Of a stretch of DNA of 64,000 nt, positions 1-64,000 are shown piece by piece. The position numbers were made by a program, and so were the translations under genes. Below the pieces are notes generated by a model that saw only the letters and a list, made by a program, of their open reading frames with translations, ran no database searches and was not told the DNA's origin. Each line of letters begins with the position of its first letter. The stretch's first letter is position 1. Source of the stretch: a bacterium (GTDB lineage: Bacteria > Patescibacteriota > Saccharimonadia > Saccharimonadales > Saccharimonadaceae). The stretch is from assembly GCA_030530385.1 (NCBI GenBank), contig JAUMVB010000001.1, positions 98,577 through 162,576 of the forward strand. The letters are read 5' to 3'.

Positions 1-301
1 ACTCACTACTCGTAAAGCTCTCGAAACTAGAAATAGCTCTTTGGATCGGATTTATCGAGCGATCAAGAATCCTGCCATCTTTGTCAACCAAAACTAAAAC
101 TGAATCAAACACTAGCCCTGTTGCATCACCATTAGTCCATCCAATCATTCGCTCTGCAGCTAAATTTATAATTCGCAGATTGCCGCTAGGATCGATAGCT
201 ACAACACCGTCATCTATTGCACTCAATACCGCAGTACCATCACCCCAAGCGCCTATAGATTCAATTCTTTTCGATGTATTCTTCTTTAAAAAATCAAACA
301 T
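1..301 (-). CDS. PAS-domain protein, N-terminal fragment (cut by window edge)
   Basis: Reading the minus strand from ATG at 299-301 gives an open frame of 100 codons that runs off position 1. It starts MFDFLKKNTSKRIESIGAWG and continues with GVVAIDPSGNLRIINLAAER and an MIGW segment, the typical start of a PAS sensor domain (an input line, then the N-x-AA/ER helix). A purine-rich AGAGGG lies just upstream. PAS domains at the N terminus usually belong to sensor histidine kinases or other signalling proteins, but the output domain is outside the window, so kinase is only a guess. The next gene, at 614, is also on the minus strand. Confidence 0.75.
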   Translation of the reverse strand, partial: MFDFLKKNTSKRIESIGAWGDGTAVLSAIDDGVVAIDPSGNLRIINLAAERMIGWTNGDATGLVFDSVLVLVDKDGRILDRSINPIQRAISSFESFTSSE

Positions 302-356
302 TCCCAACCCTCTAATGGCTTAATTCTAGCACACCTTTTCCCAAAATTCAAACCGC

Positions 357-614
357 TCAAGCTTTCGAAAACCAAATAAAATAACCAATTGCAATCAATA
401 TAGCCACAGTTAACAATAACCATACAAACGCCAAACCGGTTGTCTCTTTAGTACCCTCTAAATATTTTGAATTATCCGGCGTCAGACTGTTTCTACTGGG
501 CGGTTCAATTTCGCCATTCTCCAGAGAATTGCGTTTTTGTTTTTCACGAAGTTCTGCCGCAATTCTCTGTTGCAGTTCCGTTCTTTCATCATCTTGTTTA
601 ACATATAAAGCCAT
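357..614 (-). CDS. small single-pass membrane protein, unknown function
   Basis: An 85-aa protein: a charged, Gln/Glu/Arg-rich, probably helical N-terminal half (residues 5-35), a Ser/Pro/Asn-rich linker, and one hydrophobic segment at about 61-82 ending FSKA at the C terminus. This is a tail-anchored layout with a cytosolic head. A TAATAT box ends 6 nt before the ATG, so the mRNA may be leaderless. I do not recognise a family. It precedes the PAS-protein fragment on the same strand. Confidence 0.6.
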   Translation of the reverse strand: MALYVKQDDERTELQQRIAAELREKQKRNSLENGEIEPPSRNSLTPDNSKYLEGTKETTGLAFVWLLLTVAILIAIGYFIWFSKA

Positions 615-699
615 AACAACATATTACCACAAGCGTCTAAAATTTGAAAACGAATACAGTTTATGCTAAAATTAAAAAGTATAATCTAAAGGAGGAATA

Positions 700-1542
700 A
701 TGGCAAAAAAGAAAGCCAGTTCAAAAAAAGCTACTGCCAAAAAGACTGAAAATACAGTCGTAAAGCCAGTTCAAAAAACCGAAACTGCCGTTAAAGTTGT
801 CAGAGCAAAAGGCGGAAAAAGCCTTCCAAAAACATTTATAAATAAATTAACTCAACCAAAATCCCTTGCTGCTATTGCCGCTGAATTTATTGGAACTTTT
901 ATTCTTACTTCAGCAGTAATCGTGCTAACAACTTATGGTAACTATATCACCTTATTAGGTAATATTCTTTTAAGTGGTTTAGTTCTAACATTTATAGTTC
1001 TAGTTATCGGAAAAGTTTCTGGCGCTCACGTAAACCCACTTATTACTGCAGGCGCTTGGGCAACCCGCCGAATTGGTCACTGTCGAGCGTTCGGCTATCT
1101 AATATCTCAAATCCTAGGAGCAATGCTTGCATTCGTATTAATCAGTTATTTCTTTTCCCAGAGTGGACAAAATCTACCCGCAGCCGTTCAAAAAATCCCA
1201 GAAGGCAAGGAATTTGCTGTACTACTAGCTGAATTTATCGGTTCAATGATTTTTGCTTTTTCTGTAGCACAAGTCACTTCTCAAAAACAACACAATTCAA
1301 CAGCCGTTGCATTAGGTGTTGGCGGCGGATTAATGCTTGCTTTAATTATTGCTGGATTTGCTACAACGGTAATCCAAGCTTCATCAATCTTCAATCCAGC
1401 TGTAGCTATTGCAATTCAAGCTTTTACCGTTGAAGGAACCAATACACTTTGGGCGATTGCAACCTATCTCGGCGGAGCTTTACTTGGCGGAATTACCGGC
1501 TTTGGTTTTAGTCTGCTGCTACAAAATAATAGCGAAAAATAA
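700..1542 (+). CDS. aquaporin / MIP-family channel with basic N-terminal extension
   Basis: A 280-aa membrane protein of the major intrinsic protein family, which forms water or small-solute channels. The first half-helix signature is GAHVNPL (NPL at 112-114, an NPA variant); the second is the canonical NPA at 232-234 in SIFNPAVAIA. About six transmembrane helices follow residue 58. Residues 1-55 are unusual: Lys/Ala/Thr-rich, like a histone-H1 tail, with no hydrophobic segment, and presumably cytosolic. The start is fixed by AAAGGAGG about 6 nt upstream. A hairpin terminator follows at 1561. Water versus glycerol selectivity cannot be decided here. Confidence 0.9.
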   Translation: MAKKKASSKKATAKKTENTVVKPVQKTETAVKVVRAKGGKSLPKTFINKLTQPKSLAAIAAEFIGTFILTSAVIVLTTYGNYITLLGNILLSGLVLTFIVLVIGKVSGAHVNPLITAGAWATRRIGHCRAFGYLISQILGAMLAFVLISYFFSQSGQNLPAAVQKIPEGKEFAVLLAEFIGSMIFAFSVAQVTSQKQHNSTAVALGVGGGLMLALIIAGFATTVIQASSIFNPAVAIAIQAFTVEGTNTLWAIATYLGGALLGGITGFGFSLLLQNNSEK

Positions 1543-1560
1543 TCTATATTAATAAATAAA

Positions 1561-1590
1561 GTCTCGACCAGACAGTCGAGGCTTTTAGTT
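1561..1590 (+). terminator. intrinsic terminator after aquaporin gene
   Basis: GTCTCGAC and GTCGAGGC (one G-U pair) close a 6-nt loop and are followed by TTTT. Confidence 0.75.
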
Positions 1591-1597
1591 TAAATCA

Positions 1598-2701
1598 TTA
1601 ATCTGTCTGAGGCTTATCAACGGCTTCTGGAATTACCCCAACGCGAGAATCTTCACCAGCAATCCGAACCACGTCTTTATCAATTTTGCCAAGTTCACGG
1701 TGGGCAGAATTAAAATGGCTAACTGTAGTGCCAAGTGATTTGCCAAGCTTAGACATCAATTCCTCATATTTAGAAATATGCGTCGAAAGTTGACCGACTC
1801 GTTTTTGAATTTCTTTACTTTGCTCCTCAATTTGGAGCGACTTAAGTCCTTGCAATACAGTCTGGAGATAAGCCATAAAACTGGTTGGACTAACTACTAT
1901 AACTCGTTTATCATGAAAGGCATACTCAACTAAATCGCGCTCAGAACTGCCAGAACCAACTCTTCCAACCAGCATATCATAGTAAAGACTTTCACTCGGA
2001 ATAAACATAAAGGCGAAATCCATAGTATTCTCAGCAGGGCGAATATATTTAGCAGTCTCATCAATACGACCTTTTAGATCCTGCTGAACTTTTTTCGCCA
2101 GCTGTTTTTGCTCTTCACCCTGCGATTCAATCATACGATTATAATTCTCTAAGCTAAATTTACTATCAACTGGCAAAATTTTTCCTTTTTCCAGAAAAAT
2201 TGCCGCATCAACCGCTTCACCATTTCTGAATTTATATTGGAGTTGAAAGGCATTTGGTGGGAGAATATTCTCCAGAACTTGCCCTAGATAAAACTCACCA
2301 AACACACCTCGCTGTTTAGGATTTTGAAGGACGTTCTGAAGTGTTTTAAGCTCATCCGCCACTGTTATTACGCGGTTATTGGTTTCATCAAGCTTAGTCA
2401 AACGTTTCGAAACCTCCTCGACGATTTTTGAACTTTCGCCAAGCTGTTTAGTCATTGAATTTTGCAATTGAAAATTATTTCTCTCAAGTTTTTCGTTTAC
2501 TTTTTCATTAAAGTTTGTTAAATTTTGACCAAAATTTTCACGCAGTTGATTTAAGCTTTTATTCAGTTCAACTAAATCTGTTTTAATTAAATTTGTGGCT
2601 ATTTCTTGATCGCGCGAATTAGCGATTTTTTGAATTTTTGAATTTTGCCATAGTACTAACGCCACCAACAAAATAATTGCTATTAATGAGATTATTTCCA
2701 T
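1598..2701 (-). CDS. rmuC: DNA recombination protein RmuC
   Basis: A RmuC-family protein of 367 aa from the chosen start. It has an N-terminal membrane helix (MEIISLIAIILLVALVLW), a long coiled coil (about 25-120), and the nuclease-like RmuC domain with RGVFGEFYLG, LPVDSKF and the VIVVSPTSFMAYL block. RmuC limits inversions at short inverted repeats and is thought to act on DNA structures. The frame is open to 2758, but ATG at 2701 is preferred because AGGA precedes it and the hydrophobic helix then sits at the N terminus. That property is of interest next to the inverted-repeat-rich genes in this window. Confidence 0.88.
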   Translation of the reverse strand: MEIISLIAIILLVALVLWQNSKIQKIANSRDQEIATNLIKTDLVELNKSLNQLRENFGQNLTNFNEKVNEKLERNNFQLQNSMTKQLGESSKIVEEVSKRLTKLDETNNRVITVADELKTLQNVLQNPKQRGVFGEFYLGQVLENILPPNAFQLQYKFRNGEAVDAAIFLEKGKILPVDSKFSLENYNRMIESQGEEQKQLAKKVQQDLKGRIDETAKYIRPAENTMDFAFMFIPSESLYYDMLVGRVGSGSSERDLVEYAFHDKRVIVVSPTSFMAYLQTVLQGLKSLQIEEQSKEIQKRVGQLSTHISKYEELMSKLGKSLGTTVSHFNSAHRELGKIDKDVVRIAGEDSRVGVIPEAVDKPQTD

Positions 2702-2739
2702 AAATCCTATTCTATCATAATTAAAAATATCCATAAAGC

Positions 2740-2773
2740 CTATAAAAACAGCCCACACTCGCGAGCTGTTTTA
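2740..2773 (-). terminator. intrinsic terminator downstream of the GreA-like gene
   Basis: On the minus strand AAAACAGC and GCTGTTTT flank a 12-nt loop, with the T run continuing. Confidence 0.65.
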
Positions 2774-2791
2774 GATTATCTATTTTGAATA

Positions 2792-3247
2792 TTAGGAAAT
2801 TCGCACCAACTGAGCGCTCATTGTTTTTAGGCCAGCTATCCAGCTAACTTCTTGTTTAATTTTTGCACCCATTAACACTCTACCGAGAGGCGAATCTGCT
2901 GAAATTTTTCCTGCGAGCGGATTAGCTTCAACACTATCAACTAATTGGAATTTCATAATCTTGCCCGTAGCTCGATTCACAAGCTCTACAAACGAACCAA
3001 TTGTCACTCGAGTACGAACTCGCTTATTTTTCTTCGGTAAAATCTCAGCGTTATGCAGTTGGAGCCTCTTATCATTTAACTCGCTACGTATAGCATCAAT
3101 TCTCACAAAAATATCATTTTGACGCAATAAATCCTCTTTAACATCGCCATCGCGCAATTCAAGTTCTAGCATTTTTTGCTCATGCTCTAGCTTGGCGATT
3201 TTCTTTTTCAAATCCTTAAAACCTTGTTTACTTAGATAAATTTTCAT
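2792..3247 (-). CDS. GreA/GreB-type transcript cleavage factor
   Basis: A 151-aa protein with the two-part Gre layout: an N-terminal coiled coil (1-70, starting MKIYLSKQGFKDLKKKIAKL, with acidic DGDVKED where Gre tips carry acidic residues) and a C-terminal FKBP-like domain (about 78-151) with the family motif ISADSPLGRVLMGAK. Gre factors rescue backtracked RNA polymerase. Start chosen at 3247 because AAAGGAGG lies directly upstream; the frame is open to 3283 but the extra residues only translate the SD region. Whether it is GreA or GreB cannot be assigned. Confidence 0.85.
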   Translation of the reverse strand: MKIYLSKQGFKDLKKKIAKLEHEQKMLELELRDGDVKEDLLRQNDIFVRIDAIRSELNDKRLQLHNAEILPKKNKRVRTRVTIGSFVELVNRATGKIMKFQLVDSVEANPLAGKISADSPLGRVLMGAKIKQEVSWIAGLKTMSAQLVRIS

Positions 3248-3347
3248 CTTCCTCCTTTGGATTCGATTTCTATTTCGAATCACATTTTAATTATAAACCG
3301 CCGTGCTTAAATTTGGCTTAAAAACCGAAAAATGGTAAAATAAAAGT

Positions 3348-5300
3348 ATGAAAAGAATTATTTGTAGTAAATTCAATCTGTTAAAAAATAAAATTAAAAA
3401 AATATCTAAAACACCAAAACAACTTTCTAAAAAGGCTTGGCAAATATCTGCTCAAAAATTTCCCAAGGCAGCAAAATTCTTAAGTAAACGTTCTAATCAG
3501 AAAAATCTAGCATTCATCATAAAAATCGCCGCAATATTTATAGCTGGCTGGCTGAGCGTTTTTTATATCTTATGCCGACAATTTGGCTGGAACGGTGCTT
3601 TCACCTTCATCATGGAGCATCCAGAAATATACGGTTATAGTGTGTTAATTATGAATATCGTCGCTATTTTATTTTTTGGGATAGCAGGTAGCACCGCTTG
3701 GTCTATCGGGATTTTCTATTCTGTAATTTCGATTATTATGTTTATCAATGACGAAAAAATCCGCTCGCGTAATGTGCCGTTTTTGCCTGAAGATCTAACT
3801 ATGAGTTCTGAAGCAGGAACTCTAAAAGACTTGGTGAACTGGGGCAATTTAATGCTCACAGTCCTACTAATAATCGCAATCCTCGTTGTCAGTTTTTGGT
3901 TAAATAAGAATATCAAAAAAATACCCCACTATAATTTTCCTAAAAAATATCGTTTACTAGCACAAATCATCATCGTAGGGGCTAGTGGAACTCTTCTAGC
4001 TTTCAATACTGCTTTCCTCCGAACCCAGCTCTACGGCAAAGGGACTTTTGTTAAAGTTGATTGGCTAAACTCAAATATTGACTTTACGGATGCAAAATAC
4101 AATTATGATTCTAATGGATATATAGTCAGTACAATTTCCGCCTTTCAAAACTCCGCACCAAAAAAACCAGACGGCTACTCTAAAGATGCAATCAAAAAAA
4201 TCGTTGATAAATACTCAAAAGTCGCCAATACAGAAAACGATAATCGAGAAAAACTTTCAACCGACAGCCCAAATATTGTGTTTATCATGAGCGAGAGCTT
4301 TGTAGATCCTGCCAAGATTAAAAATTTCTACGACTACGGCAAACACGATCCGATTCCTTACACTCGAGAAATCCTAAAAAAATACACATCTGGGCGTACT
4401 GCTACTGCCGAATACGGTGGCGGCACAGCCAATGTTGAGTTTGAAGCCGTCACCGGACTATCGAACTACTTCCTAAATTCAGTGCCTTACACCACATTAT
4501 TACTTAGCAATCCACAAGCACCTTCATTAACTAAATCACTTGCTAAAAACGGATATTCAACGACTGCGATTCATCCTTACAACGGTACAATGTATAAACG
4601 AAATGTCGTATACCCAAACTTAGGCTTTAAGAAATTTATAGATATATCTAAATTTAAAAATACCTCAAAAATCGATAATTCTAAATATATTTCCGACGAA
4701 GTCGCTTTCGATCAAGTTTTAACCGAACTAAAAGCTACTAAAAATAAAGATTTTGTTCACTTAGTAACTATGCAAAATCATATGCCTTACGATAGCGGAA
4801 CTTATTCTTCAAATAATTTTCCTATTAAAAATATTGCTGGCAGTGATTCGGAGGCTAAAAGTTGGGAGACTTACATTCAAGGAATTAATAAATCCGACAC
4901 TGCCTTAAAAGAATTTATCAAAAAGCTTCAAACACTAAACGAAAAAACTATTGTTGTATTTTGGGGTGACCACTGGCCAGGAATTGCTAGCGCACTACTA
5001 AATTCCAATCAAAAAGCCGATGCCCAAAGCACCCCACTTTTCATCTATAGCAATTTCAATACAGACAAAAAAGAGCTCAACCAAATTAGTTTGAACTATC
5101 TCCAAGTTAAAATCTTTGACCAAATCGGTGCTAAACTTTCTCCATTTCAGCAACTTCTACTAGAAAATTCCAAGAAAAATCCCGCCCTAACCAAAAAAAT
5201 TAGTCCGCAAGATACGCAAGAGCTAAAAGACTACGAGATGATCGAATATGACATTCTAAGCGGTAAAAAATACAGCACAGGAAGCTTTTACGAGCAATAA
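3348..5300 (+). CDS. LTA-synthase-like phosphoglycerol transferase (sulfatase fold)
   Basis: A 650-aa protein: a basic cytosolic head (1-55), about five membrane helices (57-225), and an extracellular sulfatase-fold domain (about 305-610). Metal and catalytic motifs are visible: NIVFIMSESF, GRTATAEYGGG with the likely nucleophile Thr351, and WGDHWPG with Asp541-His542. The family polymerises glycerol phosphate from phosphatidylglycerol or decorates glycans with it. Members are common in small wall-bearing CPR bacteria. A TAAAAT box ends 6 nt before the ATG with no SD, so the mRNA is probably leaderless. The true acceptor is not known. Confidence 0.85.
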   Translation: MKRIICSKFNLLKNKIKKISKTPKQLSKKAWQISAQKFPKAAKFLSKRSNQKNLAFIIKIAAIFIAGWLSVFYILCRQFGWNGAFTFIMEHPEIYGYSVLIMNIVAILFFGIAGSTAWSIGIFYSVISIIMFINDEKIRSRNVPFLPEDLTMSSEAGTLKDLVNWGNLMLTVLLIIAILVVSFWLNKNIKKIPHYNFPKKYRLLAQIIIVGASGTLLAFNTAFLRTQLYGKGTFVKVDWLNSNIDFTDAKYNYDSNGYIVSTISAFQNSAPKKPDGYSKDAIKKIVDKYSKVANTENDNREKLSTDSPNIVFIMSESFVDPAKIKNFYDYGKHDPIPYTREILKKYTSGRTATAEYGGGTANVEFEAVTGLSNYFLNSVPYTTLLLSNPQAPSLTKSLAKNGYSTTAIHPYNGTMYKRNVVYPNLGFKKFIDISKFKNTSKIDNSKYISDEVAFDQVLTELKATKNKDFVHLVTMQNHMPYDSGTYSSNNFPIKNIAGSDSEAKSWETYIQGINKSDTALKEFIKKLQTLNEKTIVVFWGDHWPGIASALLNSNQKADAQSTPLFIYSNFNTDKKELNQISLNYLQVKIFDQIGAKLSPFQQLLLENSKKNPALTKKISPQDTQELKDYEMIEYDILSGKKYSTGSFYEQ

Positions 5301-5326
5301 AATAAACCCAGAGAGGTTTATTTTAT
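5299..5326. terminator. bidirectional terminator between convergent genes
   Basis: AATAAACC and GGTTTATT flank a 6-nt loop with A run before and T run after, usable by both the LTA-synthase-like (+) and phosphorylase (-) genes. Confidence 0.7.
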
Positions 5327-5332
5327 ATAATT

Positions 5333-7090
5333 CTACTTTCCAAAAACTAAATCAAGATAGTCCTTCATCATGCGGGCACCACTCACTACCGGTAGATATG
5401 CTCTCAACTGGTGCTGAATCTGCTTTTCCAGTAATGCATCATCCTTCAAAATTCTAATAGCTCGCCACATCTGAGCATAAAGTGCCAAAACCTCCTGATC
5501 GTAATTGACTCCGGAAACCTCCAGACAAGGCGTAGGCGAAATGTCTGCTACACCACCGTCTGCTGTTGAAATTAAAAGCTTCAAATTAGCTAAATCTTTC
5601 ATAAATGAAGTCCCGCAAGCTTCCAAGCCAACAATCGGTACGTTTATAGCCACATCAGAACCTACCGCCAAAGCAAAGCCGAGCTGTTCATCATAGTCTT
5701 GAATAAAATGAATTCGCTCGCGCAAAAAATCATCAGAATCAATTTTTGAAAGCACAGCATTTAATGTCGCACGCATTCGCGTATCGCCCTGATGAACCTT
5801 TCCAGCCAAAATATAATGCGCTCCAGATTCTTGAAGAATTCTCTTTAATTTAGATACATCTTCAAATGGCATCCATGGCCGCTTATAATCAACAAACCGC
5901 CGTTTAAAATCAAACAATATTGCATCTCCTGGAATTTGAACCACGCGCCCGTATTGATCTTTGCGCGTTTTTAAAATCTCATTAAGTTTAGCTCGACCAA
6001 GTTTACGTAGTTCACGAATCTCTGCCGCCGAAATTTTCAAGATATTCGCTTTATATTTTTCTGCCGGCAAACCAAATTTATCAATAATTTCTTTCTGCTC
6101 AAAATTACGCAAAATCTCTGGCAAAACCCAAGTTTTTAGATCTATTCCATTTGTAACAGCTTTAAATTTAACCTTATCGCCATTAATATTTTTATAGTCA
6201 GCGACATGCGCATGGAGTCGACTTACACCGTTTTTAGCCTCGGCAAGCTCAATCGTAAGTGTCGAAAGCTTCAATCTTCCGTCACGAAAAAGACCAGAAA
6301 TCCAAGTTTTGAGTGCCGAAGATTGGATATTCGGTAGAACAATTCTTTCAAACTGATCAAAAGAAAATTCACTTTCCGCGGCCTGAACTAAAGTATGATT
6401 CGTATAGAGTGTGTGTTTTCGAACATAAACAATCGCCTCATAAAGGTTCATTCCATTGCGAACTAATTCATCAAGTCGTGCCACCGCCGCAAAAATTGTT
6501 GCGGTTTCGTTTAATTGAATTACCGATGGTTTTAGCCCGATCATTTTCAAAGCGTTATAACCGCCAAAACCAAGCGCAACTTCTTGATAAAGTCTATGAT
6601 CCCCCGAGCCGTCACCAGCATAAAGCTCACCAAAGTTACTCTCGCCCATCGTCAAAAATCGTGTCGTGCCAAGAATTTTCTGAAAAATATTTAATCGAGC
6701 TGGCGGCATATTTTCAGTATAAATCTCCACGTCATCAAGATATTCGAACCCATAATCCTCGGGCGAGACAGCAACAAATTCTTCTTTCTGATCAAGATTT
6801 TCGATAGACTGCTTAATTTCCTTACGATAAAATGGCGTTACACAAACAAAAGGTATCTCTAGCGTTTCAGCCACGCGCCGAGTATCTGCTGCAAGTACGC
6901 CCAAGCCGCCACCACCTTTAATACCATTGCTCTTGTCATAAACTTCCATCGTAAAATAAACATAAGGTCGCTCAGGCGAAAGTTTTTTGGTTAAATTCTC
7001 ACGATCAATCGCCGAATAAAACTCCGCAACGTCTTCAATATTTTGCCCTTTGTAGCTTTTATTTATTTTATCAAAATAGCTTCCCACCAC
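5333..7090 (-). CDS. alpha-glucan phosphorylase (GT35 family)
   Basis: A 585-aa protein of the short bacterial glucan phosphorylase type. YVYFTMEVY and the glycine loop GGGGLGVLAAD match the family start. GDGSGDHRLYQEVALGFGG and LNETATIFAAV form the sugar-binding core, and EACGTSFMK places the PLP-binding lysine at about residue 498, followed by TADGG. The reaction is phosphorolysis of alpha-1,4-glucan to glucose 1-phosphate. It stands alone, with no glycogen synthase or debranching gene nearby, so it may use host or environmental glucans (inference). No clear SD is seen. Confidence 0.85.
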   Translation of the reverse strand: MVGSYFDKINKSYKGQNIEDVAEFYSAIDRENLTKKLSPERPYVYFTMEVYDKSNGIKGGGGLGVLAADTRRVAETLEIPFVCVTPFYRKEIKQSIENLDQKEEFVAVSPEDYGFEYLDDVEIYTENMPPARLNIFQKILGTTRFLTMGESNFGELYAGDGSGDHRLYQEVALGFGGYNALKMIGLKPSVIQLNETATIFAAVARLDELVRNGMNLYEAIVYVRKHTLYTNHTLVQAAESEFSFDQFERIVLPNIQSSALKTWISGLFRDGRLKLSTLTIELAEAKNGVSRLHAHVADYKNINGDKVKFKAVTNGIDLKTWVLPEILRNFEQKEIIDKFGLPAEKYKANILKISAAEIRELRKLGRAKLNEILKTRKDQYGRVVQIPGDAILFDFKRRFVDYKRPWMPFEDVSKLKRILQESGAHYILAGKVHQGDTRMRATLNAVLSKIDSDDFLRERIHFIQDYDEQLGFALAVGSDVAINVPIVGLEACGTSFMKDLANLKLLISTADGGVADISPTPCLEVSGVNYDQEVLALYAQMWRAIRILKDDALLEKQIQHQLRAYLPVVSGARMMKDYLDLVFGK

Positions 7091-7131
7091 TCCTCGTTTC
7101 GTTTATGCTTTTTAATATTTTAACAAAACCC

Positions 7132-7173
7132 AACACTTTTAGCAAATGATTGACAAGATAAATCAAAAGTGTT
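7132..7173 (+). promoter_or_regulatory. promoter with dyad, copy 1
   Basis: A near-consensus promoter, TTGACA at 7150-7155, 17-nt spacer, TATTAT at 7173-7178, lies within a dyad: AACACTTTT at 7132-7140 and AAAAGTGTT at 7165-7173, 24 nt apart. The same arrangement recurs at 7502 with paired base changes in the arms. Because one arm is upstream of the -35 box, a DNA operator fits better than an RNA hairpin. Confidence 0.6.
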
Positions 7174-7207
7174 ATTATTTATGTATTCTATTTTGGAGGT
7201 ATCTTAC

Positions 7208-7447
7208 ATGTCATATTCAAACAAAGATAGCGGCTTTGGAGGCTGCATATTAACTATCACCTTCTTTTTTTCGACATTGTTTGTAATGTTCTTATTAGGA
7301 AGATCAACGGTTGCGAAAAAGGAAATTATAATTGAAAACAGCAGGCTCCCTAGCTATATAGAAGCTGCTAAAAGATTAGAATTGGAATATAAAATAGAAA
7401 ATTCTGGGGAGAAGAGAAAGAAAATAATTATTTCTTTTTCGGAATAG
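7208..7447 (+). CDS. small membrane protein, tandem paralogue 1
   Basis: A 79-aa protein with one transmembrane segment (about 11-31) and a charged outer or cytosolic tail. The tail LPSYIEAAKRLELEYKIENS aligns with LKEYIDILDDLEINYTLKKS of the gene at 7575, so the two are tandem paralogues of an unrecognised family. Start at 7208 is fixed by GGAGG at 7195-7199; upstream in-frame codons overlap the promoter. The coding sequence holds several short inverted repeats (GACATT/AATGTT, AGAATT/AATTCT, AAAGAAA/ATTTCTTT). Confidence 0.65.
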   Translation: MSYSNKDSGFGGCILTITFFFSTLFVMFLLGRSTVAKKEIIIENSRLPSYIEAAKRLELEYKIENSGEKRKKIIISFSE

Positions 7448-7501
7448 CCGATTTAAATAAGCGAGTACTGGCTTTTTCTTTTTATCAGAAAAGAAAACTC
7501 T

Positions 7502-7547
7502 AACACTTCAGTAAAAAATAACAAGATAAATCAGAAGTGTTTATTAT
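7502..7547 (+). promoter_or_regulatory. promoter with dyad, copy 2
   Basis: AACACTTC at 7502-7509 and GAAGTGTT at 7534-7541, again separated by 24 nt, around ATAACA and TATTAT boxes. It is homologous to the element at 7132. The last base of the left arm is C instead of T and its partner is G instead of A, so pairing is kept. Confidence 0.55.
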
Positions 7548-7574
7548 TTATATATCTATTCAGGAGGTACATTT

Positions 7575-7841
7575 ATGCAAAGCAATAAACAAGGCAGTAA
7601 ACCATCTCTATTGTTTATATTACTTGTTATTTCTTCTATATTCTATATCTATAAAGCTTTAGCAATAGATTCAAGAATAATTAATAAGAGTAATATAAAA
7701 GATGAAATTATAAAAAAGGGTGATTCATTTACTGTTAATAATAACCAACTAAAGGAGTATATTGATATTCTTGATGATCTAGAAATAAATTATACACTCA
7801 AGAAAAGTGGTGACAGCACTAACATCAATATCAACAGGTAA
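7575..7841 (+). CDS. small membrane protein, tandem paralogue 2
   Basis: An 88-aa protein with one membrane helix (about 11-30) and a polar tail homologous in its last 35 residues to the protein encoded at 7208. No family recognised. Strong SD AGGAGG lies 8 nt before ATG. Upstream DNA (promoter, dyad, SD spacing) is also duplicated, so the unit arose by tandem duplication. Inverted repeats occur inside the gene (ATAAACA/TGTTTAT, ATCTAT/ATAGAT, a bulged TGATATT...AATATCA pair near the 3' end). Confidence 0.65.
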   Translation: MQSNKQGSKPSLLFILLVISSIFYIYKALAIDSRIINKSNIKDEIIKKGDSFTVNNNQLKEYIDILDDLEINYTLKKSGDSTNININR

Positions 7842-7844
7842 TTA

Positions 7845-7873
7845 AGTCGGTCTTATGACTGGCTTTTTCTTTT
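7845..7873 (+). terminator. intrinsic terminator after tandem paralogue 2
   Basis: AGTCGGTC and GACTGGCT close a TTAT loop (8 bp with two G-U pairs), followed by TTTTCTTTT. Confidence 0.75.
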
Positions 7874-7883
7874 GTCAAAAAAT

Positions 7884-7916
7884 AAAATCACCCTTCGAAA
7901 TGAAAAGTGATTTTTT
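7884..7916 (-). terminator. intrinsic terminator after rpsP
   Basis: AAAATCAC and GTGATTTT flank a 15-nt loop just downstream of the rpsP stop on the minus strand. Confidence 0.65.
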
Positions 7917-7920
7917 AGTT

Positions 7921-8259
7921 TTAAGCTTCTTCGGCAACTTCTTCTTTTGGTTGGTTACGGCGAAGCTTTTCGGCGTTTTTGATCGCACGAGTTTTTTGCG
8001 CAGGTTTTTTGACCCATTTTGGCATTTCAATTCCTGCCTCTTCCAAAAGCTTTACAACTCGTGGAGTTGGCTGAGCGCCGTTATAAAGATATTTTTCAGC
8101 CAATTCTTTTTCAATTTTGGCTTCTTTTGTATGTGGGTTATATGAACCAACATAGCTAACCACGCGCCCACTCGACGGATGTCGATGCGCTTCCTGAACC
8201 GCCACGCGATAAACAGGATAAGCTTTGCGACCAATTCGCTGTAATCTGATTGCTAGCAT
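7921..8259 (-). CDS. rpsP: 30S ribosomal protein S16
   Basis: A 112-aa protein starting MLAIRLQRIGRKAYPVYRVA, the S16 signature, with GRVVSYVGSYNP and an extended basic C-terminal tail ending in EEVAEEA. It is a structural protein of the small subunit body. SD AAAGGGAAACGAGA precedes ATG. It is flanked by orphan + strand genes and is not in the usual rpsP-rimM-trmD-rplS operon here. Confidence 0.97.
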   Translation of the reverse strand: MLAIRLQRIGRKAYPVYRVAVQEAHRHPSSGRVVSYVGSYNPHTKEAKIEKELAEKYLYNGAQPTPRVVKLLEEAGIEMPKWVKKPAQKTRAIKNAEKLRRNQPKEEVAEEA

Positions 8260-8335
8260 TCTCGTTTCCCTTTATTAAATTTTATAGCTTTTTTATTTTA
8301 TCAGATTTAGGCAAAAAAAGCAAGCAATTAATTAT

Positions 8336-8364
8336 TTGACTCATAGAGAATTTTATATTATAAT
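8336..8364 (+). promoter_or_regulatory. sigma70-type promoter for the gene at 8399
   Basis: TTGACT at 8336-8341, 17-nt spacer, TATAAT at 8359-8364, with SD TAGGAGGA about 8 nt before ATG at 8399. Confidence 0.7.
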
Positions 8365-8398
8365 TTATTTATCTTAGCACTTTAGGAGGAATAAAATA

Positions 8399-8752
8399 AT
8401 GAATAAACAAAAATGGAGAGAAATCTGTCTTGATTGGCAGCGATATAAAGGTGAATATTTAGGACTGATATTCATCGTTATATGTTTTTTTGCATTTATC
8501 TGGTTTTTTGTTTTCAGGCCAGTCTCTAATCTATACGAAGAGGGCGAAAGGTCTGAATTAAAAACCGAAATTCTTAGAAATATCGAAGGAAATATTTCTA
8601 GAATTTCAGCAAAAAACAAAAGCCAAGCGGAAGAAATTAAAAACCGCTTGGAAGCCATCAAGAAAGATGATAGCATAAAAACCCTTGAATCTATCACTAT
8701 AAGTCAAGATAATAATAAATTCGAGGTGGTTATTGTATTTGGGCGCGACTAG
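8399..8752 (+). CDS. orphan single-pass membrane protein with hairpin-rich coding sequence
   Basis: A 117-aa protein: charged cytosolic start (1-20), one membrane helix (about 21-41, rich in Phe/Ile), then a Glu/Lys-rich, probably coiled-coil domain. No family recognised. It has its own promoter, SD and terminator. The coding DNA contains strong local inverted repeats: 8567-8583 with 8592-8607 (16 bp, one bulge), CCAAGCGG/CCGCTTGG at 8623 and 8644, and nested ATATAA/TTATAT plus TGAATAT/ATATTCA at 8443-8483. The terminator overlaps the stop codon. Confidence 0.7.
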   Translation: MNKQKWREICLDWQRYKGEYLGLIFIVICFFAFIWFFVFRPVSNLYEEGERSELKTEILRNIEGNISRISAKNKSQAEEIKNRLEAIKKDDSIKTLESITISQDNNKFEVVIVFGRD

Positions 8753-8766
8753 CGCTCTTTTTATTT
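8741..8766 (+). terminator. intrinsic terminator overlapping a stop codon
   Basis: GGGCGC and GCGCTC close the loop GACTA, which contains the TAG stop of the upstream gene; TTTTTATTTTT follows. Confidence 0.75.
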
Positions 8767-9471
8767 TTGAGTTTTATACTTACGAATAGCTTCGCGGGCG
8801 GCTTCTTGTTGTGCAATTTGTTTACTTGGCCCTTCACCTTCACCCATTTTCTTCTCACCCACAAAAACACCCAAAGTAAAGATCTTTTCGTGATCTGGAC
8901 CGTCTTCACTCAATACTCGATAAACCGGAGTGAACCCATCGCGCGCTTGTGAAATTTCCTGCAAATAACTTTTAGGATCACGCCAAGATTCATCTTCTAG
9001 AATCTGAGGTAAAGTCGATAAAATATTGTCGGTGATGTATTTTTTGGCAGCTTCATAACCTTGATCAAGATAAATTGCGCCAGTGGTAGCTTCAAACGCA
9101 TTTGCCAAAATCTGTTGGCGAGCACGCGCTGAACCATGTTTTTCGCCGCGTGACATACGAATTAGTTTTTCGTAGCCAAGACGCTCACCAGCCGCACCAA
9201 TACTCTCAGTCCGAACTAATGCCGAACGCCAAGCAGTTAAAATTCCTTCCGGTTCATGATAATTAGAAAATAAAAAATCTGTCGTAACAAGTTCTAGCAC
9301 TGCATCACCTAAAAATTCTAAGCGTTCATTGTGCTCGCTTGCTGATTTTTTATGTTCATTCAAATAACTTCGATGCGTCAAAGCCGTCACTAAAAGCTGT
9401 ATATCATTAAAATCATAGCCAAGCTTTTCTTTTGCCCAGTCATGATAAGGTGTTAGCAAAATTCCACTCAC
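8761..9471 (-). CDS. rnc: ribonuclease III
   Basis: A 236-aa double-strand-specific endoribonuclease. Signature NERLEFLGDAVLELV (residues about 43-57) supplies metal ligands, with ANAFEATTGAIYLD as the second acidic site, and a dsRNA-binding domain follows (about 163-236, ending EAAREAIRKYK). GTG start at 9471 overlaps the last base of the upstream NUDIX stop codon, and CAGGAGA within that gene's end is the SD, so translation is coupled. As the main dsRNA nuclease it is a natural candidate to process the hairpin-rich mRNAs in this window (inference). Confidence 0.95.
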   Translation of the reverse strand: MSGILLTPYHDWAKEKLGYDFNDIQLLVTALTHRSYLNEHKKSASEHNERLEFLGDAVLELVTTDFLFSNYHEPEGILTAWRSALVRTESIGAAGERLGYEKLIRMSRGEKHGSARARQQILANAFEATTGAIYLDQGYEAAKKYITDNILSTLPQILEDESWRDPKSYLQEISQARDGFTPVYRVLSEDGPDHEKIFTLGVFVGEKKMGEGEGPSKQIAQQEAAREAIRKYKTQK

Positions 9472-9968
9472 TATAATTTCTCCTGTCTAATTTTTTTCAT
9501 CGCTAGCAAAATTAATTTTCCAATATCTTCGTATTCAATCACATCTAATGCTTCAGCAAAACTAAACCATTTAATGCCATTCATCCAGTCTTCTTTCTGA
9601 ATTGCATTAGTATCACCCAGCGCCTTCACTAAATAAACTTGAGTTGTCATCAAGACCAATTTATCTATTCGCCGATAACGAAAATTAATTTTACCCAGCC
9701 AGCCAAGAATCTCAACTTGTTTCAAGCCAGCCTCTTCACCAATCTCACGGCGGGCTGTTTCTTGCGCAGTCTCTCCTTCTTCAATATGGCCTTTTGGGAT
9801 TGTCCAGCGATCTTTGGAATCCTGAATAAGCAAAATTTCAATTTCGTTTTTTTGATTGCGCCGAAAAATTACACCACCAGCCGTAGGTTCACGAACAATC
9901 TCTTGAATTGAGACCCTTCTATTACGATTAAAATATTTTTTAAAATTTTCAACCTTCTTGTTCGCCAT
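9471..9968 (-). CDS. NUDIX hydrolase
   Basis: A 165-aa protein with a complete Nudix box (GHIEEGE ... REIGEEAG) in a fold that begins AGGVIFRR. The family hydrolyses nucleoside diphosphates linked to another moiety; the substrate here (oxidised nucleotide, Ap4A or RNA 5' end) is not decidable. It overlaps the nusB end by 20 nt and shares a base with rnc, so nusB-NUDIX-rnc form one operon of RNA-related genes. Confidence 0.92.
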
Positions 9969-10404
9969 TTTGTTCCTCTACAAACAGTTTAAATGCCGTG
10001 CCTAAAACACCGTTGATAAACTTACTTGAATTATCGGAACCAAACGCTTTTGCAAGCTCAACCGCTTCATTGATAGCAACTTTTGGCGGAACAGTTTCTT
10101 GCATATAAAGAAGTTCAAAAAGACCCATTCTGAGCACATTTCGATCAATTCGAGAAATTTGCGAAATTGGCCATTCTGGCGCCATTGGTTGCAACTTAGT
10201 ATCTAGTTCAACCTGTCTTTCAACGATCCCATTTAACAAATCTTGAACGAATTGTTTATCGCCAATAGTGTCTTCATAACGCTCCATGTTTCGAGCGATA
10301 ATATCCGCTAAATCCACGTTTTTGTCTTCTGACTGTGAGCGAAATTCGTATTCGTAGAGTGTTTGAAGGACGACGATTCGTCCTAAGTGTCTATTTGATG
10401 CCAT
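9949..10404 (-). CDS. nusB: transcription antitermination protein NusB
   Basis: A 151-aa all-helical NusB-fold protein. [20 protein letters not shown] matches the RNA-binding N terminus and [20 protein letters not shown] the conserved C-terminal helices. NusB with S10 supports rRNA antitermination. First gene of the nusB-NUDIX-rnc unit. Upstream are a TATAAT box and an AAAGGAAAG purine run, the latter a rather distant SD. Confidence 0.95.
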
Positions 10405-10457
10405 TTTGCGTAAGGTTCTTTCCTTTTTTATTATATAAAATTATTATTTGTCAAACA

Positions 10458-10499
10458 AAAATAAAACGCCAGCAAACTAAGCTGCAAGCGTTTTATTTT
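10458..10499 (-). terminator. intrinsic terminator of rpmF, overlapping its 3' end
   Basis: AAAATAAAACGC at 10458-10469 pairs perfectly with GCGTTTTATTTT at 10488-10499. The right arm lies inside the last codons of rpmF, so the stem spans the stop codon. Confidence 0.75.
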
Positions 10500-10656
10500 C
10501 TTCGAGTTGCTTGTTCAAAGCTTTACCAGATTGTTTTTTAGTTGTATAGACTTTTACTGGTGACTTCTTATTTACTCGTCGAGCTAAATCAAGGCGCAAG
10601 TGACTGCGTCGTAATCCAGTTTTTCGAGGGCTACTCTGCTTTTTTGGCTGTGCCAT
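10477..10656 (-). CDS. rpmF: 50S ribosomal protein L32
   Basis: A 59-aa basic protein beginning MAQPKKQSSPRKTGLRRSHL, the classic L32 N terminus (Pro-Lys-Lys, then S/T-x-R-x-x-x-R-R-S-H). The zinc-ribbon cysteines of many L32 proteins are absent, so this is the C- paralogue type. SD AAAGGAG lies 7 nt before ATG. Promoter on the minus strand: TTGATT, 17 nt, TATAAT. The gene is short enough to be missed by simple ORF cut-offs. Confidence 0.92.
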   Translation of the reverse strand: MAQPKKQSSPRKTGLRRSHLRLDLARRVNKKSPVKVYTTKKQSGKALNKQLEENKTLAA

Positions 10657-10740
10657 TAAAGTTCTCCTTTAGGTTATTATTTGCCTTTGAAGTAATTATA
10701 CAGGATTTTTCAAGATAAATCAAGCAGTTTTTTATTTAAA

Positions 10741-10773
10741 CTATTGACATAATAATTATTTTATGCTAGAATA
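10741..10773 (+). promoter_or_regulatory. promoter for the gene at 10813
   Basis: TTGACA, a 17-nt spacer and TAGAAT, about 40 nt before the ATG. The spacer is rich in alternating AT. Confidence 0.6.
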
Positions 10774-10812
10774 TGAAATATAAATAACAAAATTAAAAAG
10801 AAAAAGAGAAAT

Positions 10813-11535
10813 ATGAATAATAAACATGTAGTAGGCCCGGGTTACATCAACCAGCCAAACCCTAACTACGAACCTCAATTTATTTCAGATTTAAGAAAAA
10901 ATCCCAATAATCAAGCTCAAGATTTGATATCCGGAGATAATTTTGAGCATCAGACAAAATTAGATAATCATACAGATATTCAAGAAAGAAAACCATCTCG
11001 TAAAAAAGCTACACTCAAAAAAATAGCAAAATTAGCGGCAATCGGAGTTACAATAACAGGTGGAGCACAAATAGCTAAAGAAATAAAATCGTACCAATCG
11101 CGCGAGCAAATTAACAATTTAACAGTCAGCCCTGTAAATGAAGTCCTTAAAGGTACTAGTAAAAAAGATCTAGATCAGACGCATATTGATTTTGATGACC
11201 CAACCATAGAAAAGGTCTCAAGCAACGGCGGAGTCTTAAAAGTTGAAGAAGGAAGTGCTATACGCACAACAAATAAATCTCACGCCGGAGATACGGTACA
11301 TGAACTGGGCAAGAATCTTCATTCTTCAGTAGGAACTCACAAAATTGATGTCGAATACAATCTATCGGGCGATGTATATTACGATAGGGACGATAAGATG
11401 TTTATTACTCGAGTTGAAAACGTAAGAAATACAGCCAAGGGAGTCGAGTCCTTCACTAACCAAAAAATAGATGAAGACGGCTGGGTTGCAGTTGAGGCTT
11501 CTCCACGCGACTTCACACCTAATGATAAAAAATAA
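10813..11535 (+). CDS. hypothetical protein with one hydrophobic segment
   Basis: A 240-aa protein of unknown family. Residues 1-60 are polar and Asn/Gln/Pro-rich; 62-73 basic (RKPSRKKATLKKIAK); a weak hydrophobic helix at about 74-88 (LAAIGVTITGGAQIA) may be a membrane anchor; the rest (95-240) is soluble with a possible beta-rich domain (YNLSGDVYYDRDDKMFITRV). No strong SD (AAAAAGAGAAAT). Unlike the other + strand orphans, I do not see a chain of strong inverted repeats inside it. A strong terminator follows. Confidence 0.6.
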   Translation: MNNKHVVGPGYINQPNPNYEPQFISDLRKNPNNQAQDLISGDNFEHQTKLDNHTDIQERKPSRKKATLKKIAKLAAIGVTITGGAQIAKEIKSYQSREQINNLTVSPVNEVLKGTSKKDLDQTHIDFDDPTIEKVSSNGGVLKVEEGSAIRTTNKSHAGDTVHELGKNLHSSVGTHKIDVEYNLSGDVYYDRDDKMFITRVENVRNTAKGVESFTNQKIDEDGWVAVEASPRDFTPNDKK

Positions 11536-11536
11536 T

Positions 11537-11582
11537 AAATTAAATAACTGCGTCCTCTTAACGGAACGTAGTTATTTAATTT
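11537..11582. terminator. bidirectional terminator between convergent genes
   Basis: AAATTAAATAACTGCGT and ACGTAGTTATTTAATTT (one mismatch) flank a 12-nt loop, serving the 10813 gene (+) and leuS (-). Confidence 0.8.
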
Positions 11583-14022
11583 ATTTAACAACTAAGTTTA
11601 TAATTTTATTGGGCACAAAAATTTCTTTCACAATCTGCTTTCCAGCCAAATGTTTGACAACATTCTCTTCAGACTTAGCCAGATCTAGTATTTGATCTTC
11701 AGAAGCACTAGGCGAAACTTTAATTTTTCCACGTAATTTTCCATTAACTTGAACAATAATTTGAATTTCATCAGTTTTCAAAAGCTCTTCATTCCATTTT
11801 GGCCAGCCAGACTTTTCAATAAAGTCATCATTTCCAAGCTGCTGCCAGAGTTCGCTCGAAATATGTGGCGCAAATGGAACGAGCATTTTAAGTAAATCTT
11901 CTAAAACAAATCGCCAATCGTTCGAAAAACCTTCAAGTTTCAATTTATACAGATCATTTACAAATTCCATCAGAGCAGCAACCGCAGTATTCAGGCTTTC
12001 GCGGTGAAAATCTTCAGTAACTTTTTTGATGGTTTTATGCTGAATTTTTTGGATTTCAGCAAAATTCGAAAGATTTTCAGCAGATTTTTCAGATTCAATG
12101 AATTCTTGAATCAAAACCCAAACACGATTCAAAAAACGATAAACTCCAGCTATACCTCGTGAATCCCAAGAAGCATCAACTTCATATGGAGCAATAAACA
12201 TTTCATAAGTTCGAAGTGAATCTGCACCATATCCTTGGTCGATAACTTCAAGCGGATCAATAGTATTCCCCTTTGATTTACTCATTTTCGAACCATCTTC
12301 CGCATTAATATATCCGTGATAAAGGAGTTTTTTAACTGGTTCGGAAAAATTAGTTAACCCTAAATCTTTAAAAACATGTGTCCAAAAACGAATATATAGT
12401 AAATGCGCAACTGCGTGGTCGCCACCAACATAATAATCAACTGGCGCCCAGTAATTTACAAGCTCAGGGTCCCAAGCTTGCTTAGAATTTCGAGGGTCAG
12501 CATATCGCAAAAGATACCAGCTTGAGCATGCGTAACCATCCATAGTATCAGTTTCACGAGTCATTTTTTCGCCGTTAATTTCAACTGTAATGAATTCTTT
12601 ACTCTTAGCAAGGGCCGACTTTCCAGAATCATCAGGTTTAAAATCGCTCAAAATTGGAAGCATCACAGGTAATTGATCCTCAGGGATCAAATGCTCTTTC
12701 CCATCTTTATCATAAGCAATTGGAATCGGACAACCCCAATAGCGCTGCCGAGAAATTAACCAATCTCGCATTTTATATGTAGTTTTCGAACGACCAACTC
12801 CAGATTCTTCAAGCCAGTCTAAAATCTGCTCACGAACATCCTCTGATTTTTGACCGTTAAATTCACCAGAGTTAACCATAACTCCTTCTCCATGATAGCA
12901 AGAATCATCATCCGCCATATCCTCAGGCTTCTCAACAACTTTTACAATATCCAAATCGAATTTTTTAGCAAATTCAAAATCTCGCTCATCATGAGCAGGA
13001 ACCGCCATAACAGCCCCTTCGCCATAGCCTCCAAGCACGTAATCACTCACCCAAATTGGGATTTTTTTGCCATTTGCTGGATTTATTGCATAACTTCCAG
13101 TGAAAATTCCTGTCTTTTCTTTATTTTCTTGACGCTCAATTTCAGATTTTTTAAGCGATTCTTTCTTATATTCTTCAAGTTTTTCTCTAGTTAAATCGGT
13201 AGAGAGTTTTTCGAGTAATTCATGTTCTGGAGCGATAGTTAGAAAAGTTACACCGAAAATTGTATCTGGCCGCGTAGTGAAAACTTTAATTTTTTCACCT
13301 TTAGCTTCATTATCAGCAATCTTAAATTCTACCTCAGCACCTTCAGATTTACCAATCCAGTTTCGTTGCATTGTTTTGATTTTTTCAGGCCAATCTAGAT
13401 TATCGATATCAGCCAAAAGTTCGTCAGCATATGCAGTAATTTTAAAGAACCACTGAGTCATTTGTTTTTTTGAAACTTCTTCACCGCAACGCCAGCATCG
13501 GCCATTTTCAACCTGTTCATTTGCGAGAACTGTTTTATCATTATCACACCACCACTGATAGCTCTCTTTTCGATAAGCTAGGCCTTTTTTATAGAGCTCA
13601 CGAAAAATCCATTGTGTCCATTTGTAATATTCTGGGTTTGAAGTGTTAATTTCTCGCGACCAATCGATTGAAATTCCAAGTCGTTTAAATTGTTTTTTGA
13701 AATTTGCAATATTTATTTTTGTAGCTTCTTGCGGTGAAATTCCAGTTTTGATTGCGTAATTTTCCGCCGGCAAACCAAAAGTATCCCAACCGATCGGGTT
13801 TAAAACATTTTTACCCTGCTGGCGATAAAAACGCGCGATTGAATCAACGATTGTGTAGCTCCTTGCGTGCCCGGTGTGAAGCCCTGCCCCACTTGGATAC
13901 GGAAACATTCCCGAGATATACATTTTCTGTTTCGAAGAATCCGCTTTAACCTCATAAAGCTTTGATTCATCCCATTTTTTTTGCCACTTTTCTTCAATTT
14001 CAATCGGATTATATCTTTTCAT
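11581..14022 (-). CDS. leuS: leucyl-tRNA synthetase
   Basis: An 813-aa class I synthetase charging tRNA-Leu. FPYPSGAGLHTGHARSY carries the HIGH-type motif (HTGH), the CP1 editing domain is present (TRPDTIFG, and GEGAVMAVPAHDERD), and GSKMSKSKGNTIDP gives KMSKS near residue 578. Length is normal for the family. A TATAAT box ends 10 nt before ATG with no SD, so a leaderless or very short leader is likely. A cognate tRNA-Leu(UAA) is encoded at 18730. Confidence 0.98.
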   Translation of the reverse strand: MKRYNPIEIEEKWQKKWDESKLYEVKADSSKQKMYISGMFPYPSGAGLHTGHARSYTIVDSIARFYRQQGKNVLNPIGWDTFGLPAENYAIKTGISPQEATKINIANFKKQFKRLGISIDWSREINTSNPEYYKWTQWIFRELYKKGLAYRKESYQWWCDNDKTVLANEQVENGRCWRCGEEVSKKQMTQWFFKITAYADELLADIDNLDWPEKIKTMQRNWIGKSEGAEVEFKIADNEAKGEKIKVFTTRPDTIFGVTFLTIAPEHELLEKLSTDLTREKLEEYKKESLKKSEIERQENKEKTGIFTGSYAINPANGKKIPIWVSDYVLGGYGEGAVMAVPAHDERDFEFAKKFDLDIVKVVEKPEDMADDDSCYHGEGVMVNSGEFNGQKSEDVREQILDWLEESGVGRSKTTYKMRDWLISRQRYWGCPIPIAYDKDGKEHLIPEDQLPVMLPILSDFKPDDSGKSALAKSKEFITVEINGEKMTRETDTMDGYACSSWYLLRYADPRNSKQAWDPELVNYWAPVDYYVGGDHAVAHLLYIRFWTHVFKDLGLTNFSEPVKKLLYHGYINAEDGSKMSKSKGNTIDPLEVIDQGYGADSLRTYEMFIAPYEVDASWDSRGIAGVYRFLNRVWVLIQEFIESEKSAENLSNFAEIQKIQHKTIKKVTEDFHRESLNTAVAALMEFVNDLYKLKLEGFSNDWRFVLEDLLKMLVPFAPHISSELWQQLGNDDFIEKSGWPKWNEELLKTDEIQIIVQVNGKLRGKIKVSPSASEDQILDLAKSEENVVKHLAGKQIVKEIFVPNKIINLVVK

Positions 14023-14171
14023 ACTATCTTAAATTATACAAAAAAAGCTAGGAAAAATCAAAAATAGGGATCTAAATAATAAGTTTTCTAGCAATATGCT
14101 TATTTTTATTAATTAAATAGACTTTGGTTAGCTGCTATTTTGAACTTTTAAAAATACAAACTACAACAATT

Positions 14172-17253
<3,082 letters not shown>

Positions 17254-17256
17254 GAT

Positions 17257-18129
17257 CTAAAATTTCCTACTATTATCTTTTAATCTCTGAATCCGCTTAT
17301 CTATTGGAGGATGTGTTGAGAATAGAGTATTGATCACACCCTTTTTAAGTGGATTCGAAATATACAAACTGGCAGTTGTCGAAGATTGTTTTTTAAGCGG
17401 CATAGAATTAGCTTTTAATTTTTCAAGCGCCGAGATCATTCCGTCAGGATATCTCGTCAACATTACCCCAGAAGCATCAGCTAAATATTCTCGTTCCCTG
17501 GAAATAGCTAACTGAATAATTGCCGCTAAAAGTGGTGAGATTAGCACTAAAATCAGTCCAATGATTATCTCTATAGGGTTTTTAGAATCTTTATCGTCAT
17601 TCCAAAAAAATAATCGCCAAGCAATGTCCGCCAAAAAACCAATCGCAGCTGTTAACGCAACAGCAGCCATAGATACTCGAATATCATAATTTTTTATGTG
17701 AGAAATCTCATGGGCAATAACCGCCTCGAGCTCGGGCTTGTCCATAAGCTCCAGCAAACCAGTCGTCACACAGACAACTGCATTCCTGGGTGAATTTCCT
17801 GCCGCGAAAGCATTTGGAGAGGGGTCATCAATAACAAATAATCTCGGCATAGGGATACCTGCCGTTATCGATAATGAATCTGCTGCTGCATAAAATTCAG
17901 GTGATTGCTGTCTAGAAACTTCCTTCGCACCAGCCATAGATAACGCAATTTTCGCTGCTAAAAGATAATCTACTCCAGCATAAGCTAACGCACCAAAAAA
18001 AGTCCACCAAAAAATCGAAGAGTTATGGTAAAAATTTGAAATAAAAAAGCCAATCGCCGAAATAATTGCAATAAATGCCGTAAAAATTACAACCGTATTG
18101 CGTTTATTTTTGACGATTGAACTATACAT
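17257..18129 (-). CDS. htpX: membrane zinc protease HtpX (M48 family)
   Basis: A 290-aa M48 peptidase with two N-terminal membrane helices, the zinc site HEISH at 140-144, two further hydrophobic segments, and the third ligand region EREYLADASGV. HtpX degrades damaged membrane proteins. NAFAAGNSP and the C-terminal LFSTHPPIDKRIQRL are family hallmarks. It lies 15 nt after lemA, a pairing common in bacteria. Confidence 0.95.
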   Translation of the reverse strand: MYSSIVKNKRNTVVIFTAFIAIISAIGFFISNFYHNSSIFWWTFFGALAYAGVDYLLAAKIALSMAGAKEVSRQQSPEFYAAADSLSITAGIPMPRLFVIDDPSPNAFAAGNSPRNAVVCVTTGLLELMDKPELEAVIAHEISHIKNYDIRVSMAAVALTAAIGFLADIAWRLFFWNDDKDSKNPIEIIIGLILVLISPLLAAIIQLAISREREYLADASGVMLTRYPDGMISALEKLKANSMPLKKQSSTTASLYISNPLKKGVINTLFSTHPPIDKRIQRLKDNSRKF

Positions 18130-18144
18130 TCCAGAAATCTAACC

Positions 18145-18705
18145 CTAAAAATTTACTTCTGGAGCTTTTTCAACACTAGCTCGATCTTCTACTTCAAAGA
18201 ATTCACGAGCATTAAAACCAAGTTTCTTAGCAAAGATATTTGTTGGGAAAACTTTAATTTTAATATTCAAATCACGAACGCCAGCATTATAGAATCGGCG
18301 CGCACCTTGAATCTTATCTTCAATTTCCTGAAGCTGATTTTGTAGTTGAATAAATCCTACATTAGCTTTCAAATCAGGATAGTTCTCGGAAATAGCCATC
18401 AAACGGCTAAGAGCACTCGAGAGCTCACCTTCGGCCTTTGCAGCAGCTTTAACATCACTACCAGCGCCCATTAATTTTGATCGAGCCTCTGACACTTCAG
18501 CAAAAACCTTTTCTTCGTGAGTTGCGTATCCTTTTACTGTAGAAACAATATTAGGAATCAAATCTGCACGATATTTAAGCTGAATAGCTATATCACTCCA
18601 AGCTTCTTCTACACGCTCATTTAATTTGACAAGACCGTTATACTGCGCCCAGACAAACAATCCAATCAAAAGCACAATAACTATAACAGCAATTATTAAT
18701 TCCAT
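18145..18705 (-). CDS. lemA: LemA family protein
   Basis: A 186-aa protein with one N-terminal membrane helix (1-20) and the helical LemA domain (NERVEEAWSDIAIQLKYRAD, ENYPDLKAN, ARRFYNAGVRDLN). The function of the family is not settled; it is usually co-encoded with HtpX or TPM-domain proteins, as here. SD AAGGAG lies about 9 nt before ATG. Confidence 0.93.
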   Translation of the reverse strand: MELIIAVIVIVLLIGLFVWAQYNGLVKLNERVEEAWSDIAIQLKYRADLIPNIVSTVKGYATHEEKVFAEVSEARSKLMGAGSDVKAAAKAEGELSSALSRLMAISENYPDLKANVGFIQLQNQLQEIEDKIQGARRFYNAGVRDLNIKIKVFPTNIFAKKLGFNAREFFEVEDRASVEKAPEVNF

Positions 18706-18729
18706 TTTATTTTATCTCCTTAAATTTAT

Positions 18730-18817
18730 TGGTGCGCAAGGCGGGAATCGAACCCGCACGACTGTTTAGGTCAAGGGATTTTAAGTCCCTCGCGTCTACC
18801 AATTCCGCCACTCGCGC
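18730..18817 (-). tRNA. tRNA-Leu (anticodon UAA)
   Basis: Minus-strand cloverleaf with acceptor GCGCGAG/CTTGCGC, anticodon loop CTTAAAA, a long variable arm as expected for Leu, the T loop GTTCGAT and an encoded CCA. Confidence 0.96.
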
Positions 18818-18875
18818 ATATTTTTATTATACGCGCCTTAACTCCAAAAATCAAGGCGCGCTCTAATTATAATTA

Positions 18876-19208
18876 TTATTGCTCAGTCTTATCAAGTGCT
18901 GGGGCGACAAGCATAATAACTCCAGCAGCAAAGCCAACAATAAACATGGTACCAAAAGTTTTAGCAACAATCTCTCCATCCAAGTTAGCCCACATTGCAA
19001 TCAATGCGACCATCGCCATCAAAGCAGTCATCAAAATCACAATCCAAACACAAACACTTCTCACTACTTGAACGGTTTGGCTATATTTCTTTTTTGATCG
19101 GGTCTGTAATTGCATAATAGATGGCTGAGAAGAAACTACCGTCTGATTATTCTCGCCTTTTCGAATTTCTACAACTCGTTCTACTTTTTGGATTTTATTT
19201 TCTTCCAT
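18876..19208 (-). CDS. small two-helix membrane protein
   Basis: A 110-aa protein with a charged cytosolic N-terminal region (MEENKIQKVERVVEIRKGEN) and two transmembrane helices (about 47-70 and 78-101). Family not recognised. Start at 19208 is set by SD AGAAAGG 4 nt before ATG; the frame stays open to 19298, but those codons lie in tRNA-Cys. It sits between tRNA-Leu and tRNA-Cys. Confidence 0.65.
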   Translation of the reverse strand: MEENKIQKVERVVEIRKGENNQTVVSSQPSIMQLQTRSKKKYSQTVQVVRSVCVWIVILMTALMAMVALIAMWANLDGEIVAKTFGTMFIVGFAAGVIMLVAPALDKTEQ

Positions 19209-19230
19209 ATTACCTTTCTTTAAATAATTT

Positions 19231-19304
19231 TGGAGGCACCTACCGGAATTGAACCGGTGTAAAAGGTTTTGCAGACCTCTGCGTAACCACTCCGCCAAGG
19301 TGCC
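19231..19304 (-). tRNA. tRNA-Cys (anticodon GCA)
   Basis: Acceptor GGCACCT/AGGTGCC, anticodon loop CTGCAAA, U discriminator typical of Cys, and encoded CCA. Confidence 0.96.
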
Positions 19305-19347
19305 ATAAAAAAATTATAGCATAAATAGACAAAGAAATAAACATAAA

Positions 19348-20646
19348 TTATTTCAGGAACTCTACTAGATCAATTTTTTCACCAGTTGCCATATTTTTAA
19401 ATTCAAACCGGTTTTGTTCTATTTCTTGTTCTCCTAGCACCAGAGCGAATTTAACGCCACGTTTATCAGCGAACTTGATAGCTTTAGCAATTTTCATTTC
19501 CTCTAGTAAAACCTCAACACCCACCCCTTTATCGCGAAGTTGTTTAGCGATCTCAAAAGCCTTAAATAACTCATTGTCACTGAATGGTATTATCAAAAAT
19601 TCAGCTGATGTCTTACTCGAAAAATTCAGCAGACCAAGATCGCGCAAGCACCAAAATAGTCTCGTTAAGCCAATTGAAGCGCCAACCCCAGGTAATTTTT
19701 CTTTTGAATAATATTCACTTAAGTTATCATAGCGTCCACCACTAGATACCGATCCAATCTCTTTATAGTCTAATAAGTTTGTCTCAAAAATAGTACCAGT
19801 ATAATAATCAAGACCCCTAATAATTAGGGTATCAATCTTAAAGAATTTCTCCTCTACACCCATTAATTTAAGAATTGCAACAACCTCTTTTAATTCAGAA
19901 ATACCTTTATTGAATTGATCATTATCAGATAATCCATCAGAGATTAACTCTAACTGTTTAAAGATATCTGAATTATCACCAGAAATTTCAATAAATTGTT
20001 TAATTTTCTGCGCAGAATCGCCAATGTTAAAAGACAAAAGTCGCCTGTCAAATTCTTCATTAGAAATCTTTTCAGCACTGTCAATTAGCCCAAGAATTTC
20101 AGGCGCCTTTCCTTCTAGATTCAAACTCTTCAATAAACCAGTCGCCAAATTTCGATTTGAGATCCTTATTATAAACTCACCAAAATTTAATTCGCGAAAA
20201 ATCTCATAAATAACCGTGATAACTTCTGCATCATATTTTAAGCTTAATTCACCGCGACCGATCACATCAATATCACATTGATAAAATTCACGAAATCTAC
20301 CTCTTTGAGCTCTCTCACCTCGATAAACTTTGCCAATCTGCGAGCGTTTAAAAGGAAACTGCAGTTGACCAAAATTTTCAGCAACAAATCTAGCGGTTGG
20401 AACCGTTAAGTCAAAGCGAAGACTTAAATCGTTATCACCTTTCTTAAAGCGGTAAATTTGCTTTTCTGTCTCGCCTCCAGCTTTCGCAAGTAGAGTTTCC
20501 GTGCGCTCAATAACTGGAGTATCTATTGATACAAAACCGAATCTTTCATGATATTTTTTTATTACACCTAAAATTCGATCAAATTCAATTTGCTCTTCAG
20601 GTAAAAGCTCCATCATTCCTGGAAGTGGTTTCGTATTAATTTTCAT
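19348..20646 (-). CDS. hisS: histidyl-tRNA synthetase
   Basis: A 432-aa class II synthetase. Motif 2 appears as YRGERAQRGRFREFYQCDID, the histidine-A loop as IIRGLDYYTGTIFE, and SSGGRYDNL precedes motif 3 (GVGASIGLTRLFW). A C-terminal anticodon domain is present. TATAAT ends 7 nt before ATG with no SD, so the mRNA is probably leaderless. tRNA-His is at 54646. Confidence 0.98.
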   Translation of the reverse strand: MKINTKPLPGMMELLPEEQIEFDRILGVIKKYHERFGFVSIDTPVIERTETLLAKAGGETEKQIYRFKKGDNDLSLRFDLTVPTARFVAENFGQLQFPFKRSQIGKVYRGERAQRGRFREFYQCDIDVIGRGELSLKYDAEVITVIYEIFRELNFGEFIIRISNRNLATGLLKSLNLEGKAPEILGLIDSAEKISNEEFDRRLLSFNIGDSAQKIKQFIEISGDNSDIFKQLELISDGLSDNDQFNKGISELKEVVAILKLMGVEEKFFKIDTLIIRGLDYYTGTIFETNLLDYKEIGSVSSGGRYDNLSEYYSKEKLPGVGASIGLTRLFWCLRDLGLLNFSSKTSAEFLIIPFSDNELFKAFEIAKQLRDKGVGVEVLLEEMKIAKAIKFADKRGVKFALVLGEQEIEQNRFEFKNMATGEKIDLVEFLK

Positions 20647-20679
20647 AACTTAAATTATACCAGCTTTAGATTTTTTTTC

Positions 20680-20713
20680 AAAACAAAAGAAAACGACCTA
20701 CCTAAGTAAGTCG
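20680..20713 (-). terminator. intrinsic terminator after tRNA-Phe
   Basis: On the minus strand CGACTTAC and GTAGGTCG close a TTAG loop with one mismatch, followed by TTTTCTTTTG. Confidence 0.65.
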
Positions 20714-20718
20714 CTTTC

Positions 20719-20794
20719 TGGTGGCTCCTCCCAGACTTGAACTGGGGACACAAGGCTCTTCAGGCCTCTGCTCTACCAACTGAGCTAAAGAGCC
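20719..20794 (-). tRNA. tRNA-Phe (anticodon GAA)
   Basis: Acceptor GGCTCTT/AGGAGCC, D arm AGCTCAGTTGGTAGAGC, anticodon loop CTGAAGA, T loop GTTCAAG, and encoded CCA. Confidence 0.96.
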
Positions 20795-20873
20795 ACACAT
20801 TCAGATTATACACGAATATTCCAAAAATCGCAAGAACTTTGCCGAAAATCTAAAAAATGATATAATTTTCACA

Positions 20874-22121
20874 ATGAATATATTGCAAAGAATTCCGCTT
20901 GCCGAAAAAATGAGACCAAAAAAGCTTGATGAAGTTATTGGCCAATCTCACCTTATTGGTAAAAATGGAATTTTACGAAAAATAATCGAAAACAAAGAAC
21001 CTATTAGCTTAATCTTTTGGGGGCCAGCTGGAACTGGCAAAACTACCCTTTCAAGAATTTTAGCGAATGAAGTTAATGCAGATTTTATTGAAATTTCAGC
21101 CGTCACTAGTGGTAAAAAAGATATTGAAAAAGTTATCGAACATGCTCGCCAAAATTGGAACCTCGGAACGCGAACAATTCTTTTTGTTGATGAAATTCAC
21201 CGTTTCAATAAATCGCAGCAAGATGCTTTTTTGCCACATATTGAAAGTGGATTGATAAATTTGATTGGTGCGACAACCGAGAATCCAGGATTCGAAATTA
21301 TCACACCTCTACTTTCAAGAAGTCGAGTTCTGTCACTCAAGCCTTTAAATACTGAGGAAATTTCGAAAATCATTAAAAACGCTCTTAAAAAAGTTTCGCC
21401 AAAAATAAAAATAGAGCCAGAAGCACTCAAACTTCTCGCTAAAATAAGTAGTGGCGATGCTCGAAAAGCGCTCGGAAATCTCGAGCTAATTTTAAATTTT
21501 GAAAAAAATAACATTACACCAGAAGTTATTAAAAATTCAATCGAAAATTCAACCTCAATTTATGATAAAAATGGCGATTCCCATTATGACACAATCTCAG
21601 CTTTTATCAAAAGCATGCGAGCCAGCGACGTTGATGCCACTGGCTACTATCTAGCTAAGATGCTAAACGCCGGCGAGGATCCAAAATATATCGCCCGCCG
21701 AATGATTATTTTTGCAAGTGAGGATATTGGTCTAGCTGGAAATGGTGCTCTTAGTTTGGCGAATTCCGCTTTTGATGCGGTTGAAAAAATAGGAATGCCA
21801 GAGGCTAAGTACAATCTATTCCATGCTGCAATAGCTTTAGCAAAATCTAAAAAATCACGTGAAGCTACTGGAATTATGTTTCAATCTTATGACTTAGTAA
21901 AGAAAGCCCCAAACGCTCCTATTCCTTTACACTTAAGAAATTCTACTTCCAAAATCACCAAGGAACTAGGCTATAACAAGGGATATCAGTGGACGACAGG
22001 TTTCAAGCACCCAGAAGATAATCTACCCAAAGAGGTTCGTGAGCTTATATCTCTAGACAAACAGAATAAAAAAATCTTAGCCGGCGAATGGTCACCGGAG
22101 ATTGAAGAGCTGACCAAATGA
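20874..22121 (+). CDS. rarA: replication-associated recombination AAA+ ATPase RarA
   Basis: A 415-aa RarA/MgsA protein acting at stalled replication forks. LAEKMRPKKLDEVIGQSHLI opens the clamp-loader-like fold, Walker A is GPAGTGKT (about 50-57), Walker B is FVDEIHRF, sensor 1 lies in GATTENPGFE, and the C-terminal tetramerisation region holds GEDPKYIARRMIIFASEDIG. TATAAT ends 7 nt before ATG: leaderless. The stop overlaps the next ATG by 4 nt. Confidence 0.95.
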   Translation: MNILQRIPLAEKMRPKKLDEVIGQSHLIGKNGILRKIIENKEPISLIFWGPAGTGKTTLSRILANEVNADFIEISAVTSGKKDIEKVIEHARQNWNLGTRTILFVDEIHRFNKSQQDAFLPHIESGLINLIGATTENPGFEIITPLLSRSRVLSLKPLNTEEISKIIKNALKKVSPKIKIEPEALKLLAKISSGDARKALGNLELILNFEKNNITPEVIKNSIENSTSIYDKNGDSHYDTISAFIKSMRASDVDATGYYLAKMLNAGEDPKYIARRMIIFASEDIGLAGNGALSLANSAFDAVEKIGMPEAKYNLFHAAIALAKSKKSREATGIMFQSYDLVKKAPNAPIPLHLRNSTSKITKELGYNKGYQWTTGFKHPEDNLPKEVRELISLDKQNKKILAGEWSPEIEELTK

Positions 22122-22717
22122 CGCACAAAAGCAACAGATTAATATTGTTATTAATATTCACTTTTTACATAGTTATTCCATTTTTATTATTGATTAATCC
22201 ATTATTTTTTAAAAATAAATTCATAATTTTAGCTATCGGCGGAATTTTAATTTATATCATACTCCGATTATTAGGTTTCAACAACAGTTCCCTTGGTATC
22301 AAATCAGCAAAATCTATACAATCAATTCGAGATATTTCAATAGTAACATTTATTCTTATAATTATTGGAATTATTTTATTTAATTTTAGAATATCAAGAT
22401 TCCAGCCAAGCGAAACTCTGTCTTTTTACTTATTTTATATTTTTATATCTTCACCCATTCAAGAATTTCTTTATAGAGGAGCATTAACGAGTATTTTACA
22501 ACAAATAAATTTTCGAAAATCTTCAATCATATTAATTTCATCGATTTTATATAGCTTAGCACATTTAGGTTATAAAGATTTAATAACTTGCATATTAACA
22601 TTTCTAATTGGCCTATTGTGGCATCAAAAATATCTCAAAACCAAGAACCTCACTGGAGTAACCATAAGTCATGCAATCCTAGGAGTTATCACTATTTTTA
22701 TCGGGATTATAGATTAG
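22118..22717 (+). CDS. CPBP-family intramembrane metalloprotease
   Basis: A 199-aa protein with about six membrane helices and the CPBP/Abi motifs: QEFLYRG (Glu115-Arg119; the usual EExxxR here has Gln in place of the first Glu), then LAHLGY and ISHAILG with the histidines. Family members process CAAX-type proteins, bacteriocins or signalling factors; the substrate is unknown. It is translationally coupled to rarA and is about 1.7 kb from the 42-aa peptide gene. Confidence 0.85.
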   Translation: MTHKSNRLILLLIFTFYIVIPFLLLINPLFFKNKFIILAIGGILIYIILRLLGFNNSSLGIKSAKSIQSIRDISIVTFILIIIGIILFNFRISRFQPSETLSFYLFYIFISSPIQEFLYRGALTSILQQINFRKSSIILISSILYSLAHLGYKDLITCILTFLIGLLWHQKYLKTKNLTGVTISHAILGVITIFIGIID

Positions 22718-24165
22718 TTAGCTTCTGGTAAAATATTTTCAAGCCAGAGCTTCATTTCTTCAATAATAAATTCTTCTTGCGGGCTCAAATTCTGAGACAG
22801 TGAAATCTGTTGTAATTCTTCCATGAATTTAGGTAGCATTTTTTGAATATTTTGCGCACGATATTCTTCCCACGAAGCTTTTTCGCTAGCATTTAAGCTC
22901 TTCGGGAAACTACGTGCCTTATAATGAATCAATAAGTCATCAAGTCGCTCATCCGTAAAATCTGGATGAAAATCCGCCAATTCGCGCGCACTAGCATTTC
23001 GCACAGCCGAAACTTTTGGCTCGTCAGAGCTCGGCAAAAATCCGTCGTACAATTGAGCTTCAGGCCATTTTTTTTCACCATCAGCGGACTGATCAATAAA
23101 TTTATCATTTCGCTTTTCGAAAGCCGAACGAATATTTTCAACAAAATGTGGATTTTTTCGTAGAATATCTAAATTTCTCTGAATTTCGTCTAAATCAATC
23201 TTCAACCTTTGCTGATTCTCCTCAGTCAAAACACCCATTGGCGCAACTGCCGGACATCTATTATATTGCAAGACTTTGGCTGGTAGTGGCGTAAAATCTG
23301 CTTGCAAACGAGCTTCAAAATCTGCTGTAATATTTTCTAGAATTTGCTCTTCGCTCCAATCAATAAATTTTTCAGGAGAAAATCTCAAGTCCCAAACAAT
23401 TACATTTTTATTTTTAGCCGGCGCAATGGGAAATGCCACCGTGGTTTTTTCAAATTCAACTTTAAAGCGACCAGAAGTATAAACAAATGGCTTCGGATTC
23501 TCAAGATTAACTAGTTTTTGCACTTCATTCTTTGAACGAATTTTAAAGAGATAATTAAAAATCTGTGGCTGTTTTTCTTTCAAGAGTCGTGCAACATCTA
23601 TCAAACCATCAACATCACTCATTGCATCATGAGCATTTTCGTGCAAAATTCCATTCTCTTTAGTTAAAAGTTCTAGCTTATTAGCGGCAAATTTTTCACC
23701 AGTTTCTTCATTTATGACAAATGGCCAATTAATCCCTTCTGGTCGAAGCGCCCGAATCATTCGAACAACATCTAGTAAATCCCAACGCGAGCGGCCATCT
23801 TTCCACTGCCAATCATATGGCGGGTAGAAATTTCGCCACAAAAGATGCTGAATATGAACATCGTCAAATCGAACATTATTATATCCAACAATCACTGTAT
23901 CTGGTGTGAAATATTCTTCAACGAGCATTTTCGCAAATTCCGCCTCGGTATAACCTTCTTCAACCGTTTTTTGCGGACTAATTTTTGTCACCATCAACGC
24001 ACTTGGGCTTGGCAAAACATCATCGTTCAATCTAACTAAAATATTAACAGGCTCACTAATTCGATTAAGGTTTTCATCTGTTCGCTGCCCTGCAAATTGC
24101 ATAATTCGGTCGTTTTGCGGGCTAAATCCACTGGTCTCTAAATCATAAAAAAAGAAAGTCTTCAT
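22714..24165 (-). CDS. sbcB: exonuclease I (3'-5' ssDNA exonuclease)
   Basis: A 483-aa DEDDh exonuclease: YDLETSGF (Asp8, Glu10), GYNNVRFDD, and NAHDAMSDVDGLID with catalytic His and Asp. The SH3-like and helical C-terminal regions of ExoI are present (NRCPAVAPMGVL). It removes 3' single strands in recombination and mismatch repair. TAAAAT ends 6 nt before ATG, so leaderless. Its end overlaps the CPBP gene tail to tail by 4 nt. Confidence 0.94.
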   Translation of the reverse strand: MKTFFFYDLETSGFSPQNDRIMQFAGQRTDENLNRISEPVNILVRLNDDVLPSPSALMVTKISPQKTVEEGYTEAEFAKMLVEEYFTPDTVIVGYNNVRFDDVHIQHLLWRNFYPPYDWQWKDGRSRWDLLDVVRMIRALRPEGINWPFVINEETGEKFAANKLELLTKENGILHENAHDAMSDVDGLIDVARLLKEKQPQIFNYLFKIRSKNEVQKLVNLENPKPFVYTSGRFKVEFEKTTVAFPIAPAKNKNVIVWDLRFSPEKFIDWSEEQILENITADFEARLQADFTPLPAKVLQYNRCPAVAPMGVLTEENQQRLKIDLDEIQRNLDILRKNPHFVENIRSAFEKRNDKFIDQSADGEKKWPEAQLYDGFLPSSDEPKVSAVRNASARELADFHPDFTDERLDDLLIHYKARSFPKSLNASEKASWEEYRAQNIQKMLPKFMEELQQISLSQNLSPQEEFIIEEMKLWLENILPEAN

Positions 24166-24206
24166 GGTTATATTTTACTCTATCTCTCCATTTTTTTCAA
24201 TTTTTC

Positions 24207-24235
24207 TTTACTTTTCAGTGATTTTATCTTATAAT
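24207..24235 (+). promoter_or_regulatory. promoter for the 42-aa peptide gene
   Basis: TTTACT at 24207-24212, 17-nt spacer, TATAAT at 24230-24235. The short leader contains a TAGTCT/AGACTA hairpin with TTAT loop (24244-24259) just before the SD. Confidence 0.55.
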
Positions 24236-24281
24236 TGTATTATAGTCTTTATAGACTAAATAAAAACAAGGAGACAGAAAT

Positions 24282-24410
24282 ATGTCTTTAGCTCATTTCT
24301 TAGACCCCGATAATTACGGGGAACCTGGCAACTGTGAAGACGGTGGACCTTGGCATGGAGGCACCACAGACACAGACCCTGTAGACCCCGACACCTATGG
24401 TGTCGACTAA
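24282..24410 (+). CDS. 42-aa acidic peptide, candidate processed or secreted peptide precursor
   Basis: SD AAGGAG lies 8-9 nt before ATG. The 42-aa product starts MSLAHFLDPDNYGEPG and ends PVDPDTYGVD. It is acidic, Gly/Pro/Asp-rich, has one Cys and one Trp, and contains DPDxYG twice, matched by a 10-bp DNA repeat TAGACCCCGA. It has no signal peptide. Next gene: an M16 metallopeptidase, with a terminator-like hairpin in between. A short repeated peptide followed by a peptidase suggests a RiPP-like or peptide-signal unit, but no family is recognised. The gene is nearly all hairpins: CCCCG/CGGGG at 24305, GGTG-CCT/AGG-CACC at 24342, CGACACC/GGTGTCG at 24389. A structured ncRNA is therefore the main alternative. 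Confidence 0.6.
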   Translation: MSLAHFLDPDNYGEPGNCEDGGPWHGGTTDTDPVDPDTYGVD

Positions 24411-24416
24411 TAACGT

Positions 24417-24442
24417 GGCGCCACTTATGGCGTCTTTTGTTT
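24417..24442 (+). terminator. terminator or attenuator between peptide gene and M16 peptidase gene
   Basis: GGCGCCA and TGGCGTC (one G-U) close a CTTA loop, followed by TTTTGTTT. Partial read-through would give much peptide and little peptidase from one promoter. Confidence 0.7.
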
Positions 24443-24455
24443 AGGAAAGGATTTT

Positions 24456-25619
24456 ATGAAAGCAAAAAAAATGATTATTAATAATATGGAGCTGCTCTAT
24501 ATAAAAAACTCAAACCCCAATACTTTTCATCTGGAATTCAACTTTAACGCGGGATATAATCATTCGCAAAAAACACAAGTTCCACATATTTTGGAACATT
24601 TAATTGCTACTTTTCCAAAAGAAACTAACGAAAAACTCTTAAAATTTGGCGCCTATTCAAACGCCAACACTTTCTACGAACGAACAAGATTTTTTATCAC
24701 ATCACCAAAAGAATTTTCGAAAGAATGTTTTAACATTTTAATAAATTCAATCTCAAAAATACCCAATTCTCAAGAAGATTTTGAAAATCAAAAGAAAATC
24801 GTTGAAACTGAAATTACAAATAAATCCATAAGGCCATCGATTCAAATTTTCGAAAAGGCTTTAAAAGAAGTTTTTCCTGATATAAAAGACATAAAAGAGC
24901 ATCTTAGTGAATTGGAATCTATAAATCTTTTAGACATTCAGGAATTTTATCATAAAAATTATATTAAAAACAATCTTCGAATAATTATTTGTGCTGATTT
25001 TTCAGATACCGAACTTGAATATTTTATCAAAGAAATTAATAAAATAAATTTACCATCAGGGAAAGTACCAACTACAAACCTCCCTGCAATCAACCAAAAA
25101 TGCTTTTCAACCCATCATAATTCAAAAACTATTGATGAAATCTGTAAAATTTTTCATACAGATCAACCCTTAACCGAAAAAGAACGAGCTTCATTTTATA
25201 TTTTAATGTCGTATCTTTTTCGCCCAAAAATTGGCAAAGCTTTTTTGCGAGGGAGGGACGCAGGTATTTTATATGGAATCAATTTTGAGCCTCATCTTAA
25301 CACAATCCGAGATCATCCCTTTTTCGTGATTGGTTCAAAAATTAAATCAGAAAATAAGAATAATCTCAAAAAAATAATTAATGAGGAGTTTTTAAAAATC
25401 AAAAATAGTGAAATTAACGTTCAAACTTTCGAAATAATTAAACAAAATATCAAAAATAGCGAAAAAATAACTCGCGAATCAACCGAAAGAATCGTAAATT
25501 TTTATCGTGAAGATTTTTTTACTTATGGAAGAGTTAGAAATTATCAAGAATATTTAAAAATTCTTGATAAGATATCAACTAAAGATTTAACACGTATTGC
25601 GAAAAAATTTCATTTCTAG
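24456..25619 (+). CDS. M16-family zinc metallopeptidase
   Basis: A 387-aa protein with the inverted zinc motif HILEH (His44, Glu47, His48) and a downstream ligand region KIVETEI (Glu117 or Glu119), about 70 residues later as in active M16 enzymes. FGAYSNANTFYERTRFF matches the family's GxxxNAxTxxxxTxF segment. The second, non-catalytic half is divergent. M16B enzymes cleave short peptides and leader sequences (PqqF, mitochondrial processing peptidase). No signal peptide, so cytosolic. SD AGGAAAGG lies 5 nt before ATG. The 42-aa gene just upstream is the obvious candidate substrate (inference). Confidence 0.85.
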   Translation: MKAKKMIINNMELLYIKNSNPNTFHLEFNFNAGYNHSQKTQVPHILEHLIATFPKETNEKLLKFGAYSNANTFYERTRFFITSPKEFSKECFNILINSISKIPNSQEDFENQKKIVETEITNKSIRPSIQIFEKALKEVFPDIKDIKEHLSELESINLLDIQEFYHKNYIKNNLRIIICADFSDTELEYFIKEINKINLPSGKVPTTNLPAINQKCFSTHHNSKTIDEICKIFHTDQPLTEKERASFYILMSYLFRPKIGKAFLRGRDAGILYGINFEPHLNTIRDHPFFVIGSKIKSENKNNLKKIINEEFLKIKNSEINVQTFEIIKQNIKNSEKITRESTERIVNFYREDFFTYGRVRNYQEYLKILDKISTKDLTRIAKKFHF

Positions 25620-25656
25620 CAAAATGTGATTGCAAAGTATTACACTTTTTTATATT

Positions 25657-27036
<1,380 letters not shown>

Positions 27037-28194
27037 CTAATATATATAATACCAAGCTCGATTAATTGGCACATTGTCTTTATAACCAACTACACCCCAA
27101 CCAGCAATACCATTCATATCTGAAATGCGCATAGTTCCAGCTGATTCGTTCACTGATTCAACTATTCCGACATGGCCATATCCGCCACCATATTGGAAGA
27201 TAGATCCAGCCTTTGGAACACCTTGCACGACCGTAAATCCTGCAGCACGAGCAGCGGCAGCCCATGAGGTAGCATTACCCCAGTAACTACCAATATCAGG
27301 ACGACGATTATATACATACCAAGTACAGTATCCATAAGCGTAAGCATTACCAGCCTTAGCATTGAAATTTGAAGCAAGCGCAGAAGGTGAGGAGAATGTA
27401 GACCTTGGCGCAGAAGTCGTCTGATATCTTCTATTAACAACCGGCCTTACATAATCGGGACGCTCTTCTTCAGGTAAAACACCACCAGGAATCACTATTT
27501 CAGTTCCAGCTTTAGTGTCAGTCTCATTTTTAAGTCTATTATACGAAACTATACGCTCAACACTTGCTTGATATTTTGTAGCAATTCCGTCTATTTTTTC
27601 ATTTTCTTTAATTTTATATATAATCCCGTCTACCGGCAGAATTCTAAGCTCTTTACCTGCTTCAACATTATCACCTTTTAAATTATTAACCCATTTAATT
27701 GTCTGAGCCGTAATACCATATTTGTCAGCAATCGACTGAATCGACTGTTCGGACTCAACTTTGTAGGTTACAATCTCCCTCTTCTCAGCGGAGACTTCTA
27801 ACACTTTCGGTTTTTCAACTGGACCAGATGTATCAGAAATTTTTGAGTCGCTCAGAATAGAAAGCGATATTGATGAATTGACAGTGCTTGGAGCTACGGC
27901 AAGATTTGCATTTTCAGCTAGACTAGCAACAACCTTAGACTCAGTAACTTCATCCACTGTTGACGTTTTTATACTATTAGTTCCTCCAGCAGTATTATCC
28001 AATACCCTGTCAGACTGTTTAGCTAGAAAACTGTCATTTTTCTTTTGTTCTGAGATTTTGCCACCATATATAGCAGTAGCTATAATAACAGCAAATACAG
28101 AAAGGTAAATTAAATTTTTCTTACTCAAAAGTTTTTTAAACCGATTATCTTTCATCGAGCGATGACTAATAATCTCAATTTTAGGTGAATCCAC
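27037..28194 (-). CDS. LysM-CHAP cell-wall hydrolase
   Basis: A 385-aa exported protein: basic start, signal-anchor helix (about 26-45), low-complexity linker, two LysM domains (about 146-195 and 197-245, each starting with YK and holding IADKYG or IATKYQ), a Ser/Arg linker, and a C-terminal CHAP domain (about 285-385) with YGYCTWYVYNRRP (catalytic Cys), GYGHVGIVESV (catalytic His) and an Asn nearby. It cleaves peptidoglycan peptides or the amide bond. The start is uncertain: GTG at 28194 follows AAAAAAGG closely, while ATG at 28155 lacks an SD. A 200-nt structured leader precedes it. Confidence 0.9.
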   Translation of the reverse strand: MDSPKIEIISHRSMKDNRFKKLLSKKNLIYLSVFAVIIATAIYGGKISEQKKNDSFLAKQSDRVLDNTAGGTNSIKTSTVDEVTESKVVASLAENANLAVAPSTVNSSISLSILSDSKISDTSGPVEKPKVLEVSAEKREIVTYKVESEQSIQSIADKYGITAQTIKWVNNLKGDNVEAGKELRILPVDGIIYKIKENEKIDGIATKYQASVERIVSYNRLKNETDTKAGTEIVIPGGVLPEEERPDYVRPVVNRRYQTTSAPRSTFSSPSALASNFNAKAGNAYAYGYCTWYVYNRRPDIGSYWGNATSWAAAARAAGFTVVQGVPKAGSIFQYGGGYGHVGIVESVNESAGTMRISDMNGIAGWGVVGYKDNVPINRAWYYIY

Positions 28195-28394
28195 CTTTTT
28201 TTGATTACGAATAAAATTTCTCCCGCAGACGCATTACTGCGACGCACTACCTTAATCCTGTCCTTCTTTCGAAACGAGCACGGTGTCGACCTTTATTAGT
28301 TAATATTAGTGAAATCGTGCGCTCTTACGACAGTTTCTGGCAGGTGCCTTAATATAAAACGTTCCACAAAATATAACATTCTATATTAATTTAC
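28195..28394 (-). ncRNA. structured 5' leader RNA of the LysM-CHAP gene (candidate riboswitch)
   Basis: Between the promoter and the start lie about 200 nt with nested pairings. In + strand coordinates: GACAG 28329-28333 with CTGTC 28258-28262, enclosing CGTGCGCTC 28316-28324 with GAGCACG 28276-28282; AGGTGC 28342-28347 with GCACTACCT 28244-28252 enclosing that domain; and CGCAG/CTGCG at 28224 and 28237 on the gene side. Wall hydrolases are often controlled by c-di-AMP riboswitches, but I cannot find that consensus here. No known class recognised. Confidence 0.55.
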
Positions 28395-28400
28395 CTAACA

Positions 28401-28429
28401 ATTTTAACAAATAATTATACAAAAGTCAA
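28401..28429 (-). promoter_or_regulatory. promoter of the LysM-CHAP transcript
   Basis: On the minus strand TTGACT (28424-28429), 17-nt spacer, TAAAAT (28401-28406). Confidence 0.7.
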
Positions 28430-28447
28430 GTTTAGTGCTTATTTTGA

Positions 28448-29593
28448 TTAAATAATTTTACACTTTTTCTGGCAATATTTTTGAATATTTTTTTGGTGCT
28501 CAAGATCAGTCTTAGCGAAATAAGTTTTATCATCATCACCACTTAAAAAGAATAGAAAATTATGGCTAGCAGGAGTAGCTATAGCTTCCAAAGTAGAAAC
28601 TCCAGGGGTTGAAATTGGTGTTGGTGTTAACCCTTTATGGACACGTAGATTGTATGGACTATTTAGATTATAATCCCGCTCAACACCTAACTTGTCTGCA
28701 ATATATTGATATGTGACATCCGACCCAAGAGTCATTCCTGCCTTCATACGATTAAAGAATACACCTGAAACCATTTTTTTATCATCCAAATCATTCAGTG
28801 TCTCCTTTTGAACTATTGAAGCTAAAGTAATCCCTTCATACAAGCTCAAGCCTCGGGATTTATACTTCTCTTCAAGGTTCAATCTAACAACTTCCTGCTC
28901 GAAATCTGACAAAAAACGACGAATAATTTTTTCTACACTAGTATTTTTTGGGAAAGTGTGAGTTTCACCATATAAAAACCCTTCTAGATCTGTTTTTTTA
29001 GGCTTACCAGAGAATAATCTAGGAAAATCGGCCGAATAATCTTTGTCGAATGCCTGATTAATCTCATTCTCAGTATATCCAGCTGCTAATAAAGTTTTTT
29101 TAGCCATAGCTACCGTCCCACCAGGAACAAACATCACTGAAATATTCTTTTGGATCTCACCCTTATTAATTTTATCAATAATTTGGGGGATCGTCATTGA
29201 GCTTGATAAATCGTAAGATCCAGTTTTTAAATTAGTTTTTTGATGAAGTCGAGCATAAATTTCAAAAGAAATTTTTGATATTATTAAATCAGCTTTTTTC
29301 AATTTATCTGCTACCGACGAGACAGTATCACCTTTTTCAACTTTAAAAGTCACCATACTACCCGGTTTAGAAAAAATGATATCTTTTTTATAAGTAAAAA
29401 ATACCACTCCGCAAAACCCAATGATTAAAGCAACAAAGCCTGCAAAAAAACCAAAAAACCATTTTTTTCTTTTCTTTTCAGGCTTATCAGGCTCTTGTTT
29501 ATCAGTCTTCTCATTTACAACCCTAATATCATCAATATGATTAGCGTCAGGCAAAGATTCATCTTTTGAAACTTTTCTTATATCTGTATCCAT
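28448..29593 (-). CDS. mltG: endolytic murein transglycosylase MltG
   Basis: A 381-aa YceG-like protein: disordered charged N terminus (1-45), one membrane helix (about 46-70), a LysM-like subdomain (VEKGDTVSSVADKLKKADLI), and the lytic domain with SIVQKETLND (catalytic Glu about 264), MTLGSDVTYQY and VHKGLTPTPISTPG. It cuts nascent glycan strands and so sets their length. It overlaps the end of ruvX by one base, the widespread mltG-yqgF pairing. Confidence 0.94.
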   Translation of the reverse strand: MDTDIRKVSKDESLPDANHIDDIRVVNEKTDKQEPDKPEKKRKKWFFGFFAGFVALIIGFCGVVFFTYKKDIIFSKPGSMVTFKVEKGDTVSSVADKLKKADLIISKISFEIYARLHQKTNLKTGSYDLSSSMTIPQIIDKINKGEIQKNISVMFVPGGTVAMAKKTLLAAGYTENEINQAFDKDYSADFPRLFSGKPKKTDLEGFLYGETHTFPKNTSVEKIIRRFLSDFEQEVVRLNLEEKYKSRGLSLYEGITLASIVQKETLNDLDDKKMVSGVFFNRMKAGMTLGSDVTYQYIADKLGVERDYNLNSPYNLRVHKGLTPTPISTPGVSTLEAIATPASHNFLFFLSGDDDKTYFAKTDLEHQKNIQKYCQKKCKII

Positions 29594-30006
29594 TAAAAAT
29601 TCTCCTCCAAATAGTCTTGTAAAATAATTGTAGCAGCGTGCATATCTATTTCTCCTTTAGTATAGGGTTTTTTGTAGCTCTTTAAAAGATTTTCAGCCTG
29701 CACAGAGGTTAAACTCTCATCTTGAAAGACAATCTCATCGACTGAATATATGAAACTTTCAGCAAATTTTTTAGTATAAGCGCTTTGCGCTGTCTCCTCT
29801 CCACTTAAGTTTCTCGGCAAACCAATGACTAGTATATTAATATTTTCTTTAGCGATAATTTTATTAATTTCGTCAATCTCAGAGTCGGTTTCTTCGTCTG
29901 TCTCGATAGTAGTGAAAGGGATAGCAATCTTTATAGCAGAATCTGCGAGCGCAATACCAATCCTGCGAATACCGACATCAAGACACATTAAATTTTTTTT
30001 GGACAT
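29593..30006 (-). CDS. ruvX: YqgF/RuvX-family putative Holliday junction resolvase or pre-rRNA nuclease
   Basis: A 137-aa RNase H-fold protein: CLDVGIRRIGIA (Asp10), VIGLPRNLSGEE, FQDESLTSVQAE, and C-terminal DMHAATIILQDYL with the last acidic residue. YqgF proteins mature 16S rRNA 5' ends in some bacteria and are annotated as Holliday resolvases in others. Single-base overlaps on both sides show tight coupling with mltG and the anchored protein gene. Confidence 0.93.
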   Translation of the reverse strand: MSKKNLMCLDVGIRRIGIALADSAIKIAIPFTTIETDEETDSEIDEINKIIAKENINILVIGLPRNLSGEETAQSAYTKKFAESFIYSVDEIVFQDESLTSVQAENLLKSYKKPYTKGEIDMHAATIILQDYLEENF

Positions 30007-31640
30007 TATTTTTCTACCGTAAATTCAATATCAATTTTCTTATCATTAGATGGAACACGAGTCACCCAGAAAAATGAAAATTTAACATCAACATTTTTCA
30101 CACCATCAATACCCCCTATTAATGATTGAACTTCCCCAAACTGCTTACCGTATAATTTCTTCTTGAGACTATCTTTATCAATCCTTGGACCAATTTTAGC
30201 AGTAGTCTGAAACTTAACACTAGCATTCTTAGAATCTCCGGAATAATTTGAAATTATCAACTCGTCAACTCCATCTTTATATATTTGTTGCTCTTTTTGG
30301 TTACTTATTCTCTTTTTTATGCTTGCTTCGAGATAATTTCTAACGTCTTTTCTAGAAATCGCGCTAAGCGTGTAAACTGACGTTGCTTTAAGGGTAGCTT
30401 TACCATTCTGAGATTCATTATTAACTGCTGGCGTTGAAATAGCATCACCGATACCAGCCCTAAAACTGTCTTTAAGAATAATATAATCATTACCAAATTT
30501 TTCAATAAGCTCAGCTTTAATTTTTTCGTTATCATTTTCTGCTAGTTTAGACTTAGCATTATTAATGTCGGCCTCTGATACGATTTTCTTAATTGTTTTA
30601 GACCCACCAGAAAGCTGTTCTCCAGTTGCGCTAACGCTGCTAATAGATGATATGTAGCTTTGTGGCGATAAATTACACTGTTCGCCAATCTGTGTTGCCC
30701 TGATTGAAACAGTAGTTGATCCAGAACGATAAGCACTCCCCCGTGAGAATCTTGCGCCAGGAATTACGGCAGTTTCAGTAGTGACAAAATTACACCCTCC
30801 AGCAGAAAATGCAGTTCCAGATTTTATAGTCACAGGGTCACTTTCACTACTCTGCGATAGCCTTATAATGCCCTTTGCAGCTTCACCTTCTTCCTTAACC
30901 CCAGTTGCATCAAAAGATGTTTCTGATATTTTCTCTACAGTTCTAACAGAAAGGGGTAAATTTTTATCCTCTAAATTATTCTCATCCGAAGAAAGCTTAA
31001 CCGTCTCAGATATACCTAAATTAGATGTTTTGGCGGATATAATAACCTTTGCTGAAGGTGCAAAAAATATCGCCCATACCAAAAAAATAATGAAAAATAC
31101 ACCCAAACCACCAAATATAAAAATCTTCTTTCGAAAGCTGTTAAAATCTGGTATTTTTATGCTTTTATTTGATTTGTTCTTATTTTCTCTAGAGAAATCT
31201 GGATCCTTTTTAGAAAAACTTTTATTGTCATCAATATCTAAATTCGACAACATTTCAGCTTCTTCTTGATCTGTCGTCTTTCCAGCAAATTCAGATACTG
31301 GTAGCTTTTCTCCATCAATAATATCTTCACCATCAACTTCTAAAATATCAATCTCCGGAATCTCCGGCTTGCTTTGAAGCGTTTTGGCAACTGGAATTTT
31401 TGCAGCACCAGCCATAGCTAAAAGAGCAGAATTGTTAGTTATCAGCACTATCTGCTTATTATCTTTTCTGGAAGTCCGCGCTAGAATTCGTAAGTTAACA
31501 GCGCTACGAAGAATCCCGACTGCTTTAGGTGGGACTAAAGCAATTATTCTTTCTTTCGATTCCTTAATTTTATTAACTATATCCGTAATCTCGTCTTCGG
31601 CATCAATATAAATTACAGTTTTTTTAGCTTTTTCTTCCAT
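30006..31640 (-). CDS. large single-pass protein with baseplate J-like extracellular region
   Basis: A 544-aa protein in two parts: a cytosolic domain (1-165) with an alpha/beta start (TVIYIDAEDEITDIVNKIKE) and acidic linker, a membrane helix (about 171-193), then an extracytoplasmic beta-rich domain with long Ser/Thr repeats. The outer part resembles the baseplate-J-like proteins annotated widely in CPR genomes; the similarity is from memory of that family, not tested. SD GGAAGGT. It sits between ftsA and ruvX-mltG, so a role in envelope growth or division is plausible. Confidence 0.65.
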   Translation of the reverse strand: MEEKAKKTVIYIDAEDEITDIVNKIKESKERIIALVPPKAVGILRSAVNLRILARTSRKDNKQIVLITNNSALLAMAGAAKIPVAKTLQSKPEIPEIDILEVDGEDIIDGEKLPVSEFAGKTTDQEEAEMLSNLDIDDNKSFSKKDPDFSRENKNKSNKSIKIPDFNSFRKKIFIFGGLGVFFIIFLVWAIFFAPSAKVIISAKTSNLGISETVKLSSDENNLEDKNLPLSVRTVEKISETSFDATGVKEEGEAAKGIIRLSQSSESDPVTIKSGTAFSAGGCNFVTTETAVIPGARFSRGSAYRSGSTTVSIRATQIGEQCNLSPQSYISSISSVSATGEQLSGGSKTIKKIVSEADINNAKSKLAENDNEKIKAELIEKFGNDYIILKDSFRAGIGDAISTPAVNNESQNGKATLKATSVYTLSAISRKDVRNYLEASIKKRISNQKEQQIYKDGVDELIISNYSGDSKNASVKFQTTAKIGPRIDKDSLKKKLYGKQFGEVQSLIGGIDGVKNVDVKFSFFWVTRVPSNDKKIDIEFTVEK

Positions 31641-31655
31641 AAATACCTTCCAGTC

Positions 31656-32915
31656 TTAATTCCGTAAAATTTTATTAAGTTTATCCTTAAAGCTTTCATT
31701 GGCATTTTCTGCGCCAATGTAGGTATCATATCCCACTCTCAATAAGCCCATTGCAGTAATGAAAGTATGGTCAACTATCTTTTTAGTTAAGTCTTCGACG
31801 CCTATTACTTCTGTAGGTTCAATATATTTAATCACCGGCTTCTTAGTAAAAGGCAAATCTCGCCACCAGTCACTATCATCAAGCCTATCAGTCAAAGCAG
31901 AAAGGCTAGCCCCACCACCACAAAGCAGAATTCTATTAGGTAAGTAATCAAGGTCATCAAATTCACTCAAAGCCAGCTCTACACCCGAAACCCACACATC
32001 AAGAGTATTATCGATAGCATCAATGGCTTCTTTTGCAACATTCGATTTTAGCTTTTCATTTTCAAGATTCAATTTTAATTTCTCGGCATTAGCGTATGAT
32101 AAATTAAGCTCGCTAGCTATTTGGTTAGTAAAACTCCTACCCCCGATACCAAACATTTTAGTGCCTTCTACACCACCGTCGTTAACAATAGCAATATCAG
32201 TAGTTCCACCACCCACGTCAGCTAAAATTGCCGTAAAGTTAGATGAAGAATCATTCCCCACAACACTTCTCGCAACCGCAAAAGGTTCAGCCGCAATCGC
32301 AATTAAATCTAAAGCAAGTTCATTCGCAACCCGCTCAATTGCGCTCAAGTGAACAGTTGGGGCAAATGCTGTATAAATTTGAATAGCTACGTCTTTACCC
32401 TGAAAACCAATCGGATTAGAAACCTTGTACCCATCAATATGAATACCAACGATAGCGGAATTGACTAGTTTAATTTCGGCTTCTTTATTACCGGTCTCAA
32501 GTGCAATTTCTCGTTGAGCTTTTAACTGAGCGCGTTCATGAATTTTATCAATAATAAATTCCATTTCCGCCTCATCAAGAGGTCGAGATGGCTGCGGACG
32601 ACGATAACGAATTGTATTAGTTGCCCCCTTAACCAACTCACCAGCAATCCCAATAACAGCGCGTTTAGCCTGAATTTGTGCTTGGTCCTCAGCTTCGATT
32701 AAAGCGTCTTCACAATTTTTGACTACCCCAGCAATATCAGCAATAGCCCCAGAATGCATATCTGAAGATTCCTGATGAGCGCGCCCAACACCAATAATTT
32801 TTATATCTTCACCATCAATTTCAGCGATCAAAGCCTTAACATATTCGGTTCCAATATCAAGGGCAACAATATGGTTGTCAACTAATTCTTCCGATTGTTT
32901 ATTTCTAAAAAACAT
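31656..32915 (-). CDS. ftsA: FtsA-like actin-fold ATPase
   Basis: A 419-aa actin-family protein: VALDIGTEYVKALIAEID (phosphate 1), an SHS2/1C-like insert (about 85-180), LADVGGGTTDIAIV (phosphate 2), and LLCGGGASLSALTDRL (adenosine motif). The order and the 1C insert fit FtsA better than PilM; the C-terminal FKDKLNKILRN is amphipathic, like FtsA's membrane-targeting helix. FtsA tethers FtsZ to the membrane; ftsZ is not in the window. TATAAT ends 9 nt before ATG, so leaderless. Confidence 0.85.
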   Translation of the reverse strand: MFFRNKQSEELVDNHIVALDIGTEYVKALIAEIDGEDIKIIGVGRAHQESSDMHSGAIADIAGVVKNCEDALIEAEDQAQIQAKRAVIGIAGELVKGATNTIRYRRPQPSRPLDEAEMEFIIDKIHERAQLKAQREIALETGNKEAEIKLVNSAIVGIHIDGYKVSNPIGFQGKDVAIQIYTAFAPTVHLSAIERVANELALDLIAIAAEPFAVARSVVGNDSSSNFTAILADVGGGTTDIAIVNDGGVEGTKMFGIGGRSFTNQIASELNLSYANAEKLKLNLENEKLKSNVAKEAIDAIDNTLDVWVSGVELALSEFDDLDYLPNRILLCGGGASLSALTDRLDDSDWWRDLPFTKKPVIKYIEPTEVIGVEDLTKKIVDHTFITAMGLLRVGYDTYIGAENANESFKDKLNKILRN

Positions 32916-32996
32916 ACTGTTTGTATTATAAACCGTTTAAGGTTTTTTTGCAAATTTTCGAAAGAAAAATCAGCCATTCGACTGACTAGTCTATTT

Positions 32997-34880
32997 TTAT
33001 CGTAAAACTGCTTTAATTCTTCGCACTCCAGCGCTTGAAGACTGCTCTTTTATGATCTTGAATTTCTTGCCGCCCTCGGCAAGCTCTCGCGTATTATCAA
33101 CATGAGGCCCACCACAAATTTCAATACTAAACGGCTTTTCATCTTTGGCATTCATTGTATAAACTTTAACAGTCTCGCCGTATTTATCGCCAAACACACC
33201 AATCGCTTTCAGCTCATTCAAGGCGTAATCTGTTGGGTATTCCGCCCAAGAAACCTCCAGCCCTTTCAAAATTTGATCATTAACCATATCTTCAATCTGC
33301 TGTTTTTCATCATCGGTTAATTTCCGATCAAAAGTAAAGTCGAAGCGGAGCCTTTCAGCATTAATATTTGAACCTTTTTGCGCAATTTGCCCCTCAAACA
33401 TATTATGGAGCGCCGCGTTCATCAAGTGAGTAGCTGTATGAAGCTTGCGGTGTTCAATGGTCTGCCCTTCAAGCCCGCCTTTAAACTTACCCTTCGAAGC
33501 CGTTTGCGAGCGTTCGCGTTGCTCTTTCATTTTAGCATCAAATTCCTCGCGCCAGTTTTTCGAAAGTGGTATTTTACGTCGGATAGCTTCTTCTGTTGAA
33601 AGCTCAAGCGGAAAACCAAAAGTATCATAAAGCTGAAATAATTCCACGCCAGTTAAGCCATCTTGAGAAAATTTTTCAAGCTCTCGCAAGCCTTTTCGAA
33701 GCGTTTGACGGAAAGCTTTTTCTTCTTTCACCATAACTGCAATAATTTCATCAGATTTTAAAGCGACTTCCTTATAGTCCGGCGTATAGATACCAACAAT
33801 TACTGGCACAACCTGTTCAACAAAATTATCTTCTACACCCAAATCGAAAGCCTTCGCCATCGCGCGACGAATAAATTTTCGCATCACATAGCCCTGTTCT
33901 TTATTAGAAGGAATACAGCCATCAACTGCCAAAAATGTTGCACTTCGCAAGTGGTCAGCAATCACACGCATCGAAACTTTATTTTCATCATATTTTTTAC
34001 CACTAATTTCCTCAAGCTTTTCGATAATTGGTTTCATCAAGCTAATTTGGAACACATCTGGATTATTAATTTTCGCCGCAGCAATCCTTTCTAAGCCTCC
34101 ACCAAAATCAACGTTTTTCTTTTCAAGTGGCTCGAAGGAACCATCTTCCAGACGTCGATACTGCATAAAAACCTGATTGCCGATTTCCATAAACCGACCG
34201 CTATCACTCGCTGGATGAGCCTCACCGAAACTAACATCATGATTTTCTTCACCAAAGTCATAAAAAACTTCTGAATCCGGCCCACAAGGATCACCAATTG
34301 GTGTTGAATCTAAACCACCACCACGGCTCCACCAGTTTTCTTTATCGTTATAAAAGAAAATTCGTCCGCCTTGAAGCCCGAGCTTATCGCCATTTTCAGC
34401 CGTATCAAGCTCAACAATTTTTGCATCAATACCTTTTTCAGCAAAAACCTTTCGCCAAATCTCTGCCGATTCGTCATCGCGTGGAATATTGTATTTTTCG
34501 TTACCAATAAAACAAGAAACGTATATTTTCGAAGGGTCAAGACCTACTACATCTGTCAAGAATTCAAAAAATTGCTGAATTTGTTGCTCTTTAAAATAAT
34601 CACCAAGAGACCAATTTCCAAGCATTTCAAAAAATGTCGTGTGGCGATTATCACCAACATCATCAATATCTTGCGCTCGTAAGCAAGTTTGGCTATCTGT
34701 TAATCGCACACCCTTTGGATGTTTTTCACCCAAAAGATACGGCAAAAGCGGCTGCATTCCACTCCCCGTAAAAAGAGTTGTCGGATCATCTTTTAAAATT
34801 AAAGAAGCGCGCTCAATTACTTCGTGGCCATTTTTTTGACAAAATTCTAGATAAGCTTTTCGGATTTCTTGTGCATTCAT
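32997..34880 (-). CDS. alaS: alanyl-tRNA synthetase, compact form
   Basis: A 627-aa AlaRS against about 875 in E. coli. The class II catalytic core is complete (GSGMQPLLPYLLG, HTTFFEMLGNWSLGDYFK), and the editing domain keeps its zinc ligands (HTATH, and CGGPH near the end), but the C-terminal C-Ala domain is missing: the protein stops just after the editing module. This compaction is known in reduced genomes. TAAAAT ends 7 nt before ATG, so leaderless. Confidence 0.95.
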   Translation of the reverse strand: MNAQEIRKAYLEFCQKNGHEVIERASLILKDDPTTLFTGSGMQPLLPYLLGEKHPKGVRLTDSQTCLRAQDIDDVGDNRHTTFFEMLGNWSLGDYFKEQQIQQFFEFLTDVVGLDPSKIYVSCFIGNEKYNIPRDDESAEIWRKVFAEKGIDAKIVELDTAENGDKLGLQGGRIFFYNDKENWWSRGGGLDSTPIGDPCGPDSEVFYDFGEENHDVSFGEAHPASDSGRFMEIGNQVFMQYRRLEDGSFEPLEKKNVDFGGGLERIAAAKINNPDVFQISLMKPIIEKLEEISGKKYDENKVSMRVIADHLRSATFLAVDGCIPSNKEQGYVMRKFIRRAMAKAFDLGVEDNFVEQVVPVIVGIYTPDYKEVALKSDEIIAVMVKEEKAFRQTLRKGLRELEKFSQDGLTGVELFQLYDTFGFPLELSTEEAIRRKIPLSKNWREEFDAKMKEQRERSQTASKGKFKGGLEGQTIEHRKLHTATHLMNAALHNMFEGQIAQKGSNINAERLRFDFTFDRKLTDDEKQQIEDMVNDQILKGLEVSWAEYPTDYALNELKAIGVFGDKYGETVKVYTMNAKDEKPFSIEICGGPHVDNTRELAEGGKKFKIIKEQSSSAGVRRIKAVLR

Positions 34881-34939
34881 AGAGAATATTTTACCATATT
34901 CTCTATTTTTTTTCTACTTCTATCAAAATACACAATCTA

Positions 34940-36250
34940 CTACATATTAAGCAGTAAGAATGCTCCAAAACCAGCAGCCCCGCCAATAATCAACATCAAT
35001 AATATGATGATAACAACACCCCATCCTGTTTTTTTCTTTTTAGCTAATACAGGCCCAGAGTACTCATCTCGACTCAAAATTGGAGTGGTAGGTTCCGAAT
35101 TAATATCATCCTGATCATATCTCTGTTTTCGATCAGTTTGCTTTATATCGAAGTTAGATATTTGCTTAACAGTAGACTGGGTAGAACCAAGAGGGCGTTT
35201 TTCAATTTTTGCATTCTGTAAAAATGGTGCATGGACAGTAGGCTCAGGCGCGATATCTTCTTCTGTTATACTCTGTCGATCTTTTTCTTTAGGTAGCTGT
35301 AGTTGAGTATCATCTTTTTTTATTACATCAATTGAAGTTTTCAACAAACTATCAGATCCCGAATCTACATCTTCTAGTTTGGCGTCTCGTTTTATCTGCG
35401 GAACCTCAATACTATTATCGACCCGATAACTATCTATAGCATCAATATCATCATCAATATTATTCTCGTCTGTTTTTTCTTCAACCAAAATGGTCTGAAT
35501 ATCAGGTTTTTTAGCACCAAAAACCCTAACATCATCACTCTCTTCAATCTCAAACACGCCAGGACGCTCTGGTACGGTTATCTTTGGGAGTGCATCCCGC
35601 TCAAATATTCGAGGAGAAGCATCTGCCACCGGCATATCTACAGCGGTTACTTTATCTACTACAGGAAAATCTTTTACAGCGCTAGCCTTGGATTCCAACT
35701 CGGGCATCACTTTTTCAAACTCTTGAGGCTCCGATATTACAGGTGGGGAGATAATTATTTTTTCATTAAATCTACCGCTGAAATCATCAAGGATAGGCTC
35801 CTCAAATTTTGAATTATCAAAATTATCTAAAATATCAGTTGACTTTTTCTTGTGGTTTCTATAAGTTTTTTCGCTAAAGTTATCTTTAATTTGCTGTTTT
35901 GTTTTTTTAATTTTAACTTGAATTACTTCAGGCTTATCGTCCATATCTTTATTTGCACTATCCGATTCCAAGCTAACACTACTAAAAATCTCGCTTTTAG
36001 ATGTATCATAAGAATCCTCCGTCACTCTATCAAGTTTTCTCTCTGCTAAATTAGTATGAAATGCGCCCGCATCAATCGCTGGTCTACGAGAAAAAACAAT
36101 ATTATCATTACCAGTCTTATCGATATTGTTTAACTCTTCTTTTAGCTTATCGGTATTGTTAGTTACCTCTTCAGGATTTTCTACTTTCTCTGGTTTACCC
36201 AAAAAACGATTTACCGCCCTATCTAATTCGTCAAAATCTATATCTCGCAT
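34940..36250 (-). CDS. acidic, disordered, tail-anchored protein
   Basis: A 436-aa protein, strongly acidic and low-complexity (Asp/Glu/Ser/Pro/Lys), without recognisable domain up to residue 400, then KKKKTGW and a single C-terminal membrane helix (about 408-434). The N terminus MRDIDFDELDRAVNRFLGK forms a short conserved-looking amphipathic helix, perhaps a docking motif. SD AAAGGA precedes ATG. It lies 12 nt after tpiA, so it is probably co-transcribed with pgk/tpiA, without obvious metabolic link. Confidence 0.6.
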   Translation of the reverse strand: MRDIDFDELDRAVNRFLGKPEKVENPEEVTNNTDKLKEELNNIDKTGNDNIVFSRRPAIDAGAFHTNLAERKLDRVTEDSYDTSKSEIFSSVSLESDSANKDMDDKPEVIQVKIKKTKQQIKDNFSEKTYRNHKKKSTDILDNFDNSKFEEPILDDFSGRFNEKIIISPPVISEPQEFEKVMPELESKASAVKDFPVVDKVTAVDMPVADASPRIFERDALPKITVPERPGVFEIEESDDVRVFGAKKPDIQTILVEEKTDENNIDDDIDAIDSYRVDNSIEVPQIKRDAKLEDVDSGSDSLLKTSIDVIKKDDTQLQLPKEKDRQSITEEDIAPEPTVHAPFLQNAKIEKRPLGSTQSTVKQISNFDIKQTDRKQRYDQDDINSEPTTPILSRDEYSGPVLAKKKKTGWGVVIIILLMLIIGGAAGFGAFLLLNM

Positions 36251-36262
36251 ATTTTTCCTTTT

Positions 36263-37030
36263 CTATTTTATTGATTCGTAAATTTTTTCAACAATCTGAC
36301 TAAATTTATCCGCACTCAAGCTTGCGCCACCCATCAGAAGACCATCAATTTCTTGCATTTTAGCATAATCACCAGCAATTTCCGGCTCAATACTACCACC
36401 ATAAATGACTTGAATTTTTTTACCAATTTTCTGACCATATAAATCTGATATCTGACGACGAATCATTCGCGCAGCTTTTCGAACATCTTCCGGCATAGCA
36501 TTCACACCAGTCCCAATAGCCCAAACTGGCTCGTAAGCAATCACCACTTTCTCGATATCTTCGCTAGAAACATTCGCTAAGCCACCTATAAGTTGGTCTG
36601 AAATTACTAAATCAGTCTCGCCATAATTTCTTTCGTCGGAATTTTCACCAATACACAAAATAGGTCGAATATTATTCCGAATTGCTGCCGCAACCTTAGC
36701 TCGAACATCTTTATCAGTCTCACCAAAGATATTTCGCCGTTCACTGTGTCCAACTAACGCGTATTGAACAATTCCTCGCAATTGAGAAATAGACACTTCA
36801 CCGGTAAAAGCTCCCTGATCGCGCCAATAAAAATTCTGAGCGGCTAATTTGAATTGGCGATGGTTAACCTGTAAACTCAATGATTGAAGCGTAAAAGTTG
36901 AAGGAGCCAAAATAACATCAATATTGCGATACACTTTTACTTTTTCGCTTAAATTATGCAAGAAAATACTTGATTCGTGCATATTTAAATTCATTTTCCA
37001 GTTACCGATTACAAGTTTCTTTTTCATCAT
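36263..37030 (-). CDS. tpiA: triosephosphate isomerase
   Basis: A 255-aa TIM barrel. LVIGNWKMNLN gives the catalytic Lys, VGHSERRNIFGE the catalytic His, and VIAYEPVWAIGTG the catalytic Glu with the flexible loop; IIYGGSIEPE-like IQVIYGGSIEPE binds phosphate. It interconverts DHAP and glyceraldehyde 3-phosphate in glycolysis. SD AAGGAAG directly precedes a tandem ATG-ATG; the second is better spaced. It follows pgk by 46 nt. Confidence 0.97.
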   Translation of the reverse strand: MMKKKLVIGNWKMNLNMHESSIFLHNLSEKVKVYRNIDVILAPSTFTLQSLSLQVNHRQFKLAAQNFYWRDQGAFTGEVSISQLRGIVQYALVGHSERRNIFGETDKDVRAKVAAAIRNNIRPILCIGENSDERNYGETDLVISDQLIGGLANVSSEDIEKVVIAYEPVWAIGTGVNAMPEDVRKAARMIRRQISDLYGQKIGKKIQVIYGGSIEPEIAGDYAKMQEIDGLLMGGASLSADKFSQIVEKIYESIK

Positions 37031-37076
37031 CTTCCTTAAATTTTATCATTTTTTATTATCTTTGTAAAACTTATGC

Positions 37077-38411
37077 TTATCTATCTGGCAAAATCTCTAA
37101 TCCCGGTAAACTATTTCCGCTCATCAATTCTAATGCCGCACCGCCGCCCGTTGAAATAAGCGAAAATTGAGCAACCTCTGGGTTCTTTTCGATCCAATTT
37201 AATACAAAAGAAGAGGTATCGCCACCGCCAACAATTGAAATCGCACCATTTTTTGTAGCTCGAGAAATTGCCACAGCAACCGCCTCAGAAGCTTTTGCAA
37301 AATTTTCAAGCTCACTCACACCGACAGTCCCATTCCAAATTATAGTTTTGGCCGATTCGACAGCTCGCGTTAAGCGTGAGATAGAATAGTCTCCTAAATC
37401 TAAAATATAGTCATTTTTCCCTATTTCATTTAAGTTCTTGTTTGTACGTGCGACACTCGAAGAAGATTTGACACCCACTCCAACATCAGTAGGAAGAATA
37501 AAATCAGCCCCAAAATTTTTGCCAAATTTTTGATGAGCTCGCTCAATAATTCCTTCAATCACCTCGTCTTGGCCAAATTCAATTTTACTTTTACCAATTT
37601 CGAAATCAGCCCAATGCAAAAAAGTATTTGCGATAGCGCCACCAACAATCATCCTATTCGATAGGTCAATAAATTTTTCTATCAAAGGTAACTTATCACT
37701 AATCTTAGCTCCTCCCATAATCGAAACAAAAGGTTCTCTTGGATTTTTGAGAGCTTTTAAAATCGTCGAAACTTCTTTCTCTAGCAAAAATCCTGCCACG
37801 CTAGGTATTTTTTTAACAATTGCGTTGGTTGACGTATGCGAACGATGTACAACTCCAAAACCATCCTGAACAAACAAATCAGCTCCCGTTACTTGAATCA
37901 GCGCTTCTGCAAATTCTAACGAATTAGCTTTTTCGTCTTTTGAGAATCGTAAATTCTCGAGCATTTCAATTTTATAATTATCATCCGCATCTTTCATCGA
38001 AACCGAATATCTAGTTCGCGCAAAGATTGGCGTCGTGTGGAAATTCATCGGAAAATCAGTTTTAAATTCATCTATATCACATCCATTATCTTCCGCCAAA
38101 ATCTTTCGTAATCTATTAAAAACTGGCCGCAATGAGAATTTACGCTTTCCATTCGGCAGCTTCTCTAGTTCACCTAAATCAGAGAGCGTTTCTACTGAAT
38201 TTGGACACCCAAGATGAGAGATAATAATAATCTTTCGTACGCCATTTTCTAATAAATAATTGATTGTCGGCAAGCTTGATCTAATTCGAAAATCATTCAA
38301 AATATTCTCTTCACCACCTTCGGAATATTCGATTGGCACATTATAATCAGCCCGCAATAAAACTACTTTACCGCGCAAATCAACATCTCTAATCGTTTTT
38401 TTGTTAAACAT
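37077..38411 (-). CDS. pgk: phosphoglycerate kinase
   Basis: A 444-aa enzyme, longer than the usual 390-415. VVLLRADYNVPIE (N-terminal substrate loop), KIIIISHLG, ENLRF, LVVGGAI-like RMIVGGAIANTF, and the C-terminal nucleotide site SIVGGGDTSSF with ISTGGGAALE. The extra length is an insertion between about residues 70 and 130, before the ENLRF block. It makes ATP from 1,3-bisphosphoglycerate. SD AAAAGGAATAAA. Confidence 0.96.
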   Translation of the reverse strand: MFNKKTIRDVDLRGKVVLLRADYNVPIEYSEGGEENILNDFRIRSSLPTINYLLENGVRKIIIISHLGCPNSVETLSDLGELEKLPNGKRKFSLRPVFNRLRKILAEDNGCDIDEFKTDFPMNFHTTPIFARTRYSVSMKDADDNYKIEMLENLRFSKDEKANSLEFAEALIQVTGADLFVQDGFGVVHRSHTSTNAIVKKIPSVAGFLLEKEVSTILKALKNPREPFVSIMGGAKISDKLPLIEKFIDLSNRMIVGGAIANTFLHWADFEIGKSKIEFGQDEVIEGIIERAHQKFGKNFGADFILPTDVGVGVKSSSSVARTNKNLNEIGKNDYILDLGDYSISRLTRAVESAKTIIWNGTVGVSELENFAKASEAVAVAISRATKNGAISIVGGGDTSSFVLNWIEKNPEVAQFSLISTGGGAALELMSGNSLPGLEILPDR

Positions 38412-38474
38412 TTTATTCCTTTTTATTTTGAAAATATTTGATACAATTTTAGCACAAGCTTATTGATTAATCAA

Positions 38475-39692
38475 CTATTTTGTTTCATAAACTGTGTATT
38501 TTATCCTACCTAAGAGAATAAGAACGATTCCAGATACAGCAAAAAATATTCGAAGGCCAGTTTCTGCTCCAAAAGCCAAAAACAGAACAAATGCTAAAAT
38601 AGTATATAAAGTTGAACCTATGAAGAAAAAAGTCTCCGAAATCACAAAATATTCGATTCGTCGACCTGAATCATCCGCTTCAAAAAATGCGCCTTTTTGA
38701 TTCGACAGAGAATAGCCAACTCCCGACACTTCATCTGCTATATTCGTCAAAATAACCGCTAATGGGTTCATCATAAATACTCCACGACAAAGATTTATTA
38801 GACCACGAGTAAAAATAGATCCTCTGAGCATTATTCCGCCTTGGTTTTTATCAACTATCTTTCCGAAAGCAATTGCCGCAATAATAGAAACTATCGCCGA
38901 TAGACTAGCCAAAGACGCAATCACACCATAAGAATTTGCTTGCGAAAAAATAAATACCGGCACAAAAATACGCCATATAAAATGAATAGTAGATGATGGG
39001 CCCGAAGTTAAAATCTGTGGAATAAAAATCTTATTAAGATATTTTTTTACTGGAAATGTCTTGAAATTTAATTTAATATCGTTTTTCATAACTTCCCTAG
39101 TTGAAAGTAAAGGAATAGCTGACATAACAAAAAGAATTGCTGAGATATAAAGCGCTGACTCCATTCCAATAAAAATCGCCAGCCAGCCACCAATAATCGG
39201 AGATAATGCTGCTGCAATTTTATCAATACTATACAGAACCCCCAACTGTCCGCCAGCTTTCTTATTATTCTTCACTTTAGACATGCCAACATAAATAGAA
39301 ACGTTATAAATCGAAATAGCCAATCCCTGAATAATCATTGTTGCAATTGCCATAGATACTCCAAATTTCGAAGTTAAAGACGCCATAATCAGCATAGGTA
39401 TATTTAGAATATTCGAAAGCAAAATACCATGTTTTGGCCCGTGCTTCGCGATATAAGCACCACCAACCCAAACACTAATCAATTTTACTACGTACGACAA
39501 AATCAAGAATAATAAAACTCCATTCCAACCATATCCAATCTTATAAAAATACATCAACACAAAGCCAGCCGAAAGATTCAACGCAAAACTTCGAAATAAT
39601 TTTGCGATATACAGAATACTCATCTCGTCGAATCTAGCTAGAAACCAAAAATTTCGCTTTTGTCTAATTTTTCTTAAAAATTTTATAACCAT
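38475..39692 (-). CDS. MFS-type transporter
   Basis: About 405 aa with 11-12 membrane helices in two halves and a basic central loop (near KTFPVKKYLNK), the major facilitator layout. No substrate motif is clear. Start set at 39692: TTGACA, 17 nt, TATAAT lies just upstream and the -10 ends 7 nt before this ATG, so the mRNA is leaderless and the longer frame to 39728 would cover the promoter. Confidence 0.75.
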   Translation of the reverse strand: MVIKFLRKIRQKRNFWFLARFDEMSILYIAKLFRSFALNLSAGFVLMYFYKIGYGWNGVLLFLILSYVVKLISVWVGGAYIAKHGPKHGILLSNILNIPMLIMASLTSKFGVSMAIATMIIQGLAISIYNVSIYVGMSKVKNNKKAGGQLGVLYSIDKIAAALSPIIGGWLAIFIGMESALYISAILFVMSAIPLLSTREVMKNDIKLNFKTFPVKKYLNKIFIPQILTSGPSSTIHFIWRIFVPVFIFSQANSYGVIASLASLSAIVSIIAAIAFGKIVDKNQGGIMLRGSIFTRGLINLCRGVFMMNPLAVILTNIADEVSGVGYSLSNQKGAFFEADDSGRRIEYFVISETFFFIGSTLYTILAFVLFLAFGAETGLRIFFAVSGIVLILLGRIKYTVYETK

Positions 39693-39743
39693 AGGCGATA
39701 TTATATATATTATATTATTTTTTGTCAAACTAATTTAGACTAT

Positions 39744-39772
39744 TGACATAAAAAGATTTTTATGTTATTATA
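39744..39772 (+). promoter_or_regulatory. near-consensus promoter upstream of the 24-aa frame
   Basis: TTGACA, 17-nt spacer, TATTAT. It faces right, away from the MFS gene, into a region with only the small frame at 39834 before a terminator. Confidence 0.65.
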
Positions 39773-39833
39773 CAATCATAATCAAGTAAAAATAAAAAGC
39801 TAAAAATAAATTGATTATAGAAAGGGGACGGAC

Positions 39834-39908
39834 TTGTTCAAAGTTATTGAAGTTAACCAATCAGAAGAATCTTATGCGATAAATGTTCGCAAATCACGCG
39901 ACGCTTAG
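39834..39908 (+). CDS. possible 24-aa peptide with TTG start
   Basis: The frame LFKVIEVNQSEESYAINVRK... (24 codons and TAG) begins at TTG, 5-6 nt after the strong SD-like AAAGGGGA. It sits alone between a near-consensus promoter and a strong terminator, so a transcript of about 170 nt is very likely. Whether it is a peptide mRNA or a small RNA with an incidental frame cannot be decided; the SD favours translation. Confidence 0.4.
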   Translation: MFKVIEVNQSEESYAINVRKSRDA

Positions 39909-39909
39909 C

Positions 39910-39955
39910 AAAATAAAATCACCCCCACTCTGGTCCTTGGGGTGATTTTTATTTT
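39910..39955. terminator. bidirectional terminator
   Basis: AAAATCACCCC and GGGGTGATTTT form an 11-bp GC-rich stem extended by flanking AAAAT/ATTTT; it ends the small + transcript and typA on the minus strand. Confidence 0.85.
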
Positions 39956-41774
39956 AAGCTTTTTTCATTCTTTTTCGTTCATTTGAATCAAGATAGCGTT
40001 TTCGAAGACGCAAATTCTGCGGTGTGACTTCAAGGAGCTCATCATCTTCAATAAAATCAATACACTGCTCAAGACTTAACTGAGTAAATGGTGTTAGCTG
40101 AACCGCACCATCAGAAGATTTTGAACGCATATTCGTAAGGTGTTTTTCTTTCACGACATTAATTTCAAGATCTTCTTGGCGATTATTTAAGCCAACAATC
40201 ATTCCAGCATAAACTTCAGTTCCTGGGCCAATAAATAATTCACCACGGCTTTCTGCACTTTGAAGAGCGTAAGGTGTTGACACCCCTTTTTCGAAAGCTA
40301 TCAATACACCGTTTCGGCTTGAAGGAATTTTAGCTCCGACCTCTTGATAACCATATGGCAAACTATTCATTATAATAGTGCCCTTTGTAGCAGTCAGCAT
40401 TAGATTTCGAAGACCAATCATTGCACGAGTTGTAATAATATAAGTTAAGCGAGTAGCCCCTGTTGGCAGGCTCTCTTGCGCGCGCATTTCCGCTCGGCGG
40501 GTTCCCATTTCTTGGCTCACCGCACCAACAAACTCAGGTGCTACTTCAATGATTAATTCTTCGACCGGCTCTTTTTCGATACCATCTTCCTGAATCGTAA
40601 CCACTTGTGGACGGCCAACCTCAAACTCAAAACCTTCGCGGCGCAAGGTTTCAATCAAAACAGAAAGGTGGAGTTCACCACGACCTGAAATAATAAAACC
40701 GATTCCACTTTCTTCAACTTGTAGTGAAACATTTGTTTCGAGCTCTTTCTTTAGACGATCGCCAATTTGGCGTGAAGTTGTAAACTCACCTTCACGACCT
40801 TTCATCGGGCTGGTGTTTGGACCAAGATACATCGAAAGAGTTGGCTTTTCAACCTCAATTGTTGGCAAAGCTTCAGGATTATTTGCATCTGCCAAAGTTT
40901 CACCAATTTCAGCTTCAGAGACACCCGTAATTGCCACGATATCTCCAGCAAATGCCTCTTGAATTTCTTCACGATTTAATCCACGATATGCAAAAAGCTT
41001 ATCAATTTTAGCCTTTTTAACCGCGCCATCTCGTTTAATAAGCGCAATTTGCTCACCAGATTTTACTTTTCCGCGTGAGATCCGCCCGATTGCATATTTT
41101 CCTAAGAAATTATCGTAAGTCAAAGAAGTTACGAGCAATTGAAAACCACCTTCAAGTTCAACTTTTGGCGCAGGAATTTCGTTGATAATCGCATCAAAAA
41201 TCGGCTCAAAATTTGCATCTGCCTCAGGATTTTCTGGCACTTCAGGCCAAGCTTTACCGTCACGACCAATCGCATAATAAGTTGGATACAACAACTGATC
41301 ATCATTCGTAGCGAGCTCCAAAAATAAATCCGAAACCTCATCATTTACTTCCGTAATTCGACGAGCTGGTTTATCGATTTTATTCACCACCACAATTGGT
41401 TTTAATCCAAGTTCAAGTGCTTTCGAAAGCACAAACTTTGTTTGCGGCATTGGGCCTTCTTGAGCATCCACAACCAAAATCACGCCATCCGCCATATTTA
41501 GTGTGCGTTCAACCTCGCCAGAAAAATCAGCATGGCCCGGCGTATCAATAATGTTAATTTTATAATCGCCATGATAAATTGATGTCTGTTTTGCGGTAAT
41601 TGTAATTCCGCGCTCCGACTCTTGATCTCCTGAATCCATCAAAAGTGTTTGGCTCATTTCAGCCTGATTTTCACGAAAAGTATTGCTCTGCTTTAAAAGA
41701 CCATCCACTAAAGTAGTTTTTCCGTGGTCAACGTGAGCAATAATCGCTACATTTCGAATATTTTCTGATTTCAT
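39954..41774 (-). CDS. typA: translational GTPase TypA/BipA
   Basis: A 606-aa EF-G-like GTPase. G1 AHVDHGKTT, G2 SERGITITAKQT, G3 DTPGHADF, G4 NKID; then domains II, III, V and the BipA-specific C-terminal domain (LRPRK-like LRLRKRYL near the end). It helps 50S assembly and stress adaptation, especially at low temperature. A purine-rich AGAGAGAAAA precedes ATG. Confidence 0.97.
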   Translation of the reverse strand: MKSENIRNVAIIAHVDHGKTTLVDGLLKQSNTFRENQAEMSQTLLMDSGDQESERGITITAKQTSIYHGDYKINIIDTPGHADFSGEVERTLNMADGVILVVDAQEGPMPQTKFVLSKALELGLKPIVVVNKIDKPARRITEVNDEVSDLFLELATNDDQLLYPTYYAIGRDGKAWPEVPENPEADANFEPIFDAIINEIPAPKVELEGGFQLLVTSLTYDNFLGKYAIGRISRGKVKSGEQIALIKRDGAVKKAKIDKLFAYRGLNREEIQEAFAGDIVAITGVSEAEIGETLADANNPEALPTIEVEKPTLSMYLGPNTSPMKGREGEFTTSRQIGDRLKKELETNVSLQVEESGIGFIISGRGELHLSVLIETLRREGFEFEVGRPQVVTIQEDGIEKEPVEELIIEVAPEFVGAVSQEMGTRRAEMRAQESLPTGATRLTYIITTRAMIGLRNLMLTATKGTIIMNSLPYGYQEVGAKIPSSRNGVLIAFEKGVSTPYALQSAESRGELFIGPGTEVYAGMIVGLNNRQEDLEINVVKEKHLTNMRSKSSDGAVQLTPFTQLSLEQCIDFIEDDELLEVTPQNLRLRKRYLDSNERKRMKKA

Positions 41775-41846
41775 ATTTTCTCTCTATTAAAAATTATTAT
41801 AAAACTTTAAATATTCTACCATTTTTTTCGCTAAAAATCAACTAAA

Positions 41847-42296
41847 CTATTTAGAGAAATTACGCCACCAAAGAATTTTATTTGTAACATTAAATAACCA
41901 ATGCACTCGCCGATTATAATTTAAAATTATCAAATGCGTGTGCTGATGCTTAACAGTTTTTCGAATATTTTGCGCCGCACGAGCATAAATCGAAAAACCT
42001 TGGGCTTCATATTTTGACAAAATTTCAAAATATTCTTCCCTTTCTGCTAGCGAAAAATCGCTAATCGTCTCAGTAAATCTCTTTGGAATTAGGAGTAAAT
42101 GTTTTTCAACCCCAAACCCATCCCAGATCTGATATGGAAACAGATTTTCGATCAATACAAAATTTTCAAACTTTTCAATAATCGTATCATCTTTCATTGC
42201 TCTATCATAAAAATTATAATACTCGCCTTCAGATTTTCGATTTTCTGCGTATTTTTTATATTTTTTACCAGTGCCGTTTGGTTTTCGCGTATCCAT
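41847..42296 (-). CDS. HIT-family protein
   Basis: A 149-aa protein with the histidine triad KHQHTHLI (H-x-H-x-H) near residue 119-124 and the upstream HLLLIPKRF strand of the HIT fold. HIT proteins are nucleotide hydrolases or transferases. The N-terminal 30 residues are Lys-rich and not part of the fold. SD AGAAAGG. No functional link to its neighbours is visible. Confidence 0.82.
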   Translation of the reverse strand: MDTRKPNGTGKKYKKYAENRKSEGEYYNFYDRAMKDDTIIEKFENFVLIENLFPYQIWDGFGVEKHLLLIPKRFTETISDFSLAEREEYFEILSKYEAQGFSIYARAAQNIRKTVKHQHTHLIILNYNRRVHWLFNVTNKILWWRNFSK

Positions 42297-42401
42297 TTTT
42301 ACCTTTCTCGTTTTAGTATCTTTCTCTCTAAATTATACCAGAATCAAGCTATTATTTTATGATTTTAAGCGTAAAAACTTAGTACTTAAACTTTTCTTGC
42401 A

Positions 42402-42430
42402 TTGACTTTATTGACATTTTATATTATAAT
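42402..42430 (+). promoter_or_regulatory. promoter of the 4-TM protein gene
   Basis: TTGACT at 42402-42407, 17-nt spacer, TATAAT at 42425-42430. Confidence 0.75.
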
Positions 42431-42512
42431 ATACAAGTTCTCGGAATTGGCCGAGAAAGTTCGTTTAGATAAGACATCTTAACGAATAATTATTTTTTTG
42501 GGGGTGAAAAAA
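42431..42512 (+). promoter_or_regulatory. structured leader with terminator-like hairpin
   Basis: Two adjacent hairpins: TTCTCGG/CCGAGAA with a 6-nt loop, then TTCGTTTAGAT/ATCTTAACGAA (one mismatch) followed by TAATTATTTTTTT. The T run ends at the SD GGGGGTG. The second hairpin looks like an attenuator that would stop transcription before the gene. Confidence 0.5.
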
Positions 42513-42857
42513 ATGATTTATTTGTTTGTTTCATTAATTATTTTTGTAATTCGTCTATTCTCCTGGATTCCAGGAGTAGATACAATGAATTTCGTTATCG
42601 GAATTCATTTCATAGTAGGAATGTTATTCATATTCCTACTAGACAAGCACACTCTTATCTGGCAAAACCTAGTCAGGAAAGCCAGATTTGGAGGAATTTC
42701 ATTCCTGTTAATTGGGATGATTCTACTAGATACAACAGGTATCTGGCAGAACCTAATCGGTATCGCCATTATAGTGTTTCTGATATGGCGATACGGCAGA
42801 GCCAAATCTGGCCGGTCATTCAAGAAAGTGTTGATTGATTGGCTGAATGAAGAATAG
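42513..42857 (+). CDS. orphan 4-helix membrane protein with hairpin-rich coding sequence
   Basis: A 114-aa protein with about four hydrophobic helices and a basic C-terminal tail. IWQN occurs twice (internal repeat). No family recognised. Start 42513 is chosen because GGGGGTG lies 6 nt upstream. Inverted repeats fill the gene: CTCCTGG/CCAGGAG at 42560, AATGAAT/ATTCATT at 42584, TAGTAGGAAT/ATTCCTACTA at 42613, ATCTGGC/GCCAGAT at 42657 with nested CCT/AGG, AGGAAT/ATTCCT at 42692, AGATAC/GTATCT at 42728, GTATCGCCAT/ATGGCGATAC at 42760, TCATTCA/TGAATGA at 42817. Confidence 0.7.
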   Translation: MIYLFVSLIIFVIRLFSWIPGVDTMNFVIGIHFIVGMLFIFLLDKHTLIWQNLVRKARFGGISFLLIGMILLDTTGIWQNLIGIAIIVFLIWRYGRAKSGRSFKKVLIDWLNEE

Positions 42858-42865
42858 TACTTTTT

Positions 42866-42898
42866 ACCGTCGAGCAAAATAGTTCGGCGGTTTTTATT
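42866..42898 (+). terminator. intrinsic terminator
   Basis: ACCGTCGA and TCGGCGGT (one G-U) with a 10-nt loop, then TTTTTATTTT. Confidence 0.75.
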
Positions 42899-42956
42899 TT
42901 GGTATTTTAATCAGAAATTAAACTGCTTGCGCTTATGTCTAAATATTGCTTAATTA

Positions 42957-42985
42957 TTGACTTTTTAAGTTTTTTGTGCTATAAT
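42957..42985 (+). promoter_or_regulatory. promoter of the lipoprotein gene
   Basis: TTGACT at 42957-42962, 17-nt spacer, TATAAT at 42980-42985. Confidence 0.75.
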
Positions 42986-42989
42986 CTGC

Positions 42990-43214
42990 CTAGTTGACAG
43001 AGTTTTAAAGCGAGGTTTGTCAATGCCGCTTAACAATCGGGCTAATAAAGGGGATTAAACCCCCTAGTTTTGCGACGACTAATTCTCCAACCTCCTCACA
43101 GCGCGCACAGAGGAGATTGGCGATTTTGTCGTCGTAAGACGACTCGTCTCTTTTTCCTGTTATCTATTGCGCAAAGGTAACACGAAAAAAATAAAAAAAA
43201 GGAGGAAGAAAGAG
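42990..43214 (+). ncRNA. long structured 5' leader of the lipoprotein gene
   Basis: The 358-base gap before the gene holds a promoter and this leader of about 225 nt. Pairings: TTGACA 42994/TGTCAA 43018 or AAGCG/CGCTT (alternatives); AGGGG/CCCCT at 43049; a long stem CGACGAC 43073 with GTCGTCG 43128 containing CCAA/TTGG and CTCCTC/GAGGAG. GTCGTC 43128-43133 can instead pair with GACGAC 43138-43143 over a GTAA loop, followed shortly by CTCTTTTT. So two exclusive folds exist, as in riboswitches or attenuators. No known class recognised. Confidence 0.6.
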
Positions 43215-44414
43215 ATGAGTAGATTTAAAAACAGGAAGATGGCCATGGCCGCAATCATGGCTATCTTCCTTCTATTGCTTGCTCCATGCTTAACTGCATG
43301 TAGCGCAGCATCAGCTGCAAAAGCGGCTGATACTAAAAAGGAGCAGGTATCACCAAAAGAGATACCTGTCTCTAATGACTCCACCCTGAAGAACGACTTC
43401 TTCAAGGTGGACAATAATGAGATGACCAACATGTTTGGTCGTCTCATTAAGCCAAGTAGTGTTGGAGTCAGCGACACCGCTGACTCCAACGTATTACCAA
43501 GCGACCCTCAACGAGCCGCTTGGATGGACCTGCAGATGACCGCAAAGTCGCCTGCAGCAATGGAGGGCATGATTAGGAATGTCCTCCATAAAAAAGTTCC
43601 CGTCAATCTTACTGTTAAGATTGACGGGACTGAATATCTGAGCCGCGAGGCTCAAGCTCTGTGGTTCGAGTATTACAATCTGCTCAAGCCACAGATTCAA
43701 AAAGATCAGGTGAAGGTTAAGACCCTCTCAGAGGGAACTAAAGCCTTCACTGATGGAGTTGACAAAAATGGCAATTACATTGTCAGTAGTCAACTCCAGG
43801 ACCTGTCGGGACAACAAGTCCTGACATTTAAGGATTCGCGCGGGAAAGAAGTACAAAAGTGCAATTTCTGCGCGAATATCGTCCTCGAGGAACAGCCAAA
43901 AGACGTTCCTCGAGGCGATAACAAGGTTCCGAAGGCGCCACCAGCGCCCAAGGAACCACCAGTACCAGGCACTCCACCGTCTCCTGGCACTCCACCGCCA
44001 GGCACTTCGGCGAAAAATATCGCCGAAGCACCCCAACGCAACTCTGCAGTAGTTGCGGCCGATACCAACAATGTCCGGCCGGGGGCAACTGGTGGAGAAA
44101 AAGCTACGGTAAACTCATCTCCTGGTACTTCATACCAGGGTAATGATGAGTCTGCTGTATCAAAAGCGGCAGCTGAGGCCCAGGCTCAAGCTGCAGCTCA
44201 GGCGGCGGCACAAGCACAGGCTGCGGCCGAGCATAAAGCAGCTCAAAAAGCTGCAGATGATGCTCTAGCAGCCGAAAAGGCAGCTGCAGCACAAGCCGCT
44301 CAAGATGCAGCCACCGCTCAAGCAGCTGCCGAAGCAGCCCAAAGGGCTACCAACCAGCAAAAAGCCCAGACACAGACCAACAACGGCACTGTGTCTAGCG
44401 ATGATGATTGGTAG
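43215..44414 (+). CDS. lipoprotein with Pro-rich and Ala/Gln-rich coiled-coil regions; hairpin-chain coding sequence
   Basis: A 399-aa exported lipoprotein: basic start, hydrophobic core, lipobox LTAC (Cys about 29), then a mixed domain (45-235) of unknown fold, a Pro-rich spacer (PKAPPAPKEPPVPGTPPSPG), and an Ala/Gln-rich helical tail (about 310-385) ending SSDDDW. SD AAGGAGGA fixes ATG at 43215. It is much richer in G+C than its neighbours. The DNA is an almost unbroken series of short-range inverted repeats, some 13 bp perfect. Surface tether or stalk is a guess from the layout. Confidence 0.75.
   Translation: MSRFKNRKMAMAAIMAIFLLLLAPCLTACSAASAAKAADTKKEQVSPKEIPVSNDSTLKNDFFKVDNNEMTNMFGRLIKPSSVGVSDTADSNVLPSDPQRAAWMDLQMTAKSPAAMEGMIRNVLHKKVPVNLTVKIDGTEYLSREAQALWFEYYNLLKPQIQKDQVKVKTLSEGTKAFTDGVDKNGNYIVSSQLQDLSGQQVLTFKDSRGKEVQKCNFCANIVLEEQPKDVPRGDNKVPKAPPAPKEPPVPGTPPSPGTPPPGTSAKNIAEAPQRNSAVVAADTNNVRPGATGGEKATVNSSPGTSYQGNDESAVSKAAAEAQAQAAAQAAAQAQAAAEHKAAQKAADDALAAEKAAAAQAAQDAATAQAAAEAAQRATNQQKAQTQTNNGTVSSDDDW
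43234..44151 (+). repeat. chain of consecutive short inverted repeats within the lipoprotein gene
   Basis: Left/right arms, in order: GGAAGATGGCCATG 43234/43256; CAGGTATC 43344/43361; CCACCCTGAAGAA 43381/43398; AATGAGATGACCAA 43416/43435; GTTGGAGTCAGCG 43461/43478; CCAAGCG 43497/43517; ATGGAGGGCAT 43560/43579; TCCCGTCAATCTT 43598/43617; TGAGCC 43639/43649; CTGTGGTTCGAG 43659/43683; GTGAAGG 43710/43744 with CCCTC inside; GGAGTTGAC 43755/43789; CAGGAC 43797/43818; ATTCGCGC 43834/43870; CCTCGAGGAAC 43883/43905; GGTTCC 43925/43952 with GGCGC inside; CTTCGGCGA 44005/44020; CGCAACT 44037/44051; CCTGGTA 44121/44133 inside ACTCATC 44113/44145. Most are perfect or differ by G-U pairs. Confidence 0.85.
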
Positions 44415-44425
44415 TTCTATCAAGA

Positions 44426-44498
44426 CCCTCTAGCCCATTCGCTAGAGGGACTCAAAAGTACCTTTCTATCCCCTGCGCTCATTTGCGCGGGGGCTTTT
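44426..44498 (+). terminator. double-hairpin terminator after the lipoprotein gene
   Basis: CCCTCTAGC/GCTAGAGGG with loop CCATTC (44426-44449), then CCCC-GCGC/GCGC-GGGG with loop TCATTT (44470-44493) followed by CTTTT. Confidence 0.8.
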
Positions 44499-44582
44499 CC
44501 AAGTTTAATAACCTTTATTAGCTCGATTGTAAGTTTTTAACAATTCGGTTTAGCAATTACGACATACTAAATAGATTGACTT

Positions 44583-44611
44583 TTTGACAAAAATATGATA
44601 TAGTTTTATTA
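44583..44611 (+). promoter_or_regulatory. promoter of the LPQTG surface protein gene
   Basis: TTGACA, then a 16-nt spacer to TTATTA (or a shorter one to the upstream TATAGT), about 35 nt before ATG; SD GGAGGAA lies 5 nt before ATG. Confidence 0.5.
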
Positions 44612-44631
44612 TTAAATTTAATGGAGGAAAA

Positions 44632-46812
44632 ATGAGAGACTTTCTTAAAAAAGTTGCTAATTTTGCAAAAAGCCACCCCGTGGCATTAAGTGCAATTGCT
44701 GCAACTATAATTATTCCTGCTGGATTAGTGTGGGCTTGGGGTCCAAACCGAGACACTTTCACTATCGAAAAACCAGCAACTCGAGTTGTATTCAACTCAA
44801 TTACAAACAACCCAGATATCGGTGACGAACGAAACTTCGTACGAATCCGAAAACTAGCTAATACAAACGATAAGTGGTCAGATGACTTAAAAATTACCGA
44901 GAGCGGTGAGTATGTTGTCCGAATGTATGTCCACAACAATGCAGCCGATAATTTAAATCTAGTTGCAAATGGAACAACTGCAAAGTTCAACGTTCCAACA
45001 TATTCTGCTAAAAAAATTCAAATCGACGGATTCTTGAGCGCAAGTAATGCACAGCCTGGAACAGTTTTTGACCAAGCTATTTTTAGCAGCGATAAAAACT
45101 TCAAATTAAGCTACGTACCAGGTTCAGCTAAATACACAAACAACGTATTCACTAGTGGCGTAAAATTAAATGATTCTATCGTAAATGGCAACGGTGCGCT
45201 CCTTGGTTATGATAAATTAGACGGAAATATCCCTGGATGTTTCAAATATTCAGGTTGGGTAACTTTCACAGTCAAGGCTGAAGTTGAAAAAACTGGCGAT
45301 TTCACAGTCGAAAAATCAGTTCGCAAAACAGGAACTAAAGGCTGGGTAAAATCAGTGGATGCCAAAAAAGGTGAAAAAGTTGACTATCAAATAGAATTTA
45401 AAAACACCGGTGAAACTCAACTAAATGATGTTGTTATCGCCGACCAACTTCCAAATGGCGTAAAGATTATCCCTGGAAGTATCTACCTAAAGAACGCAAG
45501 CAATCCAAAACCACTAAACATCACCGACAGCCTAGTAAAAGGTGGTGCAAATATTGGTCACTACACAGCTGGAAGTAATGCTCTTTTGAAGTTCACAGCT
45601 GAAGTAACTAACGACGAATGTGGAGCGCACACATTAACAAATACCGCTACCGCAACTACTGGCGTAGGTAATAAATCTTCAACAGCTGATGTAAAAGTCA
45701 ATAAAGTTTGCGAAACACCAAAACCACTTTATAAATGTGATGCTTTGAATGTAAATAAAATTTCACGCACAAAGTTTGAATTTACTACTGCAAAGACAAT
45801 TCAAAATACCGAATTCAAGGGCGTTAAATATATAATTAAGGACGCTAAAGGTAAAGTCGTAGCCGAAAAAATGGTTAATAACGGAACAAAATTAACTTTT
45901 GAATCAGAAGCTGTAGGTAAATATACCGTTTCTGCTACCGTAATTACTAAAGATGGTGAGGCAACAAGCGTAAATTGTGAAAAAACTTTTGAAGTTATTC
46001 AAGAAGAAAAGCTTGTAAAATGTAATTCAACAATCATCACTAAAATTTCACGCACGAAGTTCGAAATTTCAACAACCTATACACAGAAAAATATTTCAAA
46101 AGTTATCGTAAAATACGAAATCAAAGATTCTAACAGTAAAATTGTAAAAACTTTCGAGAATGATGGCAGTAAATTCCAAGTTGAATTCACTCAAACTGGT
46201 AAGTATACCATCGTAGCTAAAGTTATTGGCGATAATTCAAACAATTCAAACTGTGAAAATCAATTTATCGTAGAAGAAGAGCCTAAAGTTAAAACTCCAG
46301 GTGTCTCGATCGTTAAAACAGTTAACGAAAAGAAAAATATTACTACCGAAGCTAATAAAGATTTTAATTGGGAAATTGTTGTTAGAAATACCGGCGAAGT
46401 TGATTTGAAAGATGTTAAAGTAACTGATAAAGCACCTGCTAACGTTAAATTCATCAGTACAGATAAAGGTATAATTTCTGGTGATGACTTCACTTATACA
46501 ATCCCTACTCTAAAAGTTGGTGAAAGTGAAAAAATAATTATCAAATCACAGGCGACAGCTTCAAATATGAAAGCTACAAATATAGCTTGCGTTGATACTC
46601 CAACAATACCTGGTGATAAAGATGGATGCGATAGTGCGCGGATTGAAGTTCCAAAACCAAAAACCCCAGAGAACCCAACTCCAGAGAATCCACGACCACA
46701 AATTCCTGCCGAATTACCACAAACTGGTATTGAAGGATTTGGTGCTATCTTAGCAATCGGATCACTAACAACCGCTGCTGGTTATTACATTGCTAGCCGA
46801 AGAATGATTTAA
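44632..46812 (+). CDS. LPXTG-anchored surface protein with DUF11 repeats
   Basis: A 726-aa exported protein. Signal region: basic MRDFLKKVANFAKSHP, hydrophobic core to WAWG. A first beta-rich domain (about 40-220) is followed by a DUF11 domain (about 223-350, KNTGETQLNDVVIADQLPNG), two related modules each starting with Lys-Cys and containing KISRTKFE (about 362-455 and 462-545), a second DUF11 (about 556-650), a Pro-rich spacer, and the sorting signal LPQTG (695-699), hydrophobic stretch and ASRRMI end. Sortase would link it to the wall; no sortase gene lies in the window. Likely adhesin or stalk for host contact (inference). Confidence 0.88.
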   Translation: MRDFLKKVANFAKSHPVALSAIAATIIIPAGLVWAWGPNRDTFTIEKPATRVVFNSITNNPDIGDERNFVRIRKLANTNDKWSDDLKITESGEYVVRMYVHNNAADNLNLVANGTTAKFNVPTYSAKKIQIDGFLSASNAQPGTVFDQAIFSSDKNFKLSYVPGSAKYTNNVFTSGVKLNDSIVNGNGALLGYDKLDGNIPGCFKYSGWVTFTVKAEVEKTGDFTVEKSVRKTGTKGWVKSVDAKKGEKVDYQIEFKNTGETQLNDVVIADQLPNGVKIIPGSIYLKNASNPKPLNITDSLVKGGANIGHYTAGSNALLKFTAEVTNDECGAHTLTNTATATTGVGNKSSTADVKVNKVCETPKPLYKCDALNVNKISRTKFEFTTAKTIQNTEFKGVKYIIKDAKGKVVAEKMVNNGTKLTFESEAVGKYTVSATVITKDGEATSVNCEKTFEVIQEEKLVKCNSTIITKISRTKFEISTTYTQKNISKVIVKYEIKDSNSKIVKTFENDGSKFQVEFTQTGKYTIVAKVIGDNSNNSNCENQFIVEEEPKVKTPGVSIVKTVNEKKNITTEANKDFNWEIVVRNTGEVDLKDVKVTDKAPANVKFISTDKGIISGDDFTYTIPTLKVGESEKIIIKSQATASNMKATNIACVDTPTIPGDKDGCDSARIEVPKPKTPENPTPENPRPQIPAELPQTGIEGFGAILAIGSLTTAAGYYIASRRMI

Positions 46813-46851
46813 TAGCTTGACCGCTTCTCCGAGCGATTAAGCTCATTGAAT

Positions 46852-46887
46852 AAAAACAGCCATTCTCTATAGATAGGCTGTTTTTTA
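46852..46887 (+). terminator. intrinsic terminator after the LPQTG gene
   Basis: AAAAACAGCC and GGCTGTTTTT close a partly paired loop; a second hairpin AGCTT-CGCT/AGCG-AAGCT lies at 46814-46843. Confidence 0.75.
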
Positions 46888-46929
46888 TTTAAGTTGAACT
46901 TTCATTATTCTTATGGTAAAATTACTCTA

Positions 46930-47295
46930 ATGACTAAGATTGCAATTATTGAAGATGACGCAGTTATAGCGCAAATGTATCAAATGAAGTTTGAGTTAGA
47001 CGGATTCGAAGTTGAAATCTCTAACAATGGAAAAGATGGATTAGAAATGATAGAAAAACAAGCTCCTGACTTGTTACTGTTGGATCTAAAAATTCCCAGC
47101 CTTGATGGTATTTCAGTACTAGAGAAACTTCGCTCTGGAAAATTTAAAAATCTACCTGTAATTCTACTAACTAATTCTGATCGCGCCGAAATCCCCATCG
47201 ATATAGATAAATTTGAAATCACTAACTATATCGTAAAGGCAAATTTAACACCCCGGCAAGTGGTAGAAAAAGTAAAATTAGCGTTAAAATCTTAA
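46930..47295 (+). CDS. single-domain response regulator
   Basis: A 121-aa receiver domain: acidic pair IIEDDAVI, phospho-acceptor Asp in LLLLDLKIP, Thr/Ser in LLTNSD, and Lys in YIVKANLTP. No output domain, so it acts by protein interaction like CheY/Spo0F. Start 46930: TAAAAT ends 7 nt before ATG, so leaderless; upstream codons to 46894 include the promoter. Confidence 0.92.
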   Translation: MTKIAIIEDDAVIAQMYQMKFELDGFEVEISNNGKDGLEMIEKQAPDLLLLDLKIPSLDGISVLEKLRSGKFKNLPVILLTNSDRAEIPIDIDKFEITNYIVKANLTPRQVVEKVKLALKS

Positions 47296-47298
47296 TTT

Positions 47299-48150
47299 TT
47301 ATAAATCCTGCTGACCTTTTCGGTTGGCAATTTTTCGCGCAGAAATAATTACATTATCTATTAAAGAGGCGATAGTCAAAGGACCCACTCCACCAATCTT
47401 CGGTGTAATAATAACATCTTTACGGTCTTGCCGAACATCTTCAGCGACATCTCCTTTAATAATACCATTTTCACTTGCAGTTCCAGCATCAACAACCACA
47501 GCATTAGGTTTAAGCATTCCCGATGTTATTAATCCAGGAACACCGGTCGCACTCACTACAATATCAAACTTCGAAAGACATTCTTTCATCTCGACGGAAT
47601 TATTTTTATCAAAAACAGTTACATCATAACCAGACTTTCGCCACATATTGCCGAGCGGTCTACCCACTAATAAACCTTGACCAACGATTGCGATTTTTTT
47701 ATTTTGGAGTTCAATGTTATAGCCTACCAAAAGCCAATTAATAGCTTGCGCAGTAGCTGAAATAAAAATATCACCAGACAAACCGTCGACATCTTTTTCC
47801 GGAGAAATCTGGCTCAAAATGCATCTTAGTTCCTCTCCTTCAATTTTTTCTCCAGACGATTTTTTTAACGGCAACTGAACGATGATTCCATGAATAGTTT
47901 CATCTAAATTTGCTTTCTGGATTTCTTTGGCTAAATTTTCAGGAGATACAAAACGCTTCTCAGCTTCAATCAATATATCTTCAGCATAAGAAATTTTCAA
48001 GCGCATATAAGTTTCAATTACAGGATCTTCATTAGAATAAAAAATAACCAACCTCGGAAAAACTTGCCAGCTCTGTCTCAATCCACGCACCTGTTTAGCT
48101 TGACGCTCTTTTATAAAATCTTTAAGTTCAGCACCATTCAAAATTTTCAT
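47299..48150 (-). CDS. folD: bifunctional methylene-THF dehydrogenase / cyclohydrolase
   Basis: A 283-aa FolD. KISYAEDILIEAEK replaces the usual Kxxx substrate-helix region (the catalytic YxxxK is less standard: RLKISYAED), PLKK with the active-site region GIIVQLPLKK, DVDGLSGD, and the NADP loop GQGLLVGRPLG. C-terminal PKIGGVGPLTIASLIDN is diagnostic. With glyA (51694) it supplies one-carbon units. TATAAT ends 6 nt before ATG, so leaderless. Confidence 0.94.
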   Translation of the reverse strand: MKILNGAELKDFIKERQAKQVRGLRQSWQVFPRLVIFYSNEDPVIETYMRLKISYAEDILIEAEKRFVSPENLAKEIQKANLDETIHGIIVQLPLKKSSGEKIEGEELRCILSQISPEKDVDGLSGDIFISATAQAINWLLVGYNIELQNKKIAIVGQGLLVGRPLGNMWRKSGYDVTVFDKNNSVEMKECLSKFDIVVSATGVPGLITSGMLKPNAVVVDAGTASENGIIKGDVAEDVRQDRKDVIITPKIGGVGPLTIASLIDNVIISARKIANRKGQQDL

Positions 48151-48235
48151 TATTAAATTATAACTTGAATGCTTGATTTTTTCAAATTTTACAGATATAA
48201 TAAATACAGTAAAAATAATCCAAAGAAAGGTTTTA

Positions 48236-48820
48236 ATGTATAATTATAATTCATATTATTCAAGCCCATATTATAGCGATTCAATAAGTGGGGCTGCTGG
48301 AATTATTGTATTTGCTATTATAGCATCTATCGTGATTGGCGCTGCAGCATATATATTTCACTCTTTAGTCCTAGGTAAAATATTCCAAAAAGCTGGTCTA
48401 CCTGCGTGGAAAGCTTGGGTGCCATACTATAATATTTGGCTTTTCTTTGAACTTGGCGGATATAACGGCGCATTATCATTGTTAGCTCTGGCGGGATTTA
48501 TTCCTTGGCTTGGCTGGATCGCTTTAATTGTCCACTTTGTATTTATGTGTCTAGCAGCAAATGAAATCAGCAAAAAACTCGATAAAGCTAGCTCATTTAT
48601 TCTTTTCCCACTTGGAGTTGTTTCTATGGGAATTACAACAATTATATGGTACTGCCAAATGGCATTTAGCCAAAACCAATGGAATGATTCTTTAGGAAAA
48701 GAGAGCCTTGCTAAAGGAACAATCCTAGGATATGTAGTAGAAACGGAAGATTCTACTGCCGAAGATAAAACTTCAGAGGCTGAAGTTGTCTCCGAAGAAA
48801 ACAAAACGACTGAAGAATAA
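48236..48820 (+). CDS. DUF5684-like membrane protein
   Basis: A 194-aa protein: Tyr/Ser/Asn-rich start (MYNYNSYYSSPYYS), membrane helix (about 20-45), the conserved segment KAGLPAWKAWVPYYNIWLFF, further helices to about 150, and an acidic Glu/Thr-rich tail. The KAGxPxWxAxxPxYN motif is typical of a family often found near signal peptidases and exported proteins; its function is unknown. Start 48236 follows SD AGAAAGG; the frame open to 48173 covers promoter DNA. Confidence 0.75.
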   Translation: MYNYNSYYSSPYYSDSISGAAGIIVFAIIASIVIGAAAYIFHSLVLGKIFQKAGLPAWKAWVPYYNIWLFFELGGYNGALSLLALAGFIPWLGWIALIVHFVFMCLAANEISKKLDKASSFILFPLGVVSMGITTIIWYCQMAFSQNQWNDSLGKESLAKGTILGYVVETEDSTAEDKTSEAEVVSEENKTTEE

Positions 48821-48830
48821 TCTAAAATTG

Positions 48831-48866
48831 AAAAAATGACCTTAATTACTGTAGGTCATTTTTTAT
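48831..48866. terminator. bidirectional terminator between convergent genes
   Basis: AAAAAATGACCT and AGGTCATTTTTT, perfect 12 bp, loop of 10. Confidence 0.85.
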
Positions 48867-48871
48867 TCAGT

Positions 48872-49918
48872 CTAAATTTCTAGCGGTTCTTGTTCAATTT
48901 CAAAACCAAATTTATTTTTAACCTCTTGCTGGATTTTCGCTCTCGCAGCTGCTAAATCGGCATATGTTTTCGCAGAAACATTGGTTAAAATCAAGGCATT
49001 TTTATCATGTGGGCGCATACCATGAATAATTTTACCACGTAGTCCAGCCTTATCAATCAGCCAGCCAGTTGGGATTTTAGAAAAACCCTTCTTCTCGCTC
49101 GGAAAAATAACCGCATCAGGGAATTTTGCAATAAAAGCTTTTGCTGAAAGATCAGGTATTTCAACATTTTTAAAGAAGCTACCCGCACTAGGAATATCTT
49201 TCGGATCTGGTAGTTTCTCCGAGCGAAGAAAAATCACAGCCTCCATAATTTGAGCTGAAGTTGCTTTTGCAGGATTTATGGAATGATTTTTAAAATATTC
49301 TTCAACCGAAAAATAAAGCGGGATTTTCTGTTGTTTTTTAAACAATTTTAGCTTTACAGATATTATAAAATACTCACCAACTTTCTCTTCACGAAAAATA
49401 CTTGAACGATATCTCAAACGGCACTGTTCCTTACCCAAAACTTCGATATTGCCAGTTTTAAGGTTTATCACTTCACAACTTTCAAAAATAGAAATAGTTT
49501 CTTGACCATAAGCACCAACATTCTGAACTGGTAAAGCACCAACCGTTCCAGGAATCATCACCATAGCCTCACAGCCACTCAACCCTTGCTCAACTGACCA
49601 ATGACAAAATTTATCCCAATTTTCCCCAGAACCGAGTTCGAAAGTTTTAGAGCTATCGTCTTCATCAACTTGTTTTACTCCTAAAAACTCATTTTTTAGC
49701 ACTAAACCTTCAAAACCCTCATCACGAACGATCGTATTGCTGCCACCGCCAAGCACGAAAATCGGCAAACTATTCTCTTTAGCAAACTGGATACCAGCTT
49801 GAACGTCGTCAATACTATTCACCTTAGCAAAAAACCTAGCCTTACCGCCAAGTTGCATAGTTGTCATTTTGCCTAAATTTATGTTTTCTTCAATTGTAAG
49901 ATTTTTAAACTCTATCAT
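48872..49918 (-). CDS. murB: UDP-N-acetylenolpyruvoylglucosamine reductase
   Basis: A 348-aa flavoprotein of the type I (E. coli-like, longer) MurB form. FAD-binding PIFVLGGGSNTIVRDEGF, core MIPGTVGALPVQNVGAYGQE, RYRSSIF, and the catalytic Ser in IPSAGSFFKN with the terminal Glu region. Second step of muramic acid synthesis after MurA (53068). TATAAT ends 6 nt before ATG, so leaderless. Confidence 0.96.
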   Translation of the reverse strand: MIEFKNLTIEENINLGKMTTMQLGGKARFFAKVNSIDDVQAGIQFAKENSLPIFVLGGGSNTIVRDEGFEGLVLKNEFLGVKQVDEDDSSKTFELGSGENWDKFCHWSVEQGLSGCEAMVMIPGTVGALPVQNVGAYGQETISIFESCEVINLKTGNIEVLGKEQCRLRYRSSIFREEKVGEYFIISVKLKLFKKQQKIPLYFSVEEYFKNHSINPAKATSAQIMEAVIFLRSEKLPDPKDIPSAGSFFKNVEIPDLSAKAFIAKFPDAVIFPSEKKGFSKIPTGWLIDKAGLRGKIIHGMRPHDKNALILTNVSAKTYADLAAARAKIQQEVKNKFGFEIEQEPLEI

Positions 49919-50002
49919 ATTAAAATTATATCATGGAACGAATAATCAATGCAAATTATGAGTTAAAATAAAAAGCCTTCACGGCAATTTGTTTATTGAA
50001 TT

Positions 50003-50079
50003 TGGTACACCCGGCAAGATTCGAACTTGCAACCGCTTGGTTCGAAGCCAAGTACTCTATCCAGTTGAGCTACGGGTGC
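50003..50079 (-). tRNA. tRNA-Arg (anticodon UCG)
   Basis: Acceptor GCACCCG/CGGGTGT (G-U at the end), anticodon stem CTTGG/CCAAG with loop CTTCGAA, T loop GTTCGAA, encoded CCA. Confidence 0.96.
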
Positions 50080-50120
50080 TTATGAAATAATTATACCACA
50101 AGCACCCTTTTTTGTGAAGT

Positions 50121-51689
50121 CTATTTTTTGACAGAAAATTCCTGAACTAGATAGCGATTACTACCAGTAAGTCGATCCTTAATTAGTTCCTGGCTTACTA
50201 ACGACCAGCTCGAATCCAATCCATCTTTCTGAGTTTCGCCATAACTATAAACCATCCATATTTTTGAATATTTTTTAGAAAATTCTTTAATATCGATAAT
50301 TTTATGTACCGATTCCTCTTCTAGCATTTTCAAAGATCCAATTCTATAGTCTTGATTCCAGCCCGTAAAGAAAACTGGATTTTGTGGAGTTGAATATTGA
50401 GCAGCTTCATAATAAAAATATCCCGAGGTCACCACAATTGGTTCATCATTACCCGCAACAGTTTTAATTCTCTCTATTATCTGTCGCGTCTCTGTTGTCT
50501 CGTTGGATGTTTTAGAAAATCCACTCTGGCGAATAATCTCATAATTTCCATAAATAAAACTCGCAATCACTAACACAAATAAAGCAATTGATATTTTTTT
50601 GCTTTTTCTAGGAATACTTGGAACTAAAGAGCCTAAGACTAACGCAGCGAAAACCATTCCGCTCAAAGCATAACGATCTACAAAAATTGATTTAAAAGGT
50701 GGCAGACTCAGCAAAAATAAAACTACTACAGGCAAAATCGCCATCGCTCCTAGAAAAGAAAAATCATATTTTTTTTCTTTGGGAATTCTAGATGTGACAA
50801 CAAACAATAACCAAACTATACCAAAAATAACCAAACACCACCAGCCATTAAGGTCACCGGAATTAACAAAGGTAAAAAAATTCGAAATATAATTTGGTAT
50901 AGTATTAAAACTCAAATCCTTAATCCAAAAACTACTCTTCACGCTTAAAGCTTGAGTGATAAAGAATGGAATCCATGGTAAAAATAATCCCATAATCCAA
51001 ATATTTAAAACAAGCCATTTTTCGCCAAAAAGCTCCTTTACCCAAAACGAAATTTTATTTTCAAAAAATTCTTTTCGCAACACCCATATCCGCCAAAGCC
51101 ATAAGGCTACAATCGTTAGCCCATAGAGATATTGAGTCCATAATCCAGCCGCAGCCGACAAGACGAATATAATCCGCCATTTCTTTTTTGCTTTTTCAGA
51201 ATTTTTAACCAAATAAATTTCATAGAAGGCTCGAACCGTTAAGATTGACAAAAATGCTACCATCATATACATTCTAATTTCTTGCGAATATCGAACAAAC
51301 ATTGGAGAAATTGCAAGCATTACTATCGATAAAAGTGCAGTTTTTGTCGATTTAAAAATCCGCTTAATAAGGTAAAAAGCAAAAATTAAAGTCAAAACGC
51401 CAAAAAATACTGACAACGATCGAAGCCCAAAATCACTCGTGCCAAAAATTAAGCTCCAAATTTTAAGTGCAAAATAATATAGCGGTGGATGAACATCAAC
51501 TGAAGTAAGATGCCAAATTTTGGCAAAATCGTAACGAATTAAATATGCCGAGAAAGCTTCGTCAAACCAAATTGAAGCTTTAGCTAGTGTTGGTAAAGTA
51601 AGTAATAAAAAGCCAGATACAACACCCAAAAGACCAATAAGCTCAAGCTTTCTATCTTTTTTTTCATTTTTCCATATTTTTTTCAGCAT
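50121..51689 (-). CDS. GT39/ArnT-like membrane glycosyltransferase
   Basis: A 522-aa protein with about 11-12 membrane helices. The first outer loop carries WFDEAFSAYL with the Asp-Glu pair, then SVDVHPPLYYFALKIW, the PMT-family hallmark of lipid-phosphate-sugar-dependent enzymes. A C-terminal soluble part (about 400-522) lies outside. Transfer of a sugar to protein or wall glycan is expected; acceptor unknown. The ATG is 4 nt downstream of the glyA stop: an operon. Confidence 0.85.
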   Translation of the reverse strand: MLKKIWKNEKKDRKLELIGLLGVVSGFLLLTLPTLAKASIWFDEAFSAYLIRYDFAKIWHLTSVDVHPPLYYFALKIWSLIFGTSDFGLRSLSVFFGVLTLIFAFYLIKRIFKSTKTALLSIVMLAISPMFVRYSQEIRMYMMVAFLSILTVRAFYEIYLVKNSEKAKKKWRIIFVLSAAAGLWTQYLYGLTIVALWLWRIWVLRKEFFENKISFWVKELFGEKWLVLNIWIMGLFLPWIPFFITQALSVKSSFWIKDLSFNTIPNYISNFFTFVNSGDLNGWWCLVIFGIVWLLFVVTSRIPKEKKYDFSFLGAMAILPVVVLFLLSLPPFKSIFVDRYALSGMVFAALVLGSLVPSIPRKSKKISIALFVLVIASFIYGNYEIIRQSGFSKTSNETTETRQIIERIKTVAGNDEPIVVTSGYFYYEAAQYSTPQNPVFFTGWNQDYRIGSLKMLEEESVHKIIDIKEFSKKYSKIWMVYSYGETQKDGLDSSWSLVSQELIKDRLTGSNRYLVQEFSVKK

Positions 51690-51693
51690 CTAA

Positions 51694-52968
51694 TTACTCC
51701 TTATCGCTAGGTAATGGAAAATGCTTAGCAAATTCACTAACCTCATTTTTAATCTCAGCAAGTCTCTCAGCATCATTGCGATTCTCAATCGCCAGCCTCA
51801 TCCATTCAGCAATTCGAACCATTTCAGCCTCCTTCATTCCGCGAGAAGTTATCGCTGGCGTTCCAAGACGAATCCCGCTAGGTGTAAACATTGGCAAAGT
51901 ATCATTAGGAATTGAATTAGCGTTTAGAGTTAGGCCAATTGCATCCATTGCGCGTTCGGCAGTTTTCCCGTCAATTCCAAAACTTGCATAAATATCGACT
52001 AGGATTAAGTGGTTCTTTGTGCCTCCAGTTACAAGTTTGAAACCTCTTTTTACGAGCTCCTCAGCCAAAATTTGAGCATTCTTCATTACTTGTTGAGCAT
52101 AAATTTTAAATTCAGGTTGAAGCGCTTCATAAAAAGAAACCGCTTTTGCTGCAATTGAATGCATTTGTGGACCACCTTGTGTTCCCGGAAAGACACTGCG
52201 GTCAATTAAAGTTGGAAGATTCTCGAGAGTTTTTTCTGGTTTTTTGAGCGGATTACCCACTTTTCCATTCGAAAGAATCATTCCACCACGAGGGCCACGG
52301 AGGGTTTTATGTGTTGTAGTCGTCACAACATGAAAACCGTAGTCAAATGGGTTTTTCGAAACACCTCCAGCAATTAGGCCAGCAATGTGCGCAACGTCAG
52401 CCATGAGCATGGCGTTATATTTATTGCCAATTTTAGAAATTCGTCCGTAATCAATTTCGCCAGGGTAAGCAGAAAATCCGGAAAGGATTATTTTTGGTCT
52501 ATATTTTTCGGCTAACTCTTCAATTTGATCGTAATTAATTTCACCATTTTCATCTAAGCCATAACGTACAAAGTTATAAATCTTACCGCTACGCGTTACT
52601 GGTGAGCCGTGTGTTAAATGACCGCCTTGAGGCAAATCCATGCCCAAAACCGTATCGCCAACTTCTAGCCAAGCGTTATAAACTGCCTCATTCGCATTCG
52701 CACCACTATGTGGCTGAACATTCGCATGGTCGCAATTAAAAAGCTGTTTTGCACGCTCAATTGCTAAACTTTCAATGATATCAGTATTCTCTTGACCGCC
52801 GTAGTATCTTTTCCCTGGGTAGCCTTCAGAATACTTATTCGTTAAGACCGAACCAAGGGCCACCAATACTTCTCTTGAAACATAATTTTCACTTGGAATT
52901 AATTCCAAGCCTTCTCGCTGACGATTCTCTTCTTTTTTTATCGCCTCAAAAACTTCTTTATCGAACAT
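51694..52968 (-). CDS. glyA: serine hydroxymethyltransferase
   Basis: A 424-aa PLP enzyme. LELIPSENYVS, GYPGKRYYGGQE, VQPHSGANANEAVY, and the PLP-lysine block VTTTTHKTLRGPRGG. Converts serine and THF to glycine and methylene-THF, pairing with FolD. SD GGAG before ATG, with a TATAAT about 30 nt upstream, so this one has a normal leader. Confidence 0.97.
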   Translation of the reverse strand: MFDKEVFEAIKKEENRQREGLELIPSENYVSREVLVALGSVLTNKYSEGYPGKRYYGGQENTDIIESLAIERAKQLFNCDHANVQPHSGANANEAVYNAWLEVGDTVLGMDLPQGGHLTHGSPVTRSGKIYNFVRYGLDENGEINYDQIEELAEKYRPKIILSGFSAYPGEIDYGRISKIGNKYNAMLMADVAHIAGLIAGGVSKNPFDYGFHVVTTTTHKTLRGPRGGMILSNGKVGNPLKKPEKTLENLPTLIDRSVFPGTQGGPQMHSIAAKAVSFYEALQPEFKIYAQQVMKNAQILAEELVKRGFKLVTGGTKNHLILVDIYASFGIDGKTAERAMDAIGLTLNANSIPNDTLPMFTPSGIRLGTPAITSRGMKEAEMVRIAEWMRLAIENRNDAERLAEIKNEVSEFAKHFPLPSDKE

Positions 52969-53067
52969 TTTTCTCCTTTTTCAATTGTTTCAATTATACC
53001 AAATTACCTGTAAAAAATAAATCTCAAAAACTTGTGATAAAAATTCATTTCATGATATAATTTAACC

Positions 53068-54597
53068 ATGAAAAATAATCAAGCTTATCTCGAAAAAATA
53101 GGACATTTAATTCAGGAATTCCGCATCGGTCGCGGATTAACTCAAACTGAGCTTGCCGAAAAGATCGGCTCATCACAAAGCGCAATCAATCGCATCGAAA
53201 GCGGCAAGCAAAATATTACACTAGAAATGCTAGCACGAATCTCCGATGAGCTATCAAGCGAAATCATATCTGTTAATGCGCACAAAAAGACCAATTTTCG
53301 AGTTCATGGAGGACGAGAACTGTCTGGCGAAATTGAAGTTAAAACCTCGAAGAATGCTGCCGTAGGGCTACTTTGCGCCTCACTTCTCAATAAGGGGAAA
53401 ACAACCTTGCGACGAGTAGCACGTATTGAGGAAGTTAATCGAATCATTGAAGTTTTAAATTCAATTGGCGTTCGTACGAAATGGCTTAATGAAGATAATG
53501 ACCTCGAAATCATACCGCCAACCGAATTAAACTTCGAAAATATGGATATTGAAGCTGCAAAGCGCACTCGCAGTATTTTAATGTTCCTAGGGCCACTACT
53601 TCATCAGTACGAAAGTTTCCAAATTCCTTTCTCTGGAGGGTGTAATTTAGGAACGCGAACGATTGAACCACATCTAGCAGGCTTAAAACACTTCGGCGCA
53701 AATATAACAGCCCAAACAGATTTTTACGAGGTTATAAATAAGCCTAAAAACGTTTCAAAACCAATTCTTCTTACCGAACGTGGCGATACGACCACCGAAA
53801 ATATTATCATGGCAGCAGCCTTGTCTGGTCAAGAAATCATCATTCGAAACGCTAGCCCTAATTACATGGTTCAAGACGTCTGTTTTTTCCTCGAAAAACT
53901 CGGTGTTAAAATCGAAGGAATCGGCACTACTATCCTCAAAATTCATGGCGTCTCCAAAATTGAAAAAGATGTCGAATACTGCGTCAGTGAAGACCCTATT
54001 GAAGCAATTACATTTGTTGCGGTAGCTTTAGTAACAAATTCTGAATTAACAATAAAACGTGTACCGATTGAATTTACAGAGCTTGAAATTGCTGTCCTTG
54101 AGCAAATGGGCATGCAATACGAGATTTCAGACGAATATCTTTCTCGCAACCAAAAAACTCGTCTAGTGGACTTAAAAATTAAGAAATCTGAACTCACATC
54201 AGCCAAAGATAAACTTCATTCTCTTCCATTTCCTGGAGTAAATATGGATAACCTGCCTTTTTTAGGCTTGATTGCAACAACTGCAAAAGGCACCACATTA
54301 GTTCATGACTGGAGCTATGAAAACCGCGCGATTTACTTTACTGAATTATCACGCTTAAACGCTCAAGTTCAACTTGTCGATCCGCACAGAGTTTATATCT
54401 CGGGACCAACCAAGTGGAAGCCAGCCGATATAGTCGCCCCTCCAGCTCTAAGACCAAGCGTCGTTGTCCTGATCGCAATGCTTGCCGCGCCGGGAATCTC
54501 CACACTAAGAGATGTTTATAATATAAATCGAGGATATGAAGATTTTGCGGAGAGATTAAATTCGATCGGAGCACGCATAGAAACTATTACAATCTAA
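53068..54597 (+). CDS. murA: HTH-domain fused to UDP-GlcNAc enolpyruvyl transferase (MurA)
   Basis: A 509-aa fusion. Residues 1-70 are an XRE/Cro-type helix-turn-helix (RIGRGLTQTELAEKIGSSQS, INRIESGKQNI); 75-509 is MurA with VKTSKNAAVG (catalytic Lys region), FSGGCNLGTRTIEPH (the PEP-reactive Cys is present), and NRGYEDFAERLNSIGA. MurA makes the first committed peptidoglycan precursor. The fusion is in frame without linker stop, and the TATAAT (6 nt before ATG, leaderless) sits upstream of the HTH part. The HTH may autoregulate the gene (inference). Confidence 0.93.
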   Translation: MKNNQAYLEKIGHLIQEFRIGRGLTQTELAEKIGSSQSAINRIESGKQNITLEMLARISDELSSEIISVNAHKKTNFRVHGGRELSGEIEVKTSKNAAVGLLCASLLNKGKTTLRRVARIEEVNRIIEVLNSIGVRTKWLNEDNDLEIIPPTELNFENMDIEAAKRTRSILMFLGPLLHQYESFQIPFSGGCNLGTRTIEPHLAGLKHFGANITAQTDFYEVINKPKNVSKPILLTERGDTTTENIIMAAALSGQEIIIRNASPNYMVQDVCFFLEKLGVKIEGIGTTILKIHGVSKIEKDVEYCVSEDPIEAITFVAVALVTNSELTIKRVPIEFTELEIAVLEQMGMQYEISDEYLSRNQKTRLVDLKIKKSELTSAKDKLHSLPFPGVNMDNLPFLGLIATTAKGTTLVHDWSYENRAIYFTELSRLNAQVQLVDPHRVYISGPTKWKPADIVAPPALRPSVVVLIAMLAAPGISTLRDVYNINRGYEDFAERLNSIGARIETITI

Positions 54598-54601
54598 AAC
54601 T

Positions 54602-54636
54602 AAAACCGCCTAAACTAATAGCTTGGGCGGTTTTAA
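54602..54636 (+). terminator. intrinsic terminator after murA
   Basis: AAAACCGCC and GGCGGTTTT flank a 15-nt loop. Confidence 0.8.
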
Positions 54637-54645
54637 ATAATTTCT

Positions 54646-54723
54646 TGGGGTGAATGATGGGACTCGAACCCACGGCCTCCGGAGCCACAATCCAGCGCTC
54701 TAACCAACTGAGCTACAATCACC
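54646..54723 (-). tRNA. tRNA-His (anticodon GUG)
   Basis: Acceptor GTGATTG/CATTCAC with an extra 5' G facing C73, as needed for HisRS, anticodon loop TTGTGGC, and encoded CCA. Confidence 0.95.
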
Positions 54724-54766
54724 ACGGCTTTCTAATTTTATCATAAACCAATACTAAAATCAAATT

Positions 54767-55228
54767 TTAGCGATAAAAATCTGGACGAATTTGCGCTGAG
54801 GATGTTTGAGATGATGGTGAATTCGCTTTTACATAACGCCCAGCTAAACCAGACTGTTTTATTTCAGAAAAACTCCGGACGGGCAACTCACTTCTTACGC
54901 TCTGCAACCCTCTTTTACTTAATCGATCTACAAAATCCGCCCGGGGACTCTCTAAATCGATATTTCTACTTTTCTGACGAGATCTAATCTTATCAAGAGA
55001 AGTTTGTGCTGATTTTGAAATATCCCTAACATTACTTGCTCGCATCTGAGCGATTTTTGATTCTCTGTATGCCCTGATTTTTGTATTGCGCCGATCAATA
55101 GACATACGGTCGGTAAATGTTTTTGAGCTTGTCGCTCCAAAATTAGACCCACTCTGAGCCTTTGCATACCCACTACTGTGGGCTACATCCTCTAAACTAG
55201 CCTTTACCACAAAGTCATTCATTTTCAT
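54767..55228 (-). CDS. basic Ser/Arg-rich hypothetical protein
   Basis: A 153-aa soluble protein, rich in Ser, Arg, Lys and Gln, with helical heptad-like stretches (about 60-95) and no hydrophobic core. No family recognised. TAAAAT ends 6 nt before ATG, giving a leaderless mRNA and supporting that the gene is real. It lies between tRNA-His and tRNA-Gly. Confidence 0.6.
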   Translation of the reverse strand: MKMNDFVVKASLEDVAHSSGYAKAQSGSNFGATSSKTFTDRMSIDRRNTKIRAYRESKIAQMRASNVRDISKSAQTSLDKIRSRQKSRNIDLESPRADFVDRLSKRGLQSVRSELPVRSFSEIKQSGLAGRYVKANSPSSQTSSAQIRPDFYR

Positions 55229-55308
55229 AGTTAAATTTTACCATAACTAATTTATTTTTCAAATAAACACTCTTGATTTAACAGAAAAATTTGCTATAAT
55301 TAAAACAT

Positions 55309-55383
55309 GCGGGCGTCGTATAACGGCTAATATACCTGCCTTCCAAGCAAGTGATGAGAGTTCGATTCTCTCCGCCCGCACCA
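55309..55383 (+). tRNA. tRNA-Gly (anticodon UCC)
   Basis: Acceptor GCGGGCG/CGCCCGC, anticodon loop CTTCCAA, T loop GTTCGAT, encoded CCA. TATAAT lies about 15 nt upstream. Confidence 0.96.
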
Positions 55384-55405
55384 TTTGATCTTTTTTGTTT
55401 TAGTG

Positions 55406-55437
55406 AAAACTCCGTTCTTTGCGGAGTTTTTGCTTTT
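55406..55437 (+). terminator. intrinsic terminator after tRNA-Gly
   Basis: AAAACTCCG and CGGAGTTTT with loop TTCTTTG, then TGCTTTTT. Confidence 0.8.
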
Positions 55438-55470
55438 TAAAATATTTTTTGATATAATTGTTTTAGGTCA

Positions 55471-55547
55471 GCCCCCGTAGCTCAGTGGATTAGAGTAAGA
55501 GGTTTCTACCCTCCTGGCCGTAGGTTCGAGTCCTACCGGGGGTACCA
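55471..55547 (+). tRNA. tRNA-Arg (anticodon UCU)
   Basis: Acceptor GCCCCCG/CGGGGGT, anticodon loop TTTCTAC, T loop GTTCGAG, encoded CCA. The outermost anticodon-stem pair is A-C, a mismatch. Confidence 0.93.
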
Positions 55548-55601
55548 AAAAATTTATAAAATATTTCAAAATCACAAAAAGTGTGATACAATTTAATCAT
55601 T

Positions 55602-55678
55602 GGGCCAGTAGCTCAGCTGGTTAGAGCACCTGCCTCTTAAGCAGGGTGTCGAGGGTTCGAGCCCCTCCTGGCCCTCCA
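55602..55678 (+). tRNA. tRNA-Lys (anticodon CUU)
   Basis: Acceptor GGGCCAG/CTGGCCC, anticodon stem CCTGC/GCAGG with loop CTCTTAA, T loop GTTCGAG, encoded CCA. Confidence 0.95.
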
Positions 55679-55720
55679 AAATAAACCTCCGCAGTTCTAT
55701 ACTCGGAGTTTTATTTTTGA
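55678..55720. terminator. bidirectional terminator between tRNA-Lys and the MATE-like gene
   Basis: AAAATAAACCTCCG and CGGAGTTTTATTTT pair over 14 positions with one mismatch. Confidence 0.75.
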
Positions 55721-56913
55721 TTTTTTCGAATCGCTCTCCCAGTGGAAAGTATTTTATATCTTTGATTAAAAACTAAATTGACAAATACCACCTGATATAA
55801 TTGCGCTAATACTTGAGCAATACTTAGAGCAAGTGGAGTAATGGGGCTAAATACGATAACTAGAAGAAGCCGAAATGCCATGGCAGAAGATTTTATAAAA
55901 GTAGCAGTTTTAGCGGAAAATTTTAACTGAATAAAATCTAGTTTTAATCGATACTGAGGATATAGCAAAAATGCCAAATATTCAATTACTACAAAAATAA
56001 CAGAAATACCTAGATTTAAATCATAAAAATTTTTCATACTTACAAAAGCAATAATTGAGCTCAAAATTAGCACAAAAATCAAGATATAAGAATTCTTATA
56101 ACTTTTAGGAAAATTCATACGTTTCTTAGCGATGTCAATCTTAGCTTTAACCGGAATCGCCGTAGCAACATCCCATTGAATATCAGTTATTAAGGTAACA
56201 AAAGTTATTGCTAAAGCATACTCTTCACCAAAAGAAAAAGCTTTCCCAATTCCAAAAAGATAAACAAAAAATAAAATTAAATTTTCACCAAAATCCATAG
56301 AATTTATCTTTATCGATCTTAAAATATTGAATCTAAAAGAAATTCTTCGCACTTCTCTTATAAATACAAAAAGAGTAAAGGTAAAAATAGTCAGTAAAGT
56401 TGCACTAATTATTATTTTTGAATTTTTAGTCAAAAATGAAGCGCCGATCAAAACGATAAAATTCAATAGATTAAAGATTAATGAATATTTATTTGCAGTT
56501 TTATTTTTATCTTGATAATAAAGTTTATCTAGAATTATACAAAAAACCAACTGAGCCCAAAGCTGAAGCGTAATATAAAGACAAAAGTCTCGATAAATAC
56601 TAGGGTCAGCATTCATGAAAATAATAAATTTATCAATATTGAGTGCTACTAGCCCAAAAATAATTCCAGAAAATATCAAACCTGTAAAAATTCCAGCATC
56701 AACAATCTTTGAATTTCTAACCTTTATTGAAACTAAATTTGCGCCCACACCAAAAATATCACGCAGCATTAACCATACAAATTGTAGCGGATAAGTAATC
56801 GAAAACACATTAATAAGTCGAGAATCTAAAATTAGACTCAGCGTAAACCACGAAATAATAGGACTAAGAGAGGCTAAAGCTAAATCAAACCCAATTCTAA
56901 AGAGCTGTTTCAT
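55711..56913 (-). CDS. MATE/flippase-like multi-pass membrane protein
   Basis: A 400-aa protein with about 11-12 helices arranged in two similar halves, and few charged residues inside, as in MATE-type exporters. FGVGANLVSIKVR in the second helix region resembles the polar pocket of MATE proteins. No substrate clue. The ATG is 8 nt downstream of the Clp ATPase stop on the same strand, so it may be part of that unit. Confidence 0.65.
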   Translation of the reverse strand: MKQLFRIGFDLALASLSPIISWFTLSLILDSRLINVFSITYPLQFVWLMLRDIFGVGANLVSIKVRNSKIVDAGIFTGLIFSGIIFGLVALNIDKFIIFMNADPSIYRDFCLYITLQLWAQLVFCIILDKLYYQDKNKTANKYSLIFNLLNFIVLIGASFLTKNSKIIISATLLTIFTFTLFVFIREVRRISFRFNILRSIKINSMDFGENLILFFVYLFGIGKAFSFGEEYALAITFVTLITDIQWDVATAIPVKAKIDIAKKRMNFPKSYKNSYILIFVLILSSIIAFVSMKNFYDLNLGISVIFVVIEYLAFLLYPQYRLKLDFIQLKFSAKTATFIKSSAMAFRLLLVIVFSPITPLALSIAQVLAQLYQVVFVNLVFNQRYKILSTGRAIRKNQK

Positions 56914-56920
56914 TTTTAAG

Positions 56921-59302
56921 TTATAAGCTTTCTCGAACTACAGTTTCATCAATTATAATATCCGAGCCTGCACTAACCTCACCCGAAAGCATTTTGCGCG
57001 CAATTGTATTTTCGACAACCTTTTGAATTACGCGACGCATTGGACGTGCACCAAGTCTTGGATCATACCCTAGCTCGGCAAGTAAAATTTTAGCCTCTCG
57101 TGTGATAGATACAGTAATTTTCTGGCCGGCCAGAGTTTTATTAACTCCTGCAATCATTAAATCAATAATCCGAAGTAAGTCATCCTTAGATAGTGGCTCA
57201 AAAACTACAATTTCATCAAAACGATTCAAGAATTCCGGACGGAACTCGCGACTAGCAATCAAGTCATTCACAATCAGTTCTTCCGAATTTTTCGAATCAT
57301 AACCACGCGCAATCAATTCTTGAATGCGCTCAGCTCCGGCATTAGATGTAGCAATTATAATTGCATCACGGAATGAAACTTCACGGTTTTTTTCGTCGCG
57401 CAAAATTCCTTCATCAAGAACCTGCAATAAGGCAGTTAGAACATTTGGATGAGCTTTTTCAATTTCATCGAGCAAAATTACCGAAAATGGTTTTTTCATC
57501 ACTTGAGAGGTTAACGACCCAGAGTCGATTGAACCATCAGCAATCAAACGCGAAACATCATCAAGGTTTACATATTCATTCAAATCAAGGCGGATAATAT
57601 TTTCTTCACCATTAAAATATGTTTCTGCTAGCGCCTTAGCAAGTTCAGTCTTACCCACACCAGTTGGTCCAAGAAATAAAAATGTACCGATCGGCCGATT
57701 TTGATTCCGAACCCCAGTCCTAGCTCGGCGTAAGGCATTCGCTACAGCTGAAACAGCTCTCTCTTGGCCAATCATTCGCGCATGTAATAATTTTTCTAAA
57801 TTCAATAAAGTATCTTTTTCTTCATCAACTCGTGCTGTAGAAATTTTTACATTCATTGTTTGTTCAATTGCTTTTTCTACTGAAGTTGCGTCAACTAGAT
57901 TATCATTAGCATAGCTCGCCGACATCTCAAGGAGCTTAACAGCTCGACCTGGCATTTCAAGATCAAATATATAACGCGCGCTAAGTCTATAGGCTTCCTT
58001 TAAAGCTTGATAACGATAAAAAACTTTATGCTGTTGTTCAAACACTAGCAGCTTATCTTCCATAACAGCCAGAGTCTCCTCAAATCCAGCCGGTTGAACT
58101 TGGAGACGATTAAGAGCCGCTGCAAGAGCAGGGTTTTTGGCTGAAATCTGCAAAAATCTCTGTTCATCCATCGTTAGAATTATTCGTACACGACCAGCTT
58201 CAAGAATCGGCAGTAGAACATTCGAAATATCCACTGAGCCAACCCCATCTTCAAAAAATAGCTGAGCATTATCAAGACAAATAATAATATTTTTAGCCGC
58301 ATAAGCTTCGGCTAAAATATAGTTCACTAAATTTTCAATCTCACCCCGCCCAGGTGCTGCGGCAATAATCGAAGCTGAGTCCAGTGAAATAACTTGTCGA
58401 TACTGCAAGTTAGATGGCACTCTAGAGTTACCATCGAGAATTCGATAGGCAAACGCATTAACGACTGTACTTTTCCCTACGCCATCTGGTCCAATTAGCG
58501 CTATATTTTGCCGCCCATTTCCAGAAAAATGAGCAACCATCTTATGAACAAGATCTTCATGCTGCTCAAGATTAGAACTCATAAGGATATTGCCAGAAAC
58601 TTGATTAGTAATATTCTTGCCAAAGCGGTCTAGCGTTGGTGTCCAGCCAAAACTCCAGTCACGCGCTAAGCCACCATCCTTGATAGGATTTTTTGCTTTA
58701 TTAAGCAGAGAAAATATATGATCATGCCACTTAACACCTCGTTCTAAATCTTCATAGTCAAGATAAAAATTCGCCAGCAATTTATCATATTCTGGATAAT
58801 TTTTAACAATTGCCAGTGTCAATACCGAGCCAGAAATCGTGTTAGTTTGAAGCTTCTGGCGAATTTCAGTCGCCGTCCGAAAAATATTCTCTGGCGAATT
58901 CTGCGGAATAGTAGCTAAACTTTCAATTGTTGTGCTACCTAGCCCAAACCTCGATACAATAAAAGCTCCTCCCGAACTTTTCAAGATAATTTTAGCAATC
59001 TCTTCTGAAGTTGGATTTTTTGATAATCTACCTAAAATATTGCTCGCCAAAAGATCTTCTACTTTGCCAGAATTTAAATTTGGCGCTAGTCGGTGGAGCT
59101 CTCCTTGCCACCAATTCTCTAATGCAAAAGGAACTATTGCTACTACTAATACTAGCCAACCCTGAGAATTCTCCATCAAAAGTAAAGCTAACCCTGTAAT
59201 AATTGCTGAAATTTTCAATATCTTTAGAAGTGTTAAAAAGGGTCTAATCGCTACTGAGATACGCGCTTTTTTAGCTCGATCGTGTTCATAATCAAAAATC
59301 AC
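56921..59302 (-). CDS. membrane-anchored Clp/Hsp100 AAA+ ATPase
   Basis: A 793-aa two-ring ATPase. Residues 1-65 hold two hydrophobic segments (about 25-61), unusual for ClpB/ClpC; a divergent Clp-N-like region follows (about 80-190). Ring 1 has GPDGVGKST (about 269-276) and ICLDNAQLF, where Walker B has Asn instead of Glu, so ring 1 may bind but hydrolyse ATP poorly. Ring 2 is canonical: GPTGVGKTE (about 545) and LLDEIEKAHPNV, then the C-terminal domain. GTG start overlaps the upstream stop by 4 nt. CPR genomes carry such membrane Clp proteins; partner protease unknown. Confidence 0.85.
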   Translation of the reverse strand: MIFDYEHDRAKKARISVAIRPFLTLLKILKISAIITGLALLLMENSQGWLVLVVAIVPFALENWWQGELHRLAPNLNSGKVEDLLASNILGRLSKNPTSEEIAKIILKSSGGAFIVSRFGLGSTTIESLATIPQNSPENIFRTATEIRQKLQTNTISGSVLTLAIVKNYPEYDKLLANFYLDYEDLERGVKWHDHIFSLLNKAKNPIKDGGLARDWSFGWTPTLDRFGKNITNQVSGNILMSSNLEQHEDLVHKMVAHFSGNGRQNIALIGPDGVGKSTVVNAFAYRILDGNSRVPSNLQYRQVISLDSASIIAAAPGRGEIENLVNYILAEAYAAKNIIICLDNAQLFFEDGVGSVDISNVLLPILEAGRVRIILTMDEQRFLQISAKNPALAAALNRLQVQPAGFEETLAVMEDKLLVFEQQHKVFYRYQALKEAYRLSARYIFDLEMPGRAVKLLEMSASYANDNLVDATSVEKAIEQTMNVKISTARVDEEKDTLLNLEKLLHARMIGQERAVSAVANALRRARTGVRNQNRPIGTFLFLGPTGVGKTELAKALAETYFNGEENIIRLDLNEYVNLDDVSRLIADGSIDSGSLTSQVMKKPFSVILLDEIEKAHPNVLTALLQVLDEGILRDEKNREVSFRDAIIIATSNAGAERIQELIARGYDSKNSEELIVNDLIASREFRPEFLNRFDEIVVFEPLSKDDLLRIIDLMIAGVNKTLAGQKITVSITREAKILLAELGYDPRLGARPMRRVIQKVVENTIARKMLSGEVSAGSDIIIDETVVRESL

Positions 59303-59784
59303 TGGTTGACTCCCCTAAAATTAAAAATATTTGATTTAGTCTTATGCTCTTGTTGAGATGACTTTGCTGGAGTATTAATATTTTGCAATCTACTTTTCAG
59401 CGCCGAAAGAATGTTAGGAGTCCATCCAGAAAAGAACATAGCAATAAAAACCACTGGCAAAATTGGCATCACCAACCAGCAAATTAGACAAAAGATGCCC
59501 CAAATTGATTTAACTATAATAAAAATACCACCGATTATCATTACGCTAGTTCTTAATAAAGCACCAATAAACCGCGATATCAATTTATCTAGAGATCTAC
59601 GTATTCGCACATCCAAAGACCCACCACTAGCCACGGCATCAATTTGTCGAAACGGCGCGAACCAAGTTTTGACTAAAAGACCTAACGAAAAAGTATTCAT
59701 CGTCCTTTCTAAGCTAACTAGGATTTTTTCTGCCTTCCAAGCCAAACCCTTACCATACCACCAAGAAAAAAAAGCCATTAACAT
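59299..59784 (-). CDS. membrane protein coupled to the Clp ATPase
   Basis: A 161-aa protein with a first hydrophobic segment near the start, an amphipathic middle with many Arg (SLDVRIRRSLDKLISRF), two close transmembrane helices (about 78-125) and a polar tail. Family not recognised. Start placed at 59784: TTGTTA, 17 nt, TATAAT, then 6 nt to this ATG, so leaderless. It overlaps the Clp gene by 4 nt and probably forms a complex with it (inference). Confidence 0.65.
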   Translation of the reverse strand: MLMAFFSWWYGKGLAWKAEKILVSLERTMNTFSLGLLVKTWFAPFRQIDAVASGGSLDVRIRRSLDKLISRFIGALLRTSVMIIGGIFIIVKSIWGIFCLICWLVMPILPVVFIAMFFSGWTPNILSALKSRLQNINTPAKSSQQEHKTKSNIFNFRGVNQ

Positions 59785-59918
59785 AATTAAATTATACACA
59801 AATCTGCAAATTTTAACAAGCTTCAACCAGCTAAACTCGCCAAAAATAAAACAAGATTAATTCTTCAAAAAATCAAAACTTTTATATAAAGATTTGCCTA
59901 CTATTTTTTTGTATTATA

Positions 59919-59927
59919 TGTTATAAT
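59919..59927 (+). promoter_or_regulatory. extended -10 promoter of the gene at 59960
   Basis: TGTTATAAT (TGn plus TATAAT); no good -35 box at the proper distance. SD AGGAGG lies 8 nt before ATG at 59960. Confidence 0.5.
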
Positions 59928-59959
59928 TACAATATCAAGTCCAATAGGAGGAACATTTC

Positions 59960-60601
59960 ATGACTAAAATATCATTAAGCAGTGATATTCAAGGTATTTT
60001 CAAACTACTAGGCAAACGCCTTGAGCATAGCAAGGAAATCCAATACTCATTCGGAACATTTACGTTATATCCGATAACTGATATAACTATCGCCATTTAT
60101 AGTAATGGCGAGTTTACAGAAAACGTTGGACAAGTCGACTTTGTCGGCAAGGATTTTGAGCCAGTGTCTGAAGAAACTAATATGTGTTTCGAAACTGGAG
60201 AGACCGAGAAAATTATCTTTAAAGGTATTGCTATACTAGAAAATAACAAAATGCTGATCTTGAACAAACAAGATTATACTATACAACAGATAATCTCGTT
60301 AGATAAATTTTTAGAGATCTTAAATCGTGCCTATTCCGCAATGGACAAGTCTTTCGATCTCGATCCATGCACATCAAAAGCGTATTACGCTACAATACTT
60401 GGGCATAGAATTATAAATGCCAAAGATAAGTATCCAGAGATACTAAAAATATTGAGGTCTTTGGAAAAAGAGTTGGAAGAATGGTTAGAAAAATTCAATC
60501 AAAAAATCAGAGATCGTAAAACCATCACTCTTCCAGAATTGGATAAACGCGACTCTAAAAAAGCAGAGCTGGAATTGATAAAAAATATCCTGCAAGATTA
60601 G
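59960..60601 (+). CDS. orphan 213-aa soluble protein with hairpin-rich coding sequence
   Basis: A soluble alpha/beta protein of unknown family: N-terminal half beta-rich (about 1-110), C-terminal half helical with many Lys/Glu, containing SFDLDPCTSKAYYA. Strong SD, own promoter, and own terminator. Inverted repeats: AATATCA/TGATATT 59968, GTTATATC/GATATAAC 60064, TCGCCATT/AATGGCGA 60090, nested CCAGT-GAAAC/GTTTC-ACTGG 60161, ATCTTG/CAAGAT 60257, AGTATC/GATACT 60429, AGCG/CGCT 60379. Weaker than in the 43215 gene but above what I see in housekeeping genes. Confidence 0.65.
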   Translation: MTKISLSSDIQGIFKLLGKRLEHSKEIQYSFGTFTLYPITDITIAIYSNGEFTENVGQVDFVGKDFEPVSEETNMCFETGETEKIIFKGIAILENNKMLILNKQDYTIQQIISLDKFLEILNRAYSAMDKSFDLDPCTSKAYYATILGHRIINAKDKYPEILKILRSLEKELEEWLEKFNQKIRDRKTITLPELDKRDSKKAELELIKNILQD

Positions 60602-60621
60602 ATTTCAAACTGAAATAGAAT

Positions 60622-60641
60622 TAGCCCTTCGGGGCTTTTTA
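60622..60641 (+). terminator. intrinsic terminator
   Basis: AGCCC-TTCG-GGGCT followed by TTTTT; ATTTCA/TGAAAT hairpin just upstream. Confidence 0.85.
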
Positions 60642-60739
60642 AATTGTACCAAATTCTGCCCTTATCTTGTTTTTTATGTTATAATTATATAAGGCATTAG
60701 CCGTTGAATTTTTATTTAATTTTTGATGAAAGGAACAAT

Positions 60740-62245
60740 ATGGAAATAATTTTACTGATAGCTGGTCTAGTTGCCGGCGGCGGTAGCGTTTTTGCGTATG
60801 AGAAAGTTCGCTCAGCAAACGCTAAAAACAACTCGGACAAAATTATCGCTCATGCACAGAAAAAATCAGCTGAAATTTTAGAGCGCGCTAACGAAAAAGC
60901 ACTTAAAATCACCGACAAGGCCACCGAGGATGAAACAGCTCGCCGAAAGGAACTTCAAAAAACCGAAAATCGACTAGCTGAGCGTGAAATCAATCTCGAT
61001 AAAAAGCTAGATCAAATTGATGAGCGCGCAGAAAAACTTCGCCGAGAAGAGACAGAGGTTGAAGAACTCAAAAAAGAAGTTCTCGAAATCCGAAACCGTC
61101 AACAAGATCAATTAGAAAAAATAGCTAAACTTTCCAAAAAAGAAGCCGCTGAAAAACTAATGAAGCTTACCGAAAAATCAATGACTCAAGACATGATTAA
61201 TCTAGTGGCCAAACTTCAAAAAAATGCCGAAGAAGATGCCGAAGAACGGGCGCAAATGATTCTAGTTTCTGCTATGGAGCGAATTTCTAGCGAAGTTACC
61301 GCTGATCGCACCGTAACTGCACTAAAGCTTCCTGATGATGAAATGAAGGGTCGTATTATTGGTAAAGAAGGCAGAAATATTCAAGCTATCCAGCGAGAAA
61401 CTGGCGTTGATGTTTTAGTTGATGACACCCCCGGAATGGTAGTTCTTTCAAGTTTTGACCCAGTTCGCCGCCAAGTTGCACGGCTAACTCTCGAATTACT
61501 AATGAAAGATGGTAGAATTAACCCTGCCAGAATTGAAGAAGTAGTTGCCAAAGCTCAGCGCGAAATCGACAAAGAAATCAATCGTGCGGGCGAAGACGCA
61601 GCTCGTGAAGTTGGACTTTCTGGATTACCACGAGAAATGCTCCGTCTTTTAGGAGAATTAAAATTCCGCACTAGTTACGGTCAGAATGTTCTTAAACACT
61701 CAACTGAAATGGCTAACGTCGCCGGCCTAATCGCTGAAGAAATTGGAGCCGATATTAAAATAGCTAAAACCGCTGCTCTTTTCCATGATATCGGCAAAGC
61801 AGTAACTCATAAAATTGAGGGTAAGCACGCTCAAATTGGTGCTGAGCTCGCCGAAAAGTATGGCATGGATCCGCGCGTCGTGAATGCAATCGCCGCTCAC
61901 CACGACGACATTGAAGCAACAACTCCGGAAGCTATTATCGTTAAAATTACCGATGCCATGAGCGCATCTCGCCCCGGAGTACGCAACGCGGCAGCCGAGA
62001 ATTTCATGGAACGTATGCGCGAGCTTGAAAATGTCGCCACCAGTTTTAACGGCATAGAAAAAGCTTTTGCAATTTCTGCCGGTCGAGAGATTCGTGTTAT
62101 CGTCCACCCAGAAAAAGTTGATGATCTTTCAGCTATAAAAATGGCTCGCGATATCGCCGACAAAATTGAAAGCACGATGCAATACCCAGGCGTTATAAAA
62201 GTAAATATCATTCGCGAGACTCGCGCCACAGAATATGCTAAATAG
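60740..62245 (+). CDS. rny: ribonuclease Y
   Basis: A 501-aa membrane-bound endoribonuclease that starts decay of many mRNAs. N-terminal membrane helix (1-19), long coiled coil (25-180), KH domain with GRIIGKEGRNIQAIQRETG, and HD domain (HSTEMANVAGLIAEE, FHDIGKA with the metal ligands). Start 60740 is chosen for SD AAAGGA; the frame open to 60704 adds residues not seen in the family. Immediately downstream is a P-type ATPase gene. Confidence 0.97.
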   Translation: MEIILLIAGLVAGGGSVFAYEKVRSANAKNNSDKIIAHAQKKSAEILERANEKALKITDKATEDETARRKELQKTENRLAEREINLDKKLDQIDERAEKLRREETEVEELKKEVLEIRNRQQDQLEKIAKLSKKEAAEKLMKLTEKSMTQDMINLVAKLQKNAEEDAEERAQMILVSAMERISSEVTADRTVTALKLPDDEMKGRIIGKEGRNIQAIQRETGVDVLVDDTPGMVVLSSFDPVRRQVARLTLELLMKDGRINPARIEEVVAKAQREIDKEINRAGEDAAREVGLSGLPREMLRLLGELKFRTSYGQNVLKHSTEMANVAGLIAEEIGADIKIAKTAALFHDIGKAVTHKIEGKHAQIGAELAEKYGMDPRVVNAIAAHHDDIEATTPEAIIVKITDAMSASRPGVRNAAAENFMERMRELENVATSFNGIEKAFAISAGREIRVIVHPEKVDDLSAIKMARDIADKIESTMQYPGVIKVNIIRETRATEYAK

Positions 62246-62253
62246 GATAAAAC

Positions 62254-64000
62254 ATGGATAAAAAAATAAGTGGTTTAACCAAAAACGAAGTAAAAAAGCA
62301 AATTAAGCTTGGGAATCAAAATGTTTTCGAGAACGATTCCAGTAACGGATATTGGGGAATTTTTAAGCGTAATGTTTTTACTCTTTTTAATCTATTAAAT
62401 TTTGTAATTTTCATCGCCCTACTAGCAGTTCAAGCTTGGACAAACACAATCTTTTTTGCGGCAATTATTTTTAACTGCGCATCAGGAATTGCTATCGAAA
62501 TTCGCGCTAAAAAAATGATCGACAAGCTCAATTTAATGAGTCGTGAAAAAATAAAGGTCATTCGCAGTGGTCGTAAACAAGAAATTGATCCGGAAGAAAT
62601 TGTCCTCGGTGACATCATAGAACTTTCCGCCGGCGAGCAAATACCTAGTGATGCCGTTGTAGTGCATGGCGTAGCTGAAGCTAATGAAGCAATGCTAACT
62701 GGCGAAAGCGACTTAGTCCTAAAAGAAAATGGATCCGAAGTTTTATCAGGCAGTTTTCTGGCTAGCGGAAAAATCCTTGCTCGCGTTTCAAAAGTTGGCG
62801 CAGAAAATTACGCAGCAAAACTTATGGCTGAGGCAAAAGTTCTTAAGCCTATTAATTCTCGCATTCTTAATTCCCTCAATAAAATCGCTAAATTTACAGG
62901 CAAGATAATTATTCCTTTTGGAGTTGCGCTTTTTCTTGAAGCGCTTCTAATTAAATCCCTCCCCGTTAAGCAATCCGTTATTTATACCGCCGCTCCATTA
63001 TTAGGCATGCTACCGAAAGGTATCGCTCTTCTTACTATAACATCTCTCCTAACTGCTGTTGTTAAACTTGGAATGCGAAAAATTCTAGTTCAAGAGATGT
63101 ACTCAGTTGAAACTCTAGCCAGAGTTGATACATTATGTCTTGATAAAACTGGCACAATCACTGAGGGAAAAATGAAAGTTGAAGAAATTCATTTTCTATC
63201 GAAGAGATTCTCAGACCAGCAGATCAAGCAAATACTTGCCGCATATATGCAGTTTAGTGAAGACTCTAATCAAACCGCTACGGCAATTCGTAAATTTACC
63301 AACAAAACTACGCATGATTTTTCTGCGGAAAATATCATCCCATTCTCAAGCGATCGTAAATGGGGATCGATGGAAATTGTCAATCTTGGCACAATTATTC
63401 TCGGTGCCCCTGAAATAATTTTTGACAAATCACCAAAGCAAGCCGAAGAGGCCCAATCTCGCGGTTCTCGTGTGTTAGCACTTGCTTTTTCAGATAGTAA
63501 AATCGATAATAGCAAAATCAAGCTTCCCGCTAAAATCTCCAAACTAGCCGTGCTAGAAATCACCGATCCGATCCGCGACGGTGCTCGTGAAACTCTAGAA
63601 TATTTACGCTCGCAAAAAGTTGACCTCAAAATCATCTCTGGAGATAATCCAATCACTGTTTCAAATATCGCCCATAAAGCTGGTTTTAAAAACTACGATA
63701 GCTATATTGATTGCTCAACTATCTCAGATCAAAAACTTCGTGCAATCGCTGAAAAAACTGCTATTTTTGGCCGTGTTTCCCCACACCAGAAAAAATTAAT
63801 TGTTAAAACTCTCAAGAAAAAAGGTCGAACCGTTGCTATGACTGGCGATGGTGTAAATGACATCCTAGCCCTCAGAGAGGCTGATTGTTCTATTGTGATG
63901 GCAGAAGGCGACCCAGCCACTCGTCAAATCGCTAACCTAGTTTTATTAAATTCCGACTTTAACGATATGCCGGAGATACTATTTGAAGGTCGTCGTGTCG
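62254..64000 (+). CDS. P-type cation-transporting ATPase, 3' end cut by window
   Basis: The frame from ATG at 62254 is open to the window end (582 codons). Actuator loop AMLTGES, membrane helices around 215-275 with APLLGMLPKG (in place of PEG/PxL), phosphorylation site CLDKTGTIT (Asp about 297), and hinge AMTGDGVNDI. The N-terminal cation-ATPase region is short. Looks like the MgtA/calcium-type group often listed as HAD-IC P-type ATPase; the ion cannot be assigned. ATG is 8 nt after the rny stop. Confidence 0.88.
   Translation, partial: MDKKISGLTKNEVKKQIKLGNQNVFENDSSNGYWGIFKRNVFTLFNLLNFVIFIALLAVQAWTNTIFFAAIIFNCASGIAIEIRAKKMIDKLNLMSREKIKVIRSGRKQEIDPEEIVLGDIIELSAGEQIPSDAVVVHGVAEANEAMLTGESDLVLKENGSEVLSGSFLASGKILARVSKVGAENYAAKLMAEAKVLKPINSRILNSLNKIAKFTGKIIIPFGVALFLEALLIKSLPVKQSVIYTAAPLLGMLPKGIALLTITSLLTAVVKLGMRKILVQEMYSVETLARVDTLCLDKTGTITEGKMKVEEIHFLSKRFSDQQIKQILAAYMQFSEDSNQTATAIRKFTNKTTHDFSAENIIPFSSDRKWGSMEIVNLGTIILGAPEIIFDKSPKQAEEAQSRGSRVLALAFSDSKIDNSKIKLPAKISKLAVLEITDPIRDGARETLEYLRSQKVDLKIISGDNPITVSNIAHKAGFKNYDSYIDCSTISDQKLRAIAEKTAIFGRVSPHQKKLIVKTLKKKGRTVAMTGDGVNDILALREADCSIVMAEGDPATRQIANLVLLNSDFNDMPEILFEGRRV

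Follow-up and report, generated by a model that had tools for sequence, protein, structure and literature searches.

The window, a 64,000-nt stretch from the 628 kb, 14-contig genome (G000) of a member of the Saccharimonadaceae, carries a two-gene cassette in which a gene for a short acidic peptide is followed by a hairpin and then by the gene for a catalytically complete M16B metallopeptidase. The pair was inserted into its locus as a unit, and the same order of genes and hairpin is found at three unrelated loci in three genomes. We favour, at a probability of roughly 0.55, the explanation that this is a horizontally acquired cassette encoding a DP-rich peptide and an M16B enzyme that acts on it, with more peptide than enzyme being produced. 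The pairing of a peptide with an M16 peptidase is in itself of a known kind, and what is new here is a pair that comes with no other genes, moves between loci and is strongly diverged in sequence. The literature outside most subscription journals yielded no paper on such a pair in Saccharibacteria.

The peptide and enzyme genes of the window

The peptide gene MSLAHFLDPDNYGEPGNCEDGGPWHGGTTDTDPVDPDTYGVD is a forward-strand ORF (24282–24410) with counterparts in two other genomes, and it encodes 42 aa with a net charge of −10, one Cys, one Trp and two DPDxYG units (residues 8–13 and 35–40). Its Shine-Dalgarno (SD) sequence, AAGGAG (24268–24273), is located 8 nt before the ATG. On the same strand a promoter-like sequence, TTTACT-17-TATAAT (24207–24235), matches 10 of 12 consensus positions, and a short stem-loop, TAGTCT-TTAT-AGACTA (24243–24258; −5.7 kcal/mol, with 11 of 200 shuffles as good), is found where the transcript is presumed to start. 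Promoter-like sites in the region are as numerous as in shuffled sequence and the site is weak on its own; its hexamers sit in pre-existing flank that is common to the empty site of genome G003, described below. Expression of the peptide from this site is a prediction. The peptide ORF has a G+C content of 0.52, against 0.28 in the A+T-rich M16 gene and 0.37 in the window.

Six nucleotides past the peptide stop, both folding and a site scan place a terminator-like hairpin, GGCGCCA-CTTA-TGGCGTC with the T-run TTTTGTTT (24417–24434, + strand; −13.4 kcal/mol, z −2.5); G003 and G055 each have a hairpin at the corresponding position. The window hairpin has more G-C pairs than the only other terminator-like site on the + strand between 22 and 27 kb.

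The M16 gene (24456–25619, + strand), with its own SD sequence AGGAAAGG (24443–24450), encodes 387 aa and is assigned by a match to Pfam PF05193 (M16_C; 6.5e-13), by its motifs and by predicted structure. The HxxEH zinc motif (HILEH, residues 44–48) and the distal Glu (E119) are invariant over 31 aligned M16 sequences, while the substrate-binding pair R267/Y273 falls in nearly invariant columns. An AlphaFold2 model (pLDDT 91.4) has a two-domain half-clam-shell form, for which Foldseek gave TM scores of 0.83–0.87 to the M16B enzymes 3HDI, 3EOQ and 5HXK; 3HDI is also the best sequence-profile match among solved structures (4.3e-27). By motifs and fold the protein is thus a catalytically complete M16B enzyme with predicted activity, and since the catalytic HxxEH/E and the substrate-binding R/Y halves are present in one chain, a clam-shell homodimer is expected. 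The original prediction had described the 42-aa ORF, promoter-like site, SD, hairpin and catalytically complete M16 gene, and each was recovered at its position. A match in charge between basic enzyme and acidic peptide was considered and dropped: the M16 proteins of the window and G003 carry charges of +11 and +15, yet equally basic charges are found in 25% (window) and 18% (G003) of the larger proteins, and the M16 fragment of G055 is acidic.

The short ORF was compared with other intergenic ORFs of 20–75 codons having an SD sequence and an ATG, taken from its own genome minus about 2 kb and from 450 kb of G003. The window peptide is a clear outlier among 44 short ORFs in its own genome, with D/E/P/G/N/Y/W making up 64% of its residues and the next ORF reaching 39%. 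In G003 the ORF located before the special M16 gene tops the 30 short ORFs (0.63), and the second (0.56) is a basic peptide. A short ORF with an SD sequence encoding a basic repeat peptide, MSKNTAGGTGPKDNSGGTGPRNGNRGK, is also present in that genome (C2:1111-1194, − strand; L144). The two-unit DPDxYG repeat has a p of about 0.004 against composition shuffles. Its two copies have D, P, D, Y and G in common across three synonymous codon changes (at D, Y and G) and differ by one replaced residue, and this constancy despite synonymous changes suggests selection on the peptide. Pfam and NCBIfam gave no match for the peptides, which fall in no known inhibitor or toxin family, and searches of 100 relatives and of plasmids gave no sequence relative of the window peptide. 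That last result is what would be expected if the ORF had arisen by chance next to an ordinary M16 gene, but since such peptides are outliers in two genomes and recur in a third, we regard chance as very improbable.

Recurrence, insertion and divergence of the cassette

In the genus-mate and sister genome G003, a 41-aa peptide gene MPNFIKFRCYCSDPEGPDSDNSLDNGYGENSDGEPTFNGYE with an SD sequence is followed, 9 nt past its stop, by the hairpin GAAGTCC/GGGACTTC with TTTTATT and then by an M16 gene encoding 369 aa, about 29–30% identical to the window enzyme; the gap from peptide stop to M16 start is 45 nt in both genomes. In G055 the sequence AGGAGG precedes a 27-aa peptide gene MIIRWENDPDDPYDDPDWLQEQAEFGK, after which come the hairpin GGGGTAGAC/GTCTACCCC and an M16 gene that has an SD of its own, is cut by the contig end and is about 20% identical to that of the window. 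G004 holds a related M16 gene (395 aa) directly behind recA with no adjacent peptide gene (L036 6810-7997). The layout is therefore known from three instances, all in draft genomes and one at a contig end. The original prediction had made conservation of the peptide frame beside M16 homologues decisive, and order, SD, acidic peptide, hairpin and M16 do recur in G003 and G055. It had proposed looking for short DPDxYG frames next to M16 genes in related genomes: the acidic peptide was found in these two genomes, the DPDxYG repeat being specific to the window copy. The three peptides (27–42 aa) cannot be aligned, and have in common only their composition, DP dipeptides and, close to the C-terminus, an aromatic-Gly.

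Among 104 M16-like ORFs in the fetched loci, with secA-linked M16s as controls, an acidic intergenic peptide ORF with an SD sequence lies upstream of three of the four M16 genes of this group and of 0 of about 100 others (Fisher p 2e-5, a value that overstates independence because the secA-linked controls are related to each other). Of the two further rows returned by the screen, one is the recA tail of G004 and the other a weak GTG frame at L193. Profile A1, searched against 394 family, 392 class and 240 phylum genomes, brought up no additional member that stood out from the background of secA-linked M16s. As members as distant as that of G055 would be hidden by this background, the apparent rarity is an upper-limit statement of sensitivity and not a count. 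A wider contig search returned the record of G003 itself, a family member and a Woesearchaeota M16 gene without the peptide, and viral contigs, plasmids and phages gave no match to the cassette. A Woesearchaeota contig (L090 1036-3465) has an M16 gene directly 3' of a 407-aa ORF with a HETSH metallopeptidase-like motif and a lipoprotein-like start. A second DNA match in the window's own genome (L002) was rejected as an oligoribonuclease gene, whose homology is with the sbcB portion of the query.

In the window the cassette is located between obgE and sbcB. The corresponding interval in G003 measures 123 bp and is an empty site without the cassette; the left-hand alignment to it (L100 4222-4344) extends to 24235 and the right-hand one begins again past about 25650, delimiting an inserted segment of about 1.4 kb (24236–25650, + strand, the right border being approximate). 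From these borders the window gained the peptide-M16 pair and essentially nothing else, and the empty site indicates that peptide and enzyme genes entered together. A near-direct 14-nt repeat (93%) flanks the cassette at 24168–24181 and 25650–25663; it is A+T-rich and possibly due to chance.

The M16 genes of the group are divergent and lie away from secA, the usual context of M16 genes, at four loci, namely obgE-sbcB in the window, beside gmk in G003, beside tsaD in G055 and between recA and recX in G004; recA and recX are adjacent, leaving that site empty, in G000 and G003. Between the window genome and G003 the secA-linked M16 proteins are 78% identical and the sbcB products 76%, but the cassette M16s only 29%. 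Either the cassettes diverge fast or each came from a varied pool, and because the loci differ we favour the varied pool. A tree in which the four M16s form one group was not rejected, with support of only 30 and long branches, and it favours neither of these two origins.

Other genomes carry different genes between obgE and sbcB. In G004 the interval (L101 6215-6877) holds another small operon, in which an SD sequence AAAGGAGG and a 51-aa peptide gene beginning MTNPFPYSTNPTGLALHI are followed by a second gene with the SD TAGGAGG encoding a 96-aa protein beginning MVFNPFEKPTPITMGDF, with a hairpin at the end. In G001 (L102 6746-8204) it is filled by two ORFs specific to the lineage, of which the first has a signal-like N-terminus. 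The interval looks like an insertion hotspot. A CPBP (Rce1-like) protease gene lies between rarA and sbcB in the window (22118–22717) and is missing there in G003 and G004, which marks it as another lineage-specific insertion. It had originally been listed as a neighbour 1.7 kb upstream of the pair, but its distance is about 1.5 kb and it is found behind the opposite-strand sbcB gene, outside the unit. With no CPBP gene near the other two cassettes either, its inclusion in the unit was dropped.

The linkage of the peptide and M16 genes is, on gene order and composition, well supported, and the recurrence of the pair with very different sequences at unrelated loci points to an M16 enzyme that acts on the peptide. 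The peptide could alternatively be an independent small protein, for instance one that binds metal through Asp-rich DPDxYG loops, with the M16 gene merely co-transcribed. The sequence DPDNYGEPGNCE is loosely like an acidic metal-binding loop and the peptides are strongly diverged, both of which would fit two separate functions; however, a pair at three unrelated loci with M16s only 20–30% identical is difficult to account for unless the two work jointly, and we consider this alternative improbable.

The hairpin and the role of the peptide

A short ORF, a terminator-like hairpin and a downstream gene, as present in all three genomes, are also the parts of an attenuator. The ORF might be a regulatory leader peptide whose translation sets termination at the hairpin ahead of the M16 gene (an amino-acid or translation-coupled attenuator), with no further role for the peptide. 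The peptide stop is close enough to the stem in the window (6 nt) and G003 (9 nt) for a terminating ribosome to cover it, but in G055 the distance is 22 nt. Folding revealed no antiterminator common to the three leaders (three sequences only), and the hairpin belongs to the best structure of each, its disruption costing 6.4–13.8 kcal/mol. Pairing of the 5' arm with upstream sequence is at shuffle level in two of the three leaders and marginal in G003, and an Rfam search gave no match. Also against a leader peptide are the M16 gene's own SD in the window and G055 and the retention of the DPDxYG residues through synonymous changes, with its suggestion of selection at the peptide level. The negative fold tests weaken this reading, although they are compatible with a ribosome-stalling mechanism, and overall we judge it unlikely.

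From the arrangement of the cassette we infer a course of transcription, termination, enzyme assembly and peptide cleavage that would give the preferred reading its mechanism. One promoter would serve both genes; the majority of transcripts would end at the hairpin after the peptide gene, leaving peptide in excess, and read-through past the hairpin would supply less enzyme. The homodimeric M16B enzyme would take up the 27–42-aa peptide and cleave it, the resulting product being set free as a bioactive peptide or else destroyed. Peptides of this length fit, because reported M16 substrates are below about 65–80 residues, PqqA having about 25 (PMC12731061). We favour, though only weakly, a processed peptide that would be used against or towards other cells.

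Strict gene pairing and an expected excess of peptide over enzyme would equally be seen if the peptide were a regulator of the M16 enzyme (an acidic pseudosubstrate or chamber inhibitor), or if the enzyme served disposal or immunity by destroying a harmful peptide, and M16 enzymes also act as degrading peptidasomes (PMC12731061). Nothing specific sets regulation or disposal apart from processing, and the peptides match no known inhibitor or toxin family; we think such a role rather doubtful.

Comparison with known systems and significance

In pyrroloquinoline quinone (PQQ) synthesis a short precursor peptide, PqqA, is paired with the M16 peptidases PqqF/PqqG. Here, however, PQQ genes are lacking and the G000 and G003 genomes have no radical-SAM match. 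AlbE and AlbF, which take part in subtilosin maturation, are like the present enzymes in being M16B proteins encoded with a small peptide and in size (366 and 381 aa, against 387, 369 and 395 aa here; PMC12731061), but differ in forming a heterodimer and in having a radical-SAM maturase and further genes at the locus, where the cassette encodes, besides the peptide, just one M16B chain carrying both motifs. Class III lanthipeptides, too, are matured by M16B enzymes of high specificity (PMC8960859). These, Bcn-gP1/gP2 and PttP1/PttP2, share with the cassette M16s the HxxEH and R/Y motifs and cut short ribosomal precursors (PMC8960859); in contrast, their motifs are split over two subunits and the precursor is modified by a synthetase, and there is no lanthipeptide synthetase adjacent here. 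The Bacillus halodurans peptidase BHP (BH2405, PDB 3HDI), an M16B homodimer (PMC12731061), has both motifs in one chain, but is about 17% identical to the window M16 in structural alignment and has no known pairing with a peptide gene. The nearest curated bacterial families by profile are YmfF/YmfH-like (NCBIfam NF047421/NF047422), of which the window M16 is not a member, with 23–69 bits against cut-offs of 250–285; in the test for the EF-P modification-associated YmfF/YmfH it fell short at 33.4 bits against 285.

The original prediction, in proposing a peptide natural product (RiPP) locus, had rightly cited M16B enzymes that mature small peptides, as the lanthipeptide (PMC8960859) and subtilosin (AlbE/AlbF, PMC12731061) systems do, and had noted that no radical-SAM or transporter gene is adjacent. 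A short precursor gene beside a candidate maturation enzyme is indeed present at three loci. No RiPP modification enzyme is adjacent, and a genome-wide search for radical-SAM families found none in G000 and G003 and one below cut-off in G055. With no modification or transport gene adjacent, no radical-SAM match and an unconserved DPDxYG repeat, the RiPP reading is weakened. No dedicated exporter is adjacent to the cassette. A heterodimeric type I ABC exporter pair (G000:C12:31801-34460) is common to most genomes of the family; a link to the cassette, suggested by its presence in G000, G003 and G055 and the lack of a strong pair in G004, was dropped, since it is equally found in G001, G002 and many further genomes that lack the cassette.

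More tentatively, and as a possibility we would not rank as probable, the cassette may represent a minimal, horizontally exchanged peptide-maturation system of epibionts resembling Saccharibacteria. Its dedicated machinery would consist entirely of one homodimeric M16B enzyme and an acidic, DP-rich precursor that stays unmodified, and its products, rapidly diversified, would act on host or competitor bacteria. For most of the widespread prokaryotic M16B peptidases no natural substrate is known (PMC8960859, PMC12731061). Here a gene for a candidate substrate stands immediately ahead of the enzyme gene, repeatedly and at different loci, which makes the question of M16B substrates directly testable. 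Should its product be exported, the cassette would also offer a candidate for a secreted peptide in very small bacteria that depend on hosts, a group for which little is known of how they act on those hosts.

Follow-up and report, generated by a model that had tools for sequence, protein, structure and literature searches.

In the precursors of 16S and 23S rRNA, leader and trailer sequences form helices that are cut by RNase III. In RNA viruses, pervasive folding of coding RNA has been described as genome-scale ordered RNA structure (GORS) (PMC6563262, PMC3765861). Saccharibacteria are themselves a source of structured RNA, exemplified by the lysM-TM7 RNA (RF03005), a 138-nt cis-regulatory motif. 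A copy is found at 28220-28345 on the minus strand (83 bits), unrelated in sequence and place to the element described here; the source genome is that of a Saccharibacterium, as this RNA and the mostly Saccharibacteria-labelled relatives indicate. These and all following positions are those of the window, the whole stretch of 64,000 nucleotides that was analysed.

The gene at 43215-44414 belongs to a class of mRNAs, end-clamped and fully folded, that recurs across Saccharibacteria and whose architecture is solid. Computational analysis shows a common design. A promoter is followed by a short 5' hairpin, the 5' arm and a leader hairpin; then come one or two ORFs, and after them terminal hairpins and the 3' arm. 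Class-wide, the sense RNA folds almost everywhere into hairpins of 8-16 bp by way of synonymous codons, and the two arms pair with each other across 1.2-3 kb. At this locus the parts are the following:

42513-42857, +, upstream membrane-protein ORF, hairpin-rich (synonymous-shuffle z -7.0)
42957-42985, +, putative promoter, TTGACT - 17 nt - TATAAT, from the sequence
42994-43023, +, P1, hairpin at the predicted 5' end (TTGACA / TGTCAA)
43033-43060, +, 5' arm of the closing stem, part of the region's longest inverted repeat, with covariation over 25 loci
43067-43140, +, leader hairpin with 31-nt arms, just inside the closing stem
43200-43205, +, putative ribosome-binding site AGGAGG in A-rich surroundings, from the sequence
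43215-44414, +, hairpin-chain coding sequence (CDS) of a 399-aa lipoprotein
44414-44493, +, terminal hairpins CCCTCTAGC/GCTAGAGGG and CCCCTGCGC/GCGCGGGGG
44503-44530, +, 3' arm of the closing stem
44537-44548, +, TTAACAATTCGG, a repeat of the 5'-arm start, immediately past the 3' arm
44632-46812, +, DUF11-domain wall protein, the conserved downstream neighbour, with ordinary folding

The hairpin-chain gene occupies a chromosomal locus flanked by housekeeping genes. Relatives carry a matching promoter about 60 nt upstream of the 5' closing arm, and three of them (G001, G003, and G004) have a leader hairpin at the equivalent position. The arms of P1 differ in sequence in G001 and G003 with pairing kept, and in the wider family double changes are found in 4 of its 8 predicted pairs. 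P1 of the 5' leaders (e.g. L084 2902-2958) harbors a conserved apical GGUGUGAGGACC and is followed by a GGAGG with no evident start codon downstream; judged from the sequence, GGUGUGAGGACC/GGAGG is possibly a protein-binding or SD-like site. At the other end, the counterpart of TTAACAATTCGG in relatives is TTAACAAYTCGGC, which could pair with the 3' arm as a short competing hairpin. Many species also have a conserved small leader hairpin around TCTGCGAGA ahead of the DUF11 gene (e.g. L069, about 4370-4400). The leader and terminator hairpins had already been reported in a first-pass annotation of this DNA and were found again at 43067-43140 and 44414-44493; the closing stem, the recurrence across Saccharibacteria, the two-ORF versions, the dispersed copies and the hairpin-rich ORF 42513-42857 are additions to it.

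The folded part holds a conserved ORF of 350-500 aa. Its annotation as a lipoprotein fits the 399-aa product, which has a lipoprotein signal with the lipobox LTAC, but does not extend to the many relatives that look TM-anchored, with an N-terminal hydrophobic anchor in place of this signal. An AlphaFold model (mean pLDDT 75) predicts a single confident domain at about residues 98-230, together with a disordered stretch rich in Pro and a long helix rich in Ala. Searches of Pfam, NCBIfam, PDB sequences and PDB folds returned no match for the protein; in a 23-member alignment, Cys 219, a few prolines and one lysine are nearly invariant.

About twenty hairpins had been said to tile this CDS without interrupting the reading frame. 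Both statements hold: a strand-symmetric stem finder places 48% of the CDS in 25 non-overlapping stems, the named ones within a base or two of their reported positions, against an average coverage of 17.5% in 60 ordinary genes of the same genome. The GTTGGAGTCAGCG stem (43461-43473/43478-43490; 13 bp perfect, loop of 4 nt) is as reported, the CCTCGAGGAAC stem (43883-43893/43905-43915) has the reported 11 bp but a loop of 11 nt, the pair near 43234 and 43416 corresponds to stems with 15-nt arms (43233-43270 and 43415-43449; 93%), and the TCCCGTCAATCTTA stem at 43598 is present but perfect over 14 bp (43598-43611/43616-43629) rather than 13. When synonymous codons were shuffled with protein and codon usage held fixed, which is the check that the first-pass annotation had proposed, the native CDS (-569.7 kcal/mol) fell far outside the range of the shuffles (-389.1, SD 11.7), with a z of -15.5 for the sense strand; the antisense strand gave -15.9. 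The neighbouring typA, HIT, DUF11, response regulator, folD, and murB genes all lie within about 2 SD of their shuffles. Over the 14 contigs of the genome (628 kb, 150-nt windows), no run of hairpin-rich windows is longer than that of the CDS region, which extends over 13 in a row and is the strongest hairpin region found in coding DNA; the gene-mean ranking places the CDS second, behind only the upstream ORF 42513-42857. Synonymous shuffles, genome scan and orthologues rule out chance or composition as the cause, and an assembly artefact is ruled out because many independent assemblies, one of them a complete genome (L076), repeat the design. An open translation start was rejected, the start being barely less paired (0.51-0.56) than the CDS (0.6-0.7). 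Nearly all CDS stems measure 16 bp or less, and their lengths taper smoothly, without the sharp limit that would indicate avoidance of RNase III.

Other genes of the source genome (G000) are hairpin-rich as well, namely C11:69-956, C12:29735-30896, C1:24246-24983, C4:20018-20788, and C12:52781-53167 (synonymous z -6 to -13). They encode mostly hypothetical proteins, and a closing stem, looked for around the hairpin-rich genes of this genome, was not found at them. A wider class of folded mRNAs, beyond the closing-stem elements, may exist. A hairpin-rich gene for a 117-aa membrane protein (8399-8752, +, z -6.0) adjoins the convergent RNase III gene (8779-9432, -).

The closing stem joins 43033-43060 to 44503-44530 through 28-nt arms that are 89% complementary, spans 1.44 kb and encloses the whole gene. 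Four relatives share this arrangement with the window: in all five, the inverted repeat that the search tool ranks longest encloses the gene rather than forming a local hairpin, with arms of 27-34 nt that are 79-93% complementary. A closing stem is present in 40 of the 48 scored loci, several of the other 8 being truncated contigs. Its usual sequence is GTTAACAARTCAGATYATTACAGTGCATGTC paired with GACATGCACATTGTAATGATCTGATTTG, with a small bulge, variable in length, on the 3' strand. Elements with a 5' arm far upstream contain a second ORF, usually for a small membrane protein. A 15-base core occurs in 61 of the 393 genomes of the taxonomic class, mostly as convergent pairs 1.2-3 kb apart; a reversed control pattern gave only isolated matches in the same genomes. 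An ordinary gene-flank repeat was considered and rejected, as control gene-enclosing repeats have a median score of 12 and a maximum of 18.7 against 22.2 at the 43215-44414 gene. The closing stem covaries strongly: in an alignment of 25 sequences, 96.2% of cells pair and 15 of 17 pairs show changes on both sides. Taking the arms directly from the search biases this alignment towards pairing, but that search scored G-U and A-C alike. None of 500 shuffles reached any of five covariation measures, and sliding by 1-3 columns destroyed the signal. The closing stems contain 57 G-U against 21 A-C (p=6e-5).

Recurrence was assessed with the downstream DUF11-type wall protein as an anchor, for which 80 loci were fetched, mostly from named Saccharibacteria, 68 of them with a scorable upstream ORF. 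This ORF folds far below its own codon shuffles in 50 of the 68 (z < -3; median -6.9), and the remaining 18 have a median z of -1.1. Folded loci mostly have 200-400 nt between ORF and DUF11 gene, which leaves room for terminal hairpins and the 3' arm; at the 18 unfolded loci the gap is mostly below 130 nt. Orthologues of the hairpin-chain gene within a genus reach z -6 to -15, and the distant orthologue L050/L097 is a near-perfect hairpin chain with 74% GC and a z of -21. Several upstream ORFs of genus g2 are folded (z -3 to -9), a Nanosynbacter MAG (L127) has a hairpin-rich homologue (z -9.8), and strain TM7i (complete genome, L076) carries the element. The presence of the element in TM7i and of this homologue in a Nanosynbacter MAG makes it accessible in culture.

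The excess of folding over shuffles is larger on the sense than on the antisense strand in 37 of 41 folded CDSs (p=1e-7), a bias that 47 control genes lack (p=0.25). Taken together with the covariation of the closing stem and its preference for G-U over A-C, this sense-strand excess leads us to say that selection acts on the sense mRNA strand. RNA-level selection had been proposed earlier from G-U substitutions in the CDS; the 37/41 sense excess and the 57 G-U against 21 A-C of the closing stem bear out the proposal, but the original argument is marginal within CDSs, where the G-U excess (p=0.06, 48 genes) was rejected as proof. A different origin would be template-switch (quasipalindrome-correcting) mutation, which makes perfect inverted repeats in weakly constrained genes without any selection for folding. 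The stems are indeed largely perfect, some unrelated hypothetical genes of the source genome are hairpin-rich too, and compensation in the CDS is weak. Such a mechanism is strand-symmetric, however, and can yield neither the G-U excess, nor the sense excess, nor a covarying stem across 1-3 kb. It is disfavoured, and we regard an account free of folding selection as very improbable.

Individual CDS stems behave differently from the closing stem. Strong covariation was looked for three times and only weak compensation was seen. Between orthologues of about 64-88% identity, with codons reshuffled only within identical codon/amino-acid classes, broken pairs number 235 against 252.7 +/- 7.3 expected (p=0.009) and double changes 22 against 17.3 (p=0.065). 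These are the figures to use, since a count containing duplicate loci overstates the effect, and they were measured on other orthologues, the genus of the 43215-44414 gene being without close relatives; a separate earlier comparison had a similar outcome, again with weak compensation. On the covariation check proposed in the first-pass annotation, compensation is present but weak, and the stems mostly turn over. Overall foldedness is conserved and a fixed shape is not; selection seems to target the folded state.

A reading of the unit as mobile or cassette-like DNA has to be weighed in genus g60, where up to 12 motif hits per genome form dispersed copies and tandem arrays. Different orphan ORFs lie within common ends, as in the cassette-like arrays of L146-L151, whose short units have the ends of the closing stem around small, unrelated orphan ORFs. 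Where copies stand in tandem, a 3' arm is followed almost directly by the 5' arm of the next copy, leaving no room for a promoter. Genes inside elements have a folding excess of -0.039 kcal/mol per nt against -0.014 for flanking genes, about three times as much; the excess is strongest in the main surface-protein family and weak in many small ORFs. On this reading the ends would be terminal inverted repeats, with folding of ssDNA as in integron cassettes or IS200/IS605 elements, or plain TIRs. Besides the copy number in g60, an array between rpoC and rpsL in G147 that most congeners lack and TTAACAA repeats at both ends speak for it. Against it, most genomes carry the element once, at a conserved locus and with orthologous proteins, the element ORFs include neither a transposase nor an integrase, and sense-strand folding at the codon level is not expected of TIR or attC elements. 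Viral contigs contain no exact match to the ends, and a viral origin was rejected on this ground. We consider this reading improbable.

The reading that we prefer, to which we give about an even chance, is that of an envelope-protein mRNA that is processed, clamped at its ends and long-lived. The clamp of paired ends would keep RNase J and 3' exonucleases away from both termini, and few single-stranded sites would be left for RNase Y between the hairpins; with its ends paired and few unpaired stretches, the RNA should be a poor substrate for RNases Y and J. The long closing stem, unlike the short CDS hairpins, would be a natural site for RNase III or an RNA-binding protein, and it and the leader stem are long enough for RNase III, by which the mRNA is probably processed. 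A cut at the closing stem would release the unit from a longer transcript that in many species would run on into the DUF11 gene, much like the cuts in precursor stems of 16S and 23S rRNA. Judged by eye, many species lack an evident promoter consensus between 3' arm and DUF11 gene, and this, together with the lack of promoter room in tandem copies, suggests that a longer transcript is probably cut into units. The outcome would be a long-lived, regulated message. Genes for RNase III and RNase Y are found in 21 of the 21 genomes searched, and RNase J in 19. We count against this mechanism the weak CDS compensation, the missing sharp limit of stem length and the hairpin-rich genes without a closing stem. 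The closing-stem sequence (AAATCAGATCATTAC) is also conserved beyond what RNase III by itself would require, and thus a dedicated binding protein, or a role at the level of DNA, is possible.

Slow, stepwise translation, in which the hairpin chain would pace ribosomes to help the envelope protein to be exported or to fold, agrees with products that are membrane-anchored and contain disordered Pro-rich and Ala-rich parts. It leaves the closing stem, P1 and the leader unexplained, and the DUF11 neighbour, likewise exported, is barely affected; we hold it to be rather doubtful. The element could also be an RNA with a job of its own, such as a scaffold, a particle that is bound or localised, or an RNA for export, with the ORF carried within it. 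The conserved sequence and bulge of the closing stem, a closed architecture resembling that of large structured RNAs and the unrelated small ORFs within common ends in one genus all point this way. The helices of the CDS, however, are replaced from one orthologue to the next, which does not resemble a fixed RNA architecture, the main ORF encodes a conserved protein family, and no partner is known; we see this as a minority reading, unlikely on balance. A more speculative proposal, which we think quite unlikely, is a general RNA-armouring or RNA-particle system of Saccharibacteria, in which a dedicated protein would recognise the AAAUCAGAUCAUUAC closing helix and pack chosen mRNAs into compact, closed particles that last long and might be circularised or passed to the host cell, the unit of one genus being a dispersing cassette with new orphan genes.

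Should the preferred reading of a clamped, long-lived mRNA be true, a bacterial lineage uses the synonymous sites of a protein gene to encode a second, near-complete RNA fold and clamps the message shut. This would be a natural way to design mRNA of high stability and a strong example of translation through a pervasively structured message, and the element would offer a handle on gene expression in small-genome obligate episymbionts. The first-pass annotation knew of no described class of such mRNAs, and we could not find one in Rfam or the open-access literature either: the Rfam 15 covariance models gave no family over the gathering cut-off for the window and relatives, a further search gave at best an E of 0.9 (a microRNA family), and a literature search confined to open-access papers found no description of a bacterial mRNA folded along its full length with its ends zipped.

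Among known systems, OLE, GOLLD, ROOL, and HEARO are likewise closed multi-stem RNAs of at least 0.4 kb, but they are non-coding, whereas here an ORF spans the whole folded interior, with a negative Rfam result. Integron cassettes with attC sites share with genus g60 tandem small-ORF units and inverted-repeat ends; here, by contrast, the arms flank an ORF 0.5-3 kb apart and there is a sense-strand RNA signature. The usual ends (GTTAACAA...), judged by eye, do not fit the RYYYAAC/GTTRRRY cores and adjacent arms of attC, and no integrase is seen among the ORFs neighbouring g60 elements. As in GORS, the RNA folds well below sequence-preserving shuffles across its length, beyond codon or dinucleotide expectation, without one conserved shape; unlike the RNA virus genomes of GORS, it derives from a chromosomal bacterial gene and has clamped ends and a long closing stem. 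Its turnover pattern, on our analysis, resembles GORS more than classical ribozyme-like RNA. With the rRNA processing stems it shares a long, covarying helix that brings together both ends of a folded, kilobase-long RNA and can set this RNA apart from co-transcribed neighbours, the differences being that the enclosed RNA is here an mRNA, that cleavage is suggested by anatomy, and that the sequence of the stem is conserved phylum-wide.
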